In this document: piece by piece, positions 1-46,259 of the stretch | How positions within the stretch are numbered: the first letter of the stretch is position 1 | Layout of the letters: the number at the start of each line of letters is the position of its first letter | NCBI GenBank assembly: GCA_030837505.1 | Contig: JAUPKJ010000101.1 | Coordinates: 1 to 46,259 of the forward strand | Length of the DNA: 46,259 nt | Reading direction: 5' to 3' | DNA from: Actinomycetota bacterium | GTDB taxonomy: Bacteria; Actinomycetota; Actinomycetes; Actinomycetales; Kineosporiaceae | Notes under the pieces: generated by a model | The model's input: the letters and a program-made list of their open reading frames with translations, nothing else | Databases searched by the model: none | Told to the model about the DNA's origin: nothing | Position numbers and translations under genes: made by a program

Positions 1-849
1 CAACACCACCCCCTCCCGGACCCCCGTACTCACCGCATCCGGGAACCCACACCGCCCCGGATCCCCCCCACAACCCCCCGACACCGACGGCGAAACACCC
101 GGAGACGGAGACACACTCGGTGACGGTCCCAGGTCTGCGGGGGTGAACACGACGTCCACGAAGTAGTTGGTGCCCTGCCAGGCCAGGTCCGGTGCCTTCG
201 TGCCCCGGGTGTCGTAGGTGTACAGGCCCGCGTCCGCAGTCAGGGGGCCGTTGTTCCGTACGGCGCCGCCGTCGAAGTACCCGTTGTCCGCGGCGTATCT
301 GCCCCGGGGGGCGTCGTAGGCCGCGAGGTAGGTCCGCCCGGCCCGGACCTCGACCGGCGAGGGGAGACGGACCGAACGCCAACCGGCTGTCCCCGTTTTC
401 GAGAGAGCCGTGGCCAAGGTGTTCCCGTTGCCGTCGAACATCCGTACCGTCCGGGGACCTGTGTTGGACGATGTCGCCCAGAACCTCACAGCGCTGACCA
501 GCCCGTCCTCGGTGCTGCTGAAACGGACGGCCAGTCGAACCGCCGAGGTGTCCCGGTCGGCCGGTGACCGGGGCACCGAGGACCCGAAGATCGTGACAGG
601 GGAGGTGAACGTCTGTTTCCCGGGAGGGCGGGGGCCGGCAGCATGCGCAGCGCCGAACCCCACGAGGGTCTCCGAACACGGTGCCGCCGAACACAGTGCT
701 GCCGAACACAGTGCTGCCGAGCACAGCGCTGCCGAGCACAGGGCTGCCGTCAGCACCGTGGCGAGCGCGGTCCGGAACCGGGCGGCGGGAACCGGTCGGG
801 ACCCGGCGGGCAGAGGGCCGTCGTCCGGGTCGGAGTCGATGGGAGCCAT
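1..849 (-). CDS. Secreted DUF4082-domain protein, partial (3' end outside window)
   Basis: The frame is open from an ATG at 847-849 to the window edge, so the C-terminus is missing. Residues about 25-70 form a long signal-peptide-like stretch that contains a fivefold 15-bp repeat. It is followed by one DUF4082 module (about residues 82-225), with the family pattern of FGSS, VRFW, NTG, GW and a YFVDVVFT end. A Pro/Ser linker then leads to a GFPDA...TGV segment, which in actinobacterial secreted proteins often precedes a beta-helix domain. The module is the same type as the four in the 1597-aa protein at 16388-21181. It is transcribed away from the glycosyltransferase operon that starts near 1181. 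Extracellular location is inferred from the leader; function is unknown. Confidence 0.8.
   Translation of the reverse strand, partial: MAPIDSDPDDGPLPAGSRPVPAARFRTALATVLTAALCSAALCSAALCSAALCSAAPCSETLVGFGAAHAAGPRPPGKQTFTSPVTIFGSSVPRSPADRDTSAVRLAVRFSSTEDGLVSAVRFWATSSNTGPRTVRMFDGNGNTLATALSKTGTAGWRSVRLPSPVEVRAGRTYLAAYDAPRGRYAADNGYFDGGAVRNNGPLTADAGLYTYDTRGTKAPDLAWQGTNYFVDVVFTPADLGPSPSVSPSPGVSPSVSGGCGGDPGRCGFPDAVSTGVREGVVL
673..747 (-). repeat. Five tandem 15-bp units inside a signal-peptide region
   Basis: Five consecutive 15-bp units (673-687, 688-702, 703-717, 718-732, 733-747) each contain a variant of ACACAGTGCTGCC. On the minus strand they encode AALCS four times and AAPCS once, in frame. Units differ by one to three bases. 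Copy-number change would lengthen or shorten the hydrophobic Cys-rich leader without a frameshift. Confidence 0.9.
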
Positions 850-1180
850 TCTCCTGTGTCCTTCCCCTGCGCGGCGGATTGCCCTCGGTCGAACGGTGGA
901 CTGCGCTCTGTGATCGGGATTTCGACGTTTTTCAAGAGCGACTGAACGACGGAATCCGGCTGTTCGTCCCGTGCGGGCAGGACGTCCTGCCCGTGTCCGC
1001 CCCGGTGGCGCGTGCCAGGAGGAGGAAACGTCCTCCGGCCGTCCCTTTTCATGACAACAGGCACTGCGGAATATGCCTGCGCAAATACGTCGGCCATTGT
1101 CAGAATCGGGGTGTGAGCGAACAATTCACGTCGTCCCCGGACTCGCTGGGCGAGTCCTCCCTCCGGGGTCCGCGAGAGCG
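850..1180. other. Divergent intergenic region with a perfect 20-bp palindrome
   Basis: This 331-bp gap separates the minus-strand DUF4082 gene from the plus-strand glycosyltransferase and should hold both promoters. The one clear element is a perfect palindrome at 974-993 (arms CGGGCAGGAC and its complement, no spacer). A second purine-rich stretch with GGAGG/CCTCC complementarity lies at about 1020-1040. I see no convincing -35/-10 pair and no coding signal. Confidence 0.45.
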
Positions 1181-2383
1181 ATGGTGATCGGAGGGGGTCG
1201 GCGTGATGGTTCGCGTCCCGTCGTGATTTTCGCGGCGACGGGTTGGGAAGGACCCTGGATGTCCGAACAACACCTCGCTGTGCACCTCGCCCGACGTCGG
1301 CCGGTGCTCTGGGTGGATCCTGCGATCTCCTGGCTGACTCCGCTCAGGTCCTCGTCCGTGGCGAGGACCCTGCGGGAGCCCCGGCTGCGTCCCGTGGCGG
1401 ACAACCTGCTGCGGCTGACCCCGGTGACGGTTCCGGGGGTGAGCAGGCCGGGGCTGCGCAGGATCGCGCGCGCGCAGGTCGCCCGGGCCGCCTGCGGAGC
1501 ACTGGGGCACTGGGGCGGTCCTCCCGCCGCTGCCACCGTGGTGGCCTCTCCCGACGACCTGCTGCGGGCCGTGCCCACCGAGCGGACCGTCTTCTACGGG
1601 ACGGACGACTACCTGGCCGGGGCCGGTCTGATGGGACTGGGGAGCACCTGGCTGGCCGAACGCCAGAGCGCGCATCTGCGGGAGGCCGACATCGTGATCG
1701 CCGTTTCGGACGTCCTCGCCCGCGACTGGTCGCGATTGCGCCGGGACATCCATGTGATTCCCAACGGGTGCGACAGTGAGCGCTTCGCGTCCACGGACAG
1801 TGCCCCGTTGCCGTCGGACGTGCGTCTGCCCGGACCGATCGCGGGGTTCGTCGGGACCCTCAACGACAGGATCGACCTGGAGTTGCTGCACGCTGTCGCG
1901 GACCGGGGGGTGTCGCTCCTGCTCGTCGGCGGGTGCAGTCACACGTTTCGCCGGAGTCGGTTGGACGGTCTGTTGTCCCGGCCCTGTGTTCAGTGGGTCG
2001 GTCGCAAGGAGTTCGAGGAGATGCCTTCCTACCTTCGGGTCATCGATGTCGGTCTGACCCCGTACGGCGATTCTGCGTTCAACCGGGCGAGTTCTCCCCT
2101 CAAGACGTTGGAGTACTTGGCTGCGGGGCGCGCGGTGGTCGCGACCGATCTGCCGGCCGTGCGTGGGCTGGGCACGGATCTGGTGACGGTCGCCCGGACC
2201 CCGGTGGAGTTCGCCGACGCCGTGCAGTCCCTTCTGCTGGGCGGGAGAACCGACCGACAGGTCGCGGAGCGCCGGGGTTTCGCTGCCCGGCATTCCTGGG
2301 CCGAGAGAGCGGACCGGATCGGCGAACTGATCGGAATGCACGATGACGCGGCACCGGACGACATGAGGAGACCGGAACGATGA
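1181..2383 (+). CDS. Glycosyltransferase, GT4-like (GT-B fold)
   Basis: A family-4-type glycosyltransferase predicted to add a sugar to the lipid-linked repeat unit on the inner face of the membrane. Visible features are an N-terminal WEGPWMSEQHLA segment, VIPNGCDSERF before the second Rossmann domain, GFVGTLNDRIDLEL, and the donor-binding stretch SSPLKTLEYLAAGRAVVAT with its conserved Glu. The body of the protein begins at VVIFAATGW. The start is uncertain: ATG 1181 is used, but the best Shine-Dalgarno (GGAGGGGG, 1190-1197) points at an out-of-frame ATG at 1206 that opens only six codons. It overlaps the next gene by 4 bp (ATGA), so translational coupling is likely. Donor and acceptor are not predictable. 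Confidence 0.88.
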   Translation: MVIGGGRRDGSRPVVIFAATGWEGPWMSEQHLAVHLARRRPVLWVDPAISWLTPLRSSSVARTLREPRLRPVADNLLRLTPVTVPGVSRPGLRRIARAQVARAACGALGHWGGPPAAATVVASPDDLLRAVPTERTVFYGTDDYLAGAGLMGLGSTWLAERQSAHLREADIVIAVSDVLARDWSRLRRDIHVIPNGCDSERFASTDSAPLPSDVRLPGPIAGFVGTLNDRIDLELLHAVADRGVSLLLVGGCSHTFRRSRLDGLLSRPCVQWVGRKEFEEMPSYLRVIDVGLTPYGDSAFNRASSPLKTLEYLAAGRAVVATDLPAVRGLGTDLVTVARTPVEFADAVQSLLLGGRTDRQVAERRGFAARHSWAERADRIGELIGMHDDAAPDDMRRPER

Positions 2384-3504
2384 TTCCTGTGATGAGACCT
2401 TGGCTGGGGGAGCGGGAGGCCGCTGCTGCGGCACAGACCGTTTTGTCCGGATGGGTGGCCCAGGGGCCGAAGGTCGCGGCTTTCGAGCAGGAGTTCGCCC
2501 GGCGGGTGGGGGCGGGGCATGGGGTCGCTCTTTCCTCCTGCACCACGGCGTTGCACCTGTCCCTGTACCTGTTGGGGGTCGGACGGGGGGACGAGGTGGT
2601 CGTTCCCTCGTTCTCGTTCATCGCGACAGCGAACGCGGCCCGGTACGTGGGCGCCGTCCCGGTGTTCGCCGATGTCGATCCGCTGACGGGCAATGTTTCG
2701 GCCGGGACCGTGCAGGAGGTGCTCACGGAGCGGACGAGGGCTGTGATCGTCGTGCATCAGGGCGGTGTCCCCGCGGATCTCGATCCTCTGCGGGCCCTGT
2801 GCGGGAGCCGGGGTGTGCCCCTGGTCGAGGACGCCGCCTGCGCGGTGGGGGCCCGGTACGGCCGGGCCCCTGTCGGCACCGGTGCGACCCTGGCCACCTG
2901 GTCCTTCCATCCCCGCAAGCTGCTGACGACGGGTGAGGGCGGCATGCTCACCACGGACGACGCCGCCGTCGCCGTGCGGGCCCGCAGGCTGCGGGAGCAC
3001 GGCATGAGTGTGAGCGCTGCGGACCGGCATGCGGGCGGGCGTCCCGTGGTGGAGAGCTACCTGGAGACGGGGTTCAACTTCCGGATGACCGACGTGCAGG
3101 CCGCGATCGGGCTGGTGCAGTTGGACAAGCTCGACGAGATGATCGCCCGACGTCGTGAGCTGGCCGCCTGCTATCACGAACTGCTCGCCGACGTGCCAGG
3201 GGTCAGGGCTGTGCGGGACCCGGCGTGGGGGACGGGCAATTTCCAGTCCTTCTGGGTGGAGCTGGAGGCGTCGTACCCCCTGTCCCGCAACGAGTTGCTC
3301 GGGGTGTTGGCCGACGCCGGGGTGTCGGCCCGGGCCGGGATCATGGCGGCGCATCGACAGCCGGCCTACGCGGGGCATCCTCATGTTCCCCTGCCCGTGA
3401 CCGAACGTCTGACCGACCGGTCGTTGATCCTGCCCCTTTACCACAGTCTGTCGAGCAGCGAGCAGCGGACGATTGTCGAGGTCCTGCGGGCCAAGGCGGT
3501 CTGA
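2380..3504 (+). CDS. DegT/DnrJ/EryC1 sugar aminotransferase 1
   Basis: A PLP-dependent aminotransferase of nucleotide-activated keto sugars, 374 aa, normal family length. The cofactor lysine is K180 in SFHPRKLLTTGEGG, with the pyridine-contacting Asp at D151 in VEDAA. The N-terminal MIPVMRPWLGE, SSCTTALHL and GFNFRMTDVQAAIGLVQL are typical. It shares ATGA with the upstream glycosyltransferase. Close homologues with known roles include WbpE/WlbC (UDP-3-keto-GlcNAcA) and QdtB/FdtB (dTDP-3-keto sugars). A WbpD/WlbB-type acetyltransferase (13573) and a WbpB/WlbA-type dehydrogenase (21521) in the same locus support a 3-acetamido sugar, but the exact nucleotide sugar is inference. Confidence 0.93.
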   Translation: MIPVMRPWLGEREAAAAAQTVLSGWVAQGPKVAAFEQEFARRVGAGHGVALSSCTTALHLSLYLLGVGRGDEVVVPSFSFIATANAARYVGAVPVFADVDPLTGNVSAGTVQEVLTERTRAVIVVHQGGVPADLDPLRALCGSRGVPLVEDAACAVGARYGRAPVGTGATLATWSFHPRKLLTTGEGGMLTTDDAAVAVRARRLREHGMSVSAADRHAGGRPVVESYLETGFNFRMTDVQAAIGLVQLDKLDEMIARRRELAACYHELLADVPGVRAVRDPAWGTGNFQSFWVELEASYPLSRNELLGVLADAGVSARAGIMAAHRQPAYAGHPHVPLPVTERLTDRSLILPLYHSLSSSEQRTIVEVLRAKAV

Positions 3505-3555
3505 GTGCCGAGCCGGCGAATCCTTCCGTCACCGAGACCCCCGAGGAGCACCGCA

Positions 3556-4704
3556 GTGTCCGCTGTGCCATTGATCGATTTGTCTCTTCAGCACGCAGAG
3601 GTGGCCGACGAGGTCCAGGCCGGGTTCGCCGAGGTCCTCGCCAGGGGCGACTTCGTCGGGGGTCGGGCCGTGGCCGCCTTCGAATCGGAGTTCGCCCGGT
3701 TCAGCGAGGTCGCCCACTGCGTGGGGACCGGCAACGGCACCGACGCGCTCGAAATGGCGCTGAGGGCGCTCGGGGTGGGGCCGGGGCACGAGGTCGTGCT
3801 GCCCGCGAACACCTTCGTGGCGACGGCCGAGGCCGTCGTCCGGGCGGGGGCCAGGCCCGTGCTCGTCGACGTCGACGACGACACCCTGCTCATGCGGCCG
3901 GACCTCGCCGTGCAGGCTGTGGGGCCGAACACCCGGGCCGTCGTCCCGGTGCACCTGTTCGGGCAGGCGGCCGCGGTGGAGGGGCTGGAGCCCTGCACGC
4001 GCGACGGGAGGGTCGCGATCGTGGAGGATGCCGCGCAGGCCCAGGGCGCCAGCCGTTTCGGCGTACCCGTCGGCGGGCTCGGCACGATCGCGGGGACGAG
4101 TTTCTACCCGGGCAAGAACCTGGGGGCGTACGGTGACGCCGGCGCGGTTCTGACCGGGGACGGGGAACTGGCCGGGACCGTGCGGATGATGAGGGACCAC
4201 GGCAGCGCCGTCAAGTACGAGCACACGATCCTGGGGTTCAACTCGCGCCTGGACACGTTGCAGGCCGTGGTCCTGAGGGCGAAACTGCGCAGGCTGGCGG
4301 AGTGGAACGCCCGACGGCGGGAGGCCGCCGACCGGTACACGGCCCTGCTGGCGGGTTCCGCGGCCGTCCGTACCCCGGTCACCCTTCCGGGCAACGAACA
4401 CGTCTGGCACCTGTACGTGGTCCGGGTCCCCGAACGGGACAGAGTGCTCGAACACCTGCACGGCGAGGGCATTTTCGCGGGCATCCACTACCCGGTGCCG
4501 GTGCACCGGCAGCCGGCCTTCTCCTGGCTCGGGTACGGTCCGGGGGACTTCCCGGTGGCGCAGGCCGCGGCCGGGCAGATCCTCTCCCTGCCGATCTATC
4601 CGCAGATCACCGCGGCCCAGCAGGAACGGGTCGTGCAGGCCCTGCTCACGGCTGTGGGCGAAGCCACGGCCGCGCCGACCACGCGACCTGGTGGGGGCCT
4701 GTGA
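3556..4704 (+). CDS. DegT/DnrJ/EryC1 sugar aminotransferase 2
   Basis: A second PLP-dependent sugar aminotransferase (382 aa). Key elements are GTGNGTDALEMAL, the cofactor-contacting VEDAAQAQGA (D158) and the Schiff-base lysine K187 in SFYPGKNLGAYGDAGA. The C-terminal FAGIHYPVPVHRQPAF is typical of 3-aminotransferases such as WbpE and QdtB. The start was set at GTG 3556, 7 bp after a GAGGAG Shine-Dalgarno at 3543-3548; an in-frame GTG at 3505 adds 17 Pro/Arg-rich residues and has no ribosome site. It lies 51 bp after the first aminotransferase and is only distantly similar to it, so the two probably act on different keto sugars. Its 3' end overlaps the convergent polymerase gene by 59 bp. Confidence 0.93.
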   Translation: MSAVPLIDLSLQHAEVADEVQAGFAEVLARGDFVGGRAVAAFESEFARFSEVAHCVGTGNGTDALEMALRALGVGPGHEVVLPANTFVATAEAVVRAGARPVLVDVDDDTLLMRPDLAVQAVGPNTRAVVPVHLFGQAAAVEGLEPCTRDGRVAIVEDAAQAQGASRFGVPVGGLGTIAGTSFYPGKNLGAYGDAGAVLTGDGELAGTVRMMRDHGSAVKYEHTILGFNSRLDTLQAVVLRAKLRRLAEWNARRREAADRYTALLAGSAAVRTPVTLPGNEHVWHLYVVRVPERDRVLEHLHGEGIFAGIHYPVPVHRQPAFSWLGYGPGDFPVAQAAAGQILSLPIYPQITAAQQERVVQALLTAVGEATAAPTTRPGGGL

Positions 4705-5986
4705 CCGTCAGCCGCCGCAGGGCGGCCGTCGCCCCGAGCACGAGGAACATGAGGTTGGCGACCTGCGGGAACGAGAAGGCGTCGAACAGTCCGAAACTGC
4801 AGGCCCCCGCGGCCGCGGACGCCGCGAGCGCCTGGGCCAGGGACCGGAGGGCCGGGTCCTGGCAGCGGCGGTGCAGTCGCAGAGCCTCCCGCAGGCCCAG
4901 GACGAACAAGGTCAACAGTGCCGTCAGCCCCACGAACCCCAGCTCGATGAGGACTCCGAGGTACTGGTTGTCCAAGATCCGGTAACTGGGCAGGAAAGTG
5001 GAGAAGCCTCGGCCGAACACCGGGGCCCGGGTGATGAACTCCCAGGCCAGGGCGTAGCTTCCCGTCCTGGACTGCGCCGAGGAGTCCGATCCGACCGCGG
5101 TGAACAGTCCCGTGAGGGTGCCCAGGATCCCCGGGACGGTGACGAAGGCCGCGCCCAGGATCCCGACGATCCCCAGGTAGGCCACGCGGCGTTGGGGCCT
5201 GGGCCAGGTGGGCAGCAGGAAGGCCAGGGCGACGGCGACGCCGACGATCGCCGAGCGGGAGACGGACAGGGGCACGGCCGCCGCGATCGCCAGCACGGGG
5301 GCCCATCGGCGTACCCGGGAGCGGTGGACGTCGTGGAAGGCGAAGTGCAGGGCGAAGGGCAGCAGCATCGTCAGGGTCACGCCGAACTCGATGGGGTGCA
5401 GGGCCGTGCTCGCGGGCCGGTTGAAGCCGTCCCGGCCCGCGACGCTCGTCAGGATGCTGTTGGCCGTCAGCCCGGGGAACTGCAGGTAGTTGGTGAAGGC
5501 CCTCCCTGTGAAGAACTGTGCGACGCCGAGGGCAGCGATCAGTCCTCCCGCGATGGAGACCCTGCGCAGCAGGGCCTCCAGACGGGGCAGGGACGGCACC
5601 CCGTCGCACACGACCAGGAACAGTCCCAGCCAGGACATCAGTCCCAGCAGGCCCATGTCGGCGGACTGCAGTTCCCTCTGGCCTATGGGGCGGGTGGTGG
5701 CGGCGACGTAGCCGATGAGCACGGTGAGGCAGAAGAGCATCATCGCGCGTCGGACCGGTTGGCCCACGGGCTGCTGGGACGCTGGCTGCATCAGGCGGTG
5801 AGCTGCCCACCACAGGGCTCCGGCCAGTCCGAGGAGCTGGGCGGGGGAGCCGGCCCCTCCCAGGGGGCCGACGACGTACTTGGCCGGGATCGCGAACAGT
5901 AGTACCAGGAAGAAGGTCAGGAGGGTCACCGCATCGGCCCGCCGCGCCTGACGGCGGTCGGACCGGGTGGCCACGGGCAGTACCAC
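4646..5986 (-). CDS. O-antigen ligase/polymerase-like membrane protein (Wzy type)
   Basis: An integral membrane protein (446 aa) with roughly ten to twelve hydrophobic segments. A large extracytoplasmic loop before the C-terminal helices contains SRTGSYALAWEFITRAPVFGRGF and LDNQYLGVLIELGFVG, hallmarks of the Wzy_C/O-antigen ligase family. The predicted role is to polymerise or transfer lipid-linked oligosaccharide outside the membrane. The start is GTG 5986, 6 bp downstream of the stop of the Wzz-like gene, so the two form an operon; a chain-length protein next to its polymerase is the expected partnership. Convergent 59-bp overlap with the aminotransferase at its 3' end. Confidence 0.87.
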   Translation of the reverse strand: MVLPVATRSDRRQARRADAVTLLTFFLVLLFAIPAKYVVGPLGGAGSPAQLLGLAGALWWAAHRLMQPASQQPVGQPVRRAMMLFCLTVLIGYVAATTRPIGQRELQSADMGLLGLMSWLGLFLVVCDGVPSLPRLEALLRRVSIAGGLIAALGVAQFFTGRAFTNYLQFPGLTANSILTSVAGRDGFNRPASTALHPIEFGVTLTMLLPFALHFAFHDVHRSRVRRWAPVLAIAAAVPLSVSRSAIVGVAVALAFLLPTWPRPQRRVAYLGIVGILGAAFVTVPGILGTLTGLFTAVGSDSSAQSRTGSYALAWEFITRAPVFGRGFSTFLPSYRILDNQYLGVLIELGFVGLTALLTLFVLGLREALRLHRRCQDPALRSLAQALAASAAAGACSFGLFDAFSFPQVANLMFLVLGATAALRRLTVTGPHQVAWSARPWLRPQP

Positions 5987-5992
5987 GCCGGC

Positions 5993-6673
5993 TCAGCCGA
6001 CCGGGAGGCTGCCGTCGGTCGATCGGGACGGCCCCGGGCAGTGGCGGGCCCCGCCGTTCTCCGGGTCCTTCCTCCGGCGTCTGCGGCGCTGGAGGAAGGA
6101 GTCCAGCAGGCAGGCCCCCATCACGGTCGCGGCCAGTCCCGCCGCAACGCCCGCGACGACGGCCCGCAGCTGGGTCTTGCGCAGGAGCTGCGCCCGGTCG
6201 TCCTCGGTGATCACGGTGGAGGTCACCATCCAACCGTCGGGGACCTGTGCCGAGGTCTGGATGTCCCGCAGTGCCACGGGGATCCGGTCGAGCACCAGGC
6301 CCAGGCTCCGCAGGGCGTCCTCGGGCGTGGAGTCCTCGACGCCGACCACGAGGACCGGACCTGCGCTCAGGGGGTCGGGGACAATGCTGTGGACCCCCGT
6401 GGCACCGTCCTCCAGCAGGGCCCGTCCGGTCACGGCGTCGGACATGGTGCGGGAGAGGACGTCCTGGATCCCGCTGAGCCCGTCGAGGTACAAGTAGGGG
6501 TTGCCTCCTTTGAGGACCGCCTTCTTGGGGGGCAGGAGCAGGACCTCCGCCTCGACCTTGTACTGGACGGGGACGAGCACGACGGCCGAGCAGCCCAGCC
6601 CGGCCGTCAACAGAAGCCCGAGGACCACCGCGTACCAACGCCGCAGCAGGACTCTCCAGTCAGAGAAGTACAT
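5993..6673 (-). CDS. Wzz/YveK-like chain-length determinant protein
   Basis: A 226-aa protein with the polysaccharide co-polymerase layout: a short cytoplasmic N-terminus with DWRVLLRRWYAVV, transmembrane helix 1 (about 14-35), an extracytoplasmic domain and helix 2 (about 167-190), then a basic tail (QRRRRRRKD). There is no tyrosine-kinase (Wzc/CpsD) domain and no Tyr-rich tail. It lies immediately upstream of the polymerase gene. Predicted to set glycan length together with the polymerase. It is divergent from the second Wzz-like gene at 6924, with a 250-bp shared promoter region. Confidence 0.8.
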   Translation of the reverse strand: MYFSDWRVLLRRWYAVVLGLLLTAGLGCSAVVLVPVQYKVEAEVLLLPPKKAVLKGGNPYLYLDGLSGIQDVLSRTMSDAVTGRALLEDGATGVHSIVPDPLSAGPVLVVGVEDSTPEDALRSLGLVLDRIPVALRDIQTSAQVPDGWMVTSTVITEDDRAQLLRKTQLRAVVAGVAAGLAATVMGACLLDSFLQRRRRRRKDPENGGARHCPGPSRSTDGSLPVG

Positions 6674-6923
6674 GCGTCTTCCAGTTCCTCCCAGCGGGAC
6701 ATTCGCCGGTGCTGCCGCAGTTTCCGCACTTGGACTCGTTCCGGTCAGAGTATCCCCGTACGGCCGTTCGGGTGCGGTTCTGGGCAGGATCCCCCGCTGT
6801 GTGCGTTCCGGTCCCCTCTGTTCCGGCCCGCTCTGTTCGCCGGTGTGGGCCTTCGAGGCGGTCCCGGACGGTTACGATCGTCAACGGGGCGGCGCTACGT
6901 GAAGAACACGGGGAGGTCCGGCG

Positions 6924-7568
6924 GTGACGGTCTGGGAACTGATGGCGGTCCTGCGTCGTCGTTGGTACGTCACTGTCTCCGGGCTGATGGTGGTCCTCGT
7001 GATGGCGGGCGTGGTCCACAGCCTTCCGGGAACCTACAGCTCGCAGGTCGACGTCATCTTCCTGCAACCGGACGACGGCAACACGTACAGGGTCGTGACC
7101 CCGGGACTGATCGGGCTCGCCGGGATCGTGGGCCAAATGGCCAACGGGGGCCAGGACCAGGTGCAGACGGTCTCGGACGACGTCCTCCTCGCCGAGGAGG
7201 GAGTCGAACACGGCTACTCCGTTCGTCTGCCCAACTCCGGTGGACAGTGGGCCAACAATTTCGAACGCCCCCTGCTCGACGTGCAGGTGACGGGTGACAG
7301 TCCCCAGGAGGTGCACGCGAGGCTCGACACCGTTCTGGGGAAGATCGACGCCGACCTCGTGGACCTGCAGGACCGGGCGAAGGTCGATCCCCGCTACAGG
7401 GTGACCACGCGGCTCAGCCCCCTGAACCCGCCCGTCCTGCACAACGCCGGAAGCCGCGTGAGGGCCCTGGCCGGTTCCCTGCTCCTGGGGATCGTCCTGG
7501 CCCTGACCCTCGCCGTCGCCGTGGACACGTGGGCGCTGCGCCGGCGCACGGCCGCGTCCCTTCCCTGA
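6924..7568 (+). CDS. Second Wzz/YveK-like chain-length protein
   Basis: A 214-aa protein built like its divergent neighbour: MTVWELMAVLRRRWYVTVSGLMVVL (helix 1 about 15-33), an extracytoplasmic domain starting YSSQVDVIFLQP, and helix 2 (about 181-203) followed by RRRTAASLP. The start is GTG 6924 with GGGAGG at 6911-6916. Similarity to the 5993-6673 protein is limited to the topology and the LRRRW/LLRRW start, so they look like ancient paralogues that may define two length classes or form a hetero-oligomer. No kinase domain is attached or adjacent. Confidence 0.78.
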   Translation: MTVWELMAVLRRRWYVTVSGLMVVLVMAGVVHSLPGTYSSQVDVIFLQPDDGNTYRVVTPGLIGLAGIVGQMANGGQDQVQTVSDDVLLAEEGVEHGYSVRLPNSGGQWANNFERPLLDVQVTGDSPQEVHARLDTVLGKIDADLVDLQDRAKVDPRYRVTTRLSPLNPPVLHNAGSRVRALAGSLLLGIVLALTLAVAVDTWALRRRTAASLP

Positions 7569-7948
7569 CAGGGGTCACGGATCCGCCGTCTCCGGGTGAT
7601 CGTTTTCGCGGTCGGTCTTCGGAAGTTCGTAAAACGTCGTGGGGGACGTCGGCGTGTCGCTGAATTTTGGAAACCTCTCGATGAATACCATCGGTCGATC
7701 GGAGGATTCTCGCTTAACCGGACGATCCTCTCCCGTGTTCTCTGTGGAAATATTTCCCGTGTAATGACAGCCCCTTCCTCCTGTAATGACAATTCGAAAC
7801 TTCCGACGCCGCCCGCAGGACCTGCGCCCGGGCCCCGGGGAGGTCTCCCGGGAGGGGCCGTGGGTTCTTGGAGCTGGCACCCGGCAGTTGTGATTTTGGG
7901 AGCTCGATCGGTCATGTGACTCTTCGTTCTGACACTCCCCGTGACGAT

Positions 7949-7963
7949 TGTGGATTATCCACA
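7949..7963. promoter_or_regulatory. 15-bp palindrome containing a DnaA-box-like TTATCCACA
   Basis: TGTGGAT-T-ATCCACA is a perfect 7+1+7 inverted repeat. Its right half (7955-7963) reads TTATCCACA, identical to the classical E. coli DnaA box. It is a single isolated site, so an origin is not suggested; it could be an operator of a dimeric regulator or a DnaA titration or regulatory site. Confidence 0.5.
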
Positions 7964-8169
7964 TGTTGTGTCACCTGCTGCAATGTGTCGATACCGGCAT
8001 GATCCAGTACCAAACTTGGGATGGGAGAGCCTGGGCGCAGCTCCCCCGGGCGGATGATCAACTCTGATCGACCAGCGGGCGATGCCGTGGGTCCGAGCGG
8101 GAAGAAAGAGACTTCACTAATTCAAGGAAAATCAGGTTCTCTTCCGTGCCGCACACCTATATTGACGAA

Positions 8170-8239
8170 GGAGCAGAAGGCGGCCTGCTCCCCTCGTTCG
8201 GGCAACGAACTCAACTTGCGACCTGTTCGAGGAACGAGG
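8170..8239 (+). promoter_or_regulatory. Structured mRNA leader upstream of the 8292 gene
   Basis: Two consecutive stem-loops are visible. One has arms GGAGCAG (8170-8176) and CTGCTCC (8185-8191) with an 8-nt loop. The second has CCTCGTTC (8192-8199) pairing with GAACGAGG (8232-8239) and encloses a CGAAC/GTTCG inner helix. The helices stack directly and end 9 nt before a small GTG frame. It matches no riboswitch class that I recognise. Confidence 0.45.
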
Positions 8240-8248
8240 GATCCCACC

Positions 8249-8290
8249 GTGCAGGAGGAACCCGCCGACGGGGCCGAGACGGGAGAATGA
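8249..8290 (+). CDS. Possible 13-codon leader peptide
   Basis: A GTG at 8249 lies 8 nt after a purine-rich AGGAACGAGGG site and opens a 13-codon frame (VQEEPADGAETGE) that ends in TGA at 8288-8290, one base before the GTG of the next gene. The spacing suggests translational coupling of a leader peptide to the 8292 gene. It contains no runs of one amino acid that would suggest classical attenuation. It could equally be chance. Confidence 0.3.
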   Translation: MQEEPADGAETGE

Positions 8291-8291
8291 C

Positions 8292-9626
8292 GTGACCGGA
8301 ACGTCACAGGGGACGACTCCTTCGTCGTCCGCGCGGATTCAGCCAGGAACCGACAACAGACTGACGAACGGCCGTCCGCGGGTCGAGAGACTGCTCCGGG
8401 CGGACCCCTCCTGCGTCGACCTGGTGGAACGGTTGGTGCGCATCGCCGTCGACGGTCTGGGCACGATGCGTCTGCCCGACGGCGTGTTCGCCTACACCCG
8501 CAGGGGCGCGGTCGATCGCGGCCGGCCCACCACCCGGCTGGAGGGCCGCAGCCTGCGGTACAGCGGAATGGTCGCGATCGGCGCCCGTCACCTCGACGCC
8601 CCCGCGCAGCGCGAACTGCTCGGGGGATGCTGCGCCGACGAGGCCGCCGACCACTTCCTGGGGCGGCTGCCCCTGGACAGCGCCCTGGGCGACGTCGCGG
8701 TGGCGGCCTGGGCTGTCGCCTGCACGGGGGGCACCCAGCTGCCCGAGGCCCTGCGGATGCTGGACCGGGTGTTCGACCGGGACCGGAACCCCTACGTCGT
8801 GGACCTCTCCTGGGCCGTCTGCGCCTACGTCGCCGCCCGAGGACGGGCGGACGTCGAGCGACGGCTGGCCGTGGCCCGCGACAAGCTCCTGGCCTGCCGT
8901 CCGGGCGGTGACCTGTTCCCCCACGCCGCCGGGGCGGGGCGCGTGGCCGGATGGCGTTCCCACGTGGGTTGTTTCGCCGACCAGGTCTACCCGCTCCAGG
9001 CCCTGGCCCGCCTGCACGCCTCCGGTGACGACCCCGAGGCCCTCCGGGCCGCCCAGGACTGTGCCGATCGGCTCTGTGCCCTGCAGGGCCGGGCCGGACA
9101 GTGGTGGTGGCACTACGACGCCCGCAACCAGACCGTCGTCGAGGGCTACCCCGTCTATTCGGTCCATCAGCACGCCATGGCGCCCATGGCCCTGCTCGAC
9201 CTCGCTCAGGCCGGGGGGCGGGTCGATGACGGAGCGATCACCCGGGGGCTGACCTGGCTGGTCAAACGCCCGGAGTGGGTCGAGCCCCTCCTGCGGGACG
9301 ACCTGGGGCTCACGTGGCGCAAGGTGGCGCGCCGGGACCCTCGCAAGGTCGTGCGTGCCGTGCGGGCCCTGAGCACCAGGTTCCGGCCGCGGATGACCCT
9401 CTCCCTCATCGACAGCGTCCTCGGCCCCACGGCGGTCGACCGGGAGTGCCGGCCCTACGAACTGGGGTGGCTGTTGGAGGCCTGGATGCCGGCGCCGACC
9501 GTCGATCCTCCGCCGACCGTCCTGCCGGAGAGCGAACGCGCGGACGCGGGCCGGCTCGCCCCTCGCCCGCTCACGGAGCCCGCCGTCGCCCGCAGGACGG
9601 CGGAGGCGTCCGGCGATGTCCGATGA
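8292..9626 (+). CDS. Alpha/alpha-toroid-like conserved protein of glycan cluster
   Basis: A 444-aa protein, probably cytoplasmic (no signal peptide or membrane segment), with helix-rich repeats typical of (alpha/alpha) barrel enzymes. The most conserved-looking stretch is GQWWWHYDARNQTVVEGYPV followed by YSVHQHAMAPMALLDL, which resembles the core of a six-hairpin glycosidase or terpenoid-cyclase-like toroid. No catalytic residue set can be assigned. Start GTG 8292 with GGGAGA at 8281-8286. It overlaps the WecG/TagA-type gene by 11 bp, so the two are co-expressed. I do not assign a function beyond participation in glycan synthesis by context. Confidence 0.75.
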   Translation: MTGTSQGTTPSSSARIQPGTDNRLTNGRPRVERLLRADPSCVDLVERLVRIAVDGLGTMRLPDGVFAYTRRGAVDRGRPTTRLEGRSLRYSGMVAIGARHLDAPAQRELLGGCCADEAADHFLGRLPLDSALGDVAVAAWAVACTGGTQLPEALRMLDRVFDRDRNPYVVDLSWAVCAYVAARGRADVERRLAVARDKLLACRPGGDLFPHAAGAGRVAGWRSHVGCFADQVYPLQALARLHASGDDPEALRAAQDCADRLCALQGRAGQWWWHYDARNQTVVEGYPVYSVHQHAMAPMALLDLAQAGGRVDDGAITRGLTWLVKRPEWVEPLLRDDLGLTWRKVARRDPRKVVRAVRALSTRFRPRMTLSLIDSVLGPTAVDRECRPYELGWLLEAWMPAPTVDPPPTVLPESERADAGRLAPRPLTEPAVARRTAEASGDVR

Positions 9627-10446
9627 CCAGAACGGAGCCGGACCTGTTGATCGAAACGATGCCCGACGGGAACTGTTCGGACTGCGCCTGGACGCGCTGA
9701 CCCGGCCGGAGGCCGTGGACCGCTGCCTGCGCGCCGTCAAGGACGGCGAGCGCCTGGAGGTCGGGGTCCTCAACGCGGCGAAGGTCGTCTGGTTGCGCAG
9801 GGACGGGCGCCTGCGGGAGTGCTTGAACTCGTGCGGTCTGCTGCTGGCCGACGGACAGTCCGTGGTCTGGGCCAGTCGGATGCTGCGCCGTCCCCTGCCG
9901 GAGCGGGTCGCCGGGATCGACCTCTTCCAGGACCTCCTGGCCCAGGCCGCCTCCCGGAGGATCCCCGTGTACCTGTTGGGGGCCCGGTCCGCGGTCGTGG
10001 ACCGGGCCGTCGAGGAGGCCCTGCGACGCTATCCGGGACTGGTGTTCGCCGGGTACCGGGACGGCTACTTCGCCGACCACCAGGCGGGGCCGATCGCAGA
10101 CGAGATCCGGCGCAGCGGTGCCCAACTGCTGTTCCTGGGGATGTCCTCGCCCAAGAAGGAGGAGTTCTGCGCCCGCTACGCCGCGCGCACCGGCGCGGCG
10201 GTCGTCCACGGGGTCGGCGGCTCGATCGACATCCTCGCCGGTCTCACGCGGCGGGCGCCCGAGCGCTGGCAGCGCCTGGGCCTGGAGTGGCTGTACCGGA
10301 CCGTGCAGGAGCCCCGTCGGATGGGCCCCCGCTACCTGACGACCAACCTCGCCTTCCTCGGCATCGTCGCCCAGGAGGTTCTGCGGGACCTCGGGGCGGG
10401 CCTCGTGCGGCGAGGCCGGGGCCGTCGCCGGCCCGAACCGGGCTGA
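9616..10446 (+). CDS. WecG/TagA/CpsF family glycosyltransferase (GT26)
   Basis: A 276-aa GT26 enzyme. Family landmarks are LNAAKVVWL (about 52-60), the ADGQSVVWASR motif with the putative catalytic Asp D79, VYLLGARSAVVDRA, LFLGMSSPKKEEF and HGVGGSIDILAG. The C-terminal LEWLYRTVQEPRRM corresponds to the membrane-associating appendage that activates TagA-type enzymes. It usually transfers ManNAc or a ManNAc uronic acid (or another hexose) to a lipid-linked acceptor as an early step. Translationally coupled to the preceding gene through an 11-bp overlap. The 3' flank contains a tandem-repeat block. Confidence 0.93.
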   Translation: MSDDQNGAGPVDRNDARRELFGLRLDALTRPEAVDRCLRAVKDGERLEVGVLNAAKVVWLRRDGRLRECLNSCGLLLADGQSVVWASRMLRRPLPERVAGIDLFQDLLAQAASRRIPVYLLGARSAVVDRAVEEALRRYPGLVFAGYRDGYFADHQAGPIADEIRRSGAQLLFLGMSSPKKEEFCARYAARTGAAVVHGVGGSIDILAGLTRRAPERWQRLGLEWLYRTVQEPRRMGPRYLTTNLAFLGIVAQEVLRDLGAGLVRRGRGRRRPEPG

Positions 10447-10491
10447 GGGCACAGCCGGGGCGGCACCGTTACGGGGCGGAACAGCCCTGGT

Positions 10492-10597
10492 TCCTGTGCA
10501 CGACAGCTCGGTCCTGTGCACGACAGCGTCCTGTGCACGACAGCGTCCTGTGCACGACAGCTCGGTCCTGTGCACGACAACCTGGTCCTGTGCACGA
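10492..10597. repeat. Six copies of a TCCTGTGCACGA repeat between convergent genes
   Basis: TCCTGTGCACGA starts at 10492, 10512, 10529, 10546, 10566 and 10586, with periods of 20, 17, 17, 20 and 20 bp. The full unit can fold into a small hairpin, CTGT-GCACG-ACAG. The block lies in the 252-bp gap between the stop codons of the WecG-type gene and rmlA, which converge. It has no spacers of CRISPR size. Confidence 0.9.
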
Positions 10598-10664
10598 GGG
10601 AGAACCGGCCGCACCCACCCGGCGAACACCGGTGAGCGCGGCCGGTCCGGGCCGGAGGGGATCG

Positions 10665-10709
10665 TCAGCCGACCATGGCCCCTTCAGACAGGTTCCCTTC
10701 AGCCGACCA
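10665..10709 (-). repeat. Duplicated rmlA stop-codon segment
   Basis: The last codons and stop of rmlA (TGGTCGGCTGA on the minus strand, 10699-10709) recur exactly at 10665-10675, 34 bp downstream. Short CTGAAGGG repeats lie between the two copies. The second copy is outside the gene. Confidence 0.7.
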
Positions 10710-11637
10710 GGGCCTGCGCGGGGTGCGAGGGGGCCGGGCGCGGCCTTGCGCGGCCGGCGGGCACCTGCACCCCGGTCTCCAGCAGGGCCTGCAGGTAGGC
10801 TCCGTAACTGCTGCGGGCCATGCCCTCTGCCAGTCGGGACAGGTGCCGGTCGTCGATCCAGCCCCTGCGCCAGGCGACCTCCTCGACACAGCCGATCTTC
10901 TGCCCCTGCCGGGCTTCGATGACCTGGACGTACTCCGAGGCGTCCATCATCGACTGGACCGTGCCGGTGTCCAACCAGGCCGTGCCGCGTTCCAGGACCG
11001 TGACATGCAGCCGTCCCCGGTCCAGGTAGGTCCGGTGGACGTCGGTGATCTCCAGTTCCCCGCGGGGACTGGGGCGTACCGCGCGCGCGATGTCCACCAC
11101 GTCGTTGTCGTAGAAGTACAGGCCCGGGACGGCGTAGTTGCTCCGGGGCCTGGCGGGTTTCTCCTCCAGGGAGGTGACGGTGCCGTCGGCGTCGAACTCC
11201 ACGACCCCGTAGGCCTGGGGGTTGCTGACGTGGTAGGCGAAGACATGACCGCCGACGAGATCGGTGTGCTTCTCCAGGGTGTCGTCGAGGGCCGGTCCGT
11301 GGAAGATGTTGTCCCCCAGGGCCAGGGCCACGGGTTGATCGGCGATGAACCCGTCGCCGATCAGGAAAGCCTGGGCCAGGCCCTGCGGTTCGGCCTGGAC
11401 GGCGTATTCGATCCGCATCCCCAGCCACTGCCCGTCCCCCAACAGACGCCGGAACTGTTCACAGTCCTGGGGAGTCGTGATGACGAGGATCTCGCGGATC
11501 CCCGCGGTCATCAGGGTCGACAGCGGATAATAAATCATTGGTTTGTCATGAATGGGCATCAGCTGTTTGCTGATTGCCAGGGTGATGGGATGCAGCCGCG
11601 TTCCGGTGCCCCCCGCCAGGATGATGCCGCGCATCAT
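10699..11637 (-). CDS. rmlA: Glucose-1-phosphate thymidylyltransferase
   Basis: RmlA makes dTDP-glucose from dTTP and glucose-1-phosphate, the first step to dTDP-L-rhamnose. The 312-aa protein has the nucleotide-binding [11 protein letters not shown] signature, [18 protein letters not shown], the [14 protein letters not shown] substrate stretch, ALGDNIF with its metal-binding Asp, and [14 protein letters not shown]. The start was chosen at ATG 11637 (followed by a second ATG) because AGGAGAGG lies just upstream; the 16-residue extension upstream of it is not conserved in the family. It follows rmlC by 96 bp on the same strand. The tail after [12 protein letters not shown] is Pro/Arg-rich and longer than usual. 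Confidence 0.96.
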
Positions 11638-11733
11638 TCGCCTCTCCTGTGGGAACATCCCCAGCGGGAGGTGGATCCGCCGCACGGATCACCCGACGAG
11701 GGGACGCTCATGGCCGGTGACGTCCCCGGGGCC

Positions 11734-12360
11734 TCACCCCGTGGGACAGCAGTTCGAAAGTCGGTCGCGGAGCGTTCCGTACCAGGCCTGACAGTCCTCG
11801 TAGGACGGGAGCAGCCCGACCGCCGCGGCCTGGGCCAGGGTGGGGGCCGCTGCGTCCTTGGCCGACAGGCGGGGGACGATGTCAGCAGGCCAATCGATCC
11901 CCAACGCCGGGTCCAGGGGATGCACAGCGTGTTCCCTGCCCGGCCGGTACACCTCGCTGCACAGGTACGTCACCACCGAATCGTCGGCGAGAGAGAGGAA
12001 CGCGTGTCCCAGTCCCTCGGCGAGGTAGACGACGTTCCGATCGACGTCGTCGAGCCGGACCAGTTCCACGACGCCGAAAGTGGGCGAGCCCACCCTCAGA
12101 TCGACGACGGCGTCCAGGACGGCACCGTGCACACACGTGACGAGCTTGGCCTGGCTCGGGGGCACCTGCGCGAAGTGGACGCCGCGCAGCACCCCCCGCT
12201 GGGACACCGAACAGTTGGCCTGGGCCAACCCCAGGGGATGCCCGACCGCCTCAGTGAGTGCTTCCTGGCGATACCACTCCATGAACGTTCCCCGATCGTC
12301 GGGGAACTGCTGAACAGTGAAGACGAAGGAATCTCGAACGGACAGCTCTCGAACCCGCAC
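11734..12360 (-). CDS. rmlC: dTDP-4-dehydrorhamnose 3,5-epimerase
   Basis: A cupin epimerase of 208 aa acting on dTDP-4-keto-6-deoxyglucose. Visible landmarks are FPDDRGTFMEWYRQ, QANCSVSQRGVLRGVHF (catalytic His in RGVHF), KLVTCVHGAVLDAVVDLRVGSP, the AEGLGHAFLSLADDSVVTYLCSEVY segment with the active-site Tyr, and DPALGIDWP. The start was set at GTG 12360 (VRVRELSV) from family length; upstream in-frame codons belong to the intergenic region. No strong Shine-Dalgarno is visible. It precedes rmlA in a two-gene operon and diverges from rmlD. Confidence 0.95.
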   Translation of the reverse strand: MRVRELSVRDSFVFTVQQFPDDRGTFMEWYRQEALTEAVGHPLGLAQANCSVSQRGVLRGVHFAQVPPSQAKLVTCVHGAVLDAVVDLRVGSPTFGVVELVRLDDVDRNVVYLAEGLGHAFLSLADDSVVTYLCSEVYRPGREHAVHPLDPALGIDWPADIVPRLSAKDAAAPTLAQAAAVGLLPSYEDCQAWYGTLRDRLSNCCPTG

Positions 12361-12455
12361 TCGATGACAGTATCCGTTTTCTTTCTGACAGATACCCCTT
12401 TCACCCCCTGTTCCCACCCGTACCTCAACTATCGTTGCCCATCGGCAGGGACGCC

Positions 12456-12497
12456 CGTCGGAACCGCGCCGGTGCACCACCCGGCGCGGCTCCGACG
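12456..12497. promoter_or_regulatory. 17-bp stem-loop in the rmlC/rmlD divergent region
   Basis: Arms 12456-12472 (CGTCGGAACCGCGCCGG) and 12481-12497 pair over 17 bp with one mismatch and an 8-nt loop. This is terminator-grade stability but lies between two divergent genes where no transcript should end. It would fall in the 5' leader of rmlD, or act on an antisense or unknown small RNA. No T-run follows. Confidence 0.6.
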
Positions 12498-12635
12498 TCC
12501 TGCACCGCATGGCCTCCCCACGACGCGACCTGCCAGGTCACAACGGGATTTCAGCTGAACTGCCCCTCGGAGGAGCGCAGGCATGACGTCTGCCGGTGAT
12601 GAGGCTTCTGATCGATCACGAAGGGCGGTGGCGCA

Positions 12636-13532
12636 GTGCGCTGGCTGGTGACAGGAGCCGGGGGAATGCTCGGCCGCGATCTTCTGGCGGCCCTGGAGGG
12701 TCGCCCGGTCACGGCGGCCGACTTCGCGGCCCTGGACATCACCGACCCCCTCGCGGTTCCCGCGGCCGTCGCGGGACATGACGTCGTGGTCAACTGCGCG
12801 GCGTGGACGGCTGTCGACGCCGCACAGGCCCGCGAGGCCGAGGCCTTCGCAGTCAACGCCGTCGGACCCCAACTGCTGGCGAGGGCCTGCGCCGAAGACG
12901 GCGCCCGCCTCCTGCACCTGTCCACGGACTACGTGTTCTCGGGCCGGGCCGACCGGCCCTACCCCGAGGGCGCCCCCCTGGCCCCGGCCTCGGCCTACGG
13001 CCGGACCAAAGCTGCGGGGGAGTGGGCCGTCCGTACGGAACTGCCCGAACGTCATTGGGTGGTTCGAACTGCCTGGCTCTACGGCGAACACGGCAGGAAC
13101 TTCGTGCGCACCGTCGCCCGGCTGGAACGGGAACGGCCCACGATCCAGGTCGTGAACGACCAGTGGGGACAACCGACCTGGTCCAAGGACCTGGCAGCCT
13201 GGCTCGTCGCCCTCGTGGACGCCGACGCGCCTCCGGGGACCTACCACGGGACGACCTCGGGCAGCACCACCTGGTACGGCCTGGCCCGAACCGTGTTCGA
13301 ACTGTTGGGCGCAGACCCGAACAGGGTCAGACCCGTACCGACCGACCCCGGGACCGCGCCCCGCCCCCACTACTCCGTGCTGGCCCACAGCACGGGACCT
13401 GCGGCAGGTCTGCCGAACCTGCGCGACTGGCGGGAGGCCCTGCGCGCGGCGATCGACGAGGGGTGGGCCTGCACAGGAACCGAACAGGACCTCACCGGGA
13501 TCTGCTCGGCCCCCGGCGCCCTGACACCGTGA
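12636..13532 (+). CDS. rmlD: dTDP-4-dehydrorhamnose reductase
   Basis: An SDR-family reductase completing dTDP-L-rhamnose synthesis. The N-terminal MRWLVTGAGGMLGRDL holds the GxxGxxG cofactor loop. NCAAWTAVDAAQ, the catalytic Tyr and Lys in SAYGRTKAAGE, VVRTAWLYGEHGRNF and VNDQWGQPTW are diagnostic for RmlD. Length 298 aa is normal. Start GTG 12636 is preceded by a purine-rich AAGGGCGGTGG segment. rmlB, the intervening dehydratase, is not in this window. The acetyltransferase gene follows after 40 bp on the same strand. Confidence 0.96.
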   Translation: MRWLVTGAGGMLGRDLLAALEGRPVTAADFAALDITDPLAVPAAVAGHDVVVNCAAWTAVDAAQAREAEAFAVNAVGPQLLARACAEDGARLLHLSTDYVFSGRADRPYPEGAPLAPASAYGRTKAAGEWAVRTELPERHWVVRTAWLYGEHGRNFVRTVARLERERPTIQVVNDQWGQPTWSKDLAAWLVALVDADAPPGTYHGTTSGSTTWYGLARTVFELLGADPNRVRPVPTDPGTAPRPHYSVLAHSTGPAAGLPNLRDWREALRAAIDEGWACTGTEQDLTGICSAPGALTP

Positions 13533-13572
13533 CGCCGTCGGCCCCGGCCGACCCACTGGAGAAGGAGCCCCG

Positions 13573-14307
13573 ATGACCGTTCCGGCGACGATCCACGCCG
13601 ACGCCGACGTCGACCCCACGGCCGACGTCGGCGAGGGCACCAAGGTCTGGCACCTGGCCCAGATCCGGCAGGACGCGAGGGTGGGGCGGGACTGCGTCCT
13701 GGGACGCGGTGCCTACGTGGGCCCGGGCGTCCGGATCGGAAACCAATGCAAGATCCAGAACTATGCCCTCGTCTACGAACCCGCCGTGCTCGAGGACGGC
13801 GTGTTCATCGGACCCGCGGCCGTTCTGACCAACGACCAGAACCCCCGGGCCGTCACCCCGGACGGCCGCCTGAAGGACGAGTCCGACTGGAACGCCGTGG
13901 CCGTGCTGGTCCGGCGGGGGGCCGCCGTGGGAGCCCGCGCCGTCTGCGTCGCGCCCGTGACGATCGGGCGATGGGCCCTGGTGGCGGCCGGGGCCGTCGT
14001 CACCCGCGACGTACCGGACTTCGCACTGGTCGCCGGGGTGCCGGCCCGCCGTATCGGCTGGGTGGGACACGCCGGGGTACGGCTGGTGCCGGCCGGGCCC
14101 GGACGCTGGAACTGCCCGGTCACCGGGCGACAGTACGCGCAGACCCCCGCCGGACTGACCGAGGACCACACCGTGACCGAGGACCACACCCTGACCGAGG
14201 ACCACACCGTGACCGAGGACCACGCCGACGGCCTCGTGGGAGAGCACGGGCCCGGGACCGGGCAGTGCGACGATCAGCCGCGCAACCGTTCGAGCAGCGC
14301 CGAGTAG
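13573..14307 (+). CDS. Hexapeptide sugar N-acetyltransferase (WbpD/WlbB type)
   Basis: A left-handed beta-helix acyltransferase of the group that acetylates 3-amino sugars on nucleotide carriers. Hexapeptide repeats run through residues about 8-160. TKVWHLAQIRQDARVG, QNYALVYEPAVLEDGVFIGPAAVLTND and GVPARRIGWVG match WbpD/WlbB and QdtC-like proteins. After the helix a Cys-containing stretch leads to a nonconserved tail built of four 6-residue repeats (LTEDHT/VTEDHT). The start ATG 13573 has GAGAAGGAG upstream. The final 34 bp overlap the convergent GH10 gene. With the DegT aminotransferases and the Gfo/Idh dehydrogenase it forms a plausible acetamido-sugar pathway. Confidence 0.9.
   Translation: MTVPATIHADADVDPTADVGEGTKVWHLAQIRQDARVGRDCVLGRGAYVGPGVRIGNQCKIQNYALVYEPAVLEDGVFIGPAAVLTNDQNPRAVTPDGRLKDESDWNAVAVLVRRGAAVGARAVCVAPVTIGRWALVAAGAVVTRDVPDFALVAGVPARRIGWVGHAGVRLVPAGPGRWNCPVTGRQYAQTPAGLTEDHTVTEDHTLTEDHTVTEDHADGLVGEHGPGTGQCDDQPRNRSSSAE
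14155..14226 (+). repeat. Four tandem 18-bp units in a C-terminal tail
   Basis: Units at 14155-14172, 14173-14190, 14191-14208 and 14209-14226 share TGACCGAGGACCAC and alternate CTG/GTG at their first codon. They encode LTEDHT/VTEDHT repeats at the dispensable C-terminus of the acetyltransferase. Confidence 0.9.
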
Positions 14308-16208
14308 ACCTTCTTGGGCCTCAGATCCTCGTCCCAGGGCAGGGCATTACCCGTCGGGAGCGGGTACTCACCAACCCCTGAGGTGGACCCGTACCGGTCG
14401 GTGAACCCCCACAGACCGAAGGTCGTGCAATTCGGCTCCTCGACACACACGTCGAGCTTGCCGACGAACTGACGAACCTGCACGTCCTGCGACTCCCCCT
14501 CGCCCAGGATCACGTCCATCTCCGAGATCCGAGCCTTCAACCCGATCGAGGCCAGCTTCCGCACATGCCGGCGGAAGGTCTCCGCTGCTGTCCGGTCGCC
14601 CTTCTCGTACTCGTGGTTCTGAAAACCGATGCCGTCGATGGGAACACCGCGGGCCTTGAGGCGCTGGGCCAGGGCCAGCAGGGCCTCCCAGCGCTCGCCG
14701 TCCTCCTCTGCCCCGTACTCGTTGAGGTAGAGGTCGGCGTCGGGGTCGGCCCGGTGGGCCGTGGTGAAGGCCAGGTCGATGTACTGCTCGCCGAGGGCCT
14801 GGAACCAGGGGTTGCGCCCGGCCCGCAGCCCGCGGTTCCCGTTGGTGTAGTCGGCGTCCTCATCGGACAGGGGTTCGTTGACCACGTCCCATTCGGTGAC
14901 TTTGCCCCGGTAGTGGCCTGCGACGGTGTTGACATGGTCGACCATGGCCTTCTCGACGGCGTCGGGGGTTTTCAGGGCGCGCATCCAGGCGGGGAGGGCC
15001 TCGTGCCAGACGAGCGTGTGGGCGTGGACGCGGATGTTGTTGGCTTGTGCGAAACGGACCAGGGCGTCGCCTTCGTCGAAGGCGTAGGTGTCCGGTTGGG
15101 GGTGGAGGAACTGGGGTTTGAAGTCGTTCTCGGGAGTGATCATGGAGAACTGGGTGGCCGCAGTGGTGCGGTAGACGGTGTCGGTGAGCAGGGGGCCGGA
15201 GGCCAGAGCGGTCCCGATGCCGAAAGGACGGGTGAGTCCCGCGGCTGTGGTGCGCAGGGTCCCGTCGGTGTGCTCCACGGTCGGGGAGGGGGCCTGGTCG
15301 ATCCGGAGGGCTGTGCCGTTCAGGGCTTGGGCGGTCAGGGACTTCAGGGTCCAGGGGCGGCCGGTCGTGCCGTCGAGGCCGAACAGGACGGTGCCGCTGT
15401 CGAGAATCCCCTGTGCCGGGACGGTACCGAGGTCGGCGGAGTTCGCACGGATCTTGATGGTGGTGCCGGTGACGGTGGCGGTGAGGGTCACCGTGTCGGA
15501 GAGTCCTGTTCCGAACCTCTTGGTGGTTCGGGCGGTGTCGGATCGACCGTCCCACACGTCCACGCGCACTCGGGAGCCTTCCACGCCCAGCCGCAGGCCG
15601 GGGGGCTCCTGGCGCCATTCGTCGTAGACGACCGGGGCCGAGTCGTACAAGTGCAGGTACCCGTCCGTGGAGCCCACACCCGCCATGGTCGCCGTGACCG
15701 AGAAGGAACCCTTCACCCGTAACCGGGGGCCGGACAGATTCACGGGAGGATTGGCCTGTCCCCCGGATCCGTCCTGCTGGACGATCCGGCGTCCCAGCCC
15801 GTTCACCCCGATCCCGTCGTTCGAGACCTTCGCCCCGGCCAGGTGGGACCAGTCCTGCCCGCTGAGCAGGTCGGTCCGGGAGCTGTTCCCCGAGGAGTCC
15901 CCGAGGGCGCCCGTCGCGTACAGGGCCGTGGCTCCGCACAGGAGTACCGAGGCGGCCGAGGCCATGGACAACAGGGCTTTTCGACGCACGAGCGCTCCCA
16001 GCAGGTCGAACGGTCGGATCCGTGCGGTGCCGGTGAGAGGTCCGCGCGGCGGGCCGGCGGCACCGGCGACCCGTTGTGAACAGGGGACGCCCGGGAGTGC
16101 GCCTGACGTTGCTCGTTCTCGGGGAACGGGATCGCTCTCAGGCGGTGACGTGCGCCGATGTGCGCGGCGGACCACCGAGCGAAGCTCCTCCTGCAGACCC
16201 GTTCTCAT
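14274..16208 (-). CDS. Membrane-anchored GH10 endo-beta-xylanase-like glycosidase
   Basis: A 644-aa protein. A basic cytoplasmic N-terminus (about 1-75) leads to one hydrophobic helix (about 78-100), then a beta-rich jelly-roll-like domain (about 110-300) that may bind carbohydrate, then a GH10 catalytic domain (about 325-640). Visible GH10 motifs are HTLVWHEALPAWM, the acid/base Glu in WDVVNEP (about residue 445), YLNEYGAE, IDGIGFQNHEYE and the nucleophile Glu in ISEMDVIL (about 562). Both catalytic glutamates are present, so it should be active. Family activity is on beta-1,4-xylan and related glycans. Inside this locus it may trim or release the locus's own polymer. The start ATG 16208 is the only in-frame ATG before the helix. 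Confidence 0.9.
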   Translation of the reverse strand: MRTGLQEELRSVVRRAHRRTSPPESDPVPRERATSGALPGVPCSQRVAGAAGPPRGPLTGTARIRPFDLLGALVRRKALLSMASAASVLLCGATALYATGALGDSSGNSSRTDLLSGQDWSHLAGAKVSNDGIGVNGLGRRIVQQDGSGGQANPPVNLSGPRLRVKGSFSVTATMAGVGSTDGYLHLYDSAPVVYDEWRQEPPGLRLGVEGSRVRVDVWDGRSDTARTTKRFGTGLSDTVTLTATVTGTTIKIRANSADLGTVPAQGILDSGTVLFGLDGTTGRPWTLKSLTAQALNGTALRIDQAPSPTVEHTDGTLRTTAAGLTRPFGIGTALASGPLLTDTVYRTTAATQFSMITPENDFKPQFLHPQPDTYAFDEGDALVRFAQANNIRVHAHTLVWHEALPAWMRALKTPDAVEKAMVDHVNTVAGHYRGKVTEWDVVNEPLSDEDADYTNGNRGLRAGRNPWFQALGEQYIDLAFTTAHRADPDADLYLNEYGAEEDGERWEALLALAQRLKARGVPIDGIGFQNHEYEKGDRTAAETFRRHVRKLASIGLKARISEMDVILGEGESQDVQVRQFVGKLDVCVEEPNCTTFGLWGFTDRYGSTSGVGEYPLPTGNALPWDEDLRPKKVYSALLERLRG

Positions 16209-16223
16209 GACAGCTTTCGATGC

Positions 16224-16243
16224 TCCGACGTGCGTTCGTCGGA
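16224..16243. promoter_or_regulatory. Inverted repeat upstream of the GH10 gene
   Basis: TCCGACG (16224-16230) and CGTCGGA (16237-16243) form a 7-bp inverted repeat with a 6-bp spacer, starting 16 bp upstream of the GH10 start codon in the 179-bp divergent region shared with the DUF4082 giant gene. Operator-like, but no regulator is adjacent. Confidence 0.4.
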
Positions 16244-16387
16244 TGTCCTCAGAATGTCCGTACGGATTATACGGGTCCCGTGAGAATTGGGAGGACCGAA
16301 CCGTCGGAAGATGAAACCTCCACCGGTTTTTCCGGCGTTTTCCGTGAACCCCTCCCCCCTTCGCAGAGGTGATCCTATCCTGCTGAT

Positions 16388-19300
16388 GTGACCAGTACTC
16401 TGCGTTCTCCCGATGGCCCCCGGGCTACGGCCCGGTCCGTTTTCGTGACCCTGGGTGCCCGTGTCCCGCGTGCCGTCCTGCGCGGGGCGGCGATGCTCTC
16501 GACACTCATCGTCACGACCGTCATGATCACAGGAATCCCCTCGGGGGGCTCCTCCGAGGCCGATGCGAGTACTACGGATCCGTGTCAGGAACCGACGAAT
16601 CCGGTGGTGTGCGAGAACTCGAGAACCGGATCCTCCCGCAACACCTGGGACGTCTCGGGGGTCGGGGACCCCGGTATCCAGGGATTCAGCACGGACATCA
16701 GTGTGAACGCAGGTTCCCCCATATCTTTCAAGATCAAGACTTCGGTCTCCTACGAGATCGACATTTATCGTCTCGGCTGGTACCAGGGGAACGGCGCCCG
16801 CAAGATCGCCGACGTGACGCCGACGGCCCGCACCCAGCCGACCTGTTTGGAGGACGTCACCACCGGTCTGTTCGACTGCGGCAACTGGGCGGTCTCCGCA
16901 ACGTGGGACACCCCGAGCACCCTGGTGTCCGGGGTCTACCTCGCCCTCTTGACCAGGGCGGACAACGGCGGCCGCAGTCACATCCCGTTCGTGGTGCGCA
17001 ACGACGCCGGGCACTCGGACCTGGTCTTCAAGACCCAGGACGCCACCTGGCACGCCTACAACACCTACGGCGGCTCGGACCTCTACACCGGTTCCCCCGT
17101 CGGCCGCTCCTACAAGGTCAGCTACAACCGTCCCTTCGCGACCCGTGCCGACTGGGACGGTCGGGACTTCCTGTTCTCCAACGAATACCCCATGATCCGT
17201 TTTCTGGAGCGCAACGGATACGATGTGAGCTATATCACGGATGTCGATGCGGATCGGGCCGGGTCGCTCCTGACCAATCACGGGACCTTCCTGTCGGTCG
17301 GCCATGACGAGTACTGGTCCGGTCCTCAGCGCGAGCACGTGGAGAACGCCAGGGACGCCGGGGTCAATCTGGCCTTCTTCAGCGGCAACGAGTTGTACTG
17401 GAGAACTCGCTGGGAGAAGAGCATCGACACCTCCCGGACCGATCACAGGACCCTGGTCTGTTACAAGGAGACCTGGGCCGGGGACAAGATCGATCCCTCC
17501 TCCGAATGGACGGGGACCTTTCGGGACCTGCGTTACACCACCTCCTCCGAGGTGATCCCTGAGAACGCCCTCAGCGGCACGATCTACATGGCCAACCACG
17601 ACGACCTGCCGATTCGTGTCCCGGCGGAGCAGGGAAAAGTCCGTTTCTGGAGGAATACGACCGTGGCGGAACAAAACCCCGGACAGGTCGCCGAACTGCA
17701 GGAACACACCGTCGGGTACGAGTCCGACGAGGACCTGGACAACGGCTACCGCCCGCCGGGACTGTTCCACCTCTCGACGACGACGGGCTCCACCCCCGAA
17801 CGCGTCACGACCTACGGCCCGGACGTCGCCCCGGGCACGACCACGCATCACATGACGATGTACAAGGCTGCGAGTGGGGCGCTGGTCTTCTCCGCCGGCA
17901 CCATCCAGTACGCCTGGGCCCTGGACCCTGTGCACGACGGCGGTGACGACACGACCGATCCCGCCCTGCGACAGGCGACGATCAATGTCCTGGCGGACAT
18001 GGACGCCCAGCCCCTGACCATCATGTCCGGGATGGTGGCCACGAACCCCTCCACCGACACCACACCGCCCACCTCGCAGATCTCTTCTCCGGCCGCGGGC
18101 AGCAGCCACGGCAACGGTGGCGAGCTCACGGTCACGGGGACGGCGACCGACAGCGGCGGGGGCATCGTCGCGGGGGTCGAGGTGTCCATCGACGGGGGCG
18201 AGACCTGGCACCCGGCCACCGGGACGACCAGCTGGAGCTACACCGCGCCTGCGACGGGCAACGGCAGCGTCTCGCTGCGCAGCCGTGCCGTCGACGACAG
18301 CGGCAACTCCGAGACGGCCACGGCCGGTCGATCGGTGTCGGTCACCTGTCCGTGTTCCCTGTTCGGCTCACGTGCCCCGGAAAAGGCCGACAGCGGGGAC
18401 GACAGCGACGTCCAGCTCGGGGTGCGTTTCCAACCCCTGACGAACGGCACGATCACAGGGGTTCGTTTCTACAAGAGCGCGCTGAACACCGGTACCCATA
18501 CGGGGTTCCTGTGGTCGGCCGGAGGCACCGAGCTGGCCACGGGCACGTTCACGAACGAGACGTCCTCGGGGTGGCAGACCCTGAACTTCGCCTCGCCGGT
18601 CGCCGTGACCGCCGGCACCACCTATGTCGCCTCCTACCGGGCACCCCACGGGCACTACGCCGACTCGAGCCTGTTCTTCGACTACCGCGACCACGTCGCG
18701 GCCCCGCTCAAGGCCCTGCGTTCGAAGGGAACCTCGTACAACGGCGTCTGGGGGCTGCGGGAGGAGTTTCCCAACCGGACCTACAACCTGGACAACTACT
18801 GGGTCGATGTCCTGTTCACGACCAGTGGGGGGGACACGACCCCGCCCACCGTCTCCGGGACGGCCGCGACGACCGGGGCCACCACGGCCAGGGTGACATG
18901 GACCACGAACGAAACGGCCGACTCGAGCGTCCTCTTCGGCACCAGCGCCTCCTCGTTGGACCGGACGGCGAGCGCCCCCGGGTCGCGCACCTCCCACGAG
19001 GTGGAGCTGTCCGATCTGGCCCCCGAAACGACCTACCACTACCGTGTGCGGTCCGCCGACCTGTCCGGCAATGTCACCACGCATCCCGCCACGGGGAGTC
19101 CGCCGCTGACCTTCACGACCGACGCCTCCGGGGGCGGTCCCGATTGCCCCTGCTCGGTGTTCAGTACGACCCAGATGCCTCAGACACCCGACTGCCAGGA
19201 CTCCGGCGCGGTGGAGCTGGGGATGCGTTTCGTCCCTGCCGCGAACGGCACCGTGACGGGGGTCCGTTTCTTCAAGTCGGCGGCGAACACCGGTACTCAC

Positions 19301-21181
19301 ACCGGTTCGCTGTGGACGGTCGGGGGGACCCGTCTGGCCAAGGGGACGTTCACGAACGAGACGTCCTCGGGGTGGCAGACCCTGGCCTTCGCCTCCCCCG
19401 TGAGTATCAAGCAGGGCAGTACATATGTCGTGTCGTACTACGCGCCGCGGGGCCATTATTCGTCCGACACCAGCGCCTTCACGTCCGACATCGTCAGCGG
19501 GCCTCTGACGGCTCCGGTCGCGGGCAACGGGGTCTACCAGTACGGCGGGGGGTTCCCGACGAAGACCTGGTCGAGCAGTAACTATTGGGTCGATGTCGTG
19601 TTCGACACCGCGGCGGTTCCCGACACGAGCGCTCCGGCGATCACCGAGGTGGACGCGGTCGCTGCCGAGAGCACTGCGGCGACCGTTTCGTGGACGACCG
19701 ACGAACTGGCCTCGTCCGAGGTGGCCTTCGGGACCTCCCCGGACGCCCTGGGGGACAACCCGGTCTCGACGTTCGGCACGACGACCGAGCACTCGGTGCC
19801 CCTGTCGGGCCTGCAGCCGCAGACCACCTACTACTACCGGGTGACCTCGCAGGACGGCACGGGGAACACGACCGTTCACCCGCCGTCGGGAAGTCCCCCG
19901 CTGTCTTTCACGACCCCCGGGACGTCGACGGGCCCCTACTCGTTGTTCACGGCCCAGGACGGGCCGGAGACCCTCGATTCCCAGGAGTCGACCAGGGTCG
20001 AGCTGGGGGTGCGTTTCGTGCCGTCGGTGAGCGGCTCCGTGACCGCGATCCGGTTCTACAAGGCCGTCGGGAACACGGGGGCGCACACGGGTACCCTCTG
20101 GTCGGCGTCGGGGACGGTCCTGGCCACGGGCACCTTCACCGACGAGACAGCCTCCGGGTGGCAGAACCTGACCCTGGCGGCCCCCGTGGCCCTCACAGCC
20201 GGGACCACCTACGTCGCCTCCTACCTGGCTCCCGACGGCCACTACTCGTTGACGGGACACGGGTTCGACACGGATCTCGTCAAGGGGCCGTTGACCGCGC
20301 CCGCCGAGGTCAACGGGGTTTACCGTTACGGCGGCGGGTTCCCGAACGAGACCTGGGCCGCGACCAATTACTGGGTCGATGTCGTGTTCGATCCGGCCTC
20401 GGACCCGGACACCACCGCACCGGTGATCTCCGGGGCGAACGCTTCCGCGGGTTCCGCGACCTCGGCGACGGTCACCTGGACGACCGACGAGTCGGCCACG
20501 GCGAAGGTGTTCCACGGGACGACCGCCGATCTGGGCCAGGAGACGACCGCCACGGGCCTGGGCACGGAGCACCAGGTGAGCCTGACCGGGCTGGCCGGGG
20601 GGACCACCTACTACTACCGGGTCTCGTCGCAGGACTCCGCGGGGAACAGCACGGTCTTCCCGCCGTTGTCGCAGCCTCCTTCGACCGTGATGACGCCGGC
20701 GCAGGGCTCCGCGTGTCCCTGCACGTTCTTCGGTTCCTCCCAGGTTCCGGGGACGGTGGATTCCGGGGACGGCGCAGCGGTCGAACTGGGGTTGCGGTTC
20801 CGGCCGTCCACCGACGGCACGATCACCGGGATCCGGTTCTACAAGGCCGCGGCCAACACCGGTGAGCACCTCGGGACCCTTTGGTCCTCGACCGGGGCGG
20901 TCCTGGCCGGTGGAACCTTCACGGGGGAGACGGAATCCGGGTGGCAGACCCTCACTTTCCCCACCCCGGTGCCCGTCACCGCCGGGACGGTGTACGTCGT
21001 TTCGTACTACGCGCCCACGGGGCACTACTCGGTGGACAACGACCACTTCACGGCCGATGTGACCGCCGGGCCGCTCGTGGCCCCCGGCTCGGCCAACGGG
21101 GTCTACCTCTACGGCGGGGGGTTCCCCACCCAGACCTGGGCGAGCAGCAATTACTGGGTGACCCCGGTGTTCACCGATTGA
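16388..21181 (+). CDS. 1597-aa secreted protein: DMFase-like domain, Ig/FN3 and four DUF4082 modules
   Basis: Start GTG 16388. A hydrophobic leader at about 33-52 suggests export. Residues about 80-550 match the N,N-dimethylformamidase beta-subunit-like (DUF6605-type) domain: YEIDIYRLGWYQGNGARKIA, FLSVGHDEYWSG and NLAFFSGNELYWRTRW. An Ig-like domain (about 553-650, TPPTSQISSPAAGSS) follows. Four DUF4082 modules lie at about 652-812, 918-1074, 1181-1336 and 1441-1597, separated by three FN3-like domains that share VTWTTxE and TTYYYRV. Modules carry ELGVRF, GVRFYKS, TNETSSGWQTL and SNYWVDVVF. It has no membrane anchor at the C-terminus, so it is probably released or bound to the surface glycan. 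An enzymatic role in amide cleavage is not established for secreted members. Confidence 0.88.
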   Translation: MTSTLRSPDGPRATARSVFVTLGARVPRAVLRGAAMLSTLIVTTVMITGIPSGGSSEADASTTDPCQEPTNPVVCENSRTGSSRNTWDVSGVGDPGIQGFSTDISVNAGSPISFKIKTSVSYEIDIYRLGWYQGNGARKIADVTPTARTQPTCLEDVTTGLFDCGNWAVSATWDTPSTLVSGVYLALLTRADNGGRSHIPFVVRNDAGHSDLVFKTQDATWHAYNTYGGSDLYTGSPVGRSYKVSYNRPFATRADWDGRDFLFSNEYPMIRFLERNGYDVSYITDVDADRAGSLLTNHGTFLSVGHDEYWSGPQREHVENARDAGVNLAFFSGNELYWRTRWEKSIDTSRTDHRTLVCYKETWAGDKIDPSSEWTGTFRDLRYTTSSEVIPENALSGTIYMANHDDLPIRVPAEQGKVRFWRNTTVAEQNPGQVAELQEHTVGYESDEDLDNGYRPPGLFHLSTTTGSTPERVTTYGPDVAPGTTTHHMTMYKAASGALVFSAGTIQYAWALDPVHDGGDDTTDPALRQATINVLADMDAQPLTIMSGMVATNPSTDTTPPTSQISSPAAGSSHGNGGELTVTGTATDSGGGIVAGVEVSIDGGETWHPATGTTSWSYTAPATGNGSVSLRSRAVDDSGNSETATAGRSVSVTCPCSLFGSRAPEKADSGDDSDVQLGVRFQPLTNGTITGVRFYKSALNTGTHTGFLWSAGGTELATGTFTNETSSGWQTLNFASPVAVTAGTTYVASYRAPHGHYADSSLFFDYRDHVAAPLKALRSKGTSYNGVWGLREEFPNRTYNLDNYWVDVLFTTSGGDTTPPTVSGTAATTGATTARVTWTTNETADSSVLFGTSASSLDRTASAPGSRTSHEVELSDLAPETTYHYRVRSADLSGNVTTHPATGSPPLTFTTDASGGGPDCPCSVFSTTQMPQTPDCQDSGAVELGMRFVPAANGTVTGVRFFKSAANTGTHTGSLWTVGGTRLAKGTFTNETSSGWQTLAFASPVSIKQGSTYVVSYYAPRGHYSSDTSAFTSDIVSGPLTAPVAGNGVYQYGGGFPTKTWSSSNYWVDVVFDTAAVPDTSAPAITEVDAVAAESTAATVSWTTDELASSEVAFGTSPDALGDNPVSTFGTTTEHSVPLSGLQPQTTYYYRVTSQDGTGNTTVHPPSGSPPLSFTTPGTSTGPYSLFTAQDGPETLDSQESTRVELGVRFVPSVSGSVTAIRFYKAVGNTGAHTGTLWSASGTVLATGTFTDETASGWQNLTLAAPVALTAGTTYVASYLAPDGHYSLTGHGFDTDLVKGPLTAPAEVNGVYRYGGGFPNETWAATNYWVDVVFDPASDPDTTAPVISGANASAGSATSATVTWTTDESATAKVFHGTTADLGQETTATGLGTEHQVSLTGLAGGTTYYYRVSSQDSAGNSTVFPPLSQPPSTVMTPAQGSACPCTFFGSSQVPGTVDSGDGAAVELGLRFRPSTDGTITGIRFYKAAANTGEHLGTLWSSTGAVLAGGTFTGETESGWQTLTFPTPVPVTAGTVYVVSYYAPTGHYSVDNDHFTADVTAGPLVAPGSANGVYLYGGGFPTQTWASSNYWVTPVFTD

Positions 21182-21212
21182 GTCGGTGTTCACCGTGAGC
21201 CGGTGTTCACCG
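21165..21212 (+). repeat. CGGTGTTCACCG repeated three times across a stop codon
   Basis: CGGTGTTCACCG occurs at 21165-21176, 21184-21195 and 21201-21212 (periods 19 and 17 bp). The first copy encodes the end of the giant DUF4082 protein (VFTD, then TGA at 21179-21181); the other two follow the stop. Confidence 0.85.
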
Positions 21213-21520
21213 ATCGACGGCGACGGCGCGGGAGGGACAGCGGGCGATGCATGAGCATCCGGTCACACTCGGCGAATCACATCCATATCGGGGCCCTTCG
21301 CCGTAGGCTGGCACCGGTATCGCCTCCCGGATCGACCGGCCGCGGGTCCCGGACAGGCGTTTCGATCCCTGCTCGTCCCGTCGTTGTTCCCGCAACGCCC
21401 GCCCCACCGTGCCCGGATCCCGCAGCACCATGTCCGGGTTCCGCCCTGTCCGCCCGTCCCCGCCGATCTGTCGGTCGGCACCGTGTTCCCCCCAGAACAA
21501 CACTGTGAAGGACGACGCCC
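21213..21520. other. 308-bp gap before the dehydrogenase operon
   Basis: This gap contains the expected promoter of the 21521-24852 operon. I see no hairpin terminator for the upstream gene other than the repeats at 21165-21212, and no convincing -35/-10 pair. The last ribosome-site-like stretch is GAAGGA at 21507-21512, just ahead of ATG 21521. Confidence 0.4.
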
Positions 21521-22816
21521 ATGAGCCAGGCGAACCCCGCAACCGACTCCGCCGCACCAGCAGACACCGCCGGAGGTGCCACGACCTCCTCGCGGTCGGC
21601 GCCCCGGCGGCGTTCCGGAGCCGCCGGGTCCCAGGGAACAACTGTGCAGGGAACCACTGTGCAGGGAACCACTGTGCAAGGAACCGCTGTGCAGGGAACA
21701 ACTGTGCAGGGAACAACTGTGCAGGGAACAACTGTGCAGGGAACTACGGCGAAGGGGGCGGCGGGGGATCCGGCGGCGCCGGTGCGCATCGCCGTCGTCG
21801 GGGCGGGCTACTGGGGGCCCAACCTCGTGCGCAACGCCCGGTCCTGCGCGCACACCGAACTGCACGCCGTCGTGGACCTGGACGTCGAACGGGCTCGCCT
21901 GGTCGCCGGGGCTGACCCGACGGTGCGGGCGTGCGGGTCGGTCGACCAGGTCCTGTCCGACCCGGCGATCGAGGCCGTCGCGGTCGCGACCCCGGCGGCC
22001 ACCCACCTGCCCGTGGCCCTGGCGGCCCTGCGGGCCGGCAAACACGTTCTGGTCGAGAAGCCACTGGCCTCCAGCTGGGCCGAGGGCCGGCGTCTGGTCG
22101 AGGAGGCCGACGCGCGGGGTCTGACCCTCATGTGCGATCACACGTACTGCTACACGCCGGCCGTCCAGCGGATCCGGCAGCTCGTGCTCGACGGGACCCT
22201 CGGCGACATCCAGTTCGTGGATTCGGTTCGGATCAACCTGGGGCTGGTGCAGCGGGACATCGACGTCCTGTGGGACCTGGCCCCCCACGATCTGTCGATC
22301 CTGGACTTCGTCCTGCCCGAGGGGTGCAGTCCGGTGGCGGTGGCGGCGCACGGCGCGGACCCGATCGGTTCGGGCCGGGCCTGCGTGGCCTACCTGACGC
22401 TGCAGCTGCCCGGGGGGGCCATAGCGCATTCCCATGTGAACTGGCTCAGCCCGACGAAGGTCCGTACCACGATCATCGGGGGTTCGCAGCGGACCCTCGT
22501 GTGGGATGACCTGAATCCCGTGCAGCGATTGTCGATCTACGACCGGGGGGTCGATCTGAAGGAGGCCGATTCCCTGGACGTCGACGACCGACGACAGATG
22601 ACCATTTCGTACAGGTCGGGGGACATGGTGGCCCCGGCCCTGCAGGAGCGGGAGGCATTGCAACTCATGATGACGGAATTCGCCACGAGCATCCGCCAGG
22701 GCCGACGGCCCATCACCGACGGACTCGCGGGTCTGCGCGTCCTGGACGTGCTGGAGGCCGCCAGCCGCAGCCTGGAGTTCCAGGGCGCCGTCGTGCCGCT
22801 GAGGAACCAGCGGTGA
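21521..22816 (+). CDS. Gfo/Idh/MocA nucleotide-sugar dehydrogenase with repeat extension
   Basis: An NAD(P)-dependent sugar oxidoreductase resembling WbpB/WlbA, which oxidises C3 of UDP-GlcNAc uronate to give the keto substrate for a DegT aminotransferase. The Rossmann loop is GAGYWGPN (94-101). The family EKP motif sits at 179-181 (LVEKPLASS), and DVLWDLAPHDLSILDFVL carries the conserved His of the active site. Residues 1-87 are an extra Ala/Ser/Thr-rich extension containing a 15-bp repeat that encodes QGTTV seven times; the normal family start would be near VRIAVVG (88). An alternative start inside the repeats would be GTG codons, one per unit, all in frame. The last bases (GTGA) overlap the epimerase start. 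Confidence 0.92.
   Translation: MSQANPATDSAAPADTAGGATTSSRSAPRRRSGAAGSQGTTVQGTTVQGTTVQGTAVQGTTVQGTTVQGTTVQGTTAKGAAGDPAAPVRIAVVGAGYWGPNLVRNARSCAHTELHAVVDLDVERARLVAGADPTVRACGSVDQVLSDPAIEAVAVATPAATHLPVALAALRAGKHVLVEKPLASSWAEGRRLVEEADARGLTLMCDHTYCYTPAVQRIRQLVLDGTLGDIQFVDSVRINLGLVQRDIDVLWDLAPHDLSILDFVLPEGCSPVAVAAHGADPIGSGRACVAYLTLQLPGGAIAHSHVNWLSPTKVRTTIIGGSQRTLVWDDLNPVQRLSIYDRGVDLKEADSLDVDDRRQMTISYRSGDMVAPALQEREALQLMMTEFATSIRQGRRPITDGLAGLRVLDVLEAASRSLEFQGAVVPLRNQR
21632..21751 (+). repeat. Eight tandem 15-bp units encoding QGTTV
   Basis: Units of CAGGGAACAACTGTG start every 15 bp from 21632 to 21737; the first seven are near-perfect and the last is degenerate. Each unit ends in GTG, so each supplies a potential in-frame start codon preceded by AGGGA. 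The opposite strand is also open through the block, reading a VVPCT-type repeat. Confidence 0.93.
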
Positions 22817-23802
22817 GCGCGGCCGTGCCGCTGGAGGGCGGCAGACACCTGGTCACGGGCGGGGCCGGGACGATCGGCTCGACCATCGTCGATCAACTGC
22901 TGGCCGCGGGGGCCGAGCGCGTGGTGGTCCTGGACAACCTCGTGCGCGGCCGCCGGGAGAACCTCGCGCAGGCCCTGGCCACGGGCCGGGTCGAGTTCGT
23001 GGAGGGCGACATCCGGGACCGTGCGCTGGTCGGCCGGCTCATGCGCGGGATCGACGTCTGTTTCCACCAGGCCGCGATCCGGATCACCCAGTGCGCGCAG
23101 GAGCCACGGCTGGCGATGGAGGTGCTGGCCGACGGCACGTTCACCGTGGTCGAGGCGGCAGCCGACGCGCAGGTCCGCAAGGTGGTCGCGGCGTCCTCGG
23201 CGTCGGTGTACGGGCTGGCCGAGCAGTTCCCCACGCCCGAGACCCAACACCCGTACGCCAACGACACCTTCTACGGCGCGGCCAAGGCGTTCAATGAGGG
23301 GATCCTGCGCAGTTTCCACGCCATGCGGGGCCTGGACTACGTGGTTCTGCGGTACTTCAACGTGTACGGGCCCCGGATGGATGTCCACGGCCTGTACACC
23401 GAGGTGCTCGTGCGCTGGATGGAACGGATCGTCGAGGGTCGGCCTCCCCTGATTTTCGGAACGGGCGACCAGACGATGGACTTCGTCAACGTCACCGACA
23501 TCGCGCGGGCCAATCTGCTGGCCGCGCAGGCCGACGTCACCGACGAGGTCTTCAACGTCGCCAGCGGCGCGGAGACGAGCCTGCGGGAACTGGCCCAGAT
23601 CCTGCTGCGGGTCATGGACAGCGACCTGGGGATCGAGTTCGGACCCCAGCGGGCCGTCAACGGCGTGCAACGGCGTCTGGCCGACACGGGCAAGGCCCGG
23701 CGGATGCTGGGTTTCCGTGCCGAACTGGACCTGGCCGAAGGGCTGCGCGGGCTGGTCGACTGGTGGAGGACCCAGGCGGTCCGTCCGGTGGCGGGGAGCT
23801 GA
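22813..23802 (+). CDS. UDP-glucose 4-epimerase-like SDR
   Basis: An extended short-chain dehydrogenase/epimerase, 329 aa. The NAD loop is GGAGTIG (16-22), followed by the acidic LDNLVRG, EGDIRD, SSASVYG and the catalytic Y154-K158 in YGAAKA. RYFNVYGPRMD and FGTGDQTMDFVNVTDIA are typical of GalE/WbpP-like sugar epimerases or dehydratases. Start GTG 22813 overlaps the stop of the dehydrogenase gene, so expression is coupled. Which sugar is epimerised is not predictable. It is not RmlB: it lacks the RmlB pattern with Asp-Glu next to the catalytic Tyr region (here YANDTFYGAAK). Confidence 0.88.
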   Translation: MSAAVPLEGGRHLVTGGAGTIGSTIVDQLLAAGAERVVVLDNLVRGRRENLAQALATGRVEFVEGDIRDRALVGRLMRGIDVCFHQAAIRITQCAQEPRLAMEVLADGTFTVVEAAADAQVRKVVAASSASVYGLAEQFPTPETQHPYANDTFYGAAKAFNEGILRSFHAMRGLDYVVLRYFNVYGPRMDVHGLYTEVLVRWMERIVEGRPPLIFGTGDQTMDFVNVTDIARANLLAAQADVTDEVFNVASGAETSLRELAQILLRVMDSDLGIEFGPQRAVNGVQRRLADTGKARRMLGFRAELDLAEGLRGLVDWWRTQAVRPVAGS

Positions 23803-23811
23803 GCGGCCACC

Positions 23812-24852
23812 ATGAGCAGCATCGGCGTGGTGGTTCCCTGCTACCGGTACGGCCATTTCCTGGCCGAGTGCGTGTCCAGTCTGGTGGAGAACCAGCCGGG
23901 CGTGGACGTCCGGGTCCTGATCATCGACGACGCCTCGCCGGACGACAGCGCCGAGCTGGCCGGGGAACTGGCCCGTTCGGACCCGAGGGTCGAGGTCCGG
24001 GTCCACGCGGAGAACCGGGGCCACATCAGGACGTACAACGAGGGCCTGATGGAGTGGGCCGACACCGATTACGTGACCCTGGTCTCCGCGGACGACCTGG
24101 TGACCCCCGGGGCCCTGACCCGGGCCGTGGACTTCCTCGACGCCCATCCGTCGGCGGGTTTCGTCTACGGCCACCCGATCCATTTCGATCCGGCGGACCC
24201 GCTTCCGCCGGCCCGGACCCGGGGGAGGGGCTGCACCGTCTGGCCCGGGCACCGGTGGGTCGCGGGCCGGTTCCGCCAGGCCCACAACGTGATCACGACT
24301 CCGGAGGTCGTGGCGCGGACCTCGGTGCAGCGCCGTGCGGGCGGCTACCGGGAGGATCTCCCGCACGCGGGGGACCTGGAACTGTGGATGCGCCTGGCCT
24401 CCCACGCGGATGTCGGTTACCTCAAGGGGGTGGACCAGGCGTACTACCGGGTGCACGGGCAGAACATGTCCCGAACGGTTTTCGGCGCTCATCTGACCGA
24501 CCTGGTGCAGCGCCGGGACGCTTTCCTCGCCGTGTTGAAAACCTGCGATCTGCCCGATCCGCAGGGTCTTCATCGGATGGTCAGCCGCAGGCTGGCCCAC
24601 GAGGCCGTGTGGCGGGCCTCGCGCGCCTACGACCGGCGTCGCACCGACACCGTTCCCATCGCGGAACTGCTGGACTTCGCCCGGACGACCTACCCGGCGA
24701 TCACCCGGTCCGCCGTGTACGCGGGGTATCGGATGCGCCGCGCGGTGGGCCCGGGAACCATGCCGTACCTGCAGCCGCTCATCTGGACCGCCGTCGCCTC
24801 CCACGCCCGCGACCGCCTCTGGTGGGCCTCCTGGCGCCGCCGCGGCGTCTGA
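23812..24852 (+). CDS. Family 2 glycosyltransferase
   Basis: A GT-A fold transferase of 346 aa. The N-terminal IGVVVPCYRYGHFLAECVSSL, the nucleotide-binding IIDDASPDDS, NRGHIRTYNEGL and the metal-binding SADDLVTPGAL are clear GT2 motifs; LPHAGDLELWMRL carries the catalytic-base-type acidic residues. The C-terminal 100 residues are helical and basic, probably membrane-associating. It begins 9 bp after the epimerase stop and closes the 21521-24852 operon. Confidence 0.92.
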   Translation: MSSIGVVVPCYRYGHFLAECVSSLVENQPGVDVRVLIIDDASPDDSAELAGELARSDPRVEVRVHAENRGHIRTYNEGLMEWADTDYVTLVSADDLVTPGALTRAVDFLDAHPSAGFVYGHPIHFDPADPLPPARTRGRGCTVWPGHRWVAGRFRQAHNVITTPEVVARTSVQRRAGGYREDLPHAGDLELWMRLASHADVGYLKGVDQAYYRVHGQNMSRTVFGAHLTDLVQRRDAFLAVLKTCDLPDPQGLHRMVSRRLAHEAVWRASRAYDRRRTDTVPIAELLDFARTTYPAITRSAVYAGYRMRRAVGPGTMPYLQPLIWTAVASHARDRLWWASWRRRGV

Positions 24853-25036
24853 ACGGCGTGAGCCGGTAGTGCGCGTGGAAGTTGACCGGTGACAACGCGA
24901 CGGGCCGCCATTCGCATCGTCGAGACCTGAAGCGCCCTGTCGCCGGGCGTCCTCCGCTCCGAGGTCCTCTGTAATCTCGGAGCATCGCCCGTCACGGGCG
25001 GGCTCCGGGCGGATGACGAACGACAGAGGGTTGGTA

Positions 25037-25798
25037 GTGAGCGCAGTCGAGCAGGTGTTTCTGGAGTGCGAACGCGCCCGGGCAGAGGGCGACCTGGTCG
25101 AACGGGTATCCGCCAGCGACAAGGAGTACCACTTCCAGAACTGGGTACAGGCCCGGATCGACGCCTGCGAACTGTCGTACGACGAGCCAGGCCGGAACAC
25201 TCACCCGGACTTCCGACTCGTCCACCACCCTGAAGGCTATGAGGTCAAAGGCCTGGAGTTCCCGGGCCATGAGGCAGATTACGACTCCAACTCGCAGGTC
25301 CCCACAGGAAACCACGGCGGGCGCGAGGTCTTTTACGTGTTCGGCCGCTACCCGGAATCGGTGCTGGACGTCGATGAGTACCCGGTCGTGGACCTTGTGG
25401 TGTGCCACGGCGGTTTCCTCAATTCGGACACGGGATATGTCCACCGGAACAAGTCGTTCCGGGGCTTCGGCTCGTACGGCGACATACTGGTTCGCGACCG
25501 CAAGATGTATGTCGTACCGACCCCGTTCGCCCTGGTCTCGGGCACCGTGGGCCTGGCGACTTTGATCGTGCCCGCTGAATTTCAGCCACAGTCGGAGACA
25601 CTTGTCCGGGTCGGTGAACTCGATCGCGTGGAAGTTGATTCGATCGTTGTGTCGTACGAGTTCAACCTCCAGACCAACGAAATGGAGACACACAAGGCGC
25701 CGAATCCGAATGCCGGTAGTGTCCGCAGATTCTGCGCCTATCGCTCGCGCGGTGCGGGTGACACCAAGACGGTCTCGCTCGCAGGGCCCCGGTCGTGA
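25037..25798 (+). CDS. PD-(D/E)XK nuclease, probable type II restriction endonuclease
   Basis: A 253-aa protein with an N-terminal YHFQNWVQARI and the nuclease core HPDFRLV...EGYEVKGLEFPG: a catalytic Asp (D58 counted from GTG 25037), then E69-x-K71. GSYGDILVRDRKMYVV follows as a likely structural strand. The layout fits type II restriction enzymes. GTG 25037 was chosen because AGAGGG (25025-25030) has correct spacing; ATG 25013 adds eight residues. It ends in a GTGA overlap with the interrupted frame at 25795. No methyltransferase gene is visible nearby, so either the partner is lost or elsewhere, or the enzyme acts on modified or foreign DNA. Specificity is unknown. Confidence 0.7.
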   Translation: MSAVEQVFLECERARAEGDLVERVSASDKEYHFQNWVQARIDACELSYDEPGRNTHPDFRLVHHPEGYEVKGLEFPGHEADYDSNSQVPTGNHGGREVFYVFGRYPESVLDVDEYPVVDLVVCHGGFLNSDTGYVHRNKSFRGFGSYGDILVRDRKMYVVPTPFALVSGTVGLATLIVPAEFQPQSETLVRVGELDRVEVDSIVVSYEFNLQTNEMETHKAPNPNAGSVRRFCAYRSRGAGDTKTVSLAGPRS

Positions 25799-26007
25799 AA
25801 GCCCTGGTGCCGGAGAGCACCGGTCTGGAAGTGGCCTTCCCGGCTGCGATGTTGAGCGAGGTCGGTACGAAGGAGTCATAGCGCAAGGAGGTCCACCTCG
25901 CGTCGACGGGCACGACGCTGGACGGGGCGGTGGTCACGATGGTCGACACTCTGGCGACGCAGACCATCGCCACAATGTTCGGCCGGTGTTCCGAGTCGCT
26001 ATTTTGA
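25795..26007 (+). pseudogene. Small frame interrupted by one in-frame TAG
   Basis: GTG 25795 overlaps the nuclease stop (GTGA). The frame reads VKALVPESTGLEVAFPAAML and continues to a TAG at 25879-25881. The same frame then continues (RKEVHLASTGTTLDGAVVTM...) to a TGA at 26005-26007, 7 bp before the DUF1643 gene. Third-position G/C preference looks coding on both sides of the TAG, so it appears to be one 70-codon gene broken by a point mutation or read through. The product is not recognised. Confidence 0.5.
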
Positions 26008-26014
26008 GGGGTGG

Positions 26015-26557
26015 ATGTGCCGGTGTTCACTACGGGAAGGGCGGTACCGCGTGGGGGACGGCCTGTTGTTGGCGGTCGGCAGCAATCCTCCGCAGGGCAC
26101 GAGCGGTGAACGCACGCGGGGCCGTCTGGAGCAGGCACGGGTGCTCCTCGGTTTCGAACTCGTGAGACTGGTCAATTTGTTCGCGCTGCCCACTTACCGC
26201 ACGGGCGGGGTCGTCGAGGCCGGGCAGTCGCCCCAGGGCTGGCAGCAGGCCCGGCGTGAACTCGCTCCGGCCTTGGAAGAGGCGACGGCTGCGTTGCTGG
26301 CGTACGGGGTGCAGGCTCCGTCCGGGCCGGCTCGGGAACATCATCGCCGTCAGGTCGGGTGGTTGGAAGCCGAACTCGTCTCCCGGAAACTGCCCGTGTA
26401 TTGGGTCGGCGGGGCACCTCGGCATCCGTCCCGCTGGCAGCGGCACACCTTCCGCCAGTATCCGGACCTCTGCTATGCCGAGGGGCTCAAGCTCTCGCTC
26501 ACGTTGCGCCCGGACCCGGCGCCGCCGGACGAGCCCTCGCCGGACCTGTCCTCGTAG
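26015..26557 (+). CDS. DUF1643 family protein
   Basis: A 180-aa protein with the DUF1643 pattern: LLAVGSNPPQGTSG (family NP motif), a helix RLEQARVLLGFELVRLVNLFAL, a middle helix region and a C-terminal YWVGGAPRHPSRWQRHT. DUF1643 proteins are small cytoplasmic proteins of unknown activity found in phages and accessory regions. ATG 26015 follows GAGGGG (26006-26011). It sits 7 bp after the interrupted frame, so it belongs to the nuclease operon. The final codons encode PDLSS and a TAG, a unit then repeated twice more after the stop. Confidence 0.7.
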   Translation: MCRCSLREGRYRVGDGLLLAVGSNPPQGTSGERTRGRLEQARVLLGFELVRLVNLFALPTYRTGGVVEAGQSPQGWQQARRELAPALEEATAALLAYGVQAPSGPAREHHRRQVGWLEAELVSRKLPVYWVGGAPRHPSRWQRHTFRQYPDLCYAEGLKLSLTLRPDPAPPDEPSPDLSS

Positions 26558-26593
26558 CCGGACCTGTCCTCGTAGCCGGACCTGTCCTCGTAG
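26540..26593 (+). repeat. Three 18-bp units, each carrying the stop codon
   Basis: CCGGACCTGTCCTCGTAG occurs at 26540-26557, 26558-26575 and 26576-26593 without a single mismatch. The first copy is the end of the DUF1643 gene (PDLSS-stop); the next two put two more in-frame TAG codons behind it. Confidence 0.95.
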
Positions 26594-26717
26594 GGCGCCG
26601 GCCTTTACGCAGGTCAGCGTGGCCGTGTTGCCCGAGGGCCACCAAGATCTTGTTCGGTACAATTAGCCAGAGCCAAACCAAACAACTTCCGCTCCGTCCC
26701 ATGCTCGAGGAGGTCCC

Positions 26718-27719
26718 ATGCCCAGGGGCAGGCCGTCGCGCGCCACCGTCTACGCCCGCCTCGATGAGGCGATCAAGGACCTGCACGAGCGCTTCGGGGG
26801 TCTGCCCACTCCGGTGGAGTCGGTGGGTATCTGGGACGAATTGTGGCACCAGGAAGCGCATCACTCGACCGCGTTGGAGGGCAACACTTTGGTCCTGCGG
26901 CAGGTCCGCCTCCTGCTCGACGAGGGGCGCGCGGTCGGGTCCGGAGAACTGCGCGAGTACACGGAGGTCACGGGCTACGCCGACGCCGCGCGATGGGTCT
27001 ACGGCCAGGCCCTGGAACCGGGGGACTGGAGCACCGGTGACCTGGTGTGTCTTCAGGAGGTCCGGTCGATTCACCACCGGGTTATGTCCCCGGTGTGGTC
27101 CGTCGCCCCGCACCCGCAGGCCGAGGACGGGGAAAGCCCCGGCAGCTTCCGCCGCCACGACATCAGACCCTTTGCACAGGGGACGACACCGCCGCCGTGG
27201 CCGGAGGTCCCCTCGCGGATGCGGGACTGGGTCGATCTGGTCAATACGACGAGGGACCTGAACGACCGACCTTTTCCGGAGATACTGGCGGAGATTCACA
27301 ACCTTTTCGAGCAGATTCACCCTTTCCTCGACGGCAACGGTAGAACCGGACGTCTCCTGCTCAATCTTGTACTGGTTCGCCGGGGCTGTCCGCCGGCAAT
27401 CATCCACAAGAACCAACGCCTTGCCCACCTCGCGGCCATGCACAAGGCCGACAACGGCGACCACGGTCCCCTGGGAGAGCTCATCGCGCGAGCTGTCACC
27501 GACAACCTGAACCGTTTCGTGGTTCCCGCCGTCGCCGGGCCCTCCCAGCTCGTTCCGTTGGCGAGTCTCGTCGGTTCCGCGTCGGGGATCAGCGCGAACG
27601 CCCTGAGGGTCGCGGCGCTCCGCGGACGCCTGCGGGCCCGCCGGGCACCGAACGGGAGCTGGCTCAGCTCCCGGCAATGGGTCGAGGAATACCTCGACTC
27701 CCGCCAGAAGCACACCTGA
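26718..27719 (+). CDS. Fic family protein with N-terminal inhibitory motif (class II)
   Basis: A 333-aa Fic protein. The active loop HPFLDGNGRTGR starts at H201 with all catalytic and nucleotide-binding residues intact, which predicts AMP transfer from ATP to a protein hydroxyl. An autoinhibitory [S/T]xxxE[G/N] motif, STALEG, is at residues 50-55 (E54), which defines class II. A C-terminal winged-helix-like segment (about 285-330, SGISANALRVAALRGRLRAR) may bind DNA. ATG 26718 follows GAGGAGG. A TACAAT at 26658-26663 within TTGT-N5-ACAA is a possible -10/operator. Class II Fic proteins act as housekeeping regulators or toxins; adjacency to the nuclease-DUF1643 genes places it in an accessory or defence-like island. 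Confidence 0.93.
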   Translation: MPRGRPSRATVYARLDEAIKDLHERFGGLPTPVESVGIWDELWHQEAHHSTALEGNTLVLRQVRLLLDEGRAVGSGELREYTEVTGYADAARWVYGQALEPGDWSTGDLVCLQEVRSIHHRVMSPVWSVAPHPQAEDGESPGSFRRHDIRPFAQGTTPPPWPEVPSRMRDWVDLVNTTRDLNDRPFPEILAEIHNLFEQIHPFLDGNGRTGRLLLNLVLVRRGCPPAIIHKNQRLAHLAAMHKADNGDHGPLGELIARAVTDNLNRFVVPAVAGPSQLVPLASLVGSASGISANALRVAALRGRLRARRAPNGSWLSSRQWVEEYLDSRQKHT

Positions 27720-27758
27720 CGCCCGGCTCCGGAACGCTCCCGGTCCCGCCGGGGTCGA

Positions 27759-27845
27759 GGTTCCACCGCCTGCACGACGCGCTGCGCACGGCGGCGGGGC
27801 GGGCCGGACCTCGATCACATCGGGGCGCCGCCCGGCCGGCGCCCC
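27759..27845. repeat. Left copy of ~87-bp imperfect direct repeat flanking an epimerase gene
   Basis: Begins GGTTCCACCGCC and includes GGCCGGACCTCGATCACATC, shared exactly with 28959-29045. Overall similarity by eye is about 85 percent with a few single-base indels. In the right copy this sequence contains the last codons and stop of the formyltransferase gene; the left copy preserves the matching PM-stop codons although no gene body is attached. Confidence 0.85.
27822..27845. terminator. GC-rich hairpin after the Fic gene
   Basis: GGGGCGCCG (27822-27830) pairs with CGGCGCCCC (27837-27845) around a 6-nt loop. It lies at the distal end of the left direct repeat and ends 11-20 bp before the epimerase start codons, so it may terminate Fic transcription or limit epimerase expression. 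No T-tract. Confidence 0.5.
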
Positions 27846-27865
27846 TGTCGGGCAAGATGGTCCGT

Positions 27866-28891
27866 ATGCGTGTTCTGGTGCTGGGGGGGTCCTGGTTCGT
27901 CGGGTCCGGGGTGGTCCGCGCGGCCGTGGCTCGTGGTGACGAGGTGTGGGTGTTCAACCGGGGGGTGACTCCTGCGGTGTTCCCCGCCGGGGTCGAGGTC
28001 GTGCACGGCGACCGGACCCGGGGCGAGGACCTGGCCGCGCTGGCCGGGCACGGGCCGTGGGATGTGGTCGTGGACGTCGCCGGCGCCGTCCCCGCGCAGG
28101 TTCGTGATGCTGCTCTGGCGTTGTCCCCCGTGTGCTCGCGGTGGGTTTTCGTTTCGAGCGTTTCGGCGTACACGGGTTGGCCCGACGAGGCTGTCGATGA
28201 GACCTCTGCCGTGTACGCCGCGGATCCCGACGCCGAGGGCGCACCGGAGGGGGTGGACGGGCCCGTGGCGTACGGGATGCTCAAAGCGGGGTGCGAGGCT
28301 GCGGTTCGCCGGGAGTTCGGCCCCGGGCGCACGATCGTGCTGCGTCCCTCGGTGGTGCTCGGCCCGGGGGAGTACGTCGGACGGCTGCCGTGGTGGTTGG
28401 ACCGGGCCCGTCGCGGGGGACGGATACTGGCCCCGGGGCGGCCCGACCGGGTGATCCAGCCGGTGGACGTGGACGATCTGGCCGCTTTCGCCCTGTGGGC
28501 GGGCGAGAACGCCCCGGGCGGGGTGTACGACGTTGCGATGCCCGAGGGCTGTGCGACGTTCGGTTCTCTTCTTCGAACGTGCCTGGAGGTGACGGGAAGC
28601 ACCGGAGCGCTGGAATGGGTCGATGAGGGGTGGCTGCAGCGGCAGCCGGTGCGGCAGTGGACCGAGATCCCGCTGTGGCGGCCGCAGCCGGGCACGTGGG
28701 CCGTGGACACCAGCAGGGCCCGGGCCCAGGGCCTGGTCTGCAGGCCTGTCGAGGACACGGTCGCGCGCGTGTGGGACTGGCTCTCCTCCGGGGGACGGCC
28801 GGTGTCCCATCCGCGCCGGCGCGACCACGGCCTCGACCCGGCGAAGGAACACCGGCTGCTCGCCGCCTGGGACGCCCTGGCCGGCGCCTGA
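27866..28891 (+). CDS. NAD-dependent epimerase/dehydratase (atypical SDR)
   Basis: A 341-aa SDR. The N-terminal MRVLVLGGSWFVGSGVVRAA has the GGxxFVG loop of the atypical SDR group that includes isoflavone-reductase-like and mRNA-binding-like epimerases. VFVSSVSAYTG and YGMLKAGCE supply Ser, Tyr and Lys. ATG 27866 fits the family start; ATG 27857 adds three residues. Ribosome site weak. The gene stands alone between two copies of an ~87-bp direct repeat, which suggests it arrived as a discrete insertion or through a duplication. Substrate unknown; not obviously part of the glycan pathway. Confidence 0.85.
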   Translation: MRVLVLGGSWFVGSGVVRAAVARGDEVWVFNRGVTPAVFPAGVEVVHGDRTRGEDLAALAGHGPWDVVVDVAGAVPAQVRDAALALSPVCSRWVFVSSVSAYTGWPDEAVDETSAVYAADPDAEGAPEGVDGPVAYGMLKAGCEAAVRREFGPGRTIVLRPSVVLGPGEYVGRLPWWLDRARRGGRILAPGRPDRVIQPVDVDDLAAFALWAGENAPGGVYDVAMPEGCATFGSLLRTCLEVTGSTGALEWVDEGWLQRQPVRQWTEIPLWRPQPGTWAVDTSRARAQGLVCRPVEDTVARVWDWLSSGGRPVSHPRRRDHGLDPAKEHRLLAAWDALAGA

Positions 28892-28958
28892 CGCCTCCCC
28901 GGCGCGGTCAGCTCGGCAGCGTGGTTTCCCCCACCGTCGACGTCCCCGACGTGATCGC

Positions 28959-29045
28959 GGTTCCACCGCCCTCACGACGCACTGCGCACGTCGCGGGGTC
29001 GGCCGGACCTCGATCACATCGGGCGCAGGCCCCGCCGGCGCTCCA
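28959..29045. repeat. Right copy of the ~87-bp imperfect direct repeat
   Basis: Covers the 3' end and stop codon (29014-29016) of the minus-strand formyltransferase gene plus about 55 bp of its downstream flank. Matches 27759-27845 in the same orientation. Confidence 0.85.
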
Positions 29046-30036
29046 CCTCGGCGAGCAGGGTCTGCACCTGGCCTCCCAGGGTCTGCACCTGCTCCGACAG
29101 GGCGTGCGCCTGGTCGACCAGGTCGCTCGTGCGCAGGCCGAAGGTCGCCTTCACCGAGGACACGACCCGGGTCGCGGGAACGGGGTGCCGTTCCCCCTCG
29201 GGGCGCAGGCGGACAAGGCGCAGCACGCCGTCGCCGGTCAGCACGTCCACGGTGCCCTCCGCGCGGTCCACGGCCACGACCCGGCCCGGGACCCGACCCT
29301 CCCACCGGGCGGCGTCCGGGGGGTCGGGCACGGCCTGCACCACGTGGATCCGGCGCAGGCCCAGCCAGGTGAAGGCCCCCGGGTACGGCGGGGCCAGGGC
29401 CCGGACCAGACGGTCCGCACACGCCGTCGGGGCCGTCCAGTCGATCTGGCCGTCCTCGGGCAGCCGGCTGCACCCGTACGTAGCCCGGGACGGGTCCTGT
29501 TCGCGGCCGGGGTCCCCCGCCAGCGCCGCCAGGAGGGCTTCGGGCAGTCTGCGGCGCTGCACCTCGTCGAGGGCCTCGTACACCGAGGTGACGGTGTCCC
29601 GGGGACCGATCGGAACGGATTCCTGCAACAGCAGCCCCCCGGAGTCCAGGGCGGGCACGAGCCGGTGCACCGAGATCCACGCCCGGTCCTCGCCGTGGAG
29701 GATCGCCCAGTTCACCGTGGCCCGGCCCCGCAGCCGGGGCAGGGGCGCGTAGTGCACGTTCACGAACGGGCAGGCCCCGACGACGTCGGCCGGCAGGATC
29801 CGGTGGAACGACGACACCGCCACGGCGTCCGGCCGCAGGCGTTCCAGGGCCGCCCCGACCCCGGCGACCGTGGCGTCCGGTACCACGGGGACGCCCAGCT
29901 CGCCGGCGCGGACCGTCGTGGGGTCCCCGCCGTCGCGGATCAGCCCGACCACCCGCAGCCGGTCGTCGGCGCACAGCCCCTCCAGGGCGCTCAGAGTCGT
30001 CGGCCCCAGGCCCACGAGCAGGACCCGCGGGGTCAT
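29014..30036 (-). CDS. Methionyl-tRNA-formyltransferase-like N-formyltransferase
   Basis: A 340-aa formyltransferase-fold protein, start ATG 30036 (ATGA overlap with the upstream gene). The folate-enzyme triad is visible: N93 and H95 in FVNVHYAPLPRLRG and D131 in ALDSGGLLLQ. The C-terminal OB-like domain (about 205-300) resembles that of Fmt. The tail (SEQVQTLGGQVQTLLAEVERRR) is a short coiled coil with an internal repeat. The pairing with a dedicated Rossmann protein rather than with def suggests a sugar- or metabolite-specific formyltransferase rather than housekeeping Fmt, though this is inference. Confidence 0.85.
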   Translation of the reverse strand: MTPRVLLVGLGPTTLSALEGLCADDRLRVVGLIRDGGDPTTVRAGELGVPVVPDATVAGVGAALERLRPDAVAVSSFHRILPADVVGACPFVNVHYAPLPRLRGRATVNWAILHGEDRAWISVHRLVPALDSGGLLLQESVPIGPRDTVTSVYEALDEVQRRRLPEALLAALAGDPGREQDPSRATYGCSRLPEDGQIDWTAPTACADRLVRALAPPYPGAFTWLGLRRIHVVQAVPDPPDAARWEGRVPGRVVAVDRAEGTVDVLTGDGVLRLVRLRPEGERHPVPATRVVSSVKATFGLRTSDLVDQAHALSEQVQTLGGQVQTLLAEVERRRGLRPM

Positions 30037-31217
30037 GCGGCCCCTCCGCCCGACGCGCCCGCGCCCCACCGGCCTCCGGCCCGACCGGCGCCCTCCGGCA
30101 CCCCCGACGCCGCTGCCGGCCCCGGCACCCCCGACGCCGCTGTCGGCCACGACCCACCGGAGCACTCGGGAACCTGGGGGTCGTCCAGCCACTGCCGGTC
30201 CGCCTCGGTCCACGTCCGGGGATCCTTCCGGAGCACGGACGCCACCTTGATCCCACCGGCCTGGAGCCGAACGATCGGCTCGGGTCCCACCGCCGAGGGC
30301 AGCACCCCCATGTGCCCCGGGGCCGGAGGCGCTGCGGGCGCGCACGGCAGACCGACCCGGGCGCACACCTCGCGGTCGAGGTCTCCCCAGAACTGGGCCA
30401 GGAGCACCCCCGGGCAGCGGTCCGCGAGACGTTCCAGCTCCTGCCGGCCCAGGACGGGTCGCCCCGTGGGCGACAGCGCCACCACGACGGCGTCCGGCTC
30501 GGCGCCGTCGGCCAGGCACCGGTCCAGGTCGTCGGGGGAGGAGGCCGCGCGGACCGTCGCGCCGGCCGCCACCAGCCCCGACTCCAGGTACGGCGCGAAA
30601 GGGTTGTCGCACAGCAGTGCGATCCGGCTGTGTCGCACGGCGGTCTGCGCGTCCTCCAGCAGCCGGACCGCCATCGCCCCCAGATACCCGAAGACGTCGA
30701 CAGCGGGGTGCCGCTCGTCGGTCCCGGAGAACCGCACACCGCGCTCGCGCAGGGCCGCCAGATCGATGTCCTCGCGGCCCAGGTCGACCTCCCACGCCTC
30801 GAACATCAGCGGGACGACGGCGGTGGGCCTCAACGCGGCCACGGACGCGGCGTCCAGGGGCCGCAGATGCCCGCTGTTGGTGACGACGTCGGCCGCCCCC
30901 AGCAGTTCGAAACGGGTGGCGGGGTCGGGCTCGGCGTGCACCGTGATCCTGTCCGCTACGCCTGCGGCCTCGGCCAGGGACATCGTCCCCTTCATCACCT
31001 CGGCCGCGGACCCGTACCGGGTGGACCGGGTCACGGCGTACACGTGGTCGGCGCCCGCGAGGGCCGCGATGACCGGGGTGACGGCGTAGGCCCCTGTGGC
31101 GGCCTCCGTGAGGACCGTGGCGCCGCGCAGGTCCGGCGCTGTTTCGTCGAGGCTCCTGCGCATCAGGCGCAGGAGCCTCTCCGGCCTCAGCCCGGGCGGT
31201 CCGTCCCCTTCGAACAT
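30033..31217 (-). CDS. Conserved Rossmann-like protein of unknown function, coupled to formyltransferase
   Basis: A 394-aa protein I do not recognise. Two nucleotide-binding-like halves can be seen: VLTEAATGAYAVTPVIAALAGADHVYAVTRSTRYGSA (about 36-72) and HSRIALLCDNPFAPYLESGLVAAGATV (about 195-225). PLMFEAWEV and QFWGDLDREVCARVGLPC are further distinctive stretches. The C-terminal 45 residues are low-complexity Gly/Ala with an imperfect ASGVPG repeat. Its stop overlaps the formyltransferase start by 4 bp, so the two are made together. ATG 31217 follows GGAGAGGTGGA. It could be a dehydrogenase-like partner that prepares the formyl acceptor. Confidence 0.7.
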   Translation of the reverse strand: MFEGDGPPGLRPERLLRLMRRSLDETAPDLRGATVLTEAATGAYAVTPVIAALAGADHVYAVTRSTRYGSAAEVMKGTMSLAEAAGVADRITVHAEPDPATRFELLGAADVVTNSGHLRPLDAASVAALRPTAVVPLMFEAWEVDLGREDIDLAALRERGVRFSGTDERHPAVDVFGYLGAMAVRLLEDAQTAVRHSRIALLCDNPFAPYLESGLVAAGATVRAASSPDDLDRCLADGAEPDAVVVALSPTGRPVLGRQELERLADRCPGVLLAQFWGDLDREVCARVGLPCAPAAPPAPGHMGVLPSAVGPEPIVRLQAGGIKVASVLRKDPRTWTEADRQWLDDPQVPECSGGSWPTAASGVPGPAAASGVPEGAGRAGGRWGAGASGGGAA

Positions 31218-32951
<1,734 letters not shown>

Positions 32952-32960
32952 CAGCACAAC

Positions 32961-33002
32961 AGCAGCGGGCCCGCACCCCTCACCGGGTGCGGGCCCGCTG
33001 CT
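32961..33002 (+). terminator. Rho-independent-like terminator of eno
   Basis: A perfect 18-bp stem (32961-32978 with 32985-33002, arms starting AGCAGCGGGCCCGC) encloses a 6-nt loop and begins 9 bp after the eno stop. There is no U-tract, common in high-GC actinobacteria. Confidence 0.9.
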
Positions 33003-33159
33003 GCCCATCATCCGTGCCTGTCATCACACCCGTGCATGTCATCAGGAGTTCTTCCGTCTCTTCTGGTAGGAAAGAGACAGACGGGGGAAGCTCTTCCCCC
33101 ACGGCACGGGCGAGAACGACGGCACGGCCAAGCACGGCGGGCAGAGGGAGCACGACACG

Positions 33160-33918
33160 ATGGTGGCTCGCAGACCCCGGAACTCAGGTCTACGCGGTCC
33201 CCTCGGCGGCCCGGCCCGCCCCGGCCCGGCCCGTCCTCGCACGACCTCTCGCTCCGAATCCGCTGAACCCGACGAACCCGACGAACCCAAGACCCCCCGG
33301 CAGTCCGAGGAGACCCGCGCGGCCCGCGGACGGTCCCCGGCCGTTCCGCACAGTGCAGCGCAACGGCCTCCGCACAGTGCAGCGCAACGGCCCACGACCC
33401 GTTCGGGAAACATCAGACCCACCGCGGCCCCGAGACCGGCCTCCTCCAGGCCGTCGAATCCGAGCAGGACCACCCCCTCGGGGGCCGGCGGCACCGACCC
33501 CGCCCGCGTCCGCCGCCCCCCCGTGATCCGTCCCGTCACCGTCCTGGCAGGGACCCTCGTGGTCCTGAGCCTGCTGCTGGCCCCCTATGTCAAACAGTGG
33601 ATCGCGCAGCGGTCTCAGATCGAGGAGAAGGAAGCAGAGGTCGCGGCCCTCCGGGAAGAGGTCGACGAACTCGCGCAACGCCGTGACCGCTGGAAGGACA
33701 ACCGTTTCGTCGAGACCCAGGCCAGGGAGAGGCTCCACTTCGTCCGGCCCGGGGAGACCGGGTACGTCGCGCTCGACGCCGCGGGCGCCGGCCGGGGCGC
33801 CGCCGTGGACCCCCGGCACCAGGCCGCCCTCACAGCGGGCGCCGAACGGGACGCCGGCGTGCCCTGGTACGGCTCGGTGTGGCAGTCCCTGCGGATCGCC
33901 GGCGACGACCAGCGGTGA
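33160..33918 (+). CDS. FtsB/DivIC-like septum formation initiator
   Basis: A bitopic division protein (252 aa). A long Arg/Pro-rich cytoplasmic tail (1-120), one transmembrane helix (about 123-144, VIRPVTVLAGTLVVLSLLLAPYV), a coiled coil (about 150-178, QIEEKEAEVAALREEVDEL) and the family ending RWKDNRFVETQARERLHFVRPGETGYV are present. It should join the FtsQ/FtsL-type divisome complex. The gene lies downstream of eno as in most actinobacteria. ATG 33160 is preceded by GAGGGAG. The disordered tail contains an exact 24-bp duplication (PHSAAQRP twice). Its stop overlaps the DUF501 start (GTGA). Confidence 0.93.
   Translation: MVARRPRNSGLRGPLGGPARPGPARPRTTSRSESAEPDEPDEPKTPRQSEETRAARGRSPAVPHSAAQRPPHSAAQRPTTRSGNIRPTAAPRPASSRPSNPSRTTPSGAGGTDPARVRRPPVIRPVTVLAGTLVVLSLLLAPYVKQWIAQRSQIEEKEAEVAALREEVDELAQRRDRWKDNRFVETQARERLHFVRPGETGYVALDAAGAGRGAAVDPRHQAALTAGAERDAGVPWYGSVWQSLRIAGDDQR
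33345..33392 (+). repeat. Exact 24-bp tandem duplication in the FtsB-like tail
   Basis: Positions 33345-33368 and 33369-33392 are identical and encode PHSAAQRP twice in the disordered N-terminal tail. The unit contains GCACAGTGCAGCG, similar to the core of repeats at 673-747 and 21632-21751. Confidence 0.9.
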
Positions 33919-34505
33919 CGGAACCCGACCCGTCCCCAACACCCCCGGACGACCGTGCTCCACAATGGCTTTCCGTGACATCGTCCCCGCCACCCCGTGA
34001 CATCACCGGGGAGCCCGCGACACCCGAGGACCTCGCGGCCCTGAGAACACAACTGGGCCGCCCGCCCCGAGGCGTGCTCGGCATCGCCCACCGCTGCCCC
34101 TGCGGAGCGCCCGACGTCGTGACCACCTCCCCCCGGCTCGACGACGGCACGCCCTTCCCGACGCTGTACTACCTCACCTGTCCTCGGGCCACGAGTGCCA
34201 TCGGAACCCTGGAGGCCGACGGTCTCATGCGGGACATGAACCGCCGCCTGGCCGAGGACCCGGACCTCGCCGCCGCCCACGGCGCCGCCCACGAGGACTA
34301 CCTGGCGCGGCGTTCGGCCCTGGGCCTGGACGTCCCGGAGATCGAACGGACCTCCGCGGGGGGCATGCCCGAACGGGTCAAATGCCTGCACGTCCTCGTC
34401 GCCCACGCGCTCGCGGCCGGTCCTGGCACCAACCCGTTGGGGGACGAGGCGCTCGCGGCTCTCGAGCCGTGGGGAACAGCCGGCAGCTGCCTGGACGCCT
34501 CGTGA
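33915..34505 (+). CDS. DUF501 family protein
   Basis: A 196-aa cytoplasmic protein conserved in actinobacteria at this exact position between the FtsB-like gene and ppx. Family landmarks are LGRPPRGVLGIAHRCPCGAPDVVTT, PFPTLYYLTCPRATSAIGTLE, a middle helix MRDMNRRLAEDPDLA, and GGMPERVKCLHVLVAHALAAGPGTNPLGDEAL. The CPCG and C-x-H type residues hint at metal binding. No biochemical function is established. Start GTG 33915 is inside the stop of the previous gene (GTGA), and its own stop overlaps ppx in the same way. Confidence 0.93.
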   Translation: MTEPDPSPTPPDDRAPQWLSVTSSPPPRDITGEPATPEDLAALRTQLGRPPRGVLGIAHRCPCGAPDVVTTSPRLDDGTPFPTLYYLTCPRATSAIGTLEADGLMRDMNRRLAEDPDLAAAHGAAHEDYLARRSALGLDVPEIERTSAGGMPERVKCLHVLVAHALAAGPGTNPLGDEALAALEPWGTAGSCLDAS

Positions 34506-35488
34506 CCGGTCTGCCGACCGCCCCTCCCGTGCGGGTCGCAGCCCTGGACTGCGGCACCCACTCCCTGAGGCTGCTCATAGCGGACGTCGATCCCGCGACC
34601 GGCACCCTGACGGACGTCGAACGCACCATGGAGATCGTGCGCCTGGGGGAGGGCGTCGACACCACGGGCCGTCTGTCGCCGGAGGCCCTCGAACGGACCC
34701 TGACAGTCACGGCCCGGTACGCCGAACGCTGTGGGGATCTGGGGGCCCAGCACGTACGTTTCGTCGCGACCTCCGCCACGCGCGACGCGGAGAACCGGGA
34801 GGAACTCGTGCGCGGGGTGCGGCACCTGCTCGGCGTCGACCCGGAGGTGATCTCCGGGGAGGAGGAGGCTGCGCTGTCCTTCGACGGTGCCACCAGCGAT
34901 TTGATCGCCAGGGGCGAGCTGGGACCGTTCCTCGTGGTGGACCTCGGCGGCGGGTCGACGGAACTGGTGCTCGGGGACGCCGTCCCGCGCGCCGTTTGTT
35001 CGATGCAGGTGGGCTGCGTACGCCTGACCGAACGGCATCTGGCCTCGGACCCACCGACCCCCGAACAGGTCCGGGCAGCCCTCGCCGACGCGGACAGGGC
35101 CCTGGACGCCGCCATGAGGATCGTCCCCTTTCAACAGGCCCGAACCCTGGTGGGCCTGTCGGGCACGGTGACGACGGCCACGGCCCTGGCCCTGGAACTG
35201 CCCCGCTACGACCCTGCGGCCATCCACGGTGCGCACGTGCCCGCAGAGCGGATGCGGCAGATTTGTCGGGACCTGTTGGCCATGACCCGGGCCGACCGGG
35301 TGGCCCTGCCCTGCCTGCACCCCGGACGGGTCGACGTCATAGCAGGCGGTGCCCTGCTGTGGGAACGGATCGTGGACCGGGTCCTGGCCGCCGGCGGTGT
35401 GGACCGCATCGTGACCAGCGAACGGGACATCCTCGACGGCCTGGCGCGGTCCCTGGCCCGTCCCCCGACCAGCCCACCGGCTCGGTGA
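34502..35488 (+). CDS. Ppx/GppA exopolyphosphatase family protein
   Basis: An ASKHA-fold phosphatase (328 aa) of the short actinobacterial Ppx type lacking the C-terminal HD domain of enterobacterial PPX. The phosphate-binding loops ALDCGTHSLRLLI and VVDLGGGSTELVLG are intact, as are ATSATRDAENREE, ISGEEEAALSF and GLSGTVTT. It hydrolyses polyphosphate or acts on pppGpp. Start GTG 34502 overlaps the DUF501 stop (GTGA). It closes the division/DUF501/ppx operon; the tRNA follows after 136 bp. Confidence 0.95.
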   Translation: MTGLPTAPPVRVAALDCGTHSLRLLIADVDPATGTLTDVERTMEIVRLGEGVDTTGRLSPEALERTLTVTARYAERCGDLGAQHVRFVATSATRDAENREELVRGVRHLLGVDPEVISGEEEAALSFDGATSDLIARGELGPFLVVDLGGGSTELVLGDAVPRAVCSMQVGCVRLTERHLASDPPTPEQVRAALADADRALDAAMRIVPFQQARTLVGLSGTVTTATALALELPRYDPAAIHGAHVPAERMRQICRDLLAMTRADRVALPCLHPGRVDVIAGGALLWERIVDRVLAAGGVDRIVTSERDILDGLARSLARPPTSPPAR

Positions 35489-35624
35489 CTTCCGGGGGCG
35501 GGTCCGTTCCTCGACGCAGTCACGTGGCGTGGGAGCAGGAGGTTCCGGGGCTCTGCCCGGCGGACGCGGGACGACGGCGGAGTGGAGCCAGCCGAACGGG
35601 GACAGATCGTCTAGCCTGAGCGAT

Positions 35625-35697
35625 GCCCCCGTAGCCCAACGGCAGAGGCAGACGCCTTAAAAGCGTTCGAGTGCGGGTTCGAGTCCCGTCGGGGGTA
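35625..35697 (+). tRNA. tRNA-Leu (anticodon UAA) with a short variable loop
   Basis: A 73-nt cloverleaf. The acceptor is GCCCCCG/CGGGGGT (one G-U pair), with discriminator A73 at 35697. The anticodon stem is GACGC/GCGTT around the loop CTTAAAA, giving anticodon TAA at 35658-35660. The T arm is GCGGG-TTCGAGT-CCCGT. The variable region is only five bases (35668-35672). Genomic CCA is not encoded (CCG follows A73). Leucine tRNAs normally have a long class-II variable arm, so isotype assignment from the anticodon alone carries some doubt. The position after ppx matches other actinobacterial genomes, where a tRNA-Leu is often found. Confidence 0.9.
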
Positions 35698-35806
35698 CCG
35701 ATCGCACCATCGCGCGAACCTCTGCCCTCTCGTCCGACGCGTCGCGGGGACACGAGACGGTCGCCGTCGATCGGCGCGTCTGGTCGACCCGCGGCAGGTG
35801 CAGGAG

Positions 35807-36403
35807 TCACTGCGGCGTTGCGGTTCCCGATGCCCGGCGTCGGACAAGGGGCAGGAAGATGTCGTCGACGATCTCCTCGATGACCTCCGTCGGTACGGCC
35901 TGCAGCGTTGTCAGTACCTCATGCCGGAAGAGGTCGAACGGAAGCGCGACGACCCGCGGAGTCAGCGCCGCCTCCTCGACCTCGCCGCGTGCGACCGCGC
36001 GCTCCAGCACCGTCTCCATCCGGGTTCGGCGCCCCTCCAGCTCCTGTGCGCGTAGTTGGGCGGGGCTCGTCCCCGCCTCGCGGTAGTACGACCCGAGCTG
36101 CACTGCTGCTGCCGCCATCAGATCGGCACTGGTCTGGTTGGCGAGGGTCATGGTCGCGATCAGATCACCGCGCAGCGACCCGGTGTCCGGCGGTTCGAAT
36201 GCGCTGCGTGCGCTCGCATGTGCGACCGCGGCCTTCACCAACTGCGCTCTGTCCGCCCAGCGACGATAGAGCACCGGCGTGCTGGTGTTGGCCCGTTCGG
36301 CCACACCGTCCAGCGTGAAGTCCGCATACCCGCGTTCGGACAGCTCCGCCCACGCGGCGTCCAGCAGCGCCAACTCCAGCGCCTCTCCTCGTCGCCTCCG
36401 CAT
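35807..36403 (-). CDS. TetR family regulator (divergent from ABM gene)
   Basis: A 198-aa repressor. The N-terminal helix-turn-helix is in ALLDAAWAELSERGYADFTL and VAERANTSTPVLYRRWADRAQLV. The C-terminal domain ends DDIFLPLVRRRASG. ATG 36403 has an ideal AGGAGGG site. Two palindromes with TAAGA/TCTTA ends (36413-36434 and 36455-36476) fill the gap to the divergent monooxygenase-like gene and are the likely autoregulatory operators. Confidence 0.94.
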   Translation of the reverse strand: MRRRRGEALELALLDAAWAELSERGYADFTLDGVAERANTSTPVLYRRWADRAQLVKAAVAHASARSAFEPPDTGSLRGDLIATMTLANQTSADLMAAAAVQLGSYYREAGTSPAQLRAQELEGRRTRMETVLERAVARGEVEEAALTPRVVALPFDLFRHEVLTTLQAVPTEVIEEIVDDIFLPLVRRRASGTATPQ

Positions 36404-36412
36404 GTTCCCTCC

Positions 36413-36434
36413 TAAGATGCCCTTGCGCATCTTA
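36413..36434. promoter_or_regulatory. TetR operator, site 1
   Basis: TAAGATGC and GCATCTTA form perfect 8-bp arms with a 6-bp spacer. The site begins 10 bp upstream of the tetR start codon, next to its ribosome site. Confidence 0.8.
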
Positions 36435-36454
36435 CGCGCTCGGTCTACTCTCTT

Positions 36455-36476
36455 TAAGAAGCCATACGGCATCTTA
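36455..36476. promoter_or_regulatory. TetR operator, site 2
   Basis: A second 22-bp palindrome, TAAGAAGCC and GGCATCTTA around CATAC-like bases, with the same ends as site 1. Centre-to-centre distance is 42 bp, four helical turns, so two dimers would bind the same face. It lies 39 bp before the ABM start. Confidence 0.8.
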
Positions 36477-36514
36477 CAGAGGGTGCGCAGAGGGCGTGCC
36501 GGTGGAGGGCGAGA

Positions 36515-36811
36515 ATGAGTGACACGACAGCGGCGGTGACGATCCTGATCGAGATTCACGCGAAGCACGGTCAGGAGCAGGACGCGAGGGACGGGCTGGT
36601 GACCGCGATCACCACCTCGGTCAAGCCAGGGTTCCTCGGCTCGGAGGTCTTCGAGGATCTCAACGACCCCTGTGCGTTCTACTCGGTCCAGAGCTGGGAG
36701 AACGCGGCCGCCTTCCGCGCGCACATGGCCGAGGCCGCCGAAGGCATGGCGGAGGCCACCTCGATGCTCCGCGACGCGCCGAGAACCTCGGTCCTGCGTC
36801 GGATCGCGTAG
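36515..36811 (+). CDS. Antibiotic biosynthesis monooxygenase (ABM) domain protein
   Basis: A 98-aa dimeric alpha+beta barrel protein. VTILIEIHAKHGQEQDARDGL, TSVKPGFLGSEVFEDLNDP and FYSVQSWENAAAFRAHMA are the usual ABM strands and helices. Members act as cofactor-free oxygenases, quinol monooxygenases or haem-degrading proteins; the residues do not decide. ATG 36515 follows GGAGGGCGAGA. It diverges from the TetR gene and is very likely its regulated target. A repeat-extended hairpin follows the gene. Confidence 0.88.
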   Translation: MSDTTAAVTILIEIHAKHGQEQDARDGLVTAITTSVKPGFLGSEVFEDLNDPCAFYSVQSWENAAAFRAHMAEAAEGMAEATSMLRDAPRTSVLRRIA

Positions 36812-36886
36812 GAACCACGCGTGGCGGCCTCGCGGGCTCTGGTTGCACTCCGATCGCATCATGGTGCGAACCGGCCACTCCTTGCT

Positions 36887-36952
36887 CCGGCCGCTGAACG
36901 GTCCGGCCGCTGAACGGTCCGGTGCTCTCCTGTGGACACCGGACCGTTCAGC
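36887..36952 (+). terminator. Terminator hairpin with a duplicated 5' arm
   Basis: GCTGAACGGTCCGGTG (36909-36924) pairs perfectly over 16 bp with 36937-36952, with a 12-nt loop. The 5' arm is preceded by an exact 16-bp tandem copy (CCGGCCGCTGAACGGT at 36887-36902 and 36903-36918), so either copy could pair with the single 3' arm. It lies 76 bp after the ABM stop. Confidence 0.75.
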
Positions 36953-37253
36953 CGGCGATTTCTTGGCCCTGAGCCAGGGACAGACTGTGTTCGTGGACCG
37001 CCGCGATCGCGCCGTTGATGTGCCGAGCAGTCCACCACACGGCCGAGCGATGCGTGTTCACCACTTCCCGCAGCGCCCGGGTGAGCAAATCCGCCTCAGG
37101 TCCCTCCTGCGTGCGTCGAACTTCCATCCGTACATGGGCCACGGTGAAGTCCCGGATCTGTTCGGCCTGCTCCACCTCGAACCAGCATCCGCCTCTCAGG
37201 CGTGGCAGACCGCGTCCCAGGGAACGTGACGTGGAGGACAGCAACGGCGGCAT
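36948..37253 (-). CDS. Possible small protein or gene remnant
   Basis: A 101-codon frame with coding-like third-position bias from about residue 22 on (WFEVEQAEQIRDFTVAHVRM, then ADLLTRALREVVNTHRSAVWW). I recognise no family. No good ribosome site precedes ATG 37253, and the first 20 residues look noncoding, so it may be a fragment of a larger lost gene. Its stop lies inside the terminator hairpin. Confidence 0.35.
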   Translation of the reverse strand: MPPLLSSTSRSLGRGLPRLRGGCWFEVEQAEQIRDFTVAHVRMEVRRTQEGPEADLLTRALREVVNTHRSAVWWTARHINGAIAAVHEHSLSLAQGQEIAG

Positions 37254-37451
37254 GAGGACTCCCGGGAGACTCGAAGCGGTCGGAGCCGTTCCGAGTGAAC
37301 AAAGAGCGAAAGAACGGCCACGATCGAGTCAACACTGCTGGTACCAGCACTGGAACGGACATTCGACTATTTAGTCCTGAAACCGTCCCGACTGGGACCC
37401 CTGGAGGGTCCCCGACCGAACCGCCGCGCCGGGGACGATCGGTGGGCGCGG
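37254..37451. other. Short gap with a KpnI-centred palindrome
   Basis: TGCTGGTACCAGCA (37336-37349) is a perfect 14-bp palindrome in a locally AT-richer stretch (about 37296-37390). It sits between two genes read leftwards and could be an operator for the small frame at 36948-37253. Nothing else is recognisable. Confidence 0.35.
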
Positions 37452-40025
37452 TCAACGCAGGGTGTAGGCGGCCAGAACGGTCTGATCGATCGCCGTGCCG
37501 TTCGAACCTGTGGCGACGAGCCGCAGGCCGACCCTGGTTCCGGCGGGGGCCCTCGGGTGGGTGAGAGTCACCCGGAAGGTGTTCGCGTCGACCCGACGGA
37601 CGCAGCCCGCCTCCACCCGGGGGCCCTCGGTCCCTCCAGCGGTCCCGCCCTCGGCCCAGCTCCAGACCCTCAGGGAATCCAACCCGCTCTGTTCGACACC
37701 GACGAGCCCACCGTCGACGTCGAACGAGACCACCGAACCGGCCCGGACCGTGCCCCGGCTGTCCACCGGGACTTTCGGATCGACACCGAGCATGGGGATG
37801 ATCTTCCCCGCCTGTGGATCGTCGGGATCGCCCCCCTCGTCCTCCGGTTCGAGGGGGAACGTCCAGACGGTGCTCACCTCGACGGCGGCCGTCCCCGATG
37901 TCGGGGGCTCCGTGGCGGTTGAGGGCCTGGCGACGTCGTAGGAGAGACGGTAGAGGTGCTCACCGTCCAGGGCCGACCCCCACACGCCGTCGCTCGTGCC
38001 CGAGCCCCTTTCCTCGCCCTCGGACGTGATCTGCCACGTGCCCTTCTCCTGCCGGCCGGGGGAGGAGGGGTGGCCCGCGCGGTCGGTCCAGTAGGACGTG
38101 AACCCGACGATGTACTTCCCGACCGATCGGACGACCCAGTCGTTGTTGTCGTCCATCAGGACCGAGGACCGCTGCACGGGCCCTCCCCATTCCTGGGTGG
38201 ACACCTGCCCGACCGGGAACTGCCGCGGTCTCACCGAGTACCAGGCCCCGCGTTCCCAGTCGGAGACACACCGGAAGACGCTGTCCTCCCACAGGAAGTC
38301 CGGTGTCACGTAGTCGGTACGGGTCGTTCCGAACTTGACGAACCGGTCGGTGTCGAACGCCACGCCCAGGGCGGACATCCGGACGTCCCGCCCCAGCGCC
38401 ACGTCGGGCTGGGGGTGGAAAACCTGCCGCACCCGGGCCAGTTGCGACGTCGGGTGGGTGACGTCGAGGTCGGCCGGTATCCGACCGACCACGTGCCTGC
38501 CCAGGTTGGCCCCGGGATGGTTCCACTGGTCAACGGTGATCCTCCCGTCGAGCGGCCCGGTGCCGACCACTGCCGCGAGCCCGGCCCCGTCCACGGGCGT
38601 CAGAGCCGGGATCGCCGGCGTGCCCTGCGGACGGAGCCTGCGATCCTCACCTGCGGCGGACCACAGGATCGCGCCTCGGGCACCCCGCGATCGCGCGGCG
38701 GCGAGCGCGTCGTCCCCCGAGACGAACCCCGCTGTGCCCCCGACCCGGGCCAGGGCCAGGGACCCGACCGGCAGGCGTGCGTCGGTGGCGTCGGAGGGGC
38801 CGGTGGTGTCGGAGGGGCCGACGGGCAGTAGCCGGACGGCGTTCGTGCCCTGGATGCTCTCGTCGGGGAGCAGTATGTCCAGGTCGAAGACTGTTCGGCC
38901 TCGGGCGTTCGACACGGTCAGGGCGGCGTCGGACCGACGGCGCGAGACCACCTGGGTGAAGGTGAGCCCCTCCTCGGCGACGGACGTGGCAGGGGTCAGG
39001 TAGACGTCGGTGCGCTCGTCGGCCACCACGTAGGAGGAGGCCGTCGCGAACTCTCGGCTCCAGGAGAACCCGTGCACGGATCCCCGATCGTGTGTTCTGC
39101 CGAGCCCTGCGACGTCGAGTCGGGCACGAACCGTCTCCCGCCCGTCGAGGACGAGGCTCAGTGGCGCCTGCTCCTCGCGGGGGAGGTCGGCGGAGGGGGT
39201 CTGGATCCGAACGCCTGTCCTGAGGAACTGAACGATTTCCTGCCGGTCGCCGTTCGTGGTGTAGATCTCCCCGTAGAAGATCCAGATCCCGGCCGCGAGG
39301 TGGAACCGCGCCACCCCGTCGGCATCGGGCTGGGTCGTCACGCACTGCGTGTAGTCCCCGCCGACCCTCAGGGCCGAGAAGTCCCAGAACTTTTTGGCCT
39401 GTCGGCCCTGTCGGTCGAGGAGCGTGACCTCGACGCTCCGGAGGGTCTCGCCCTTGGCGGTCCTCGCCGTTCCGTTCGAACTGGTGGCCAGGGGTTTCGA
39501 ACTGGTGGCCGAGGGTGGGAAGGCCGATCCGTCCGGAGAGGTGATGTGGCTGGGTCCGTCGGACAACGACGAGGCCCTTGCCCTCGCCGAGGGGCCCGTG
39601 ACCTCGAACGCCTCTCGGTCGAGTCCGTCCGGGGCACGGCCGGGGGACTCCTGTTCGGAGGGTGTGCGGAACGGGTGCACGTAGATCTTGTCCCCGATCC
39701 CGTGCACGGCTCCTGCCCAGGGTCCGTCCGTTCCGTCGAGTCTGACCCGCACCTTGCTTCCCCGGCCCGCCACCTCGACGGATTCCCCGGTCGGGAGGGT
39801 CACGCGGGAACCTCCGTGGGGCAACTGAGCCGGGTCGACCGTGGCGAACGCCTTTCCGGACCGGGGAGGTATCGTCCCGGTCGTACCGGCAGCCCCGGCC
39901 GGACAGGGCGGCGCGAGGAGTCCGCAGGCCAGAAGGGCCGTGGCCGCTACGAGGCACCAGACCCGGCTCCGAACCCGTGCCGGTGGGCGCAAAGGGGAAC
40001 GGACGTGTCCCCGGCAGTCATTCAT
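37452..40025 (-). CDS. Large secreted protein resembling the noncatalytic part of S8 peptidases
   Basis: An 857-aa protein from ATG 40025 (GGGGG five bases upstream; ATG 40043 adds six residues). A signal peptide is clear: basic start, hydrophobic VWCLVAATALLACGLLAPP, cleavage near AGA-AGT. FATVDPAQLPHGGSRVTLPTGESVEV resembles the start of large actinobacterial subtilisin-like proteins, and AILWSAAGEDRRL...AAVVGTGPLDGRITV looks like a PA-type insert. No Asp-His-Ser protease motifs are present, so it is not an active S8 protease. Later stretches (DYVTPDFLWEDSVFRCVSDW, WVVRSVGKYIVGFTSYW) suggest beta-rich domains. Standing alone on this strand; role unknown, perhaps a surface or substrate-binding relative. 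Confidence 0.75.
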   Translation of the reverse strand: MNDCRGHVRSPLRPPARVRSRVWCLVAATALLACGLLAPPCPAGAAGTTGTIPPRSGKAFATVDPAQLPHGGSRVTLPTGESVEVAGRGSKVRVRLDGTDGPWAGAVHGIGDKIYVHPFRTPSEQESPGRAPDGLDREAFEVTGPSARARASSLSDGPSHITSPDGSAFPPSATSSKPLATSSNGTARTAKGETLRSVEVTLLDRQGRQAKKFWDFSALRVGGDYTQCVTTQPDADGVARFHLAAGIWIFYGEIYTTNGDRQEIVQFLRTGVRIQTPSADLPREEQAPLSLVLDGRETVRARLDVAGLGRTHDRGSVHGFSWSREFATASSYVVADERTDVYLTPATSVAEEGLTFTQVVSRRRSDAALTVSNARGRTVFDLDILLPDESIQGTNAVRLLPVGPSDTTGPSDATDARLPVGSLALARVGGTAGFVSGDDALAAARSRGARGAILWSAAGEDRRLRPQGTPAIPALTPVDGAGLAAVVGTGPLDGRITVDQWNHPGANLGRHVVGRIPADLDVTHPTSQLARVRQVFHPQPDVALGRDVRMSALGVAFDTDRFVKFGTTRTDYVTPDFLWEDSVFRCVSDWERGAWYSVRPRQFPVGQVSTQEWGGPVQRSSVLMDDNNDWVVRSVGKYIVGFTSYWTDRAGHPSSPGRQEKGTWQITSEGEERGSGTSDGVWGSALDGEHLYRLSYDVARPSTATEPPTSGTAAVEVSTVWTFPLEPEDEGGDPDDPQAGKIIPMLGVDPKVPVDSRGTVRAGSVVSFDVDGGLVGVEQSGLDSLRVWSWAEGGTAGGTEGPRVEAGCVRRVDANTFRVTLTHPRAPAGTRVGLRLVATGSNGTAIDQTVLAAYTLR

Positions 40026-40325
40026 GTGAACCCCCGAAGCCATCGAAGATCATGAACGCCGGATGTCGGCGATGCAAAGCAATCAGTAAATCGGAAAGTG
40101 CGAGATATGTATAATCTATGTTTTTGTCGGCATCGAGCGTATTATGCCCGTCTTTCGTCCTGCTCCCGCCCTGTCGGGACCTTCTCCCGACGCTCTCCCG
40201 GTCCCGACCCCGGCCACGGCCACGGCGTCCCCCAGTCACTGCGTCCCCGGACTGCCGCGGGCCGAAGCCCCCACGAGCGGACCCTCTAAGCTGAAAGATC
40301 TTCTGGGATGTGGGAGGCGAGGGGT
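40026..40325. other. 300-bp divergent gap with AT-rich promoter region
   Basis: Positions about 40060-40150 are the most AT-rich stretch of the window and contain TATAAT (40110-40115, plus strand) and ATTATAC-like sequence on the minus strand. It probably drives the large secreted protein and/or the Zur-like gene. No spaced -35/-10 pair is fully convincing and no Zur box of the known TGAAAATGATTTTCA type is seen. Confidence 0.45.
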
Positions 40326-40802
40326 ATGAGCGAGCCGGTCGAGAGTTCTTCGGTCGAGGTGGGGGCTCGTCGGACTCGGCAGCGAACCGAAGTGATCGCG
40401 CTGTTGGAGGAGACCCGTGAGTTCAGCACGGCCCAGCAACTGCATGCCCGGCTGCGCGAGCGCGGGTCCAGGATCGGCCTGGCCACGGTGTACCGCACGC
40501 TGAGGCTGCTGACGGACTCCGGCGAGATCGGGGCGCTGCGGCTGGACTCGGGCGAGCAGCTCTTCCGCCGGTGCGATTCTGCCCGGCGGCATCACCACCA
40601 CCTGGTCTGCCGGTCCTGCGGACACACCGTGGAGATCCACGGGCCCGCAGTGGAATCCTGGATGCTCCAGGTGGCCGAGGACAACGGTTTTCGTGACATC
40701 AGCCATGTCCTGGAGGTCTTCGGGTGCTGCGCACGCTGCGCCGAGGGGGCCGATTCGCCGTCCGGTCCGACGGACGACGCCGGTTCCTCACCCGCCTGCT
40801 GA
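40326..40802 (+). CDS. Fur family regulator, probably Zur
   Basis: A 158-aa metalloregulator. The winged helix is in RTRQRTEVIALLEE...STAQQLHARL...IGLATVYRTLRLL. The metal region has H89-H92 and C95-x-x-C98 in RRHHHHLVCRSCGH, and a second cysteine set near C134, C135 and C138 (GCCARC) for the structural zinc. The short EIHG spacing is typical of Zur rather than Fur. ATG 40326 follows GGAGGCGAGGGG; ATG 40308 is possible. The last 15 bp overlap the convergent TetR gene. No ZnuABC or FurA partner is adjacent. Confidence 0.9.
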   Translation: MSEPVESSSVEVGARRTRQRTEVIALLEETREFSTAQQLHARLRERGSRIGLATVYRTLRLLTDSGEIGALRLDSGEQLFRRCDSARRHHHHLVCRSCGHTVEIHGPAVESWMLQVAEDNGFRDISHVLEVFGCCARCAEGADSPSGPTDDAGSSPAC

Positions 40803-41483
40803 CTCGTCGACCGGCTCGACTGTTTCAACCGGCTCGACTGTTTCAACCGGCTCGACCGGTTCGACCAACATGCTCAGCAGCTTTCCCATCAGTTCCCGGG
40901 GCACCGTTCCCTCCATGGGAGCCTGCTCGATGAACAGCCCGTTGGCGAGCGCGAGCACCGAGACGACCACGTGGTCGACGGGAAGGAGGCAGCGGGCTCC
41001 TCTGCGAGCCGTCTCCTTCCGGATGAAATCGGCTATGTGCCGGTGGATCACGGTCCGGACGGCGGTGTAGCGGCGGCGTGCCTCCGGTTCGCGTACTGCT
41101 CTGCCCCAGAACTCCAGGAACAGGATCTGCCAGTCCGAGTCCGTGGTGAGGGCGTCGTACAGGGCATCACCCAGGGCCTCTATCTGCTCGGCAGCAGTTC
41201 CTTTTACGGGTACGTCCAGGGCCAGAAGGGTCTTGATCCGGTCCATGACCCGCTCTTCCAACAATGCGAAGAACAAATCGTTCTTGTTCTTGAAACGGGA
41301 GTAGACAGCTCCTTTGGTGAATCCGGCGGCGGCTGCCACCTCGTCGAGGCTGGCGCCCTCGACGCCTTTTCGGGCCCAGGTGTGCAGCGCTGCATCCAGG
41401 ATCCGTGAGCGGACCTGGGCAGGGGGGACTCGGTTCGTAGGGCTTCGTTGACTCTCCGTGTCCGGTTGTCCGGGAAAGTTCAC
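40788..41483 (-). CDS. TetR family regulator of the adjacent exporter
   Basis: A 231-aa repressor. The helix-turn-helix is RSRILDAALHTWARKGVEGASLDEVAAAAGFTKGAVYSRFKNKNDLF. The C-terminal domain has LFLEFWGRAVREPEARRRY, typical of TetR_C. Start GTG 41483 follows GGAGCGG. The final residues are a Val-Glu-Pro-Val/Thr repeat (three 18-bp units at 40811-40864) absent from ordinary TetR proteins. Divergent from the DHA2 exporter; a palindrome over that gene's -10 element (41574-41591) is the obvious operator candidate. Confidence 0.93.
   Translation of the reverse strand: MNFPGQPDTESQRSPTNRVPPAQVRSRILDAALHTWARKGVEGASLDEVAAAAGFTKGAVYSRFKNKNDLFFALLEERVMDRIKTLLALDVPVKGTAAEQIEALGDALYDALTTDSDWQILFLEFWGRAVREPEARRRYTAVRTVIHRHIADFIRKETARRGARCLLPVDHVVVSVLALANGLFIEQAPMEGTVPRELMGKLLSMLVEPVEPVETVEPVETVEPVDESAGG
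40811..40864 (-). repeat. Three 18-bp units at the 3' end of the TetR gene
   Basis: CCGGCTCGACTGTTTCAA occurs at 40811-40828 and 40829-40846, with a diverged copy at 40847-40864. In frame they encode VETVEP-type repeats just before the stop. Confidence 0.88.
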
Positions 41484-41551
41484 ATTCCGCTCCGTCCCGA
41501 CTTTATTCGTTCTTTATAACAGGGCTGTCACGCAGGTCTGGCTTCTACCGA

Positions 41552-41591
41552 TTGACACAGAAGGGGGCGAATTCGATACTGTGCGGTATCG
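41552..41591 (+). promoter_or_regulatory. Sigma-70-type promoter with overlapping operator for the exporter
   Basis: TTGACA (41552-41557), a 17-bp spacer and GATACT (41575-41580) make a near-consensus housekeeping promoter reading into the exporter gene. A perfect inverted repeat CGATAC-N6-GTATCG (41574-41591) covers the -10 box and start point. This is the best promoter in the window and a natural target for the divergent TetR protein. Confidence 0.8.
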
Positions 41592-41738
41592 GGTTCTCGT
41601 TCGGTTCTCATCGTCGCCCTGCCGGTGTCCTGCGTACGACGAACCCCGTCCGGGCTCCGACGGCCCCGGGGAGGCGGAGTGCTCGACGACACAGAGCATG
41701 GTTCGGTGCCGTCCGGACCGGGGGGAAGGACAACCACC

Positions 41739-43283
41739 GTGGACAACGTCGTTGTCCGTGCCGGGCGAGGTTGGACCCTCGGGCTCGTCTGCGTGGTCAT
41801 CTTCATGCTGGTGCTCGACACCACCGTGGTCATGGTGGCCCTGCCCGAGATCCAACACAGTCTCGACGCGGGGTTGGGCAACATTCAATGGGTTGTGGAC
41901 GCCTACACCCTCACCCTGGCGAGCCTGCTGTTGGGGGCGGCCACCCTGGGGGACAGTATCGGCCGCCGTCCGATGTTCCTGTCGGGGGTCGGGCTCTTCA
42001 CCGCCGCGTCCCTCGCCTGCGGGCTCGCGGGTGATCCCGTGGTCCTCGACGTGTGCCGGGGCGTCCAAGGGATCGGAGGGGCCGTGCTGTTCGGGATCGG
42101 AGTTCCTCTGATCGCGGACTCCTATCCCCAGGGGCGGAGCCGGGACCTGGCGATCGGTCTGTTCGGAGCTGTGTCGGGCAGCGCCGTGGCGGTGGGTCCG
42201 CTCCTGGGGGGACTCCTGACCGAACTGGTCGGGTGGAGATCCATCTTCCTGATCAATGTCCCCGTCGGCATCGTCGTCCTCGTGCTGGCGCGTATTCATC
42301 TCGTGCCTCGCCCGGGATCCCGGTCCCGCCGGATCGACCTCGCCGGCAGTCTGATGGTGACCTTGTCGCTGTTCTGTTTCCTGCTGGGGTGTATCGAAGG
42401 TCCCCGGGAGGGGTGGACGGAACCCTGGATTCTCGGGGCCTTCGCCGGGAGTGGCCTGGCGGGGGCCTGGTTCGTCCTGCTCCAGATCCGGTCGGCGAGC
42501 CCTCTGGTGGATCCGGTGCTCTTCCGCAGTCGGCAGTACACGGCGAGCGGGATCGTCGGGGTGGTCCTGCAGGGAACTGTGGTGGCCTCGACCACCTTCC
42601 TGGCCCTCTACGCCCAGAACGTCGCCGGCTTCGGTCCCCTGGAGACCGGGTTGCGTTTTCTCCCGTTCAGTCTGGCCGCTTTCGTCTCCGCCGCTGCGGT
42701 GGCTCCTCTGATGACCAGGTTCGATTCCCTTCTGATGCCGGTCACCATGGTGGTGGCTGCTCTGGGGCTTGCCTGGCTGACCCGGCTGGGGGTCTCGCCG
42801 GATCCTCTGGTCATGGTCCCGGGATTCGTCGTCGGGGGGACGGCCGTCGGGATCGGTGCCACCGTCATCAACAGGTTCGCGATTTCGGACGTCCCGGCGG
42901 ACAAGCTCGGAATGTCCTCCGGGACCTCGACGGCCCTGCGTCAGCTCGGGATGGCCTGTGGGGTCGCTCTCCTGGGGATCGTCCACCAGCGGGGGGTGTA
43001 CGCAGACGCCGTGGAGAAGTTTCGAACGGTTCCGGGTCTGAGCACCCACCAGGCCGAGAAACTGGCGGAGCTCGCGTCGACGACGTCCCCGGCCGCCGTG
43101 GAACGCGTCGCTCCGCCGCAGATGGCCGAGGAGATCGGACGAATGTCCCTGGAGGCGACGACTCACGGACTGGGGACGACCTTGTCCGTGGCTGCGGGGA
43201 CCGCAGCTGTGGCGACTTTGGTGACCGGCTGCGTCCTGCTGACGGGCAGAAGACGCGAGCATCACGCGGACCGGAGCGTGTGA
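41739..43283 (+). CDS. DHA2 family drug:H+ antiporter (EmrB/QacA, 14 TM)
   Basis: A 514-aa major-facilitator exporter with about 14 hydrophobic segments. Motif C-like residues and the DHA2 start VCVVIFMLVLDTTVVMVALPEIQHSL, WVVDAYTLTLASLLLGAATLGDSIGRRP (motif A), VQGIGGAVLFGIGVPLIAD and GPLLGGLL are visible. The start GTG 41739 has GGGGGAAGGA at good spacing; earlier in-frame starts (41625, 41679) add nonconserved leader. A TetR regulator lies divergently with an operator over the promoter, the classic arrangement for drug-induced efflux. Substrate unknown. Confidence 0.93.
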   Translation: MDNVVVRAGRGWTLGLVCVVIFMLVLDTTVVMVALPEIQHSLDAGLGNIQWVVDAYTLTLASLLLGAATLGDSIGRRPMFLSGVGLFTAASLACGLAGDPVVLDVCRGVQGIGGAVLFGIGVPLIADSYPQGRSRDLAIGLFGAVSGSAVAVGPLLGGLLTELVGWRSIFLINVPVGIVVLVLARIHLVPRPGSRSRRIDLAGSLMVTLSLFCFLLGCIEGPREGWTEPWILGAFAGSGLAGAWFVLLQIRSASPLVDPVLFRSRQYTASGIVGVVLQGTVVASTTFLALYAQNVAGFGPLETGLRFLPFSLAAFVSAAAVAPLMTRFDSLLMPVTMVVAALGLAWLTRLGVSPDPLVMVPGFVVGGTAVGIGATVINRFAISDVPADKLGMSSGTSTALRQLGMACGVALLGIVHQRGVYADAVEKFRTVPGLSTHQAEKLAELASTTSPAAVERVAPPQMAEEIGRMSLEATTHGLGTTLSVAAGTAAVATLVTGCVLLTGRRREHHADRSV

Positions 43284-43284
43284 T

Positions 43285-43626
43285 GACCCGTGCGATCATG
43301 AAGAATTCGCACAAGCACCACTGCTGCTCATGTTCTGCCGGGTCATGTCCCGCGGCGTGGGCGCTGTTCTGTTGAATCGTCTGCAGTCCATGGCGAACGA
43401 GGCCGGAGCCCGTCTGGAAGCGGATTTCGTGCCGACCGATCGAAACAGGATCATGTATGTGACCTATAAATTCTCGGGTTTCCGCGACCGGACGACGTCG
43501 AACGGGTCCGTCTCGCAGGACCCCTCGGACGGACCTTCTGGACAGAACGGGGCCACGATCCTGTACTGGGATCGCGAACCCGTGTCGGAGCCGCCGGACC
43601 ACCTGACGGTGGTCGTCGAGGTCTGA
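43285..43626 (+). pseudogene. C-terminal fragment of an FkbH/HAD-IIIC-type protein
   Basis: The frame contains LLLMFCRVMSRGVGAVLLNR, GARLEADFVPTDRNRIMYVT and YKFSGF, which match the C-terminal GNAT-like part of HAD-IIIC (FkbH-type) proteins, then a final PPDHLTVVVEV. The matching region begins upstream of the first ATG (43330), so the similarity runs into the end of the exporter gene without a start codon. The HAD phosphatase half is absent. This looks like a remnant left by a deletion rather than a functional small gene, although translation from ATG 43330 or 43345 is possible. Confidence 0.65.
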
Positions 43627-43675
43627 CCGGCGCCCGGCGCCGGACGGCTCGTTTCGGCGACATCCGCCGCGCGCC

Positions 43676-46252
43676 TCACCCCGGCAGGGAGGTCCTGCTG
43701 GACGGGACGGCGTCGTCCGACCCGGGCGCCGGGTCGCCGGTGGGCTGCCGGTCGGTCCACGACTGTCGGGACTGCAACCAGGCGAGCATCTGCGCGCCGG
43801 GCATGGGCCGCGCCAAGTGGAAGCCCTGGCCGATGTCGCAGCCCAGTTCTGCCAGCAGCTGCTCGGTGTCTGCGTCCTCGATCCCCTCGGCCACGAGCCG
43901 CAGGCCCAGGGAATGGGCCAGGTCCACCGTCGTGCGGATGATCGTGGCCGAGGCCGGGTCCGTCGTCAGGTTCGCGATGAACCCGCGGTCGAGCTTGAGC
44001 TCGTCGACCGACAGCTCCTGCAGGTACGACAGGGACGAGTATCCCGTGCCGTAGTCGTCGATGGAGGCCCCCACCCCGATCCTGCGGATGCGGTCCAGGA
44101 CCGAGCGGGCGCGGCGCGGGTCCACCATGAGCAGGTCCTCGGTCATCTCCACGACCAGGGCCCGCCCGGGCAGGCGGTGCCGTCGCAGAACTGCCTGGAT
44201 CCTCTCGGGCAGGAGGCGGTCCTCGATCTCCGCTGCGGACAGGTTGACCGAAACGGGGATCTCATGTCCCTGGGACCACCAGTCCCGGCAGACCCCCAGC
44301 GACAGATCCAGCACCGTTTCGGCCAGCAGCGACCGCAGCCCCGCCATCTCGATCAGCGGCAGGAAGCTGCCGGGGGGCAACAGCCCCCGCGCGGGGTGTT
44401 CCCATCGGACGAGGGCCTCGACCCCGGTGATCTCGCCCCTCCGGTCCGCCGGGAAGAGCCGGACCTGCGGCTGCAGGTGCATGACGAGGTTGCCGTTGCG
44501 GGAGCGGTCCTCCCCCCGCAGCGCCCCCCGCAGCTCCTCGACCGTCCGCAGCTGCTCCAGGGTGGTGGCCGATCCGGCCTGGCCGTCGAAGGCGACCACG
44601 CCCAGGTGCTCCCTCTTGGCCCGGTACATCGCGATGTCCGCGAACCGCAACAGCTCCGAGTGGCTCTCCATCGGTTCGACGACCGTGGCGACGCCGACGC
44701 TCGCATCCAGGTGCAGCCGGATCCCGCCGGCCACCAGGGGCGGGGCGATCGCGCCCCTGACGGCCCTGCCCAGCATGAGCGCTTCCTCCCCGGACCGGTC
44801 CGGGAGCAGGGCCGCGAATTCGTCCCCGCCCAACCGGGCCAGGTAACAGTTCGAGGGCAGGACGCCCCGGAGCCTCTCCGCGATCTGGATCAGCAGGGTG
44901 TCCCCGCAGCTGTGCCCCAGCGAGTCGTTGATGTCCTTGAACCGGTCGACGTCCAACAGCAGTAACGACACAGGATGTTCCGAACAAGCCCGTTCGACCA
45001 GTTCCCGGCAACGGGCGGACATCGCCCTGCGATTGGGCAGACCCGTCAGCTCGTCCGTGAAAGCCTGACGCCGGGCCTCCTCCAAGGCCCTGACCTCTCT
45101 GTGCCGCACGACCGACAGGAGCAACAGAACCCGAGCCACCGCCCCGACCAGACACAGATCCGCCATGATCGTCGAGACGGGTTCCACGGAACCCACCTGC
45201 CCCGCAGCGAGAACCACGAGCGCCCCCAGCGTGAAGACCCCCGGGAGAACCAGGGACCGCAGGGCGCTTCTCAGAGGGATCACGCCCGGTTGCCCCGGAT
45301 CGGCGAGCGGACGACCGGTGACCTCGGTGGCTGCGGTGGCTGCGGTGACTGCGGGGCCCCGGAAAACGTTCGACACGGCGTGGCCCGCGGTGGGGGAACC
45401 GGCCGTCACCTGTTCCTCGGAATCCTCCCGACGTGCGGAGGCCGGGGAGATCTCTGCCGCTGCCACCATGCACAGGATCCCCAGCAGCCAGCACAGGTCC
45501 AGCAGGCCGCCCTCCTGATACCTGCCCTCGGCGTCCTGCATCAGGTACAACGAGTCGGCCAGCACATAGAGGAACAGCCCCAGCCCCAACAGTCCCATGA
45601 TCCGGTCGGGACGCCGTCCCAGGACGGTGCTGGACGCCACCAGGACGAGGATCAACAGGAGATCACCCACGGGATAGGCGAGATTGATACTCGTCTGGAC
45701 GACAGACCCCTCCGTCAGGGAGATCAAGTCGTCGAGCACGAACGCACTGACGATCGAAGCCGTTCCGCAACCGGCCACCAGGCCGTCCATCCACAGTGCC
45801 GTGTGCAGACGAGGACCCTTGGAACGCAGGAACTGCATCAGGCTGAGGTACACCAGTGGGAACCACAGAAGATAGAGGAAATCGGCAGGGGAGGGGATGG
45901 GGGGATCGTCCAACGGGGCGAGAACCAGCGAAAAGTACACATCCCCCAGGGCAACGCTGAGCGTGCCCAGCCCCAGGAGTCTCCACGCCCAGATCTCCCC
46001 GCCGGCCCGAGCCCGGTTGGCGATCATGAGGACGCCCCCCAGGGCGTACACCGCGACGTAGCAGCCGACATCGAGCCAGAGCACCTGCTCGCGTTCGGAC
46101 CCGCGTATCACGAAGCCCACGGCGAACACCCCGACCAAGGCCACCATCAGAAGATGGAGCCCCCGCCGTGCTGAGTGCCGCCACGAACCCGGAGCCGACA
46201 CCATCCCTCCCTGACGATCGGACGCGCTCGTCCCGACCGGGCACCGCCTCAC
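43676..46252 (-). CDS. Membrane GGDEF-EAL bifunctional cyclic-di-GMP protein
   Basis: An 858-aa signalling protein. About eight to ten membrane helices fill residues 30-385, followed by a GGDEF domain (about 390-560; FTDELTGLPNRRAM, RLGGDEFAALL) and an EAL domain (about 575-835; GVEALVRWEHP, SVNLSA, VEMTEDLL, IDDYGTGYSSLSYL, KLDRGF, VAEGIED, GQGFHLARPM). The active sites of both domains look intact. The GGDEF inhibitory RxxD site is absent (SNCYLARLGGDEF). The start is uncertain: GTG 46252 is used, ATG 46204 has AGGGAGGG directly before it, and the gene may extend past the window edge. It could link cyclic-di-GMP to envelope polysaccharide output. Confidence 0.9.
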   Translation of the reverse strand: MRRCPVGTSASDRQGGMVSAPGSWRHSARRGLHLLMVALVGVFAVGFVIRGSEREQVLWLDVGCYVAVYALGGVLMIANRARAGGEIWAWRLLGLGTLSVALGDVYFSLVLAPLDDPPIPSPADFLYLLWFPLVYLSLMQFLRSKGPRLHTALWMDGLVAGCGTASIVSAFVLDDLISLTEGSVVQTSINLAYPVGDLLLILVLVASSTVLGRRPDRIMGLLGLGLFLYVLADSLYLMQDAEGRYQEGGLLDLCWLLGILCMVAAAEISPASARREDSEEQVTAGSPTAGHAVSNVFRGPAVTAATAATEVTGRPLADPGQPGVIPLRSALRSLVLPGVFTLGALVVLAAGQVGSVEPVSTIMADLCLVGAVARVLLLLSVVRHREVRALEEARRQAFTDELTGLPNRRAMSARCRELVERACSEHPVSLLLLDVDRFKDINDSLGHSCGDTLLIQIAERLRGVLPSNCYLARLGGDEFAALLPDRSGEEALMLGRAVRGAIAPPLVAGGIRLHLDASVGVATVVEPMESHSELLRFADIAMYRAKREHLGVVAFDGQAGSATTLEQLRTVEELRGALRGEDRSRNGNLVMHLQPQVRLFPADRRGEITGVEALVRWEHPARGLLPPGSFLPLIEMAGLRSLLAETVLDLSLGVCRDWWSQGHEIPVSVNLSAAEIEDRLLPERIQAVLRRHRLPGRALVVEMTEDLLMVDPRRARSVLDRIRRIGVGASIDDYGTGYSSLSYLQELSVDELKLDRGFIANLTTDPASATIIRTTVDLAHSLGLRLVAEGIEDADTEQLLAELGCDIGQGFHLARPMPGAQMLAWLQSRQSWTDRQPTGDPAPGSDDAVPSSRTSLPG

Positions 46253-46259
46253 CCGTGAG

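What the first reader, a model, noticed from the sequence alone, without database searches (positions are those of the whole stretch)
26540..26593. Perfect tandem repeat that multiplies a gene's stop codon
Three exact 18-bp copies carry the last five codons and the TAG of the DUF1643 gene. The same geometry, a stop-codon segment copied downstream, occurs at rmlA (10665-10709) and the 1597-aa DUF4082 gene (21165-21212). Three cases in 46 kb suggest a mechanism rather than chance, for example slippage or template switching initiated near gene ends, or selection for back-up stops.
Basis: partly seen in the sequence, partly recalled or inferred. Interest (0 to 1): 0.72.

Follow-up and report, generated by a model that had tools for sequence, protein, structure and literature searches.

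The report
Ordinary tandem duplication across stop codon
A short piece of DNA carrying the end of a gene has been copied head to tail three times in a repeat-rich actinobacterium; a genome-scale test shows such copies land on stop codons no more often than on the non-coding DNA next to genes, so this is ordinary DNA stutter in a place where it does no harm and not a special stop-codon mechanism.

Summary
The array is real: three exact 18-bp copies at 26540-26593, the first carrying the last five codons and TAG of a DUF1643-like ORF (…PDEPSPDLSS*PDLSS*PDLSS*). The 1597-aa gene (DUF4082 repeats) also ends in a 2.8-copy array, but its copied stops are out of frame. The rmlA case is weak: 8-bp and 11-bp repeats, no array called.

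I sampled 1.07 Mb of the same genome (24%). Stop-spanning arrays are common (26 of 637 genes) and exceed uniform placement (24 against 8.4). But they occur as often as expected if arrays fall evenly over true intergenic DNA plus stop-spanning positions (16 observed, 15.1 expected). Their periods keep the frame in only 25% (83-87% in coding DNA), and the next in-frame stop is no closer than in other genes. Back-up stops and initiation at gene ends are therefore both unsupported.

Exact repeats carry extra matching bases (mean 5.0 nt against 0.8 for blunt copying), which fits microhomology slippage or template switching. A duplication spanning a stop leaves the stop in copy 1 (22 of 26) and the protein unchanged, so it survives; duplications over starts are depleted. 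Strain copy-number variation could not be tested. The finding is ordinary, although the genome is repeat-rich.

The parts
26540..26593 (+). Three exact 18-bp tandem copies CCGGACCTGTCCTCGTAG; copy 1 carries codons PDLSS and the TAG stop
   Evidence: unit found nowhere else in the genome as an exact 21-mer
26523..26539 (+). Degenerate older repeat just upstream (CGCCGGACGAGCCCTCG, protein PDEPS), probably the seed of the array
   Evidence: TRF row 26523-26590; protein tail PDEPS-PDLSS
26015..26557 (+). DUF1643-like ORF (180 aa); its tail PDPAPPDEPSPDLSS lies beyond the region shared with homologues
21164..21214 (+). Imperfect 2.8-copy array across the TGA (21179-21181) of the 1597-aa DUF4082 gene; copied TGA out of frame
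   Evidence: the G001 orthologue ends without an array
16388..21181 (+). 1597-aa protein: DMFA2_C, PhoD/Pur_ac_phosph_N, four DUF4082 stretches
10666..10714 (-). Weak short repeats around the rmlA stop (8 bp at 15 nt, 11 bp at 34 nt); not an array by TRF
10699..11685 (-). rmlA (glucose-1-phosphate thymidylyltransferase, NTP_transferase)

Best explanation
The 26540-26593 array is a neutral short tandem duplication. Inferred origin: DNA polymerase slipped or switched template at a few bases of microhomology, copying an 18-bp unit twice more, probably seeded by an older imperfect PDxxS-coding repeat just upstream. Shown: this happens throughout the genome, and arrays spanning stop codons are as frequent per available position as arrays in true intergenic DNA. 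Inferred reason for survival: when a tandem duplication spans a stop codon, copy 1 keeps the reading frame and stop, so the protein is unchanged and the extra copies become harmless 3' sequence. A duplication over a start separates the gene from its ribosome-binding site and is removed by selection. One inside a gene survives only if its length is a multiple of three. The stop codon is a permissive site, not a hot spot.
For: Density: 16 stop-spanning arrays against 15.1 expected (gaps <=500 nt), 13 against 13.5 (gaps <=300 nt), with the same agreement in G010 and other actinobacteria. Array coverage at the stop 50 per mille [32-71], against 42-51 per mille at 63-180 nt downstream and 12-23 per mille in the last 120 nt of coding sequence. 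Frame filter: period divisible by 3 in 87% of CDS arrays, 83% in N-terminal extensions, 36% in short intergenic gaps, 25% of stop-spanning arrays. The stop lies in copy 1 in 22 of 26; random placement over the same arrays would give about 11 (my estimate from copy numbers). Starts are depleted: 1 observed, 7.6 expected under uniform placement. Microhomology: mean 5.0 extra matching nt against 0.8 expected, >=3 nt in 61% against 7%. The array lies in a tail beyond the conserved domain, and two homologues lack it. Orthologues of the rmlA and DUF4082 genes in relative G001 lack arrays at their ends, as expected of recent lineage-specific events.
Against: Coverage 18-48 nt past stops is about 1.7 times that further downstream in this genome, a mild unexplained excess, strongest between convergent genes. 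With 44 arrays in the decisive test, a hot spot of up to roughly 1.7-fold cannot be excluded. Genes were called with my own codon model, not a curated annotation, and only 24% of the genome was sampled. Part of the microhomology signal could come from decayed third copies.
Confidence: 0.88

Rival explanations
1. Selection for back-up stop codons: copies are kept because they catch ribosomes that read through the first stop.
For: In the DUF1643 array both extra TAGs are in frame, and rmlA has an in-frame TGA five codons on.
Against: Only 6 of 24 stop-spanning arrays keep the frame. The next in-frame stop is no nearer than in other genes (median 48 against 56 codons, p = 0.51). The DUF4082 copies are out of frame. 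A systematic study found no selection for additional stops in eubacteria (PMC6764699).
Confidence: 0.03
2. A mechanism that starts duplications at gene ends, for example replication-transcription conflict or R-loops near terminators, makes the first ~50 nt after a stop a mutational hot spot.
For: Array coverage 18-48 nt after stops is 78-83 per mille against 42-51 further on, and 116-146 between convergent genes.
Against: Stop-spanning counts fit uniform placement in permissive DNA. No such peak is seen in the pooled other actinobacterial samples. Weaker constraint just past gene ends explains it equally well. Units carry no excess of inverted repeats.
Confidence: 0.07
3. The array is a member of a dispersed repeat family (MIRU-like) that inserts at stop codons.
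For: Mycobacterial interspersed units are known from memory to overlap stop and start codons; only an analogy here.
Against: The unit occurs nowhere else in the genome as an exact match, and the units of the 24 stop-spanning arrays listed have different sequences and lengths of 11-45 nt.
Confidence: 0.01
4. Assembly artefact of a fragmented draft genome.
For: The assembly has 434 contigs.
Against: The array is 54 bp, shorter than ordinary reads, and similar arrays occur in the single-contig relative G010 at a similar density.
Confidence: 0.01

Closest known systems
Bacterial VNTRs / short satellites (tandem repeats with units of about 10-60 bp)
   Same: Head-to-tail near-identical units, in both non-coding DNA and in-frame coding DNA, enriched in periods divisible by 3 when coding (as in the prokaryote survey PMC6749651)
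   Different: This genome is denser in them than the other actinobacterial loci sampled here, by my own counts; the survey's thresholds differ, so densities cannot be compared directly
Additional (fail-safe) stop codons
   Same: Extra in-frame stops follow the primary stop in the DUF1643 array
   Different: No genome-wide excess of in-frame stops in array-bearing genes; selection for such stops was not found in eubacteria (PMC6764699)
MIRUs of mycobacteria (from memory)
   Same: Repeats overlapping the stop codons of genes
   Different: MIRUs are one dispersed sequence family; here each array has its own unit

Membership tests
Bacterial VNTR / short tandem repeat | Head-to-tail copies of one unit far beyond chance | tested here: met
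Bacterial VNTR / short tandem repeat | Unit private to the locus, not a dispersed element | tested here: met
   exact search of the genome finds only this place
Bacterial VNTR / short tandem repeat | Copy number varies between strains | not testable with these tools
   no second genome of the genus is held among the relatives searched
Fail-safe additional stop codons | Extra stop in frame with the primary stop | tested here: met
   met for DUF1643 and one TGA at rmlA; not met for DUF4082
Fail-safe additional stop codons | In-frame copies enriched over out-of-frame copies | tested here: not met
   25% of periods divisible by 3; next in-frame stop no closer
MIRU-like dispersed repeat | Same sequence at many loci | tested here: not met
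DUF1643 (PF07799), host gene | Score above the Pfam gathering cut-off | tested here: inconclusive
   15.0 bits against 22.5, but a 36%-identical homologue scores 35.3

The most novel reading that the evidence does not exclude
The first ~50 nt after stop codons, most strongly between convergent genes, is a modest hot spot for birth of 10-25 bp tandem duplications in this lineage, beyond what relaxed constraint explains.
Probability: 0.07. Interest if true: 0.5.

Novelty: new member of a known kind. Interest (0 to 1): 0.17.

Why it matters
Mainly as a caution. Stop-spanning repeats look purposeful, and they exceed a uniform-placement null about threefold. The excess disappears once the background is limited to positions where a duplication leaves proteins intact. 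The geometry itself (copy 1 keeps the stop; starts are depleted) is a clean illustration of how selection filters neutral duplications.

Tried and rejected
My first gene caller put a false antisense gene over rmlA and was replaced by a six-frame model. The idea that units are small palindromes (GGACctGTCC, CGGTGttCACCG) was tested and is chance for intergenic and coding units; stop-spanning units were at most slightly above shuffles. An apparent excess of periods divisible by 3 in 'intergenic' arrays (61%) proved to come from N-terminal coding extensions and probable missed genes; short true gaps give 36%. NucS loss as the cause of repeat richness was considered and rejected as an explanation: NucS does not correct indels (PMC8228993), and G010, which has NucS, is as repeat-rich in exact arrays.

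Full report
Observation. The 18-bp array at 26540-26593 is exactly as described: three identical copies of CCGGACCTGTCCTCGTAG, with ORF 26015-26557 ending in the TAG of copy 1. Shuffled versions of the genome sample produce no array of TRF score 80 or more, while the real sample has 106 and this array scores 110. The ORF is a DUF1643-like protein: sub-threshold to Pfam itself, but 36% identical to a protein that passes. Its last ~15 residues lie beyond the region shared with homologues, and neither homologue has an array at its end. The preceding codons PDEPS resemble the repeated PDLSS, and TRF extends a degenerate repeat to 26523, so an older 15-nt coding repeat probably seeded the 18-nt one (inference).

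The other two cases. The DUF4082 gene ends in an imperfect 2.8-copy array (21164-21214); the copies are 19 and 17 nt apart, and no in-frame stop follows within 30 codons, so the copied stop could not act as a back-up. At rmlA there are only an 8-bp and an 11-bp repeat, and no array is called.

Genome test. I took 1.07 Mb (24%) of the same genome, called genes with a six-frame codon model, and ran TRF. At score >=50 there were 24 stop-spanning arrays against 8.4 under uniform placement, but also 153 intergenic against 70, and only 1 over a start against 7.6. So the excess is shared by all non-coding DNA. Limiting the background to short true gaps, with possible N-terminal extensions trimmed, plus stop-spanning positions, gives 13 observed against 13.5 expected (gaps <=300 nt) and 16 against 15.1 (<=500 nt). 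G010 and the mixed actinobacterial loci agree. Coverage at the stop itself is 50 per mille, equal to that 63-180 nt downstream and above the coding tail.

Back-up stops. If extra stops were selected, copies should keep the frame. They do not: 25% of stop-spanning periods are divisible by 3, against 36% in short gaps and 83-87% in coding DNA. The next in-frame stop is at a median of 48 codons in array genes and 56 in others (p = 0.51). A published survey reached the same conclusion for eubacteria in general (PMC6764699).

Mechanism. Exact arrays with two to three copies carry a mean of 5.0 extra matching nucleotides beyond two copies, where blunt duplication predicts 0.8; 61% have at least 3 nt against 7% expected. 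This fits slippage or template switching at microhomology, with the caveat that some may be remnants of third copies. Survival geometry: the stop lies in copy 1 in 22 of 26 arrays, as it must if the duplicated segment spanned the stop and the protein was left unchanged. In-frame duplications inside genes are visible in the window itself: TEDHTV x4 near the end of the 13573-14307 gene, VEPVET near the end of the 40788-41483 gene, and TTVQG x8 near the start of a Gfo/Idh/MocA-type oxidoreductase, which the G001 orthologue lacks.

Genome context. Exact arrays reach 117 per Mb here, 130 in G010, 55 in G001, 25 in other actinobacterial loci and 8 in the remaining loci. Repeat richness is therefore shared with at least one family member, and nothing ties it to a stop-codon process.

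Limits. The sample is a quarter of the genome, gene ends are computed, the decisive test rests on 44 arrays (a hot spot of less than about 1.7-fold would be missed), and no second strain was available for copy-number comparison. A mild excess of arrays 18-48 nt after stops remains unexplained.

Noticed in passing
G000 (whole genome): No NucS (PF01939) hit, although 17 of 18 genomes searched have it. A full-length protein query also found nothing, and the gene that adjoins NucS in several relatives is missing too, so one assembly gap and a real loss cannot be told apart.
   Followed up: partly
window 21632-21744: In-frame 15-bp x 7.5 array encoding TTVQG repeats in an N-terminal extension of a Gfo/Idh/MocA-type oxidoreductase gene; the orthologue in G001 lacks it.
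   Followed up: partly
window 14156-14227 and 40810-40856: Further 18-bp in-frame arrays close to the 3' ends of genes (TEDHTV x4; VEPVET x2.6), lengthening protein tails.
   Followed up: partly
window 10492-10597: A 106-bp intergenic array (about 5.6 copies of a ~20-bp unit TCCTGTGCACGACAGCCGG) between the 9616-10446 gene and rmlA.
   Followed up: no
window 26718-27719: A Fic/DOC family protein is encoded directly downstream of the DUF1643-like gene.
   Followed up: no
G000 C62 and C68: Two nifH-family genes above the curated cut-off; only one other of 13 family genomes (G005) has any, suggesting a nitrogen fixer.
   Followed up: no
sampled genome, 18-48 nt after stop codons: Array coverage about 1.7 times that of farther downstream DNA, strongest between convergent genes; not seen in the other genomes sampled.
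   Followed up: partly

Follow-up and report, generated by a model that had tools for sequence, protein, structure and literature searches.

A class I tRNA with the leucine anticodon UAA in an actinobacterial genome and its distribution in the class Actinomycetes

The window analyzed here, a stretch of 46,259 nucleotides from a draft genome of the family Kineosporiaceae (class Actinomycetes), carries a tRNA gene with the UAA anticodon and a short variable region, and analysis of its fold and relatives confirmed that this tRNA is genuine. With a probability of about 90%, it is an ordinary UUA-reading leucine tRNA of compact class I build, which would be charged by the normal leucyl-tRNA synthetase (LeuRS) through A73 and the elbow. 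Recognition by the bacterial LeuRS would then rely on A73, A15-U48, G18G19/A20a, and contacts between the D-loop and T-loop, the variable arm being unnecessary. The short gene would be an old chromosomal one, often located 3' of ppx and prevailing in much of the class, while Streptomyces-type lineages would instead use a class II (bldA-type) UAA tRNA. The window tRNA is presumably expressed.

Fold and conservation of the window tRNA

ARAGORN identified tRNA-Leu(taa) at window positions 35625-35699 of the forward strand, and the Rfam tRNA model RF00005 matched positions 35625-35697 with 57.7 bits (E 5.4e-10). Together with a positional parse, these results agree with the coordinates, TAA anticodon, and five-base variable region given in the preliminary description (Table 1). 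The discriminator is A73 at position 35697; positions 35698-35699 are CC, and CCA is not encoded 3' of A73. The acceptor stem is formed by positions 1-7 (GCCCCCG) and 66-72 (CGGGGGT) with a G1-U72 wobble, and the T-arm is GCGGG-TTCGAGT-CCCGT. The D-arm contains A14, A15, G18G19, and A20a, and its stem comprises three pairs and a C13-A22 mismatch. U48 of the variable region forms a trans-Levitt pair with A15. The five-nucleotide variable region is shorter than the arm of at least 10 nt that defines class II, and the acceptor and T-stems are arranged as 7/5 rather than as the 8/4 or 9/3 of allo-tRNAs.

Table 1. Features of the window relevant to the short UAA tRNA
Feature	Position	Strand	Basis
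eno	31671-32951	+	Pfam
DivIC-domain ORF	33160-33918	+	Pfam
DUF501 ORF	33879-34505	+	Pfam
Ppx-GppA phosphatase ORF, directly upstream of the tRNA	34382..35488	+	PF02541, 3.9e-58
Class I tRNA-Leu(UAA), positions 1-73	35625..35697	+	ARAGORN, RF00005, positional parse
D-arm GCCC-AACGGCAG-AGGC, leucine-type	35634..35649	+	Coordinates counted from the sequence
Anticodon TAA, loop CTTAAAA	35658..35660	+	ARAGORN, positional parse
Variable region CGAGT, 5 nt	35668..35672	+	Positional parse

Comparison of 163 distinct short UAA tRNAs showed that A73 and all stems were kept despite many compensatory changes, each of the 7+5 acceptor and T-stem pairs being formed in at least 159 of the 163 sequences. This covariation indicates a conserved cloverleaf without a variable arm rather than a chance resemblance. 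Positions 13 and 22 were unpaired in all 163 sequences, as in all four long-armed leucine tRNAs that the source genome encodes.

Probable leucine identity and the meaning of UUA

The source genome is a draft of 4.52 Mb in 434 contigs with a completeness of 95.7%. All of its 47 tRNA matches were read, and the window tRNA was the only one with a UAA anticodon in this 95.7% complete draft, which may still lack a gene. The leucine tRNAs with CAA, CAG, TAG, and GAG anticodons, whose variable regions measure 13-15 nt, belonged to class II. In the search for a second, class II UAA tRNA that had been proposed in the preliminary description, the long-armed UAA pattern had no match in the source draft, among the matches listed. 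At least one bacterial-type LeuRS was encoded (TIGR00396, 830.6 bits). Since C34 pairs with G and the leucine CAA tRNA cannot wobble-read UUA, the window tRNA is, judging from the draft genome, probably the sole UUA decoder of its organism. The codon itself is rare in the six Pfam-supported ORFs of the window, with three occurrences in all. Two are located in a TetR-family ORF (35807-36862) and one in a GGDEF-EAL ORF (43676-46252), the start coordinates being mechanical, and none in eno, divIC, DUF501, and ppx.

According to PMC9976931, leucylation in E. coli needs A73, A15-U48, G18G19, A20a, and D/T-loop contacts, the variable arm being dispensable, and U8:A14 is crucial for the LeuRS of A. 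aeolicus. Five features defined on the E. coli LeuRS were scored: A73, A14, A15-U48, G18G19, and A20a. The window tRNA had all five, as did each of the long leucine tRNAs (4/4) in the source genome, compared with none of its 42 non-leucine tRNAs. Among other loci, the complete set was found in 165 of 173 short leucine tRNAs, 24 of 27 long ones, neither of two leucine tRNAs with a mini-arm, and 1 of 124 non-leucine tRNAs. The anticodons of the short tRNAs with all five determinants were TAA (153), CAA (5), TAG (4), CAG (2), and AAG (1), and the short family as a whole has leucine anticodons exclusively. These two results argue against the possibility that the window tRNA is not leucylated and carries isoleucine, phenylalanine, methionine, or valine, with UUA being recoded or mistranslated. 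This alternative draws on the missing arm of a textbook tRNA-Leu and on overall similarity, since the nearest whole-sequence neighbors of the window tRNA in the source genome are non-leucine tRNAs (identity 0.68 to Arg(ACG) and Asp versus 0.60-0.62 to the leucine tRNAs). In the D-arm and elbow, leucine ties with Cys, Lys, and Arg at 0.74, and A37, A38, and A73 of the window tRNA also occur in other isotypes. Leucine and isoleucine, moreover, are not distinguished by tandem mass spectrometry.

The meaning of the codon was assessed in orthologues of 38 proteins from E. coli, with every UUA masked as X. Seven genomes were given, and the UUA columns came from four genomes of family f87 and not from the source genome; these four are kin, and their columns are not independent. 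One of them (G324) dominates the test with 214 of the 322 TTA codons counted, while no columns were contributed by G290 (two orthologues, no aligned TTA), G014 (no TTA), and G013 (one unaligned TTA). The f87 genomes used carry the same short tRNA, and the places in them that matched the long-arm pattern and were inspected hold no tRNA. In these related short-form genomes, leucine occupied 120 of the 237 aligned columns at masked UUA, and the log-likelihood favored leucine over isoleucine by 134 nats, over methionine by 163, over valine by 205, and over phenylalanine by 284. Each of nine control codons gave back its own amino acid. Thus, related genomes that carry this short tRNA read UUA as leucine, and a non-leucine identity of the window tRNA, as envisaged in the preliminary description, is highly improbable in view of these columns, the five determinants, and the exclusively leucine anticodons.

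The plasmid of Mycolicibacterium alvei (L146) carries a dense array of at least 18 tRNAs at 321-1830 that includes a short Leu(taa); an Arg(acg) in this array has all five leucine determinants by the parse.

Distribution of short and long UAA tRNAs

By DNA search, 37 of the 38 genomes examined in the order had a match. The best-match loci retrieved numbered 30, the window's own among them; 29 fold as TAA and one as CAA. A CAA anticodon was observed in a chromosomal short tRNA of G020 (L036, contig C3), a genome that also has a short UAA tRNA at another locus (L098). A census of the 38 genomes combining a class-neutral pattern with ARAGORN readings found the short UAA tRNA in 33; some of these readings come from match length alone, and G012 was counted from the DNA search and fetched locus only. 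Four genomes have a long-armed UAA tRNA (G015, G026, G030, and G031, the last with a further 29-nt match), and neither form was found in one (G009, 88% complete).

In a sample of 295 genomes of the class, at least 150 matched a strict short-form pattern. Among the matches listed, it was present in 33 of 36 genomes of the window's order (its own included), 31 of 33 of family f22, and 19 of 19 of f85, whereas family f21 had the short pattern in 0 of 34 genomes and the long-arm pattern in all 34. By their likeness to named loci or to features of bldA, f22 appears Mycobacteriaceae-like, f85 Pseudonocardiaceae-like, f21 Streptomyces-like, and f87 Nanopelagicaceae-like. Many other families carry long UAA forms, and about a quarter of the class sample matches neither strict pattern, among the matches listed in both cases. 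Seven genomes that matched neither or were otherwise awkward were re-inspected: G309 has the short form, G194 the long one, G344 and G255 a mini-arm, and G272 a 30-nt match consistent with the short form, while in G252 and G282 no UAA tRNA was identified among the matches listed.

The mini-arm tRNAs of G344 (L339) and G255 (L352), which belong to two families, represent a third UAA form, the variable region comprising about 9-10 nt. They have a different D-arm (GGCCAAC/TGGCGAGCC), and by the parse neither contains all five leucine determinants.

A scan of named species covered at least 119 stretches, and ARAGORN read a short tRNA-Leu(taa) in all of them. Among the matches listed, the carriers were Mycobacterium, Mycolicibacterium, Mycolicibacter, Nocardia, Rhodococcus, Gordonia, Corynebacterium, Dietzia, Microbacterium, Arthrobacter, Cellulomonas, Brachybacterium, Amycolatopsis, Saccharopolyspora, Streptosporangium, Trueperella, and a Nanopelagicaceae MAG. 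Occurrences in other phyla were few among the matches listed. Cyanobacteria, Chloroflexi, and a Pyrinomonadaceae MAG had the short gene within tRNA arrays; in MAGs of Rokuibacteriota, Deltaproteobacteria, and Planctomycetota, where misbinning is possible, the short genes were single or in tandem. The short UAA tRNA therefore appears to be the standard form in much of the class Actinomycetes and not in the whole phylum. The preliminary description had proposed a distinct conserved short tRNA as one of its two alternatives, and had named as refuting evidence that the short form is the standard UUA decoder across the phylum. The former is borne out by conservation across the order and much of the class, by many named genera, and by the covarying cloverleaf; the latter holds for much of Actinomycetes and fails in f21, in several other lineages, and in the four long-armed genomes of the 38 in the order.

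The long-arm pattern alone gives chance matches, many of them in low-GC genomes; for this reason, those in short-form genomes that were used in the argument were checked with ARAGORN. The check comprised 37 places, 4 in the order and 33 in f87, f22, and f85. Four of the 36 order genomes sampled matched the pattern, among the matches listed, and none of the four places (L303-L306) holds a tRNA; the same was true of the 33 places inspected in short-form genomes of the three families. The two UAA forms were found together in no genome of the order, f87, f22, or f85, and five single-contig genomes (G010, G013, G014, G023, and G032) have the short form and no validated long one, among the matches listed. 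Short and long UAA forms are thus nearly mutually exclusive.

This pattern bears on the proposal that a normal long-armed UAA tRNA, missing only from the draft, does the work, the window gene being an additional copy that has decayed or come from a phage. The source assembly is indeed only 95.7% complete and split into 434 contigs, and short leucine tRNAs occur on phages and plasmids, but the five single-contig genomes, the four empty long-pattern places of the order, the location of the window gene within a conserved chromosomal block, and its maintained stems largely refute this proposal, and we regard it as very unlikely.

Genomic setting, origin, and relation to known leucine tRNAs

The gene order in the window is eno-divIC-DUF501-ppx-tRNA. 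Among the matches listed, 23 of the 47 named loci for which 5 kb or more of preceding sequence was available had ppx upstream on the same strand; for 1.5 kb or more, the count was 35 of 97. These fractions make the arrangement frequent but not universal, and ppx synteny was rejected as a universal marker. The ppx-tRNA neighborhood spans genera from Corynebacterium to Trueperella, so the window gene has the appearance of a long-established chromosomal orthologue. In G015, a member of the same order, a class II UAA tRNA is located 42 nt downstream of ppx (L094), which indicates that both architectures can occupy the same place.

This locus is consistent with arm loss, in which a class II leucine tRNA at this position was the direct ancestor of the short form, G015 having the long form where its relatives carry the short one. 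The alternative is a class I tRNA remodeled to leucine identity. Arm loss, to which we give odds slightly better than even, would also fit the leucine-like D-arm of the short form, the existence of an intermediate form with a variable region of 9-10 nt, and a Rokuibacteriota MAG in which Gly-Cys-Leu(UAA, short) follows the same order as E. coli glyW-cysT-leuZ, where leuZ is long. On the other hand, the whole-sequence identity of the window tRNA to the leucine tRNAs of its genome is no higher than that to several class I tRNAs. Long forms are also seldom located at ppx, with a single case among 21 long-form loci inspected over only about 1.5 kb upstream, and this would be equally compatible with replacement or with regain of the arm. 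The origin may thus lie in arm loss, arm regain, or replacement. The whole-sequence nearest neighbor was also considered as a way to prove that the short form descends from a long leucine tRNA, and was rejected because leucine was not singled out.

The window tRNA shares the UAA anticodon, A73, A14, A15-U48, G18G19, A20a, the unpaired positions 13 and 22, and UUA reading with E. coli leuZ (L362) and Streptomyces bldA. These are class II tRNAs, and the variable arm was 11-18 nt in 20 long UAA tRNAs parsed, compared with 5 nt in the window tRNA, which therefore falls outside the bldA definition of a class II tRNA-Leu(UAA). A developmental role of bldA via UUA is described in PMC4255298 and PMC4932002. 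The comparison with bldA drawn in the preliminary description is apt as a contrast and goes no further, as bldA is the class II counterpart.

Two other systems resemble the window tRNA. A mycobacterial cluster tRNA-Leu(TAG) (PMC6582537) is likewise actinobacterial and has a short variable loop, but it is an extra, cluster-borne gene beside a normal long TAG tRNA, whereas the window tRNA is chromosomal and the only UAA tRNA. Animal mitochondrial tRNA-Leu(UUR) (PMC9976931) likewise reads UUR without a long arm, with A73 and A14 as the main determinants, but it is organellar and has its own LeuRS, while the window tRNA is encoded on a bacterial chromosome with an ordinary bacterial LeuRS.

Short leucine tRNAs were also found in Rhodococcus phage Trina (TAA), Thermobifida phage P318 (TAG), Mycobacterium phage Bigswole, a Kovacikia plasmid, and a Chloroflexi MAG array. 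Many of them have the same D-arm core; their variable regions are 4-6 nt, and their anticodons are TAA, TAG, CAA, CAG, and GAG. They are mobile or clustered and often located beside long leucine tRNAs, whereas the window gene is lone and chromosomal. The Chloroflexi array (MAG AL-N1 contig, L278, 6477-7937) contains adjacent short leucine tRNAs with GAG, CAG, TAA, and CAA anticodons. In phage Bigswole (L149, 514-748), a long Leu(cag) adjoins short Leu(gag) and Leu(caa). In phage P318 (L152, 1502-1575), an unannotated short Leu(tag) with the conserved D-arm AGCCCAA..GGCAGAGGC directly precedes the terminase small subunit gene.

Our literature search, mostly of papers open without subscription and largely outside tRNA databases, found no report of a class I tRNA-Leu(UAA) as the standard actinobacterial UUA reader. 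The short UAA tRNA genes themselves are almost certainly listed in tRNA databases. The reviews PMC7609411 and PMC4033280 give it as a rule that tRNA-Leu in bacteria belongs to class II and has a long arm. For M. tuberculosis, PMC11541572, in the part consulted, describes tRNA-Leu-2, 3, and 5 with long variable loops and does not name 1 and 4.

A broader interpretation, which we consider doubtful, is that the leucine tRNAs of actinobacteria fall into two architectural classes: beside the four class II isoacceptors there would be a class I type, on chromosomes mostly for UUA, in which the lack of the arm is functional and whose design mobile elements have adopted for all leucine codons. If this were true, the missing arm would set UUA decoding apart, e.g., in LeuRS kinetics, modification, or escape from arm-gripping enzymes and toxins.

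The UUA reader breaks the rule of long-armed bacterial tRNA-Leu in a large share of the actinobacteria sampled, and it amounts to an experiment of nature, on the scale of genomes, on whether LeuRS manages without the arm, as found in E. coli. It calls for caution in isotype calls based on arm length and stands in contrast to bldA, since the lineages with the developmental UUA switch have the long form. A further implication concerns the range of leucine tRNAs accessible to toxins and enzymes with variable-arm recognition.
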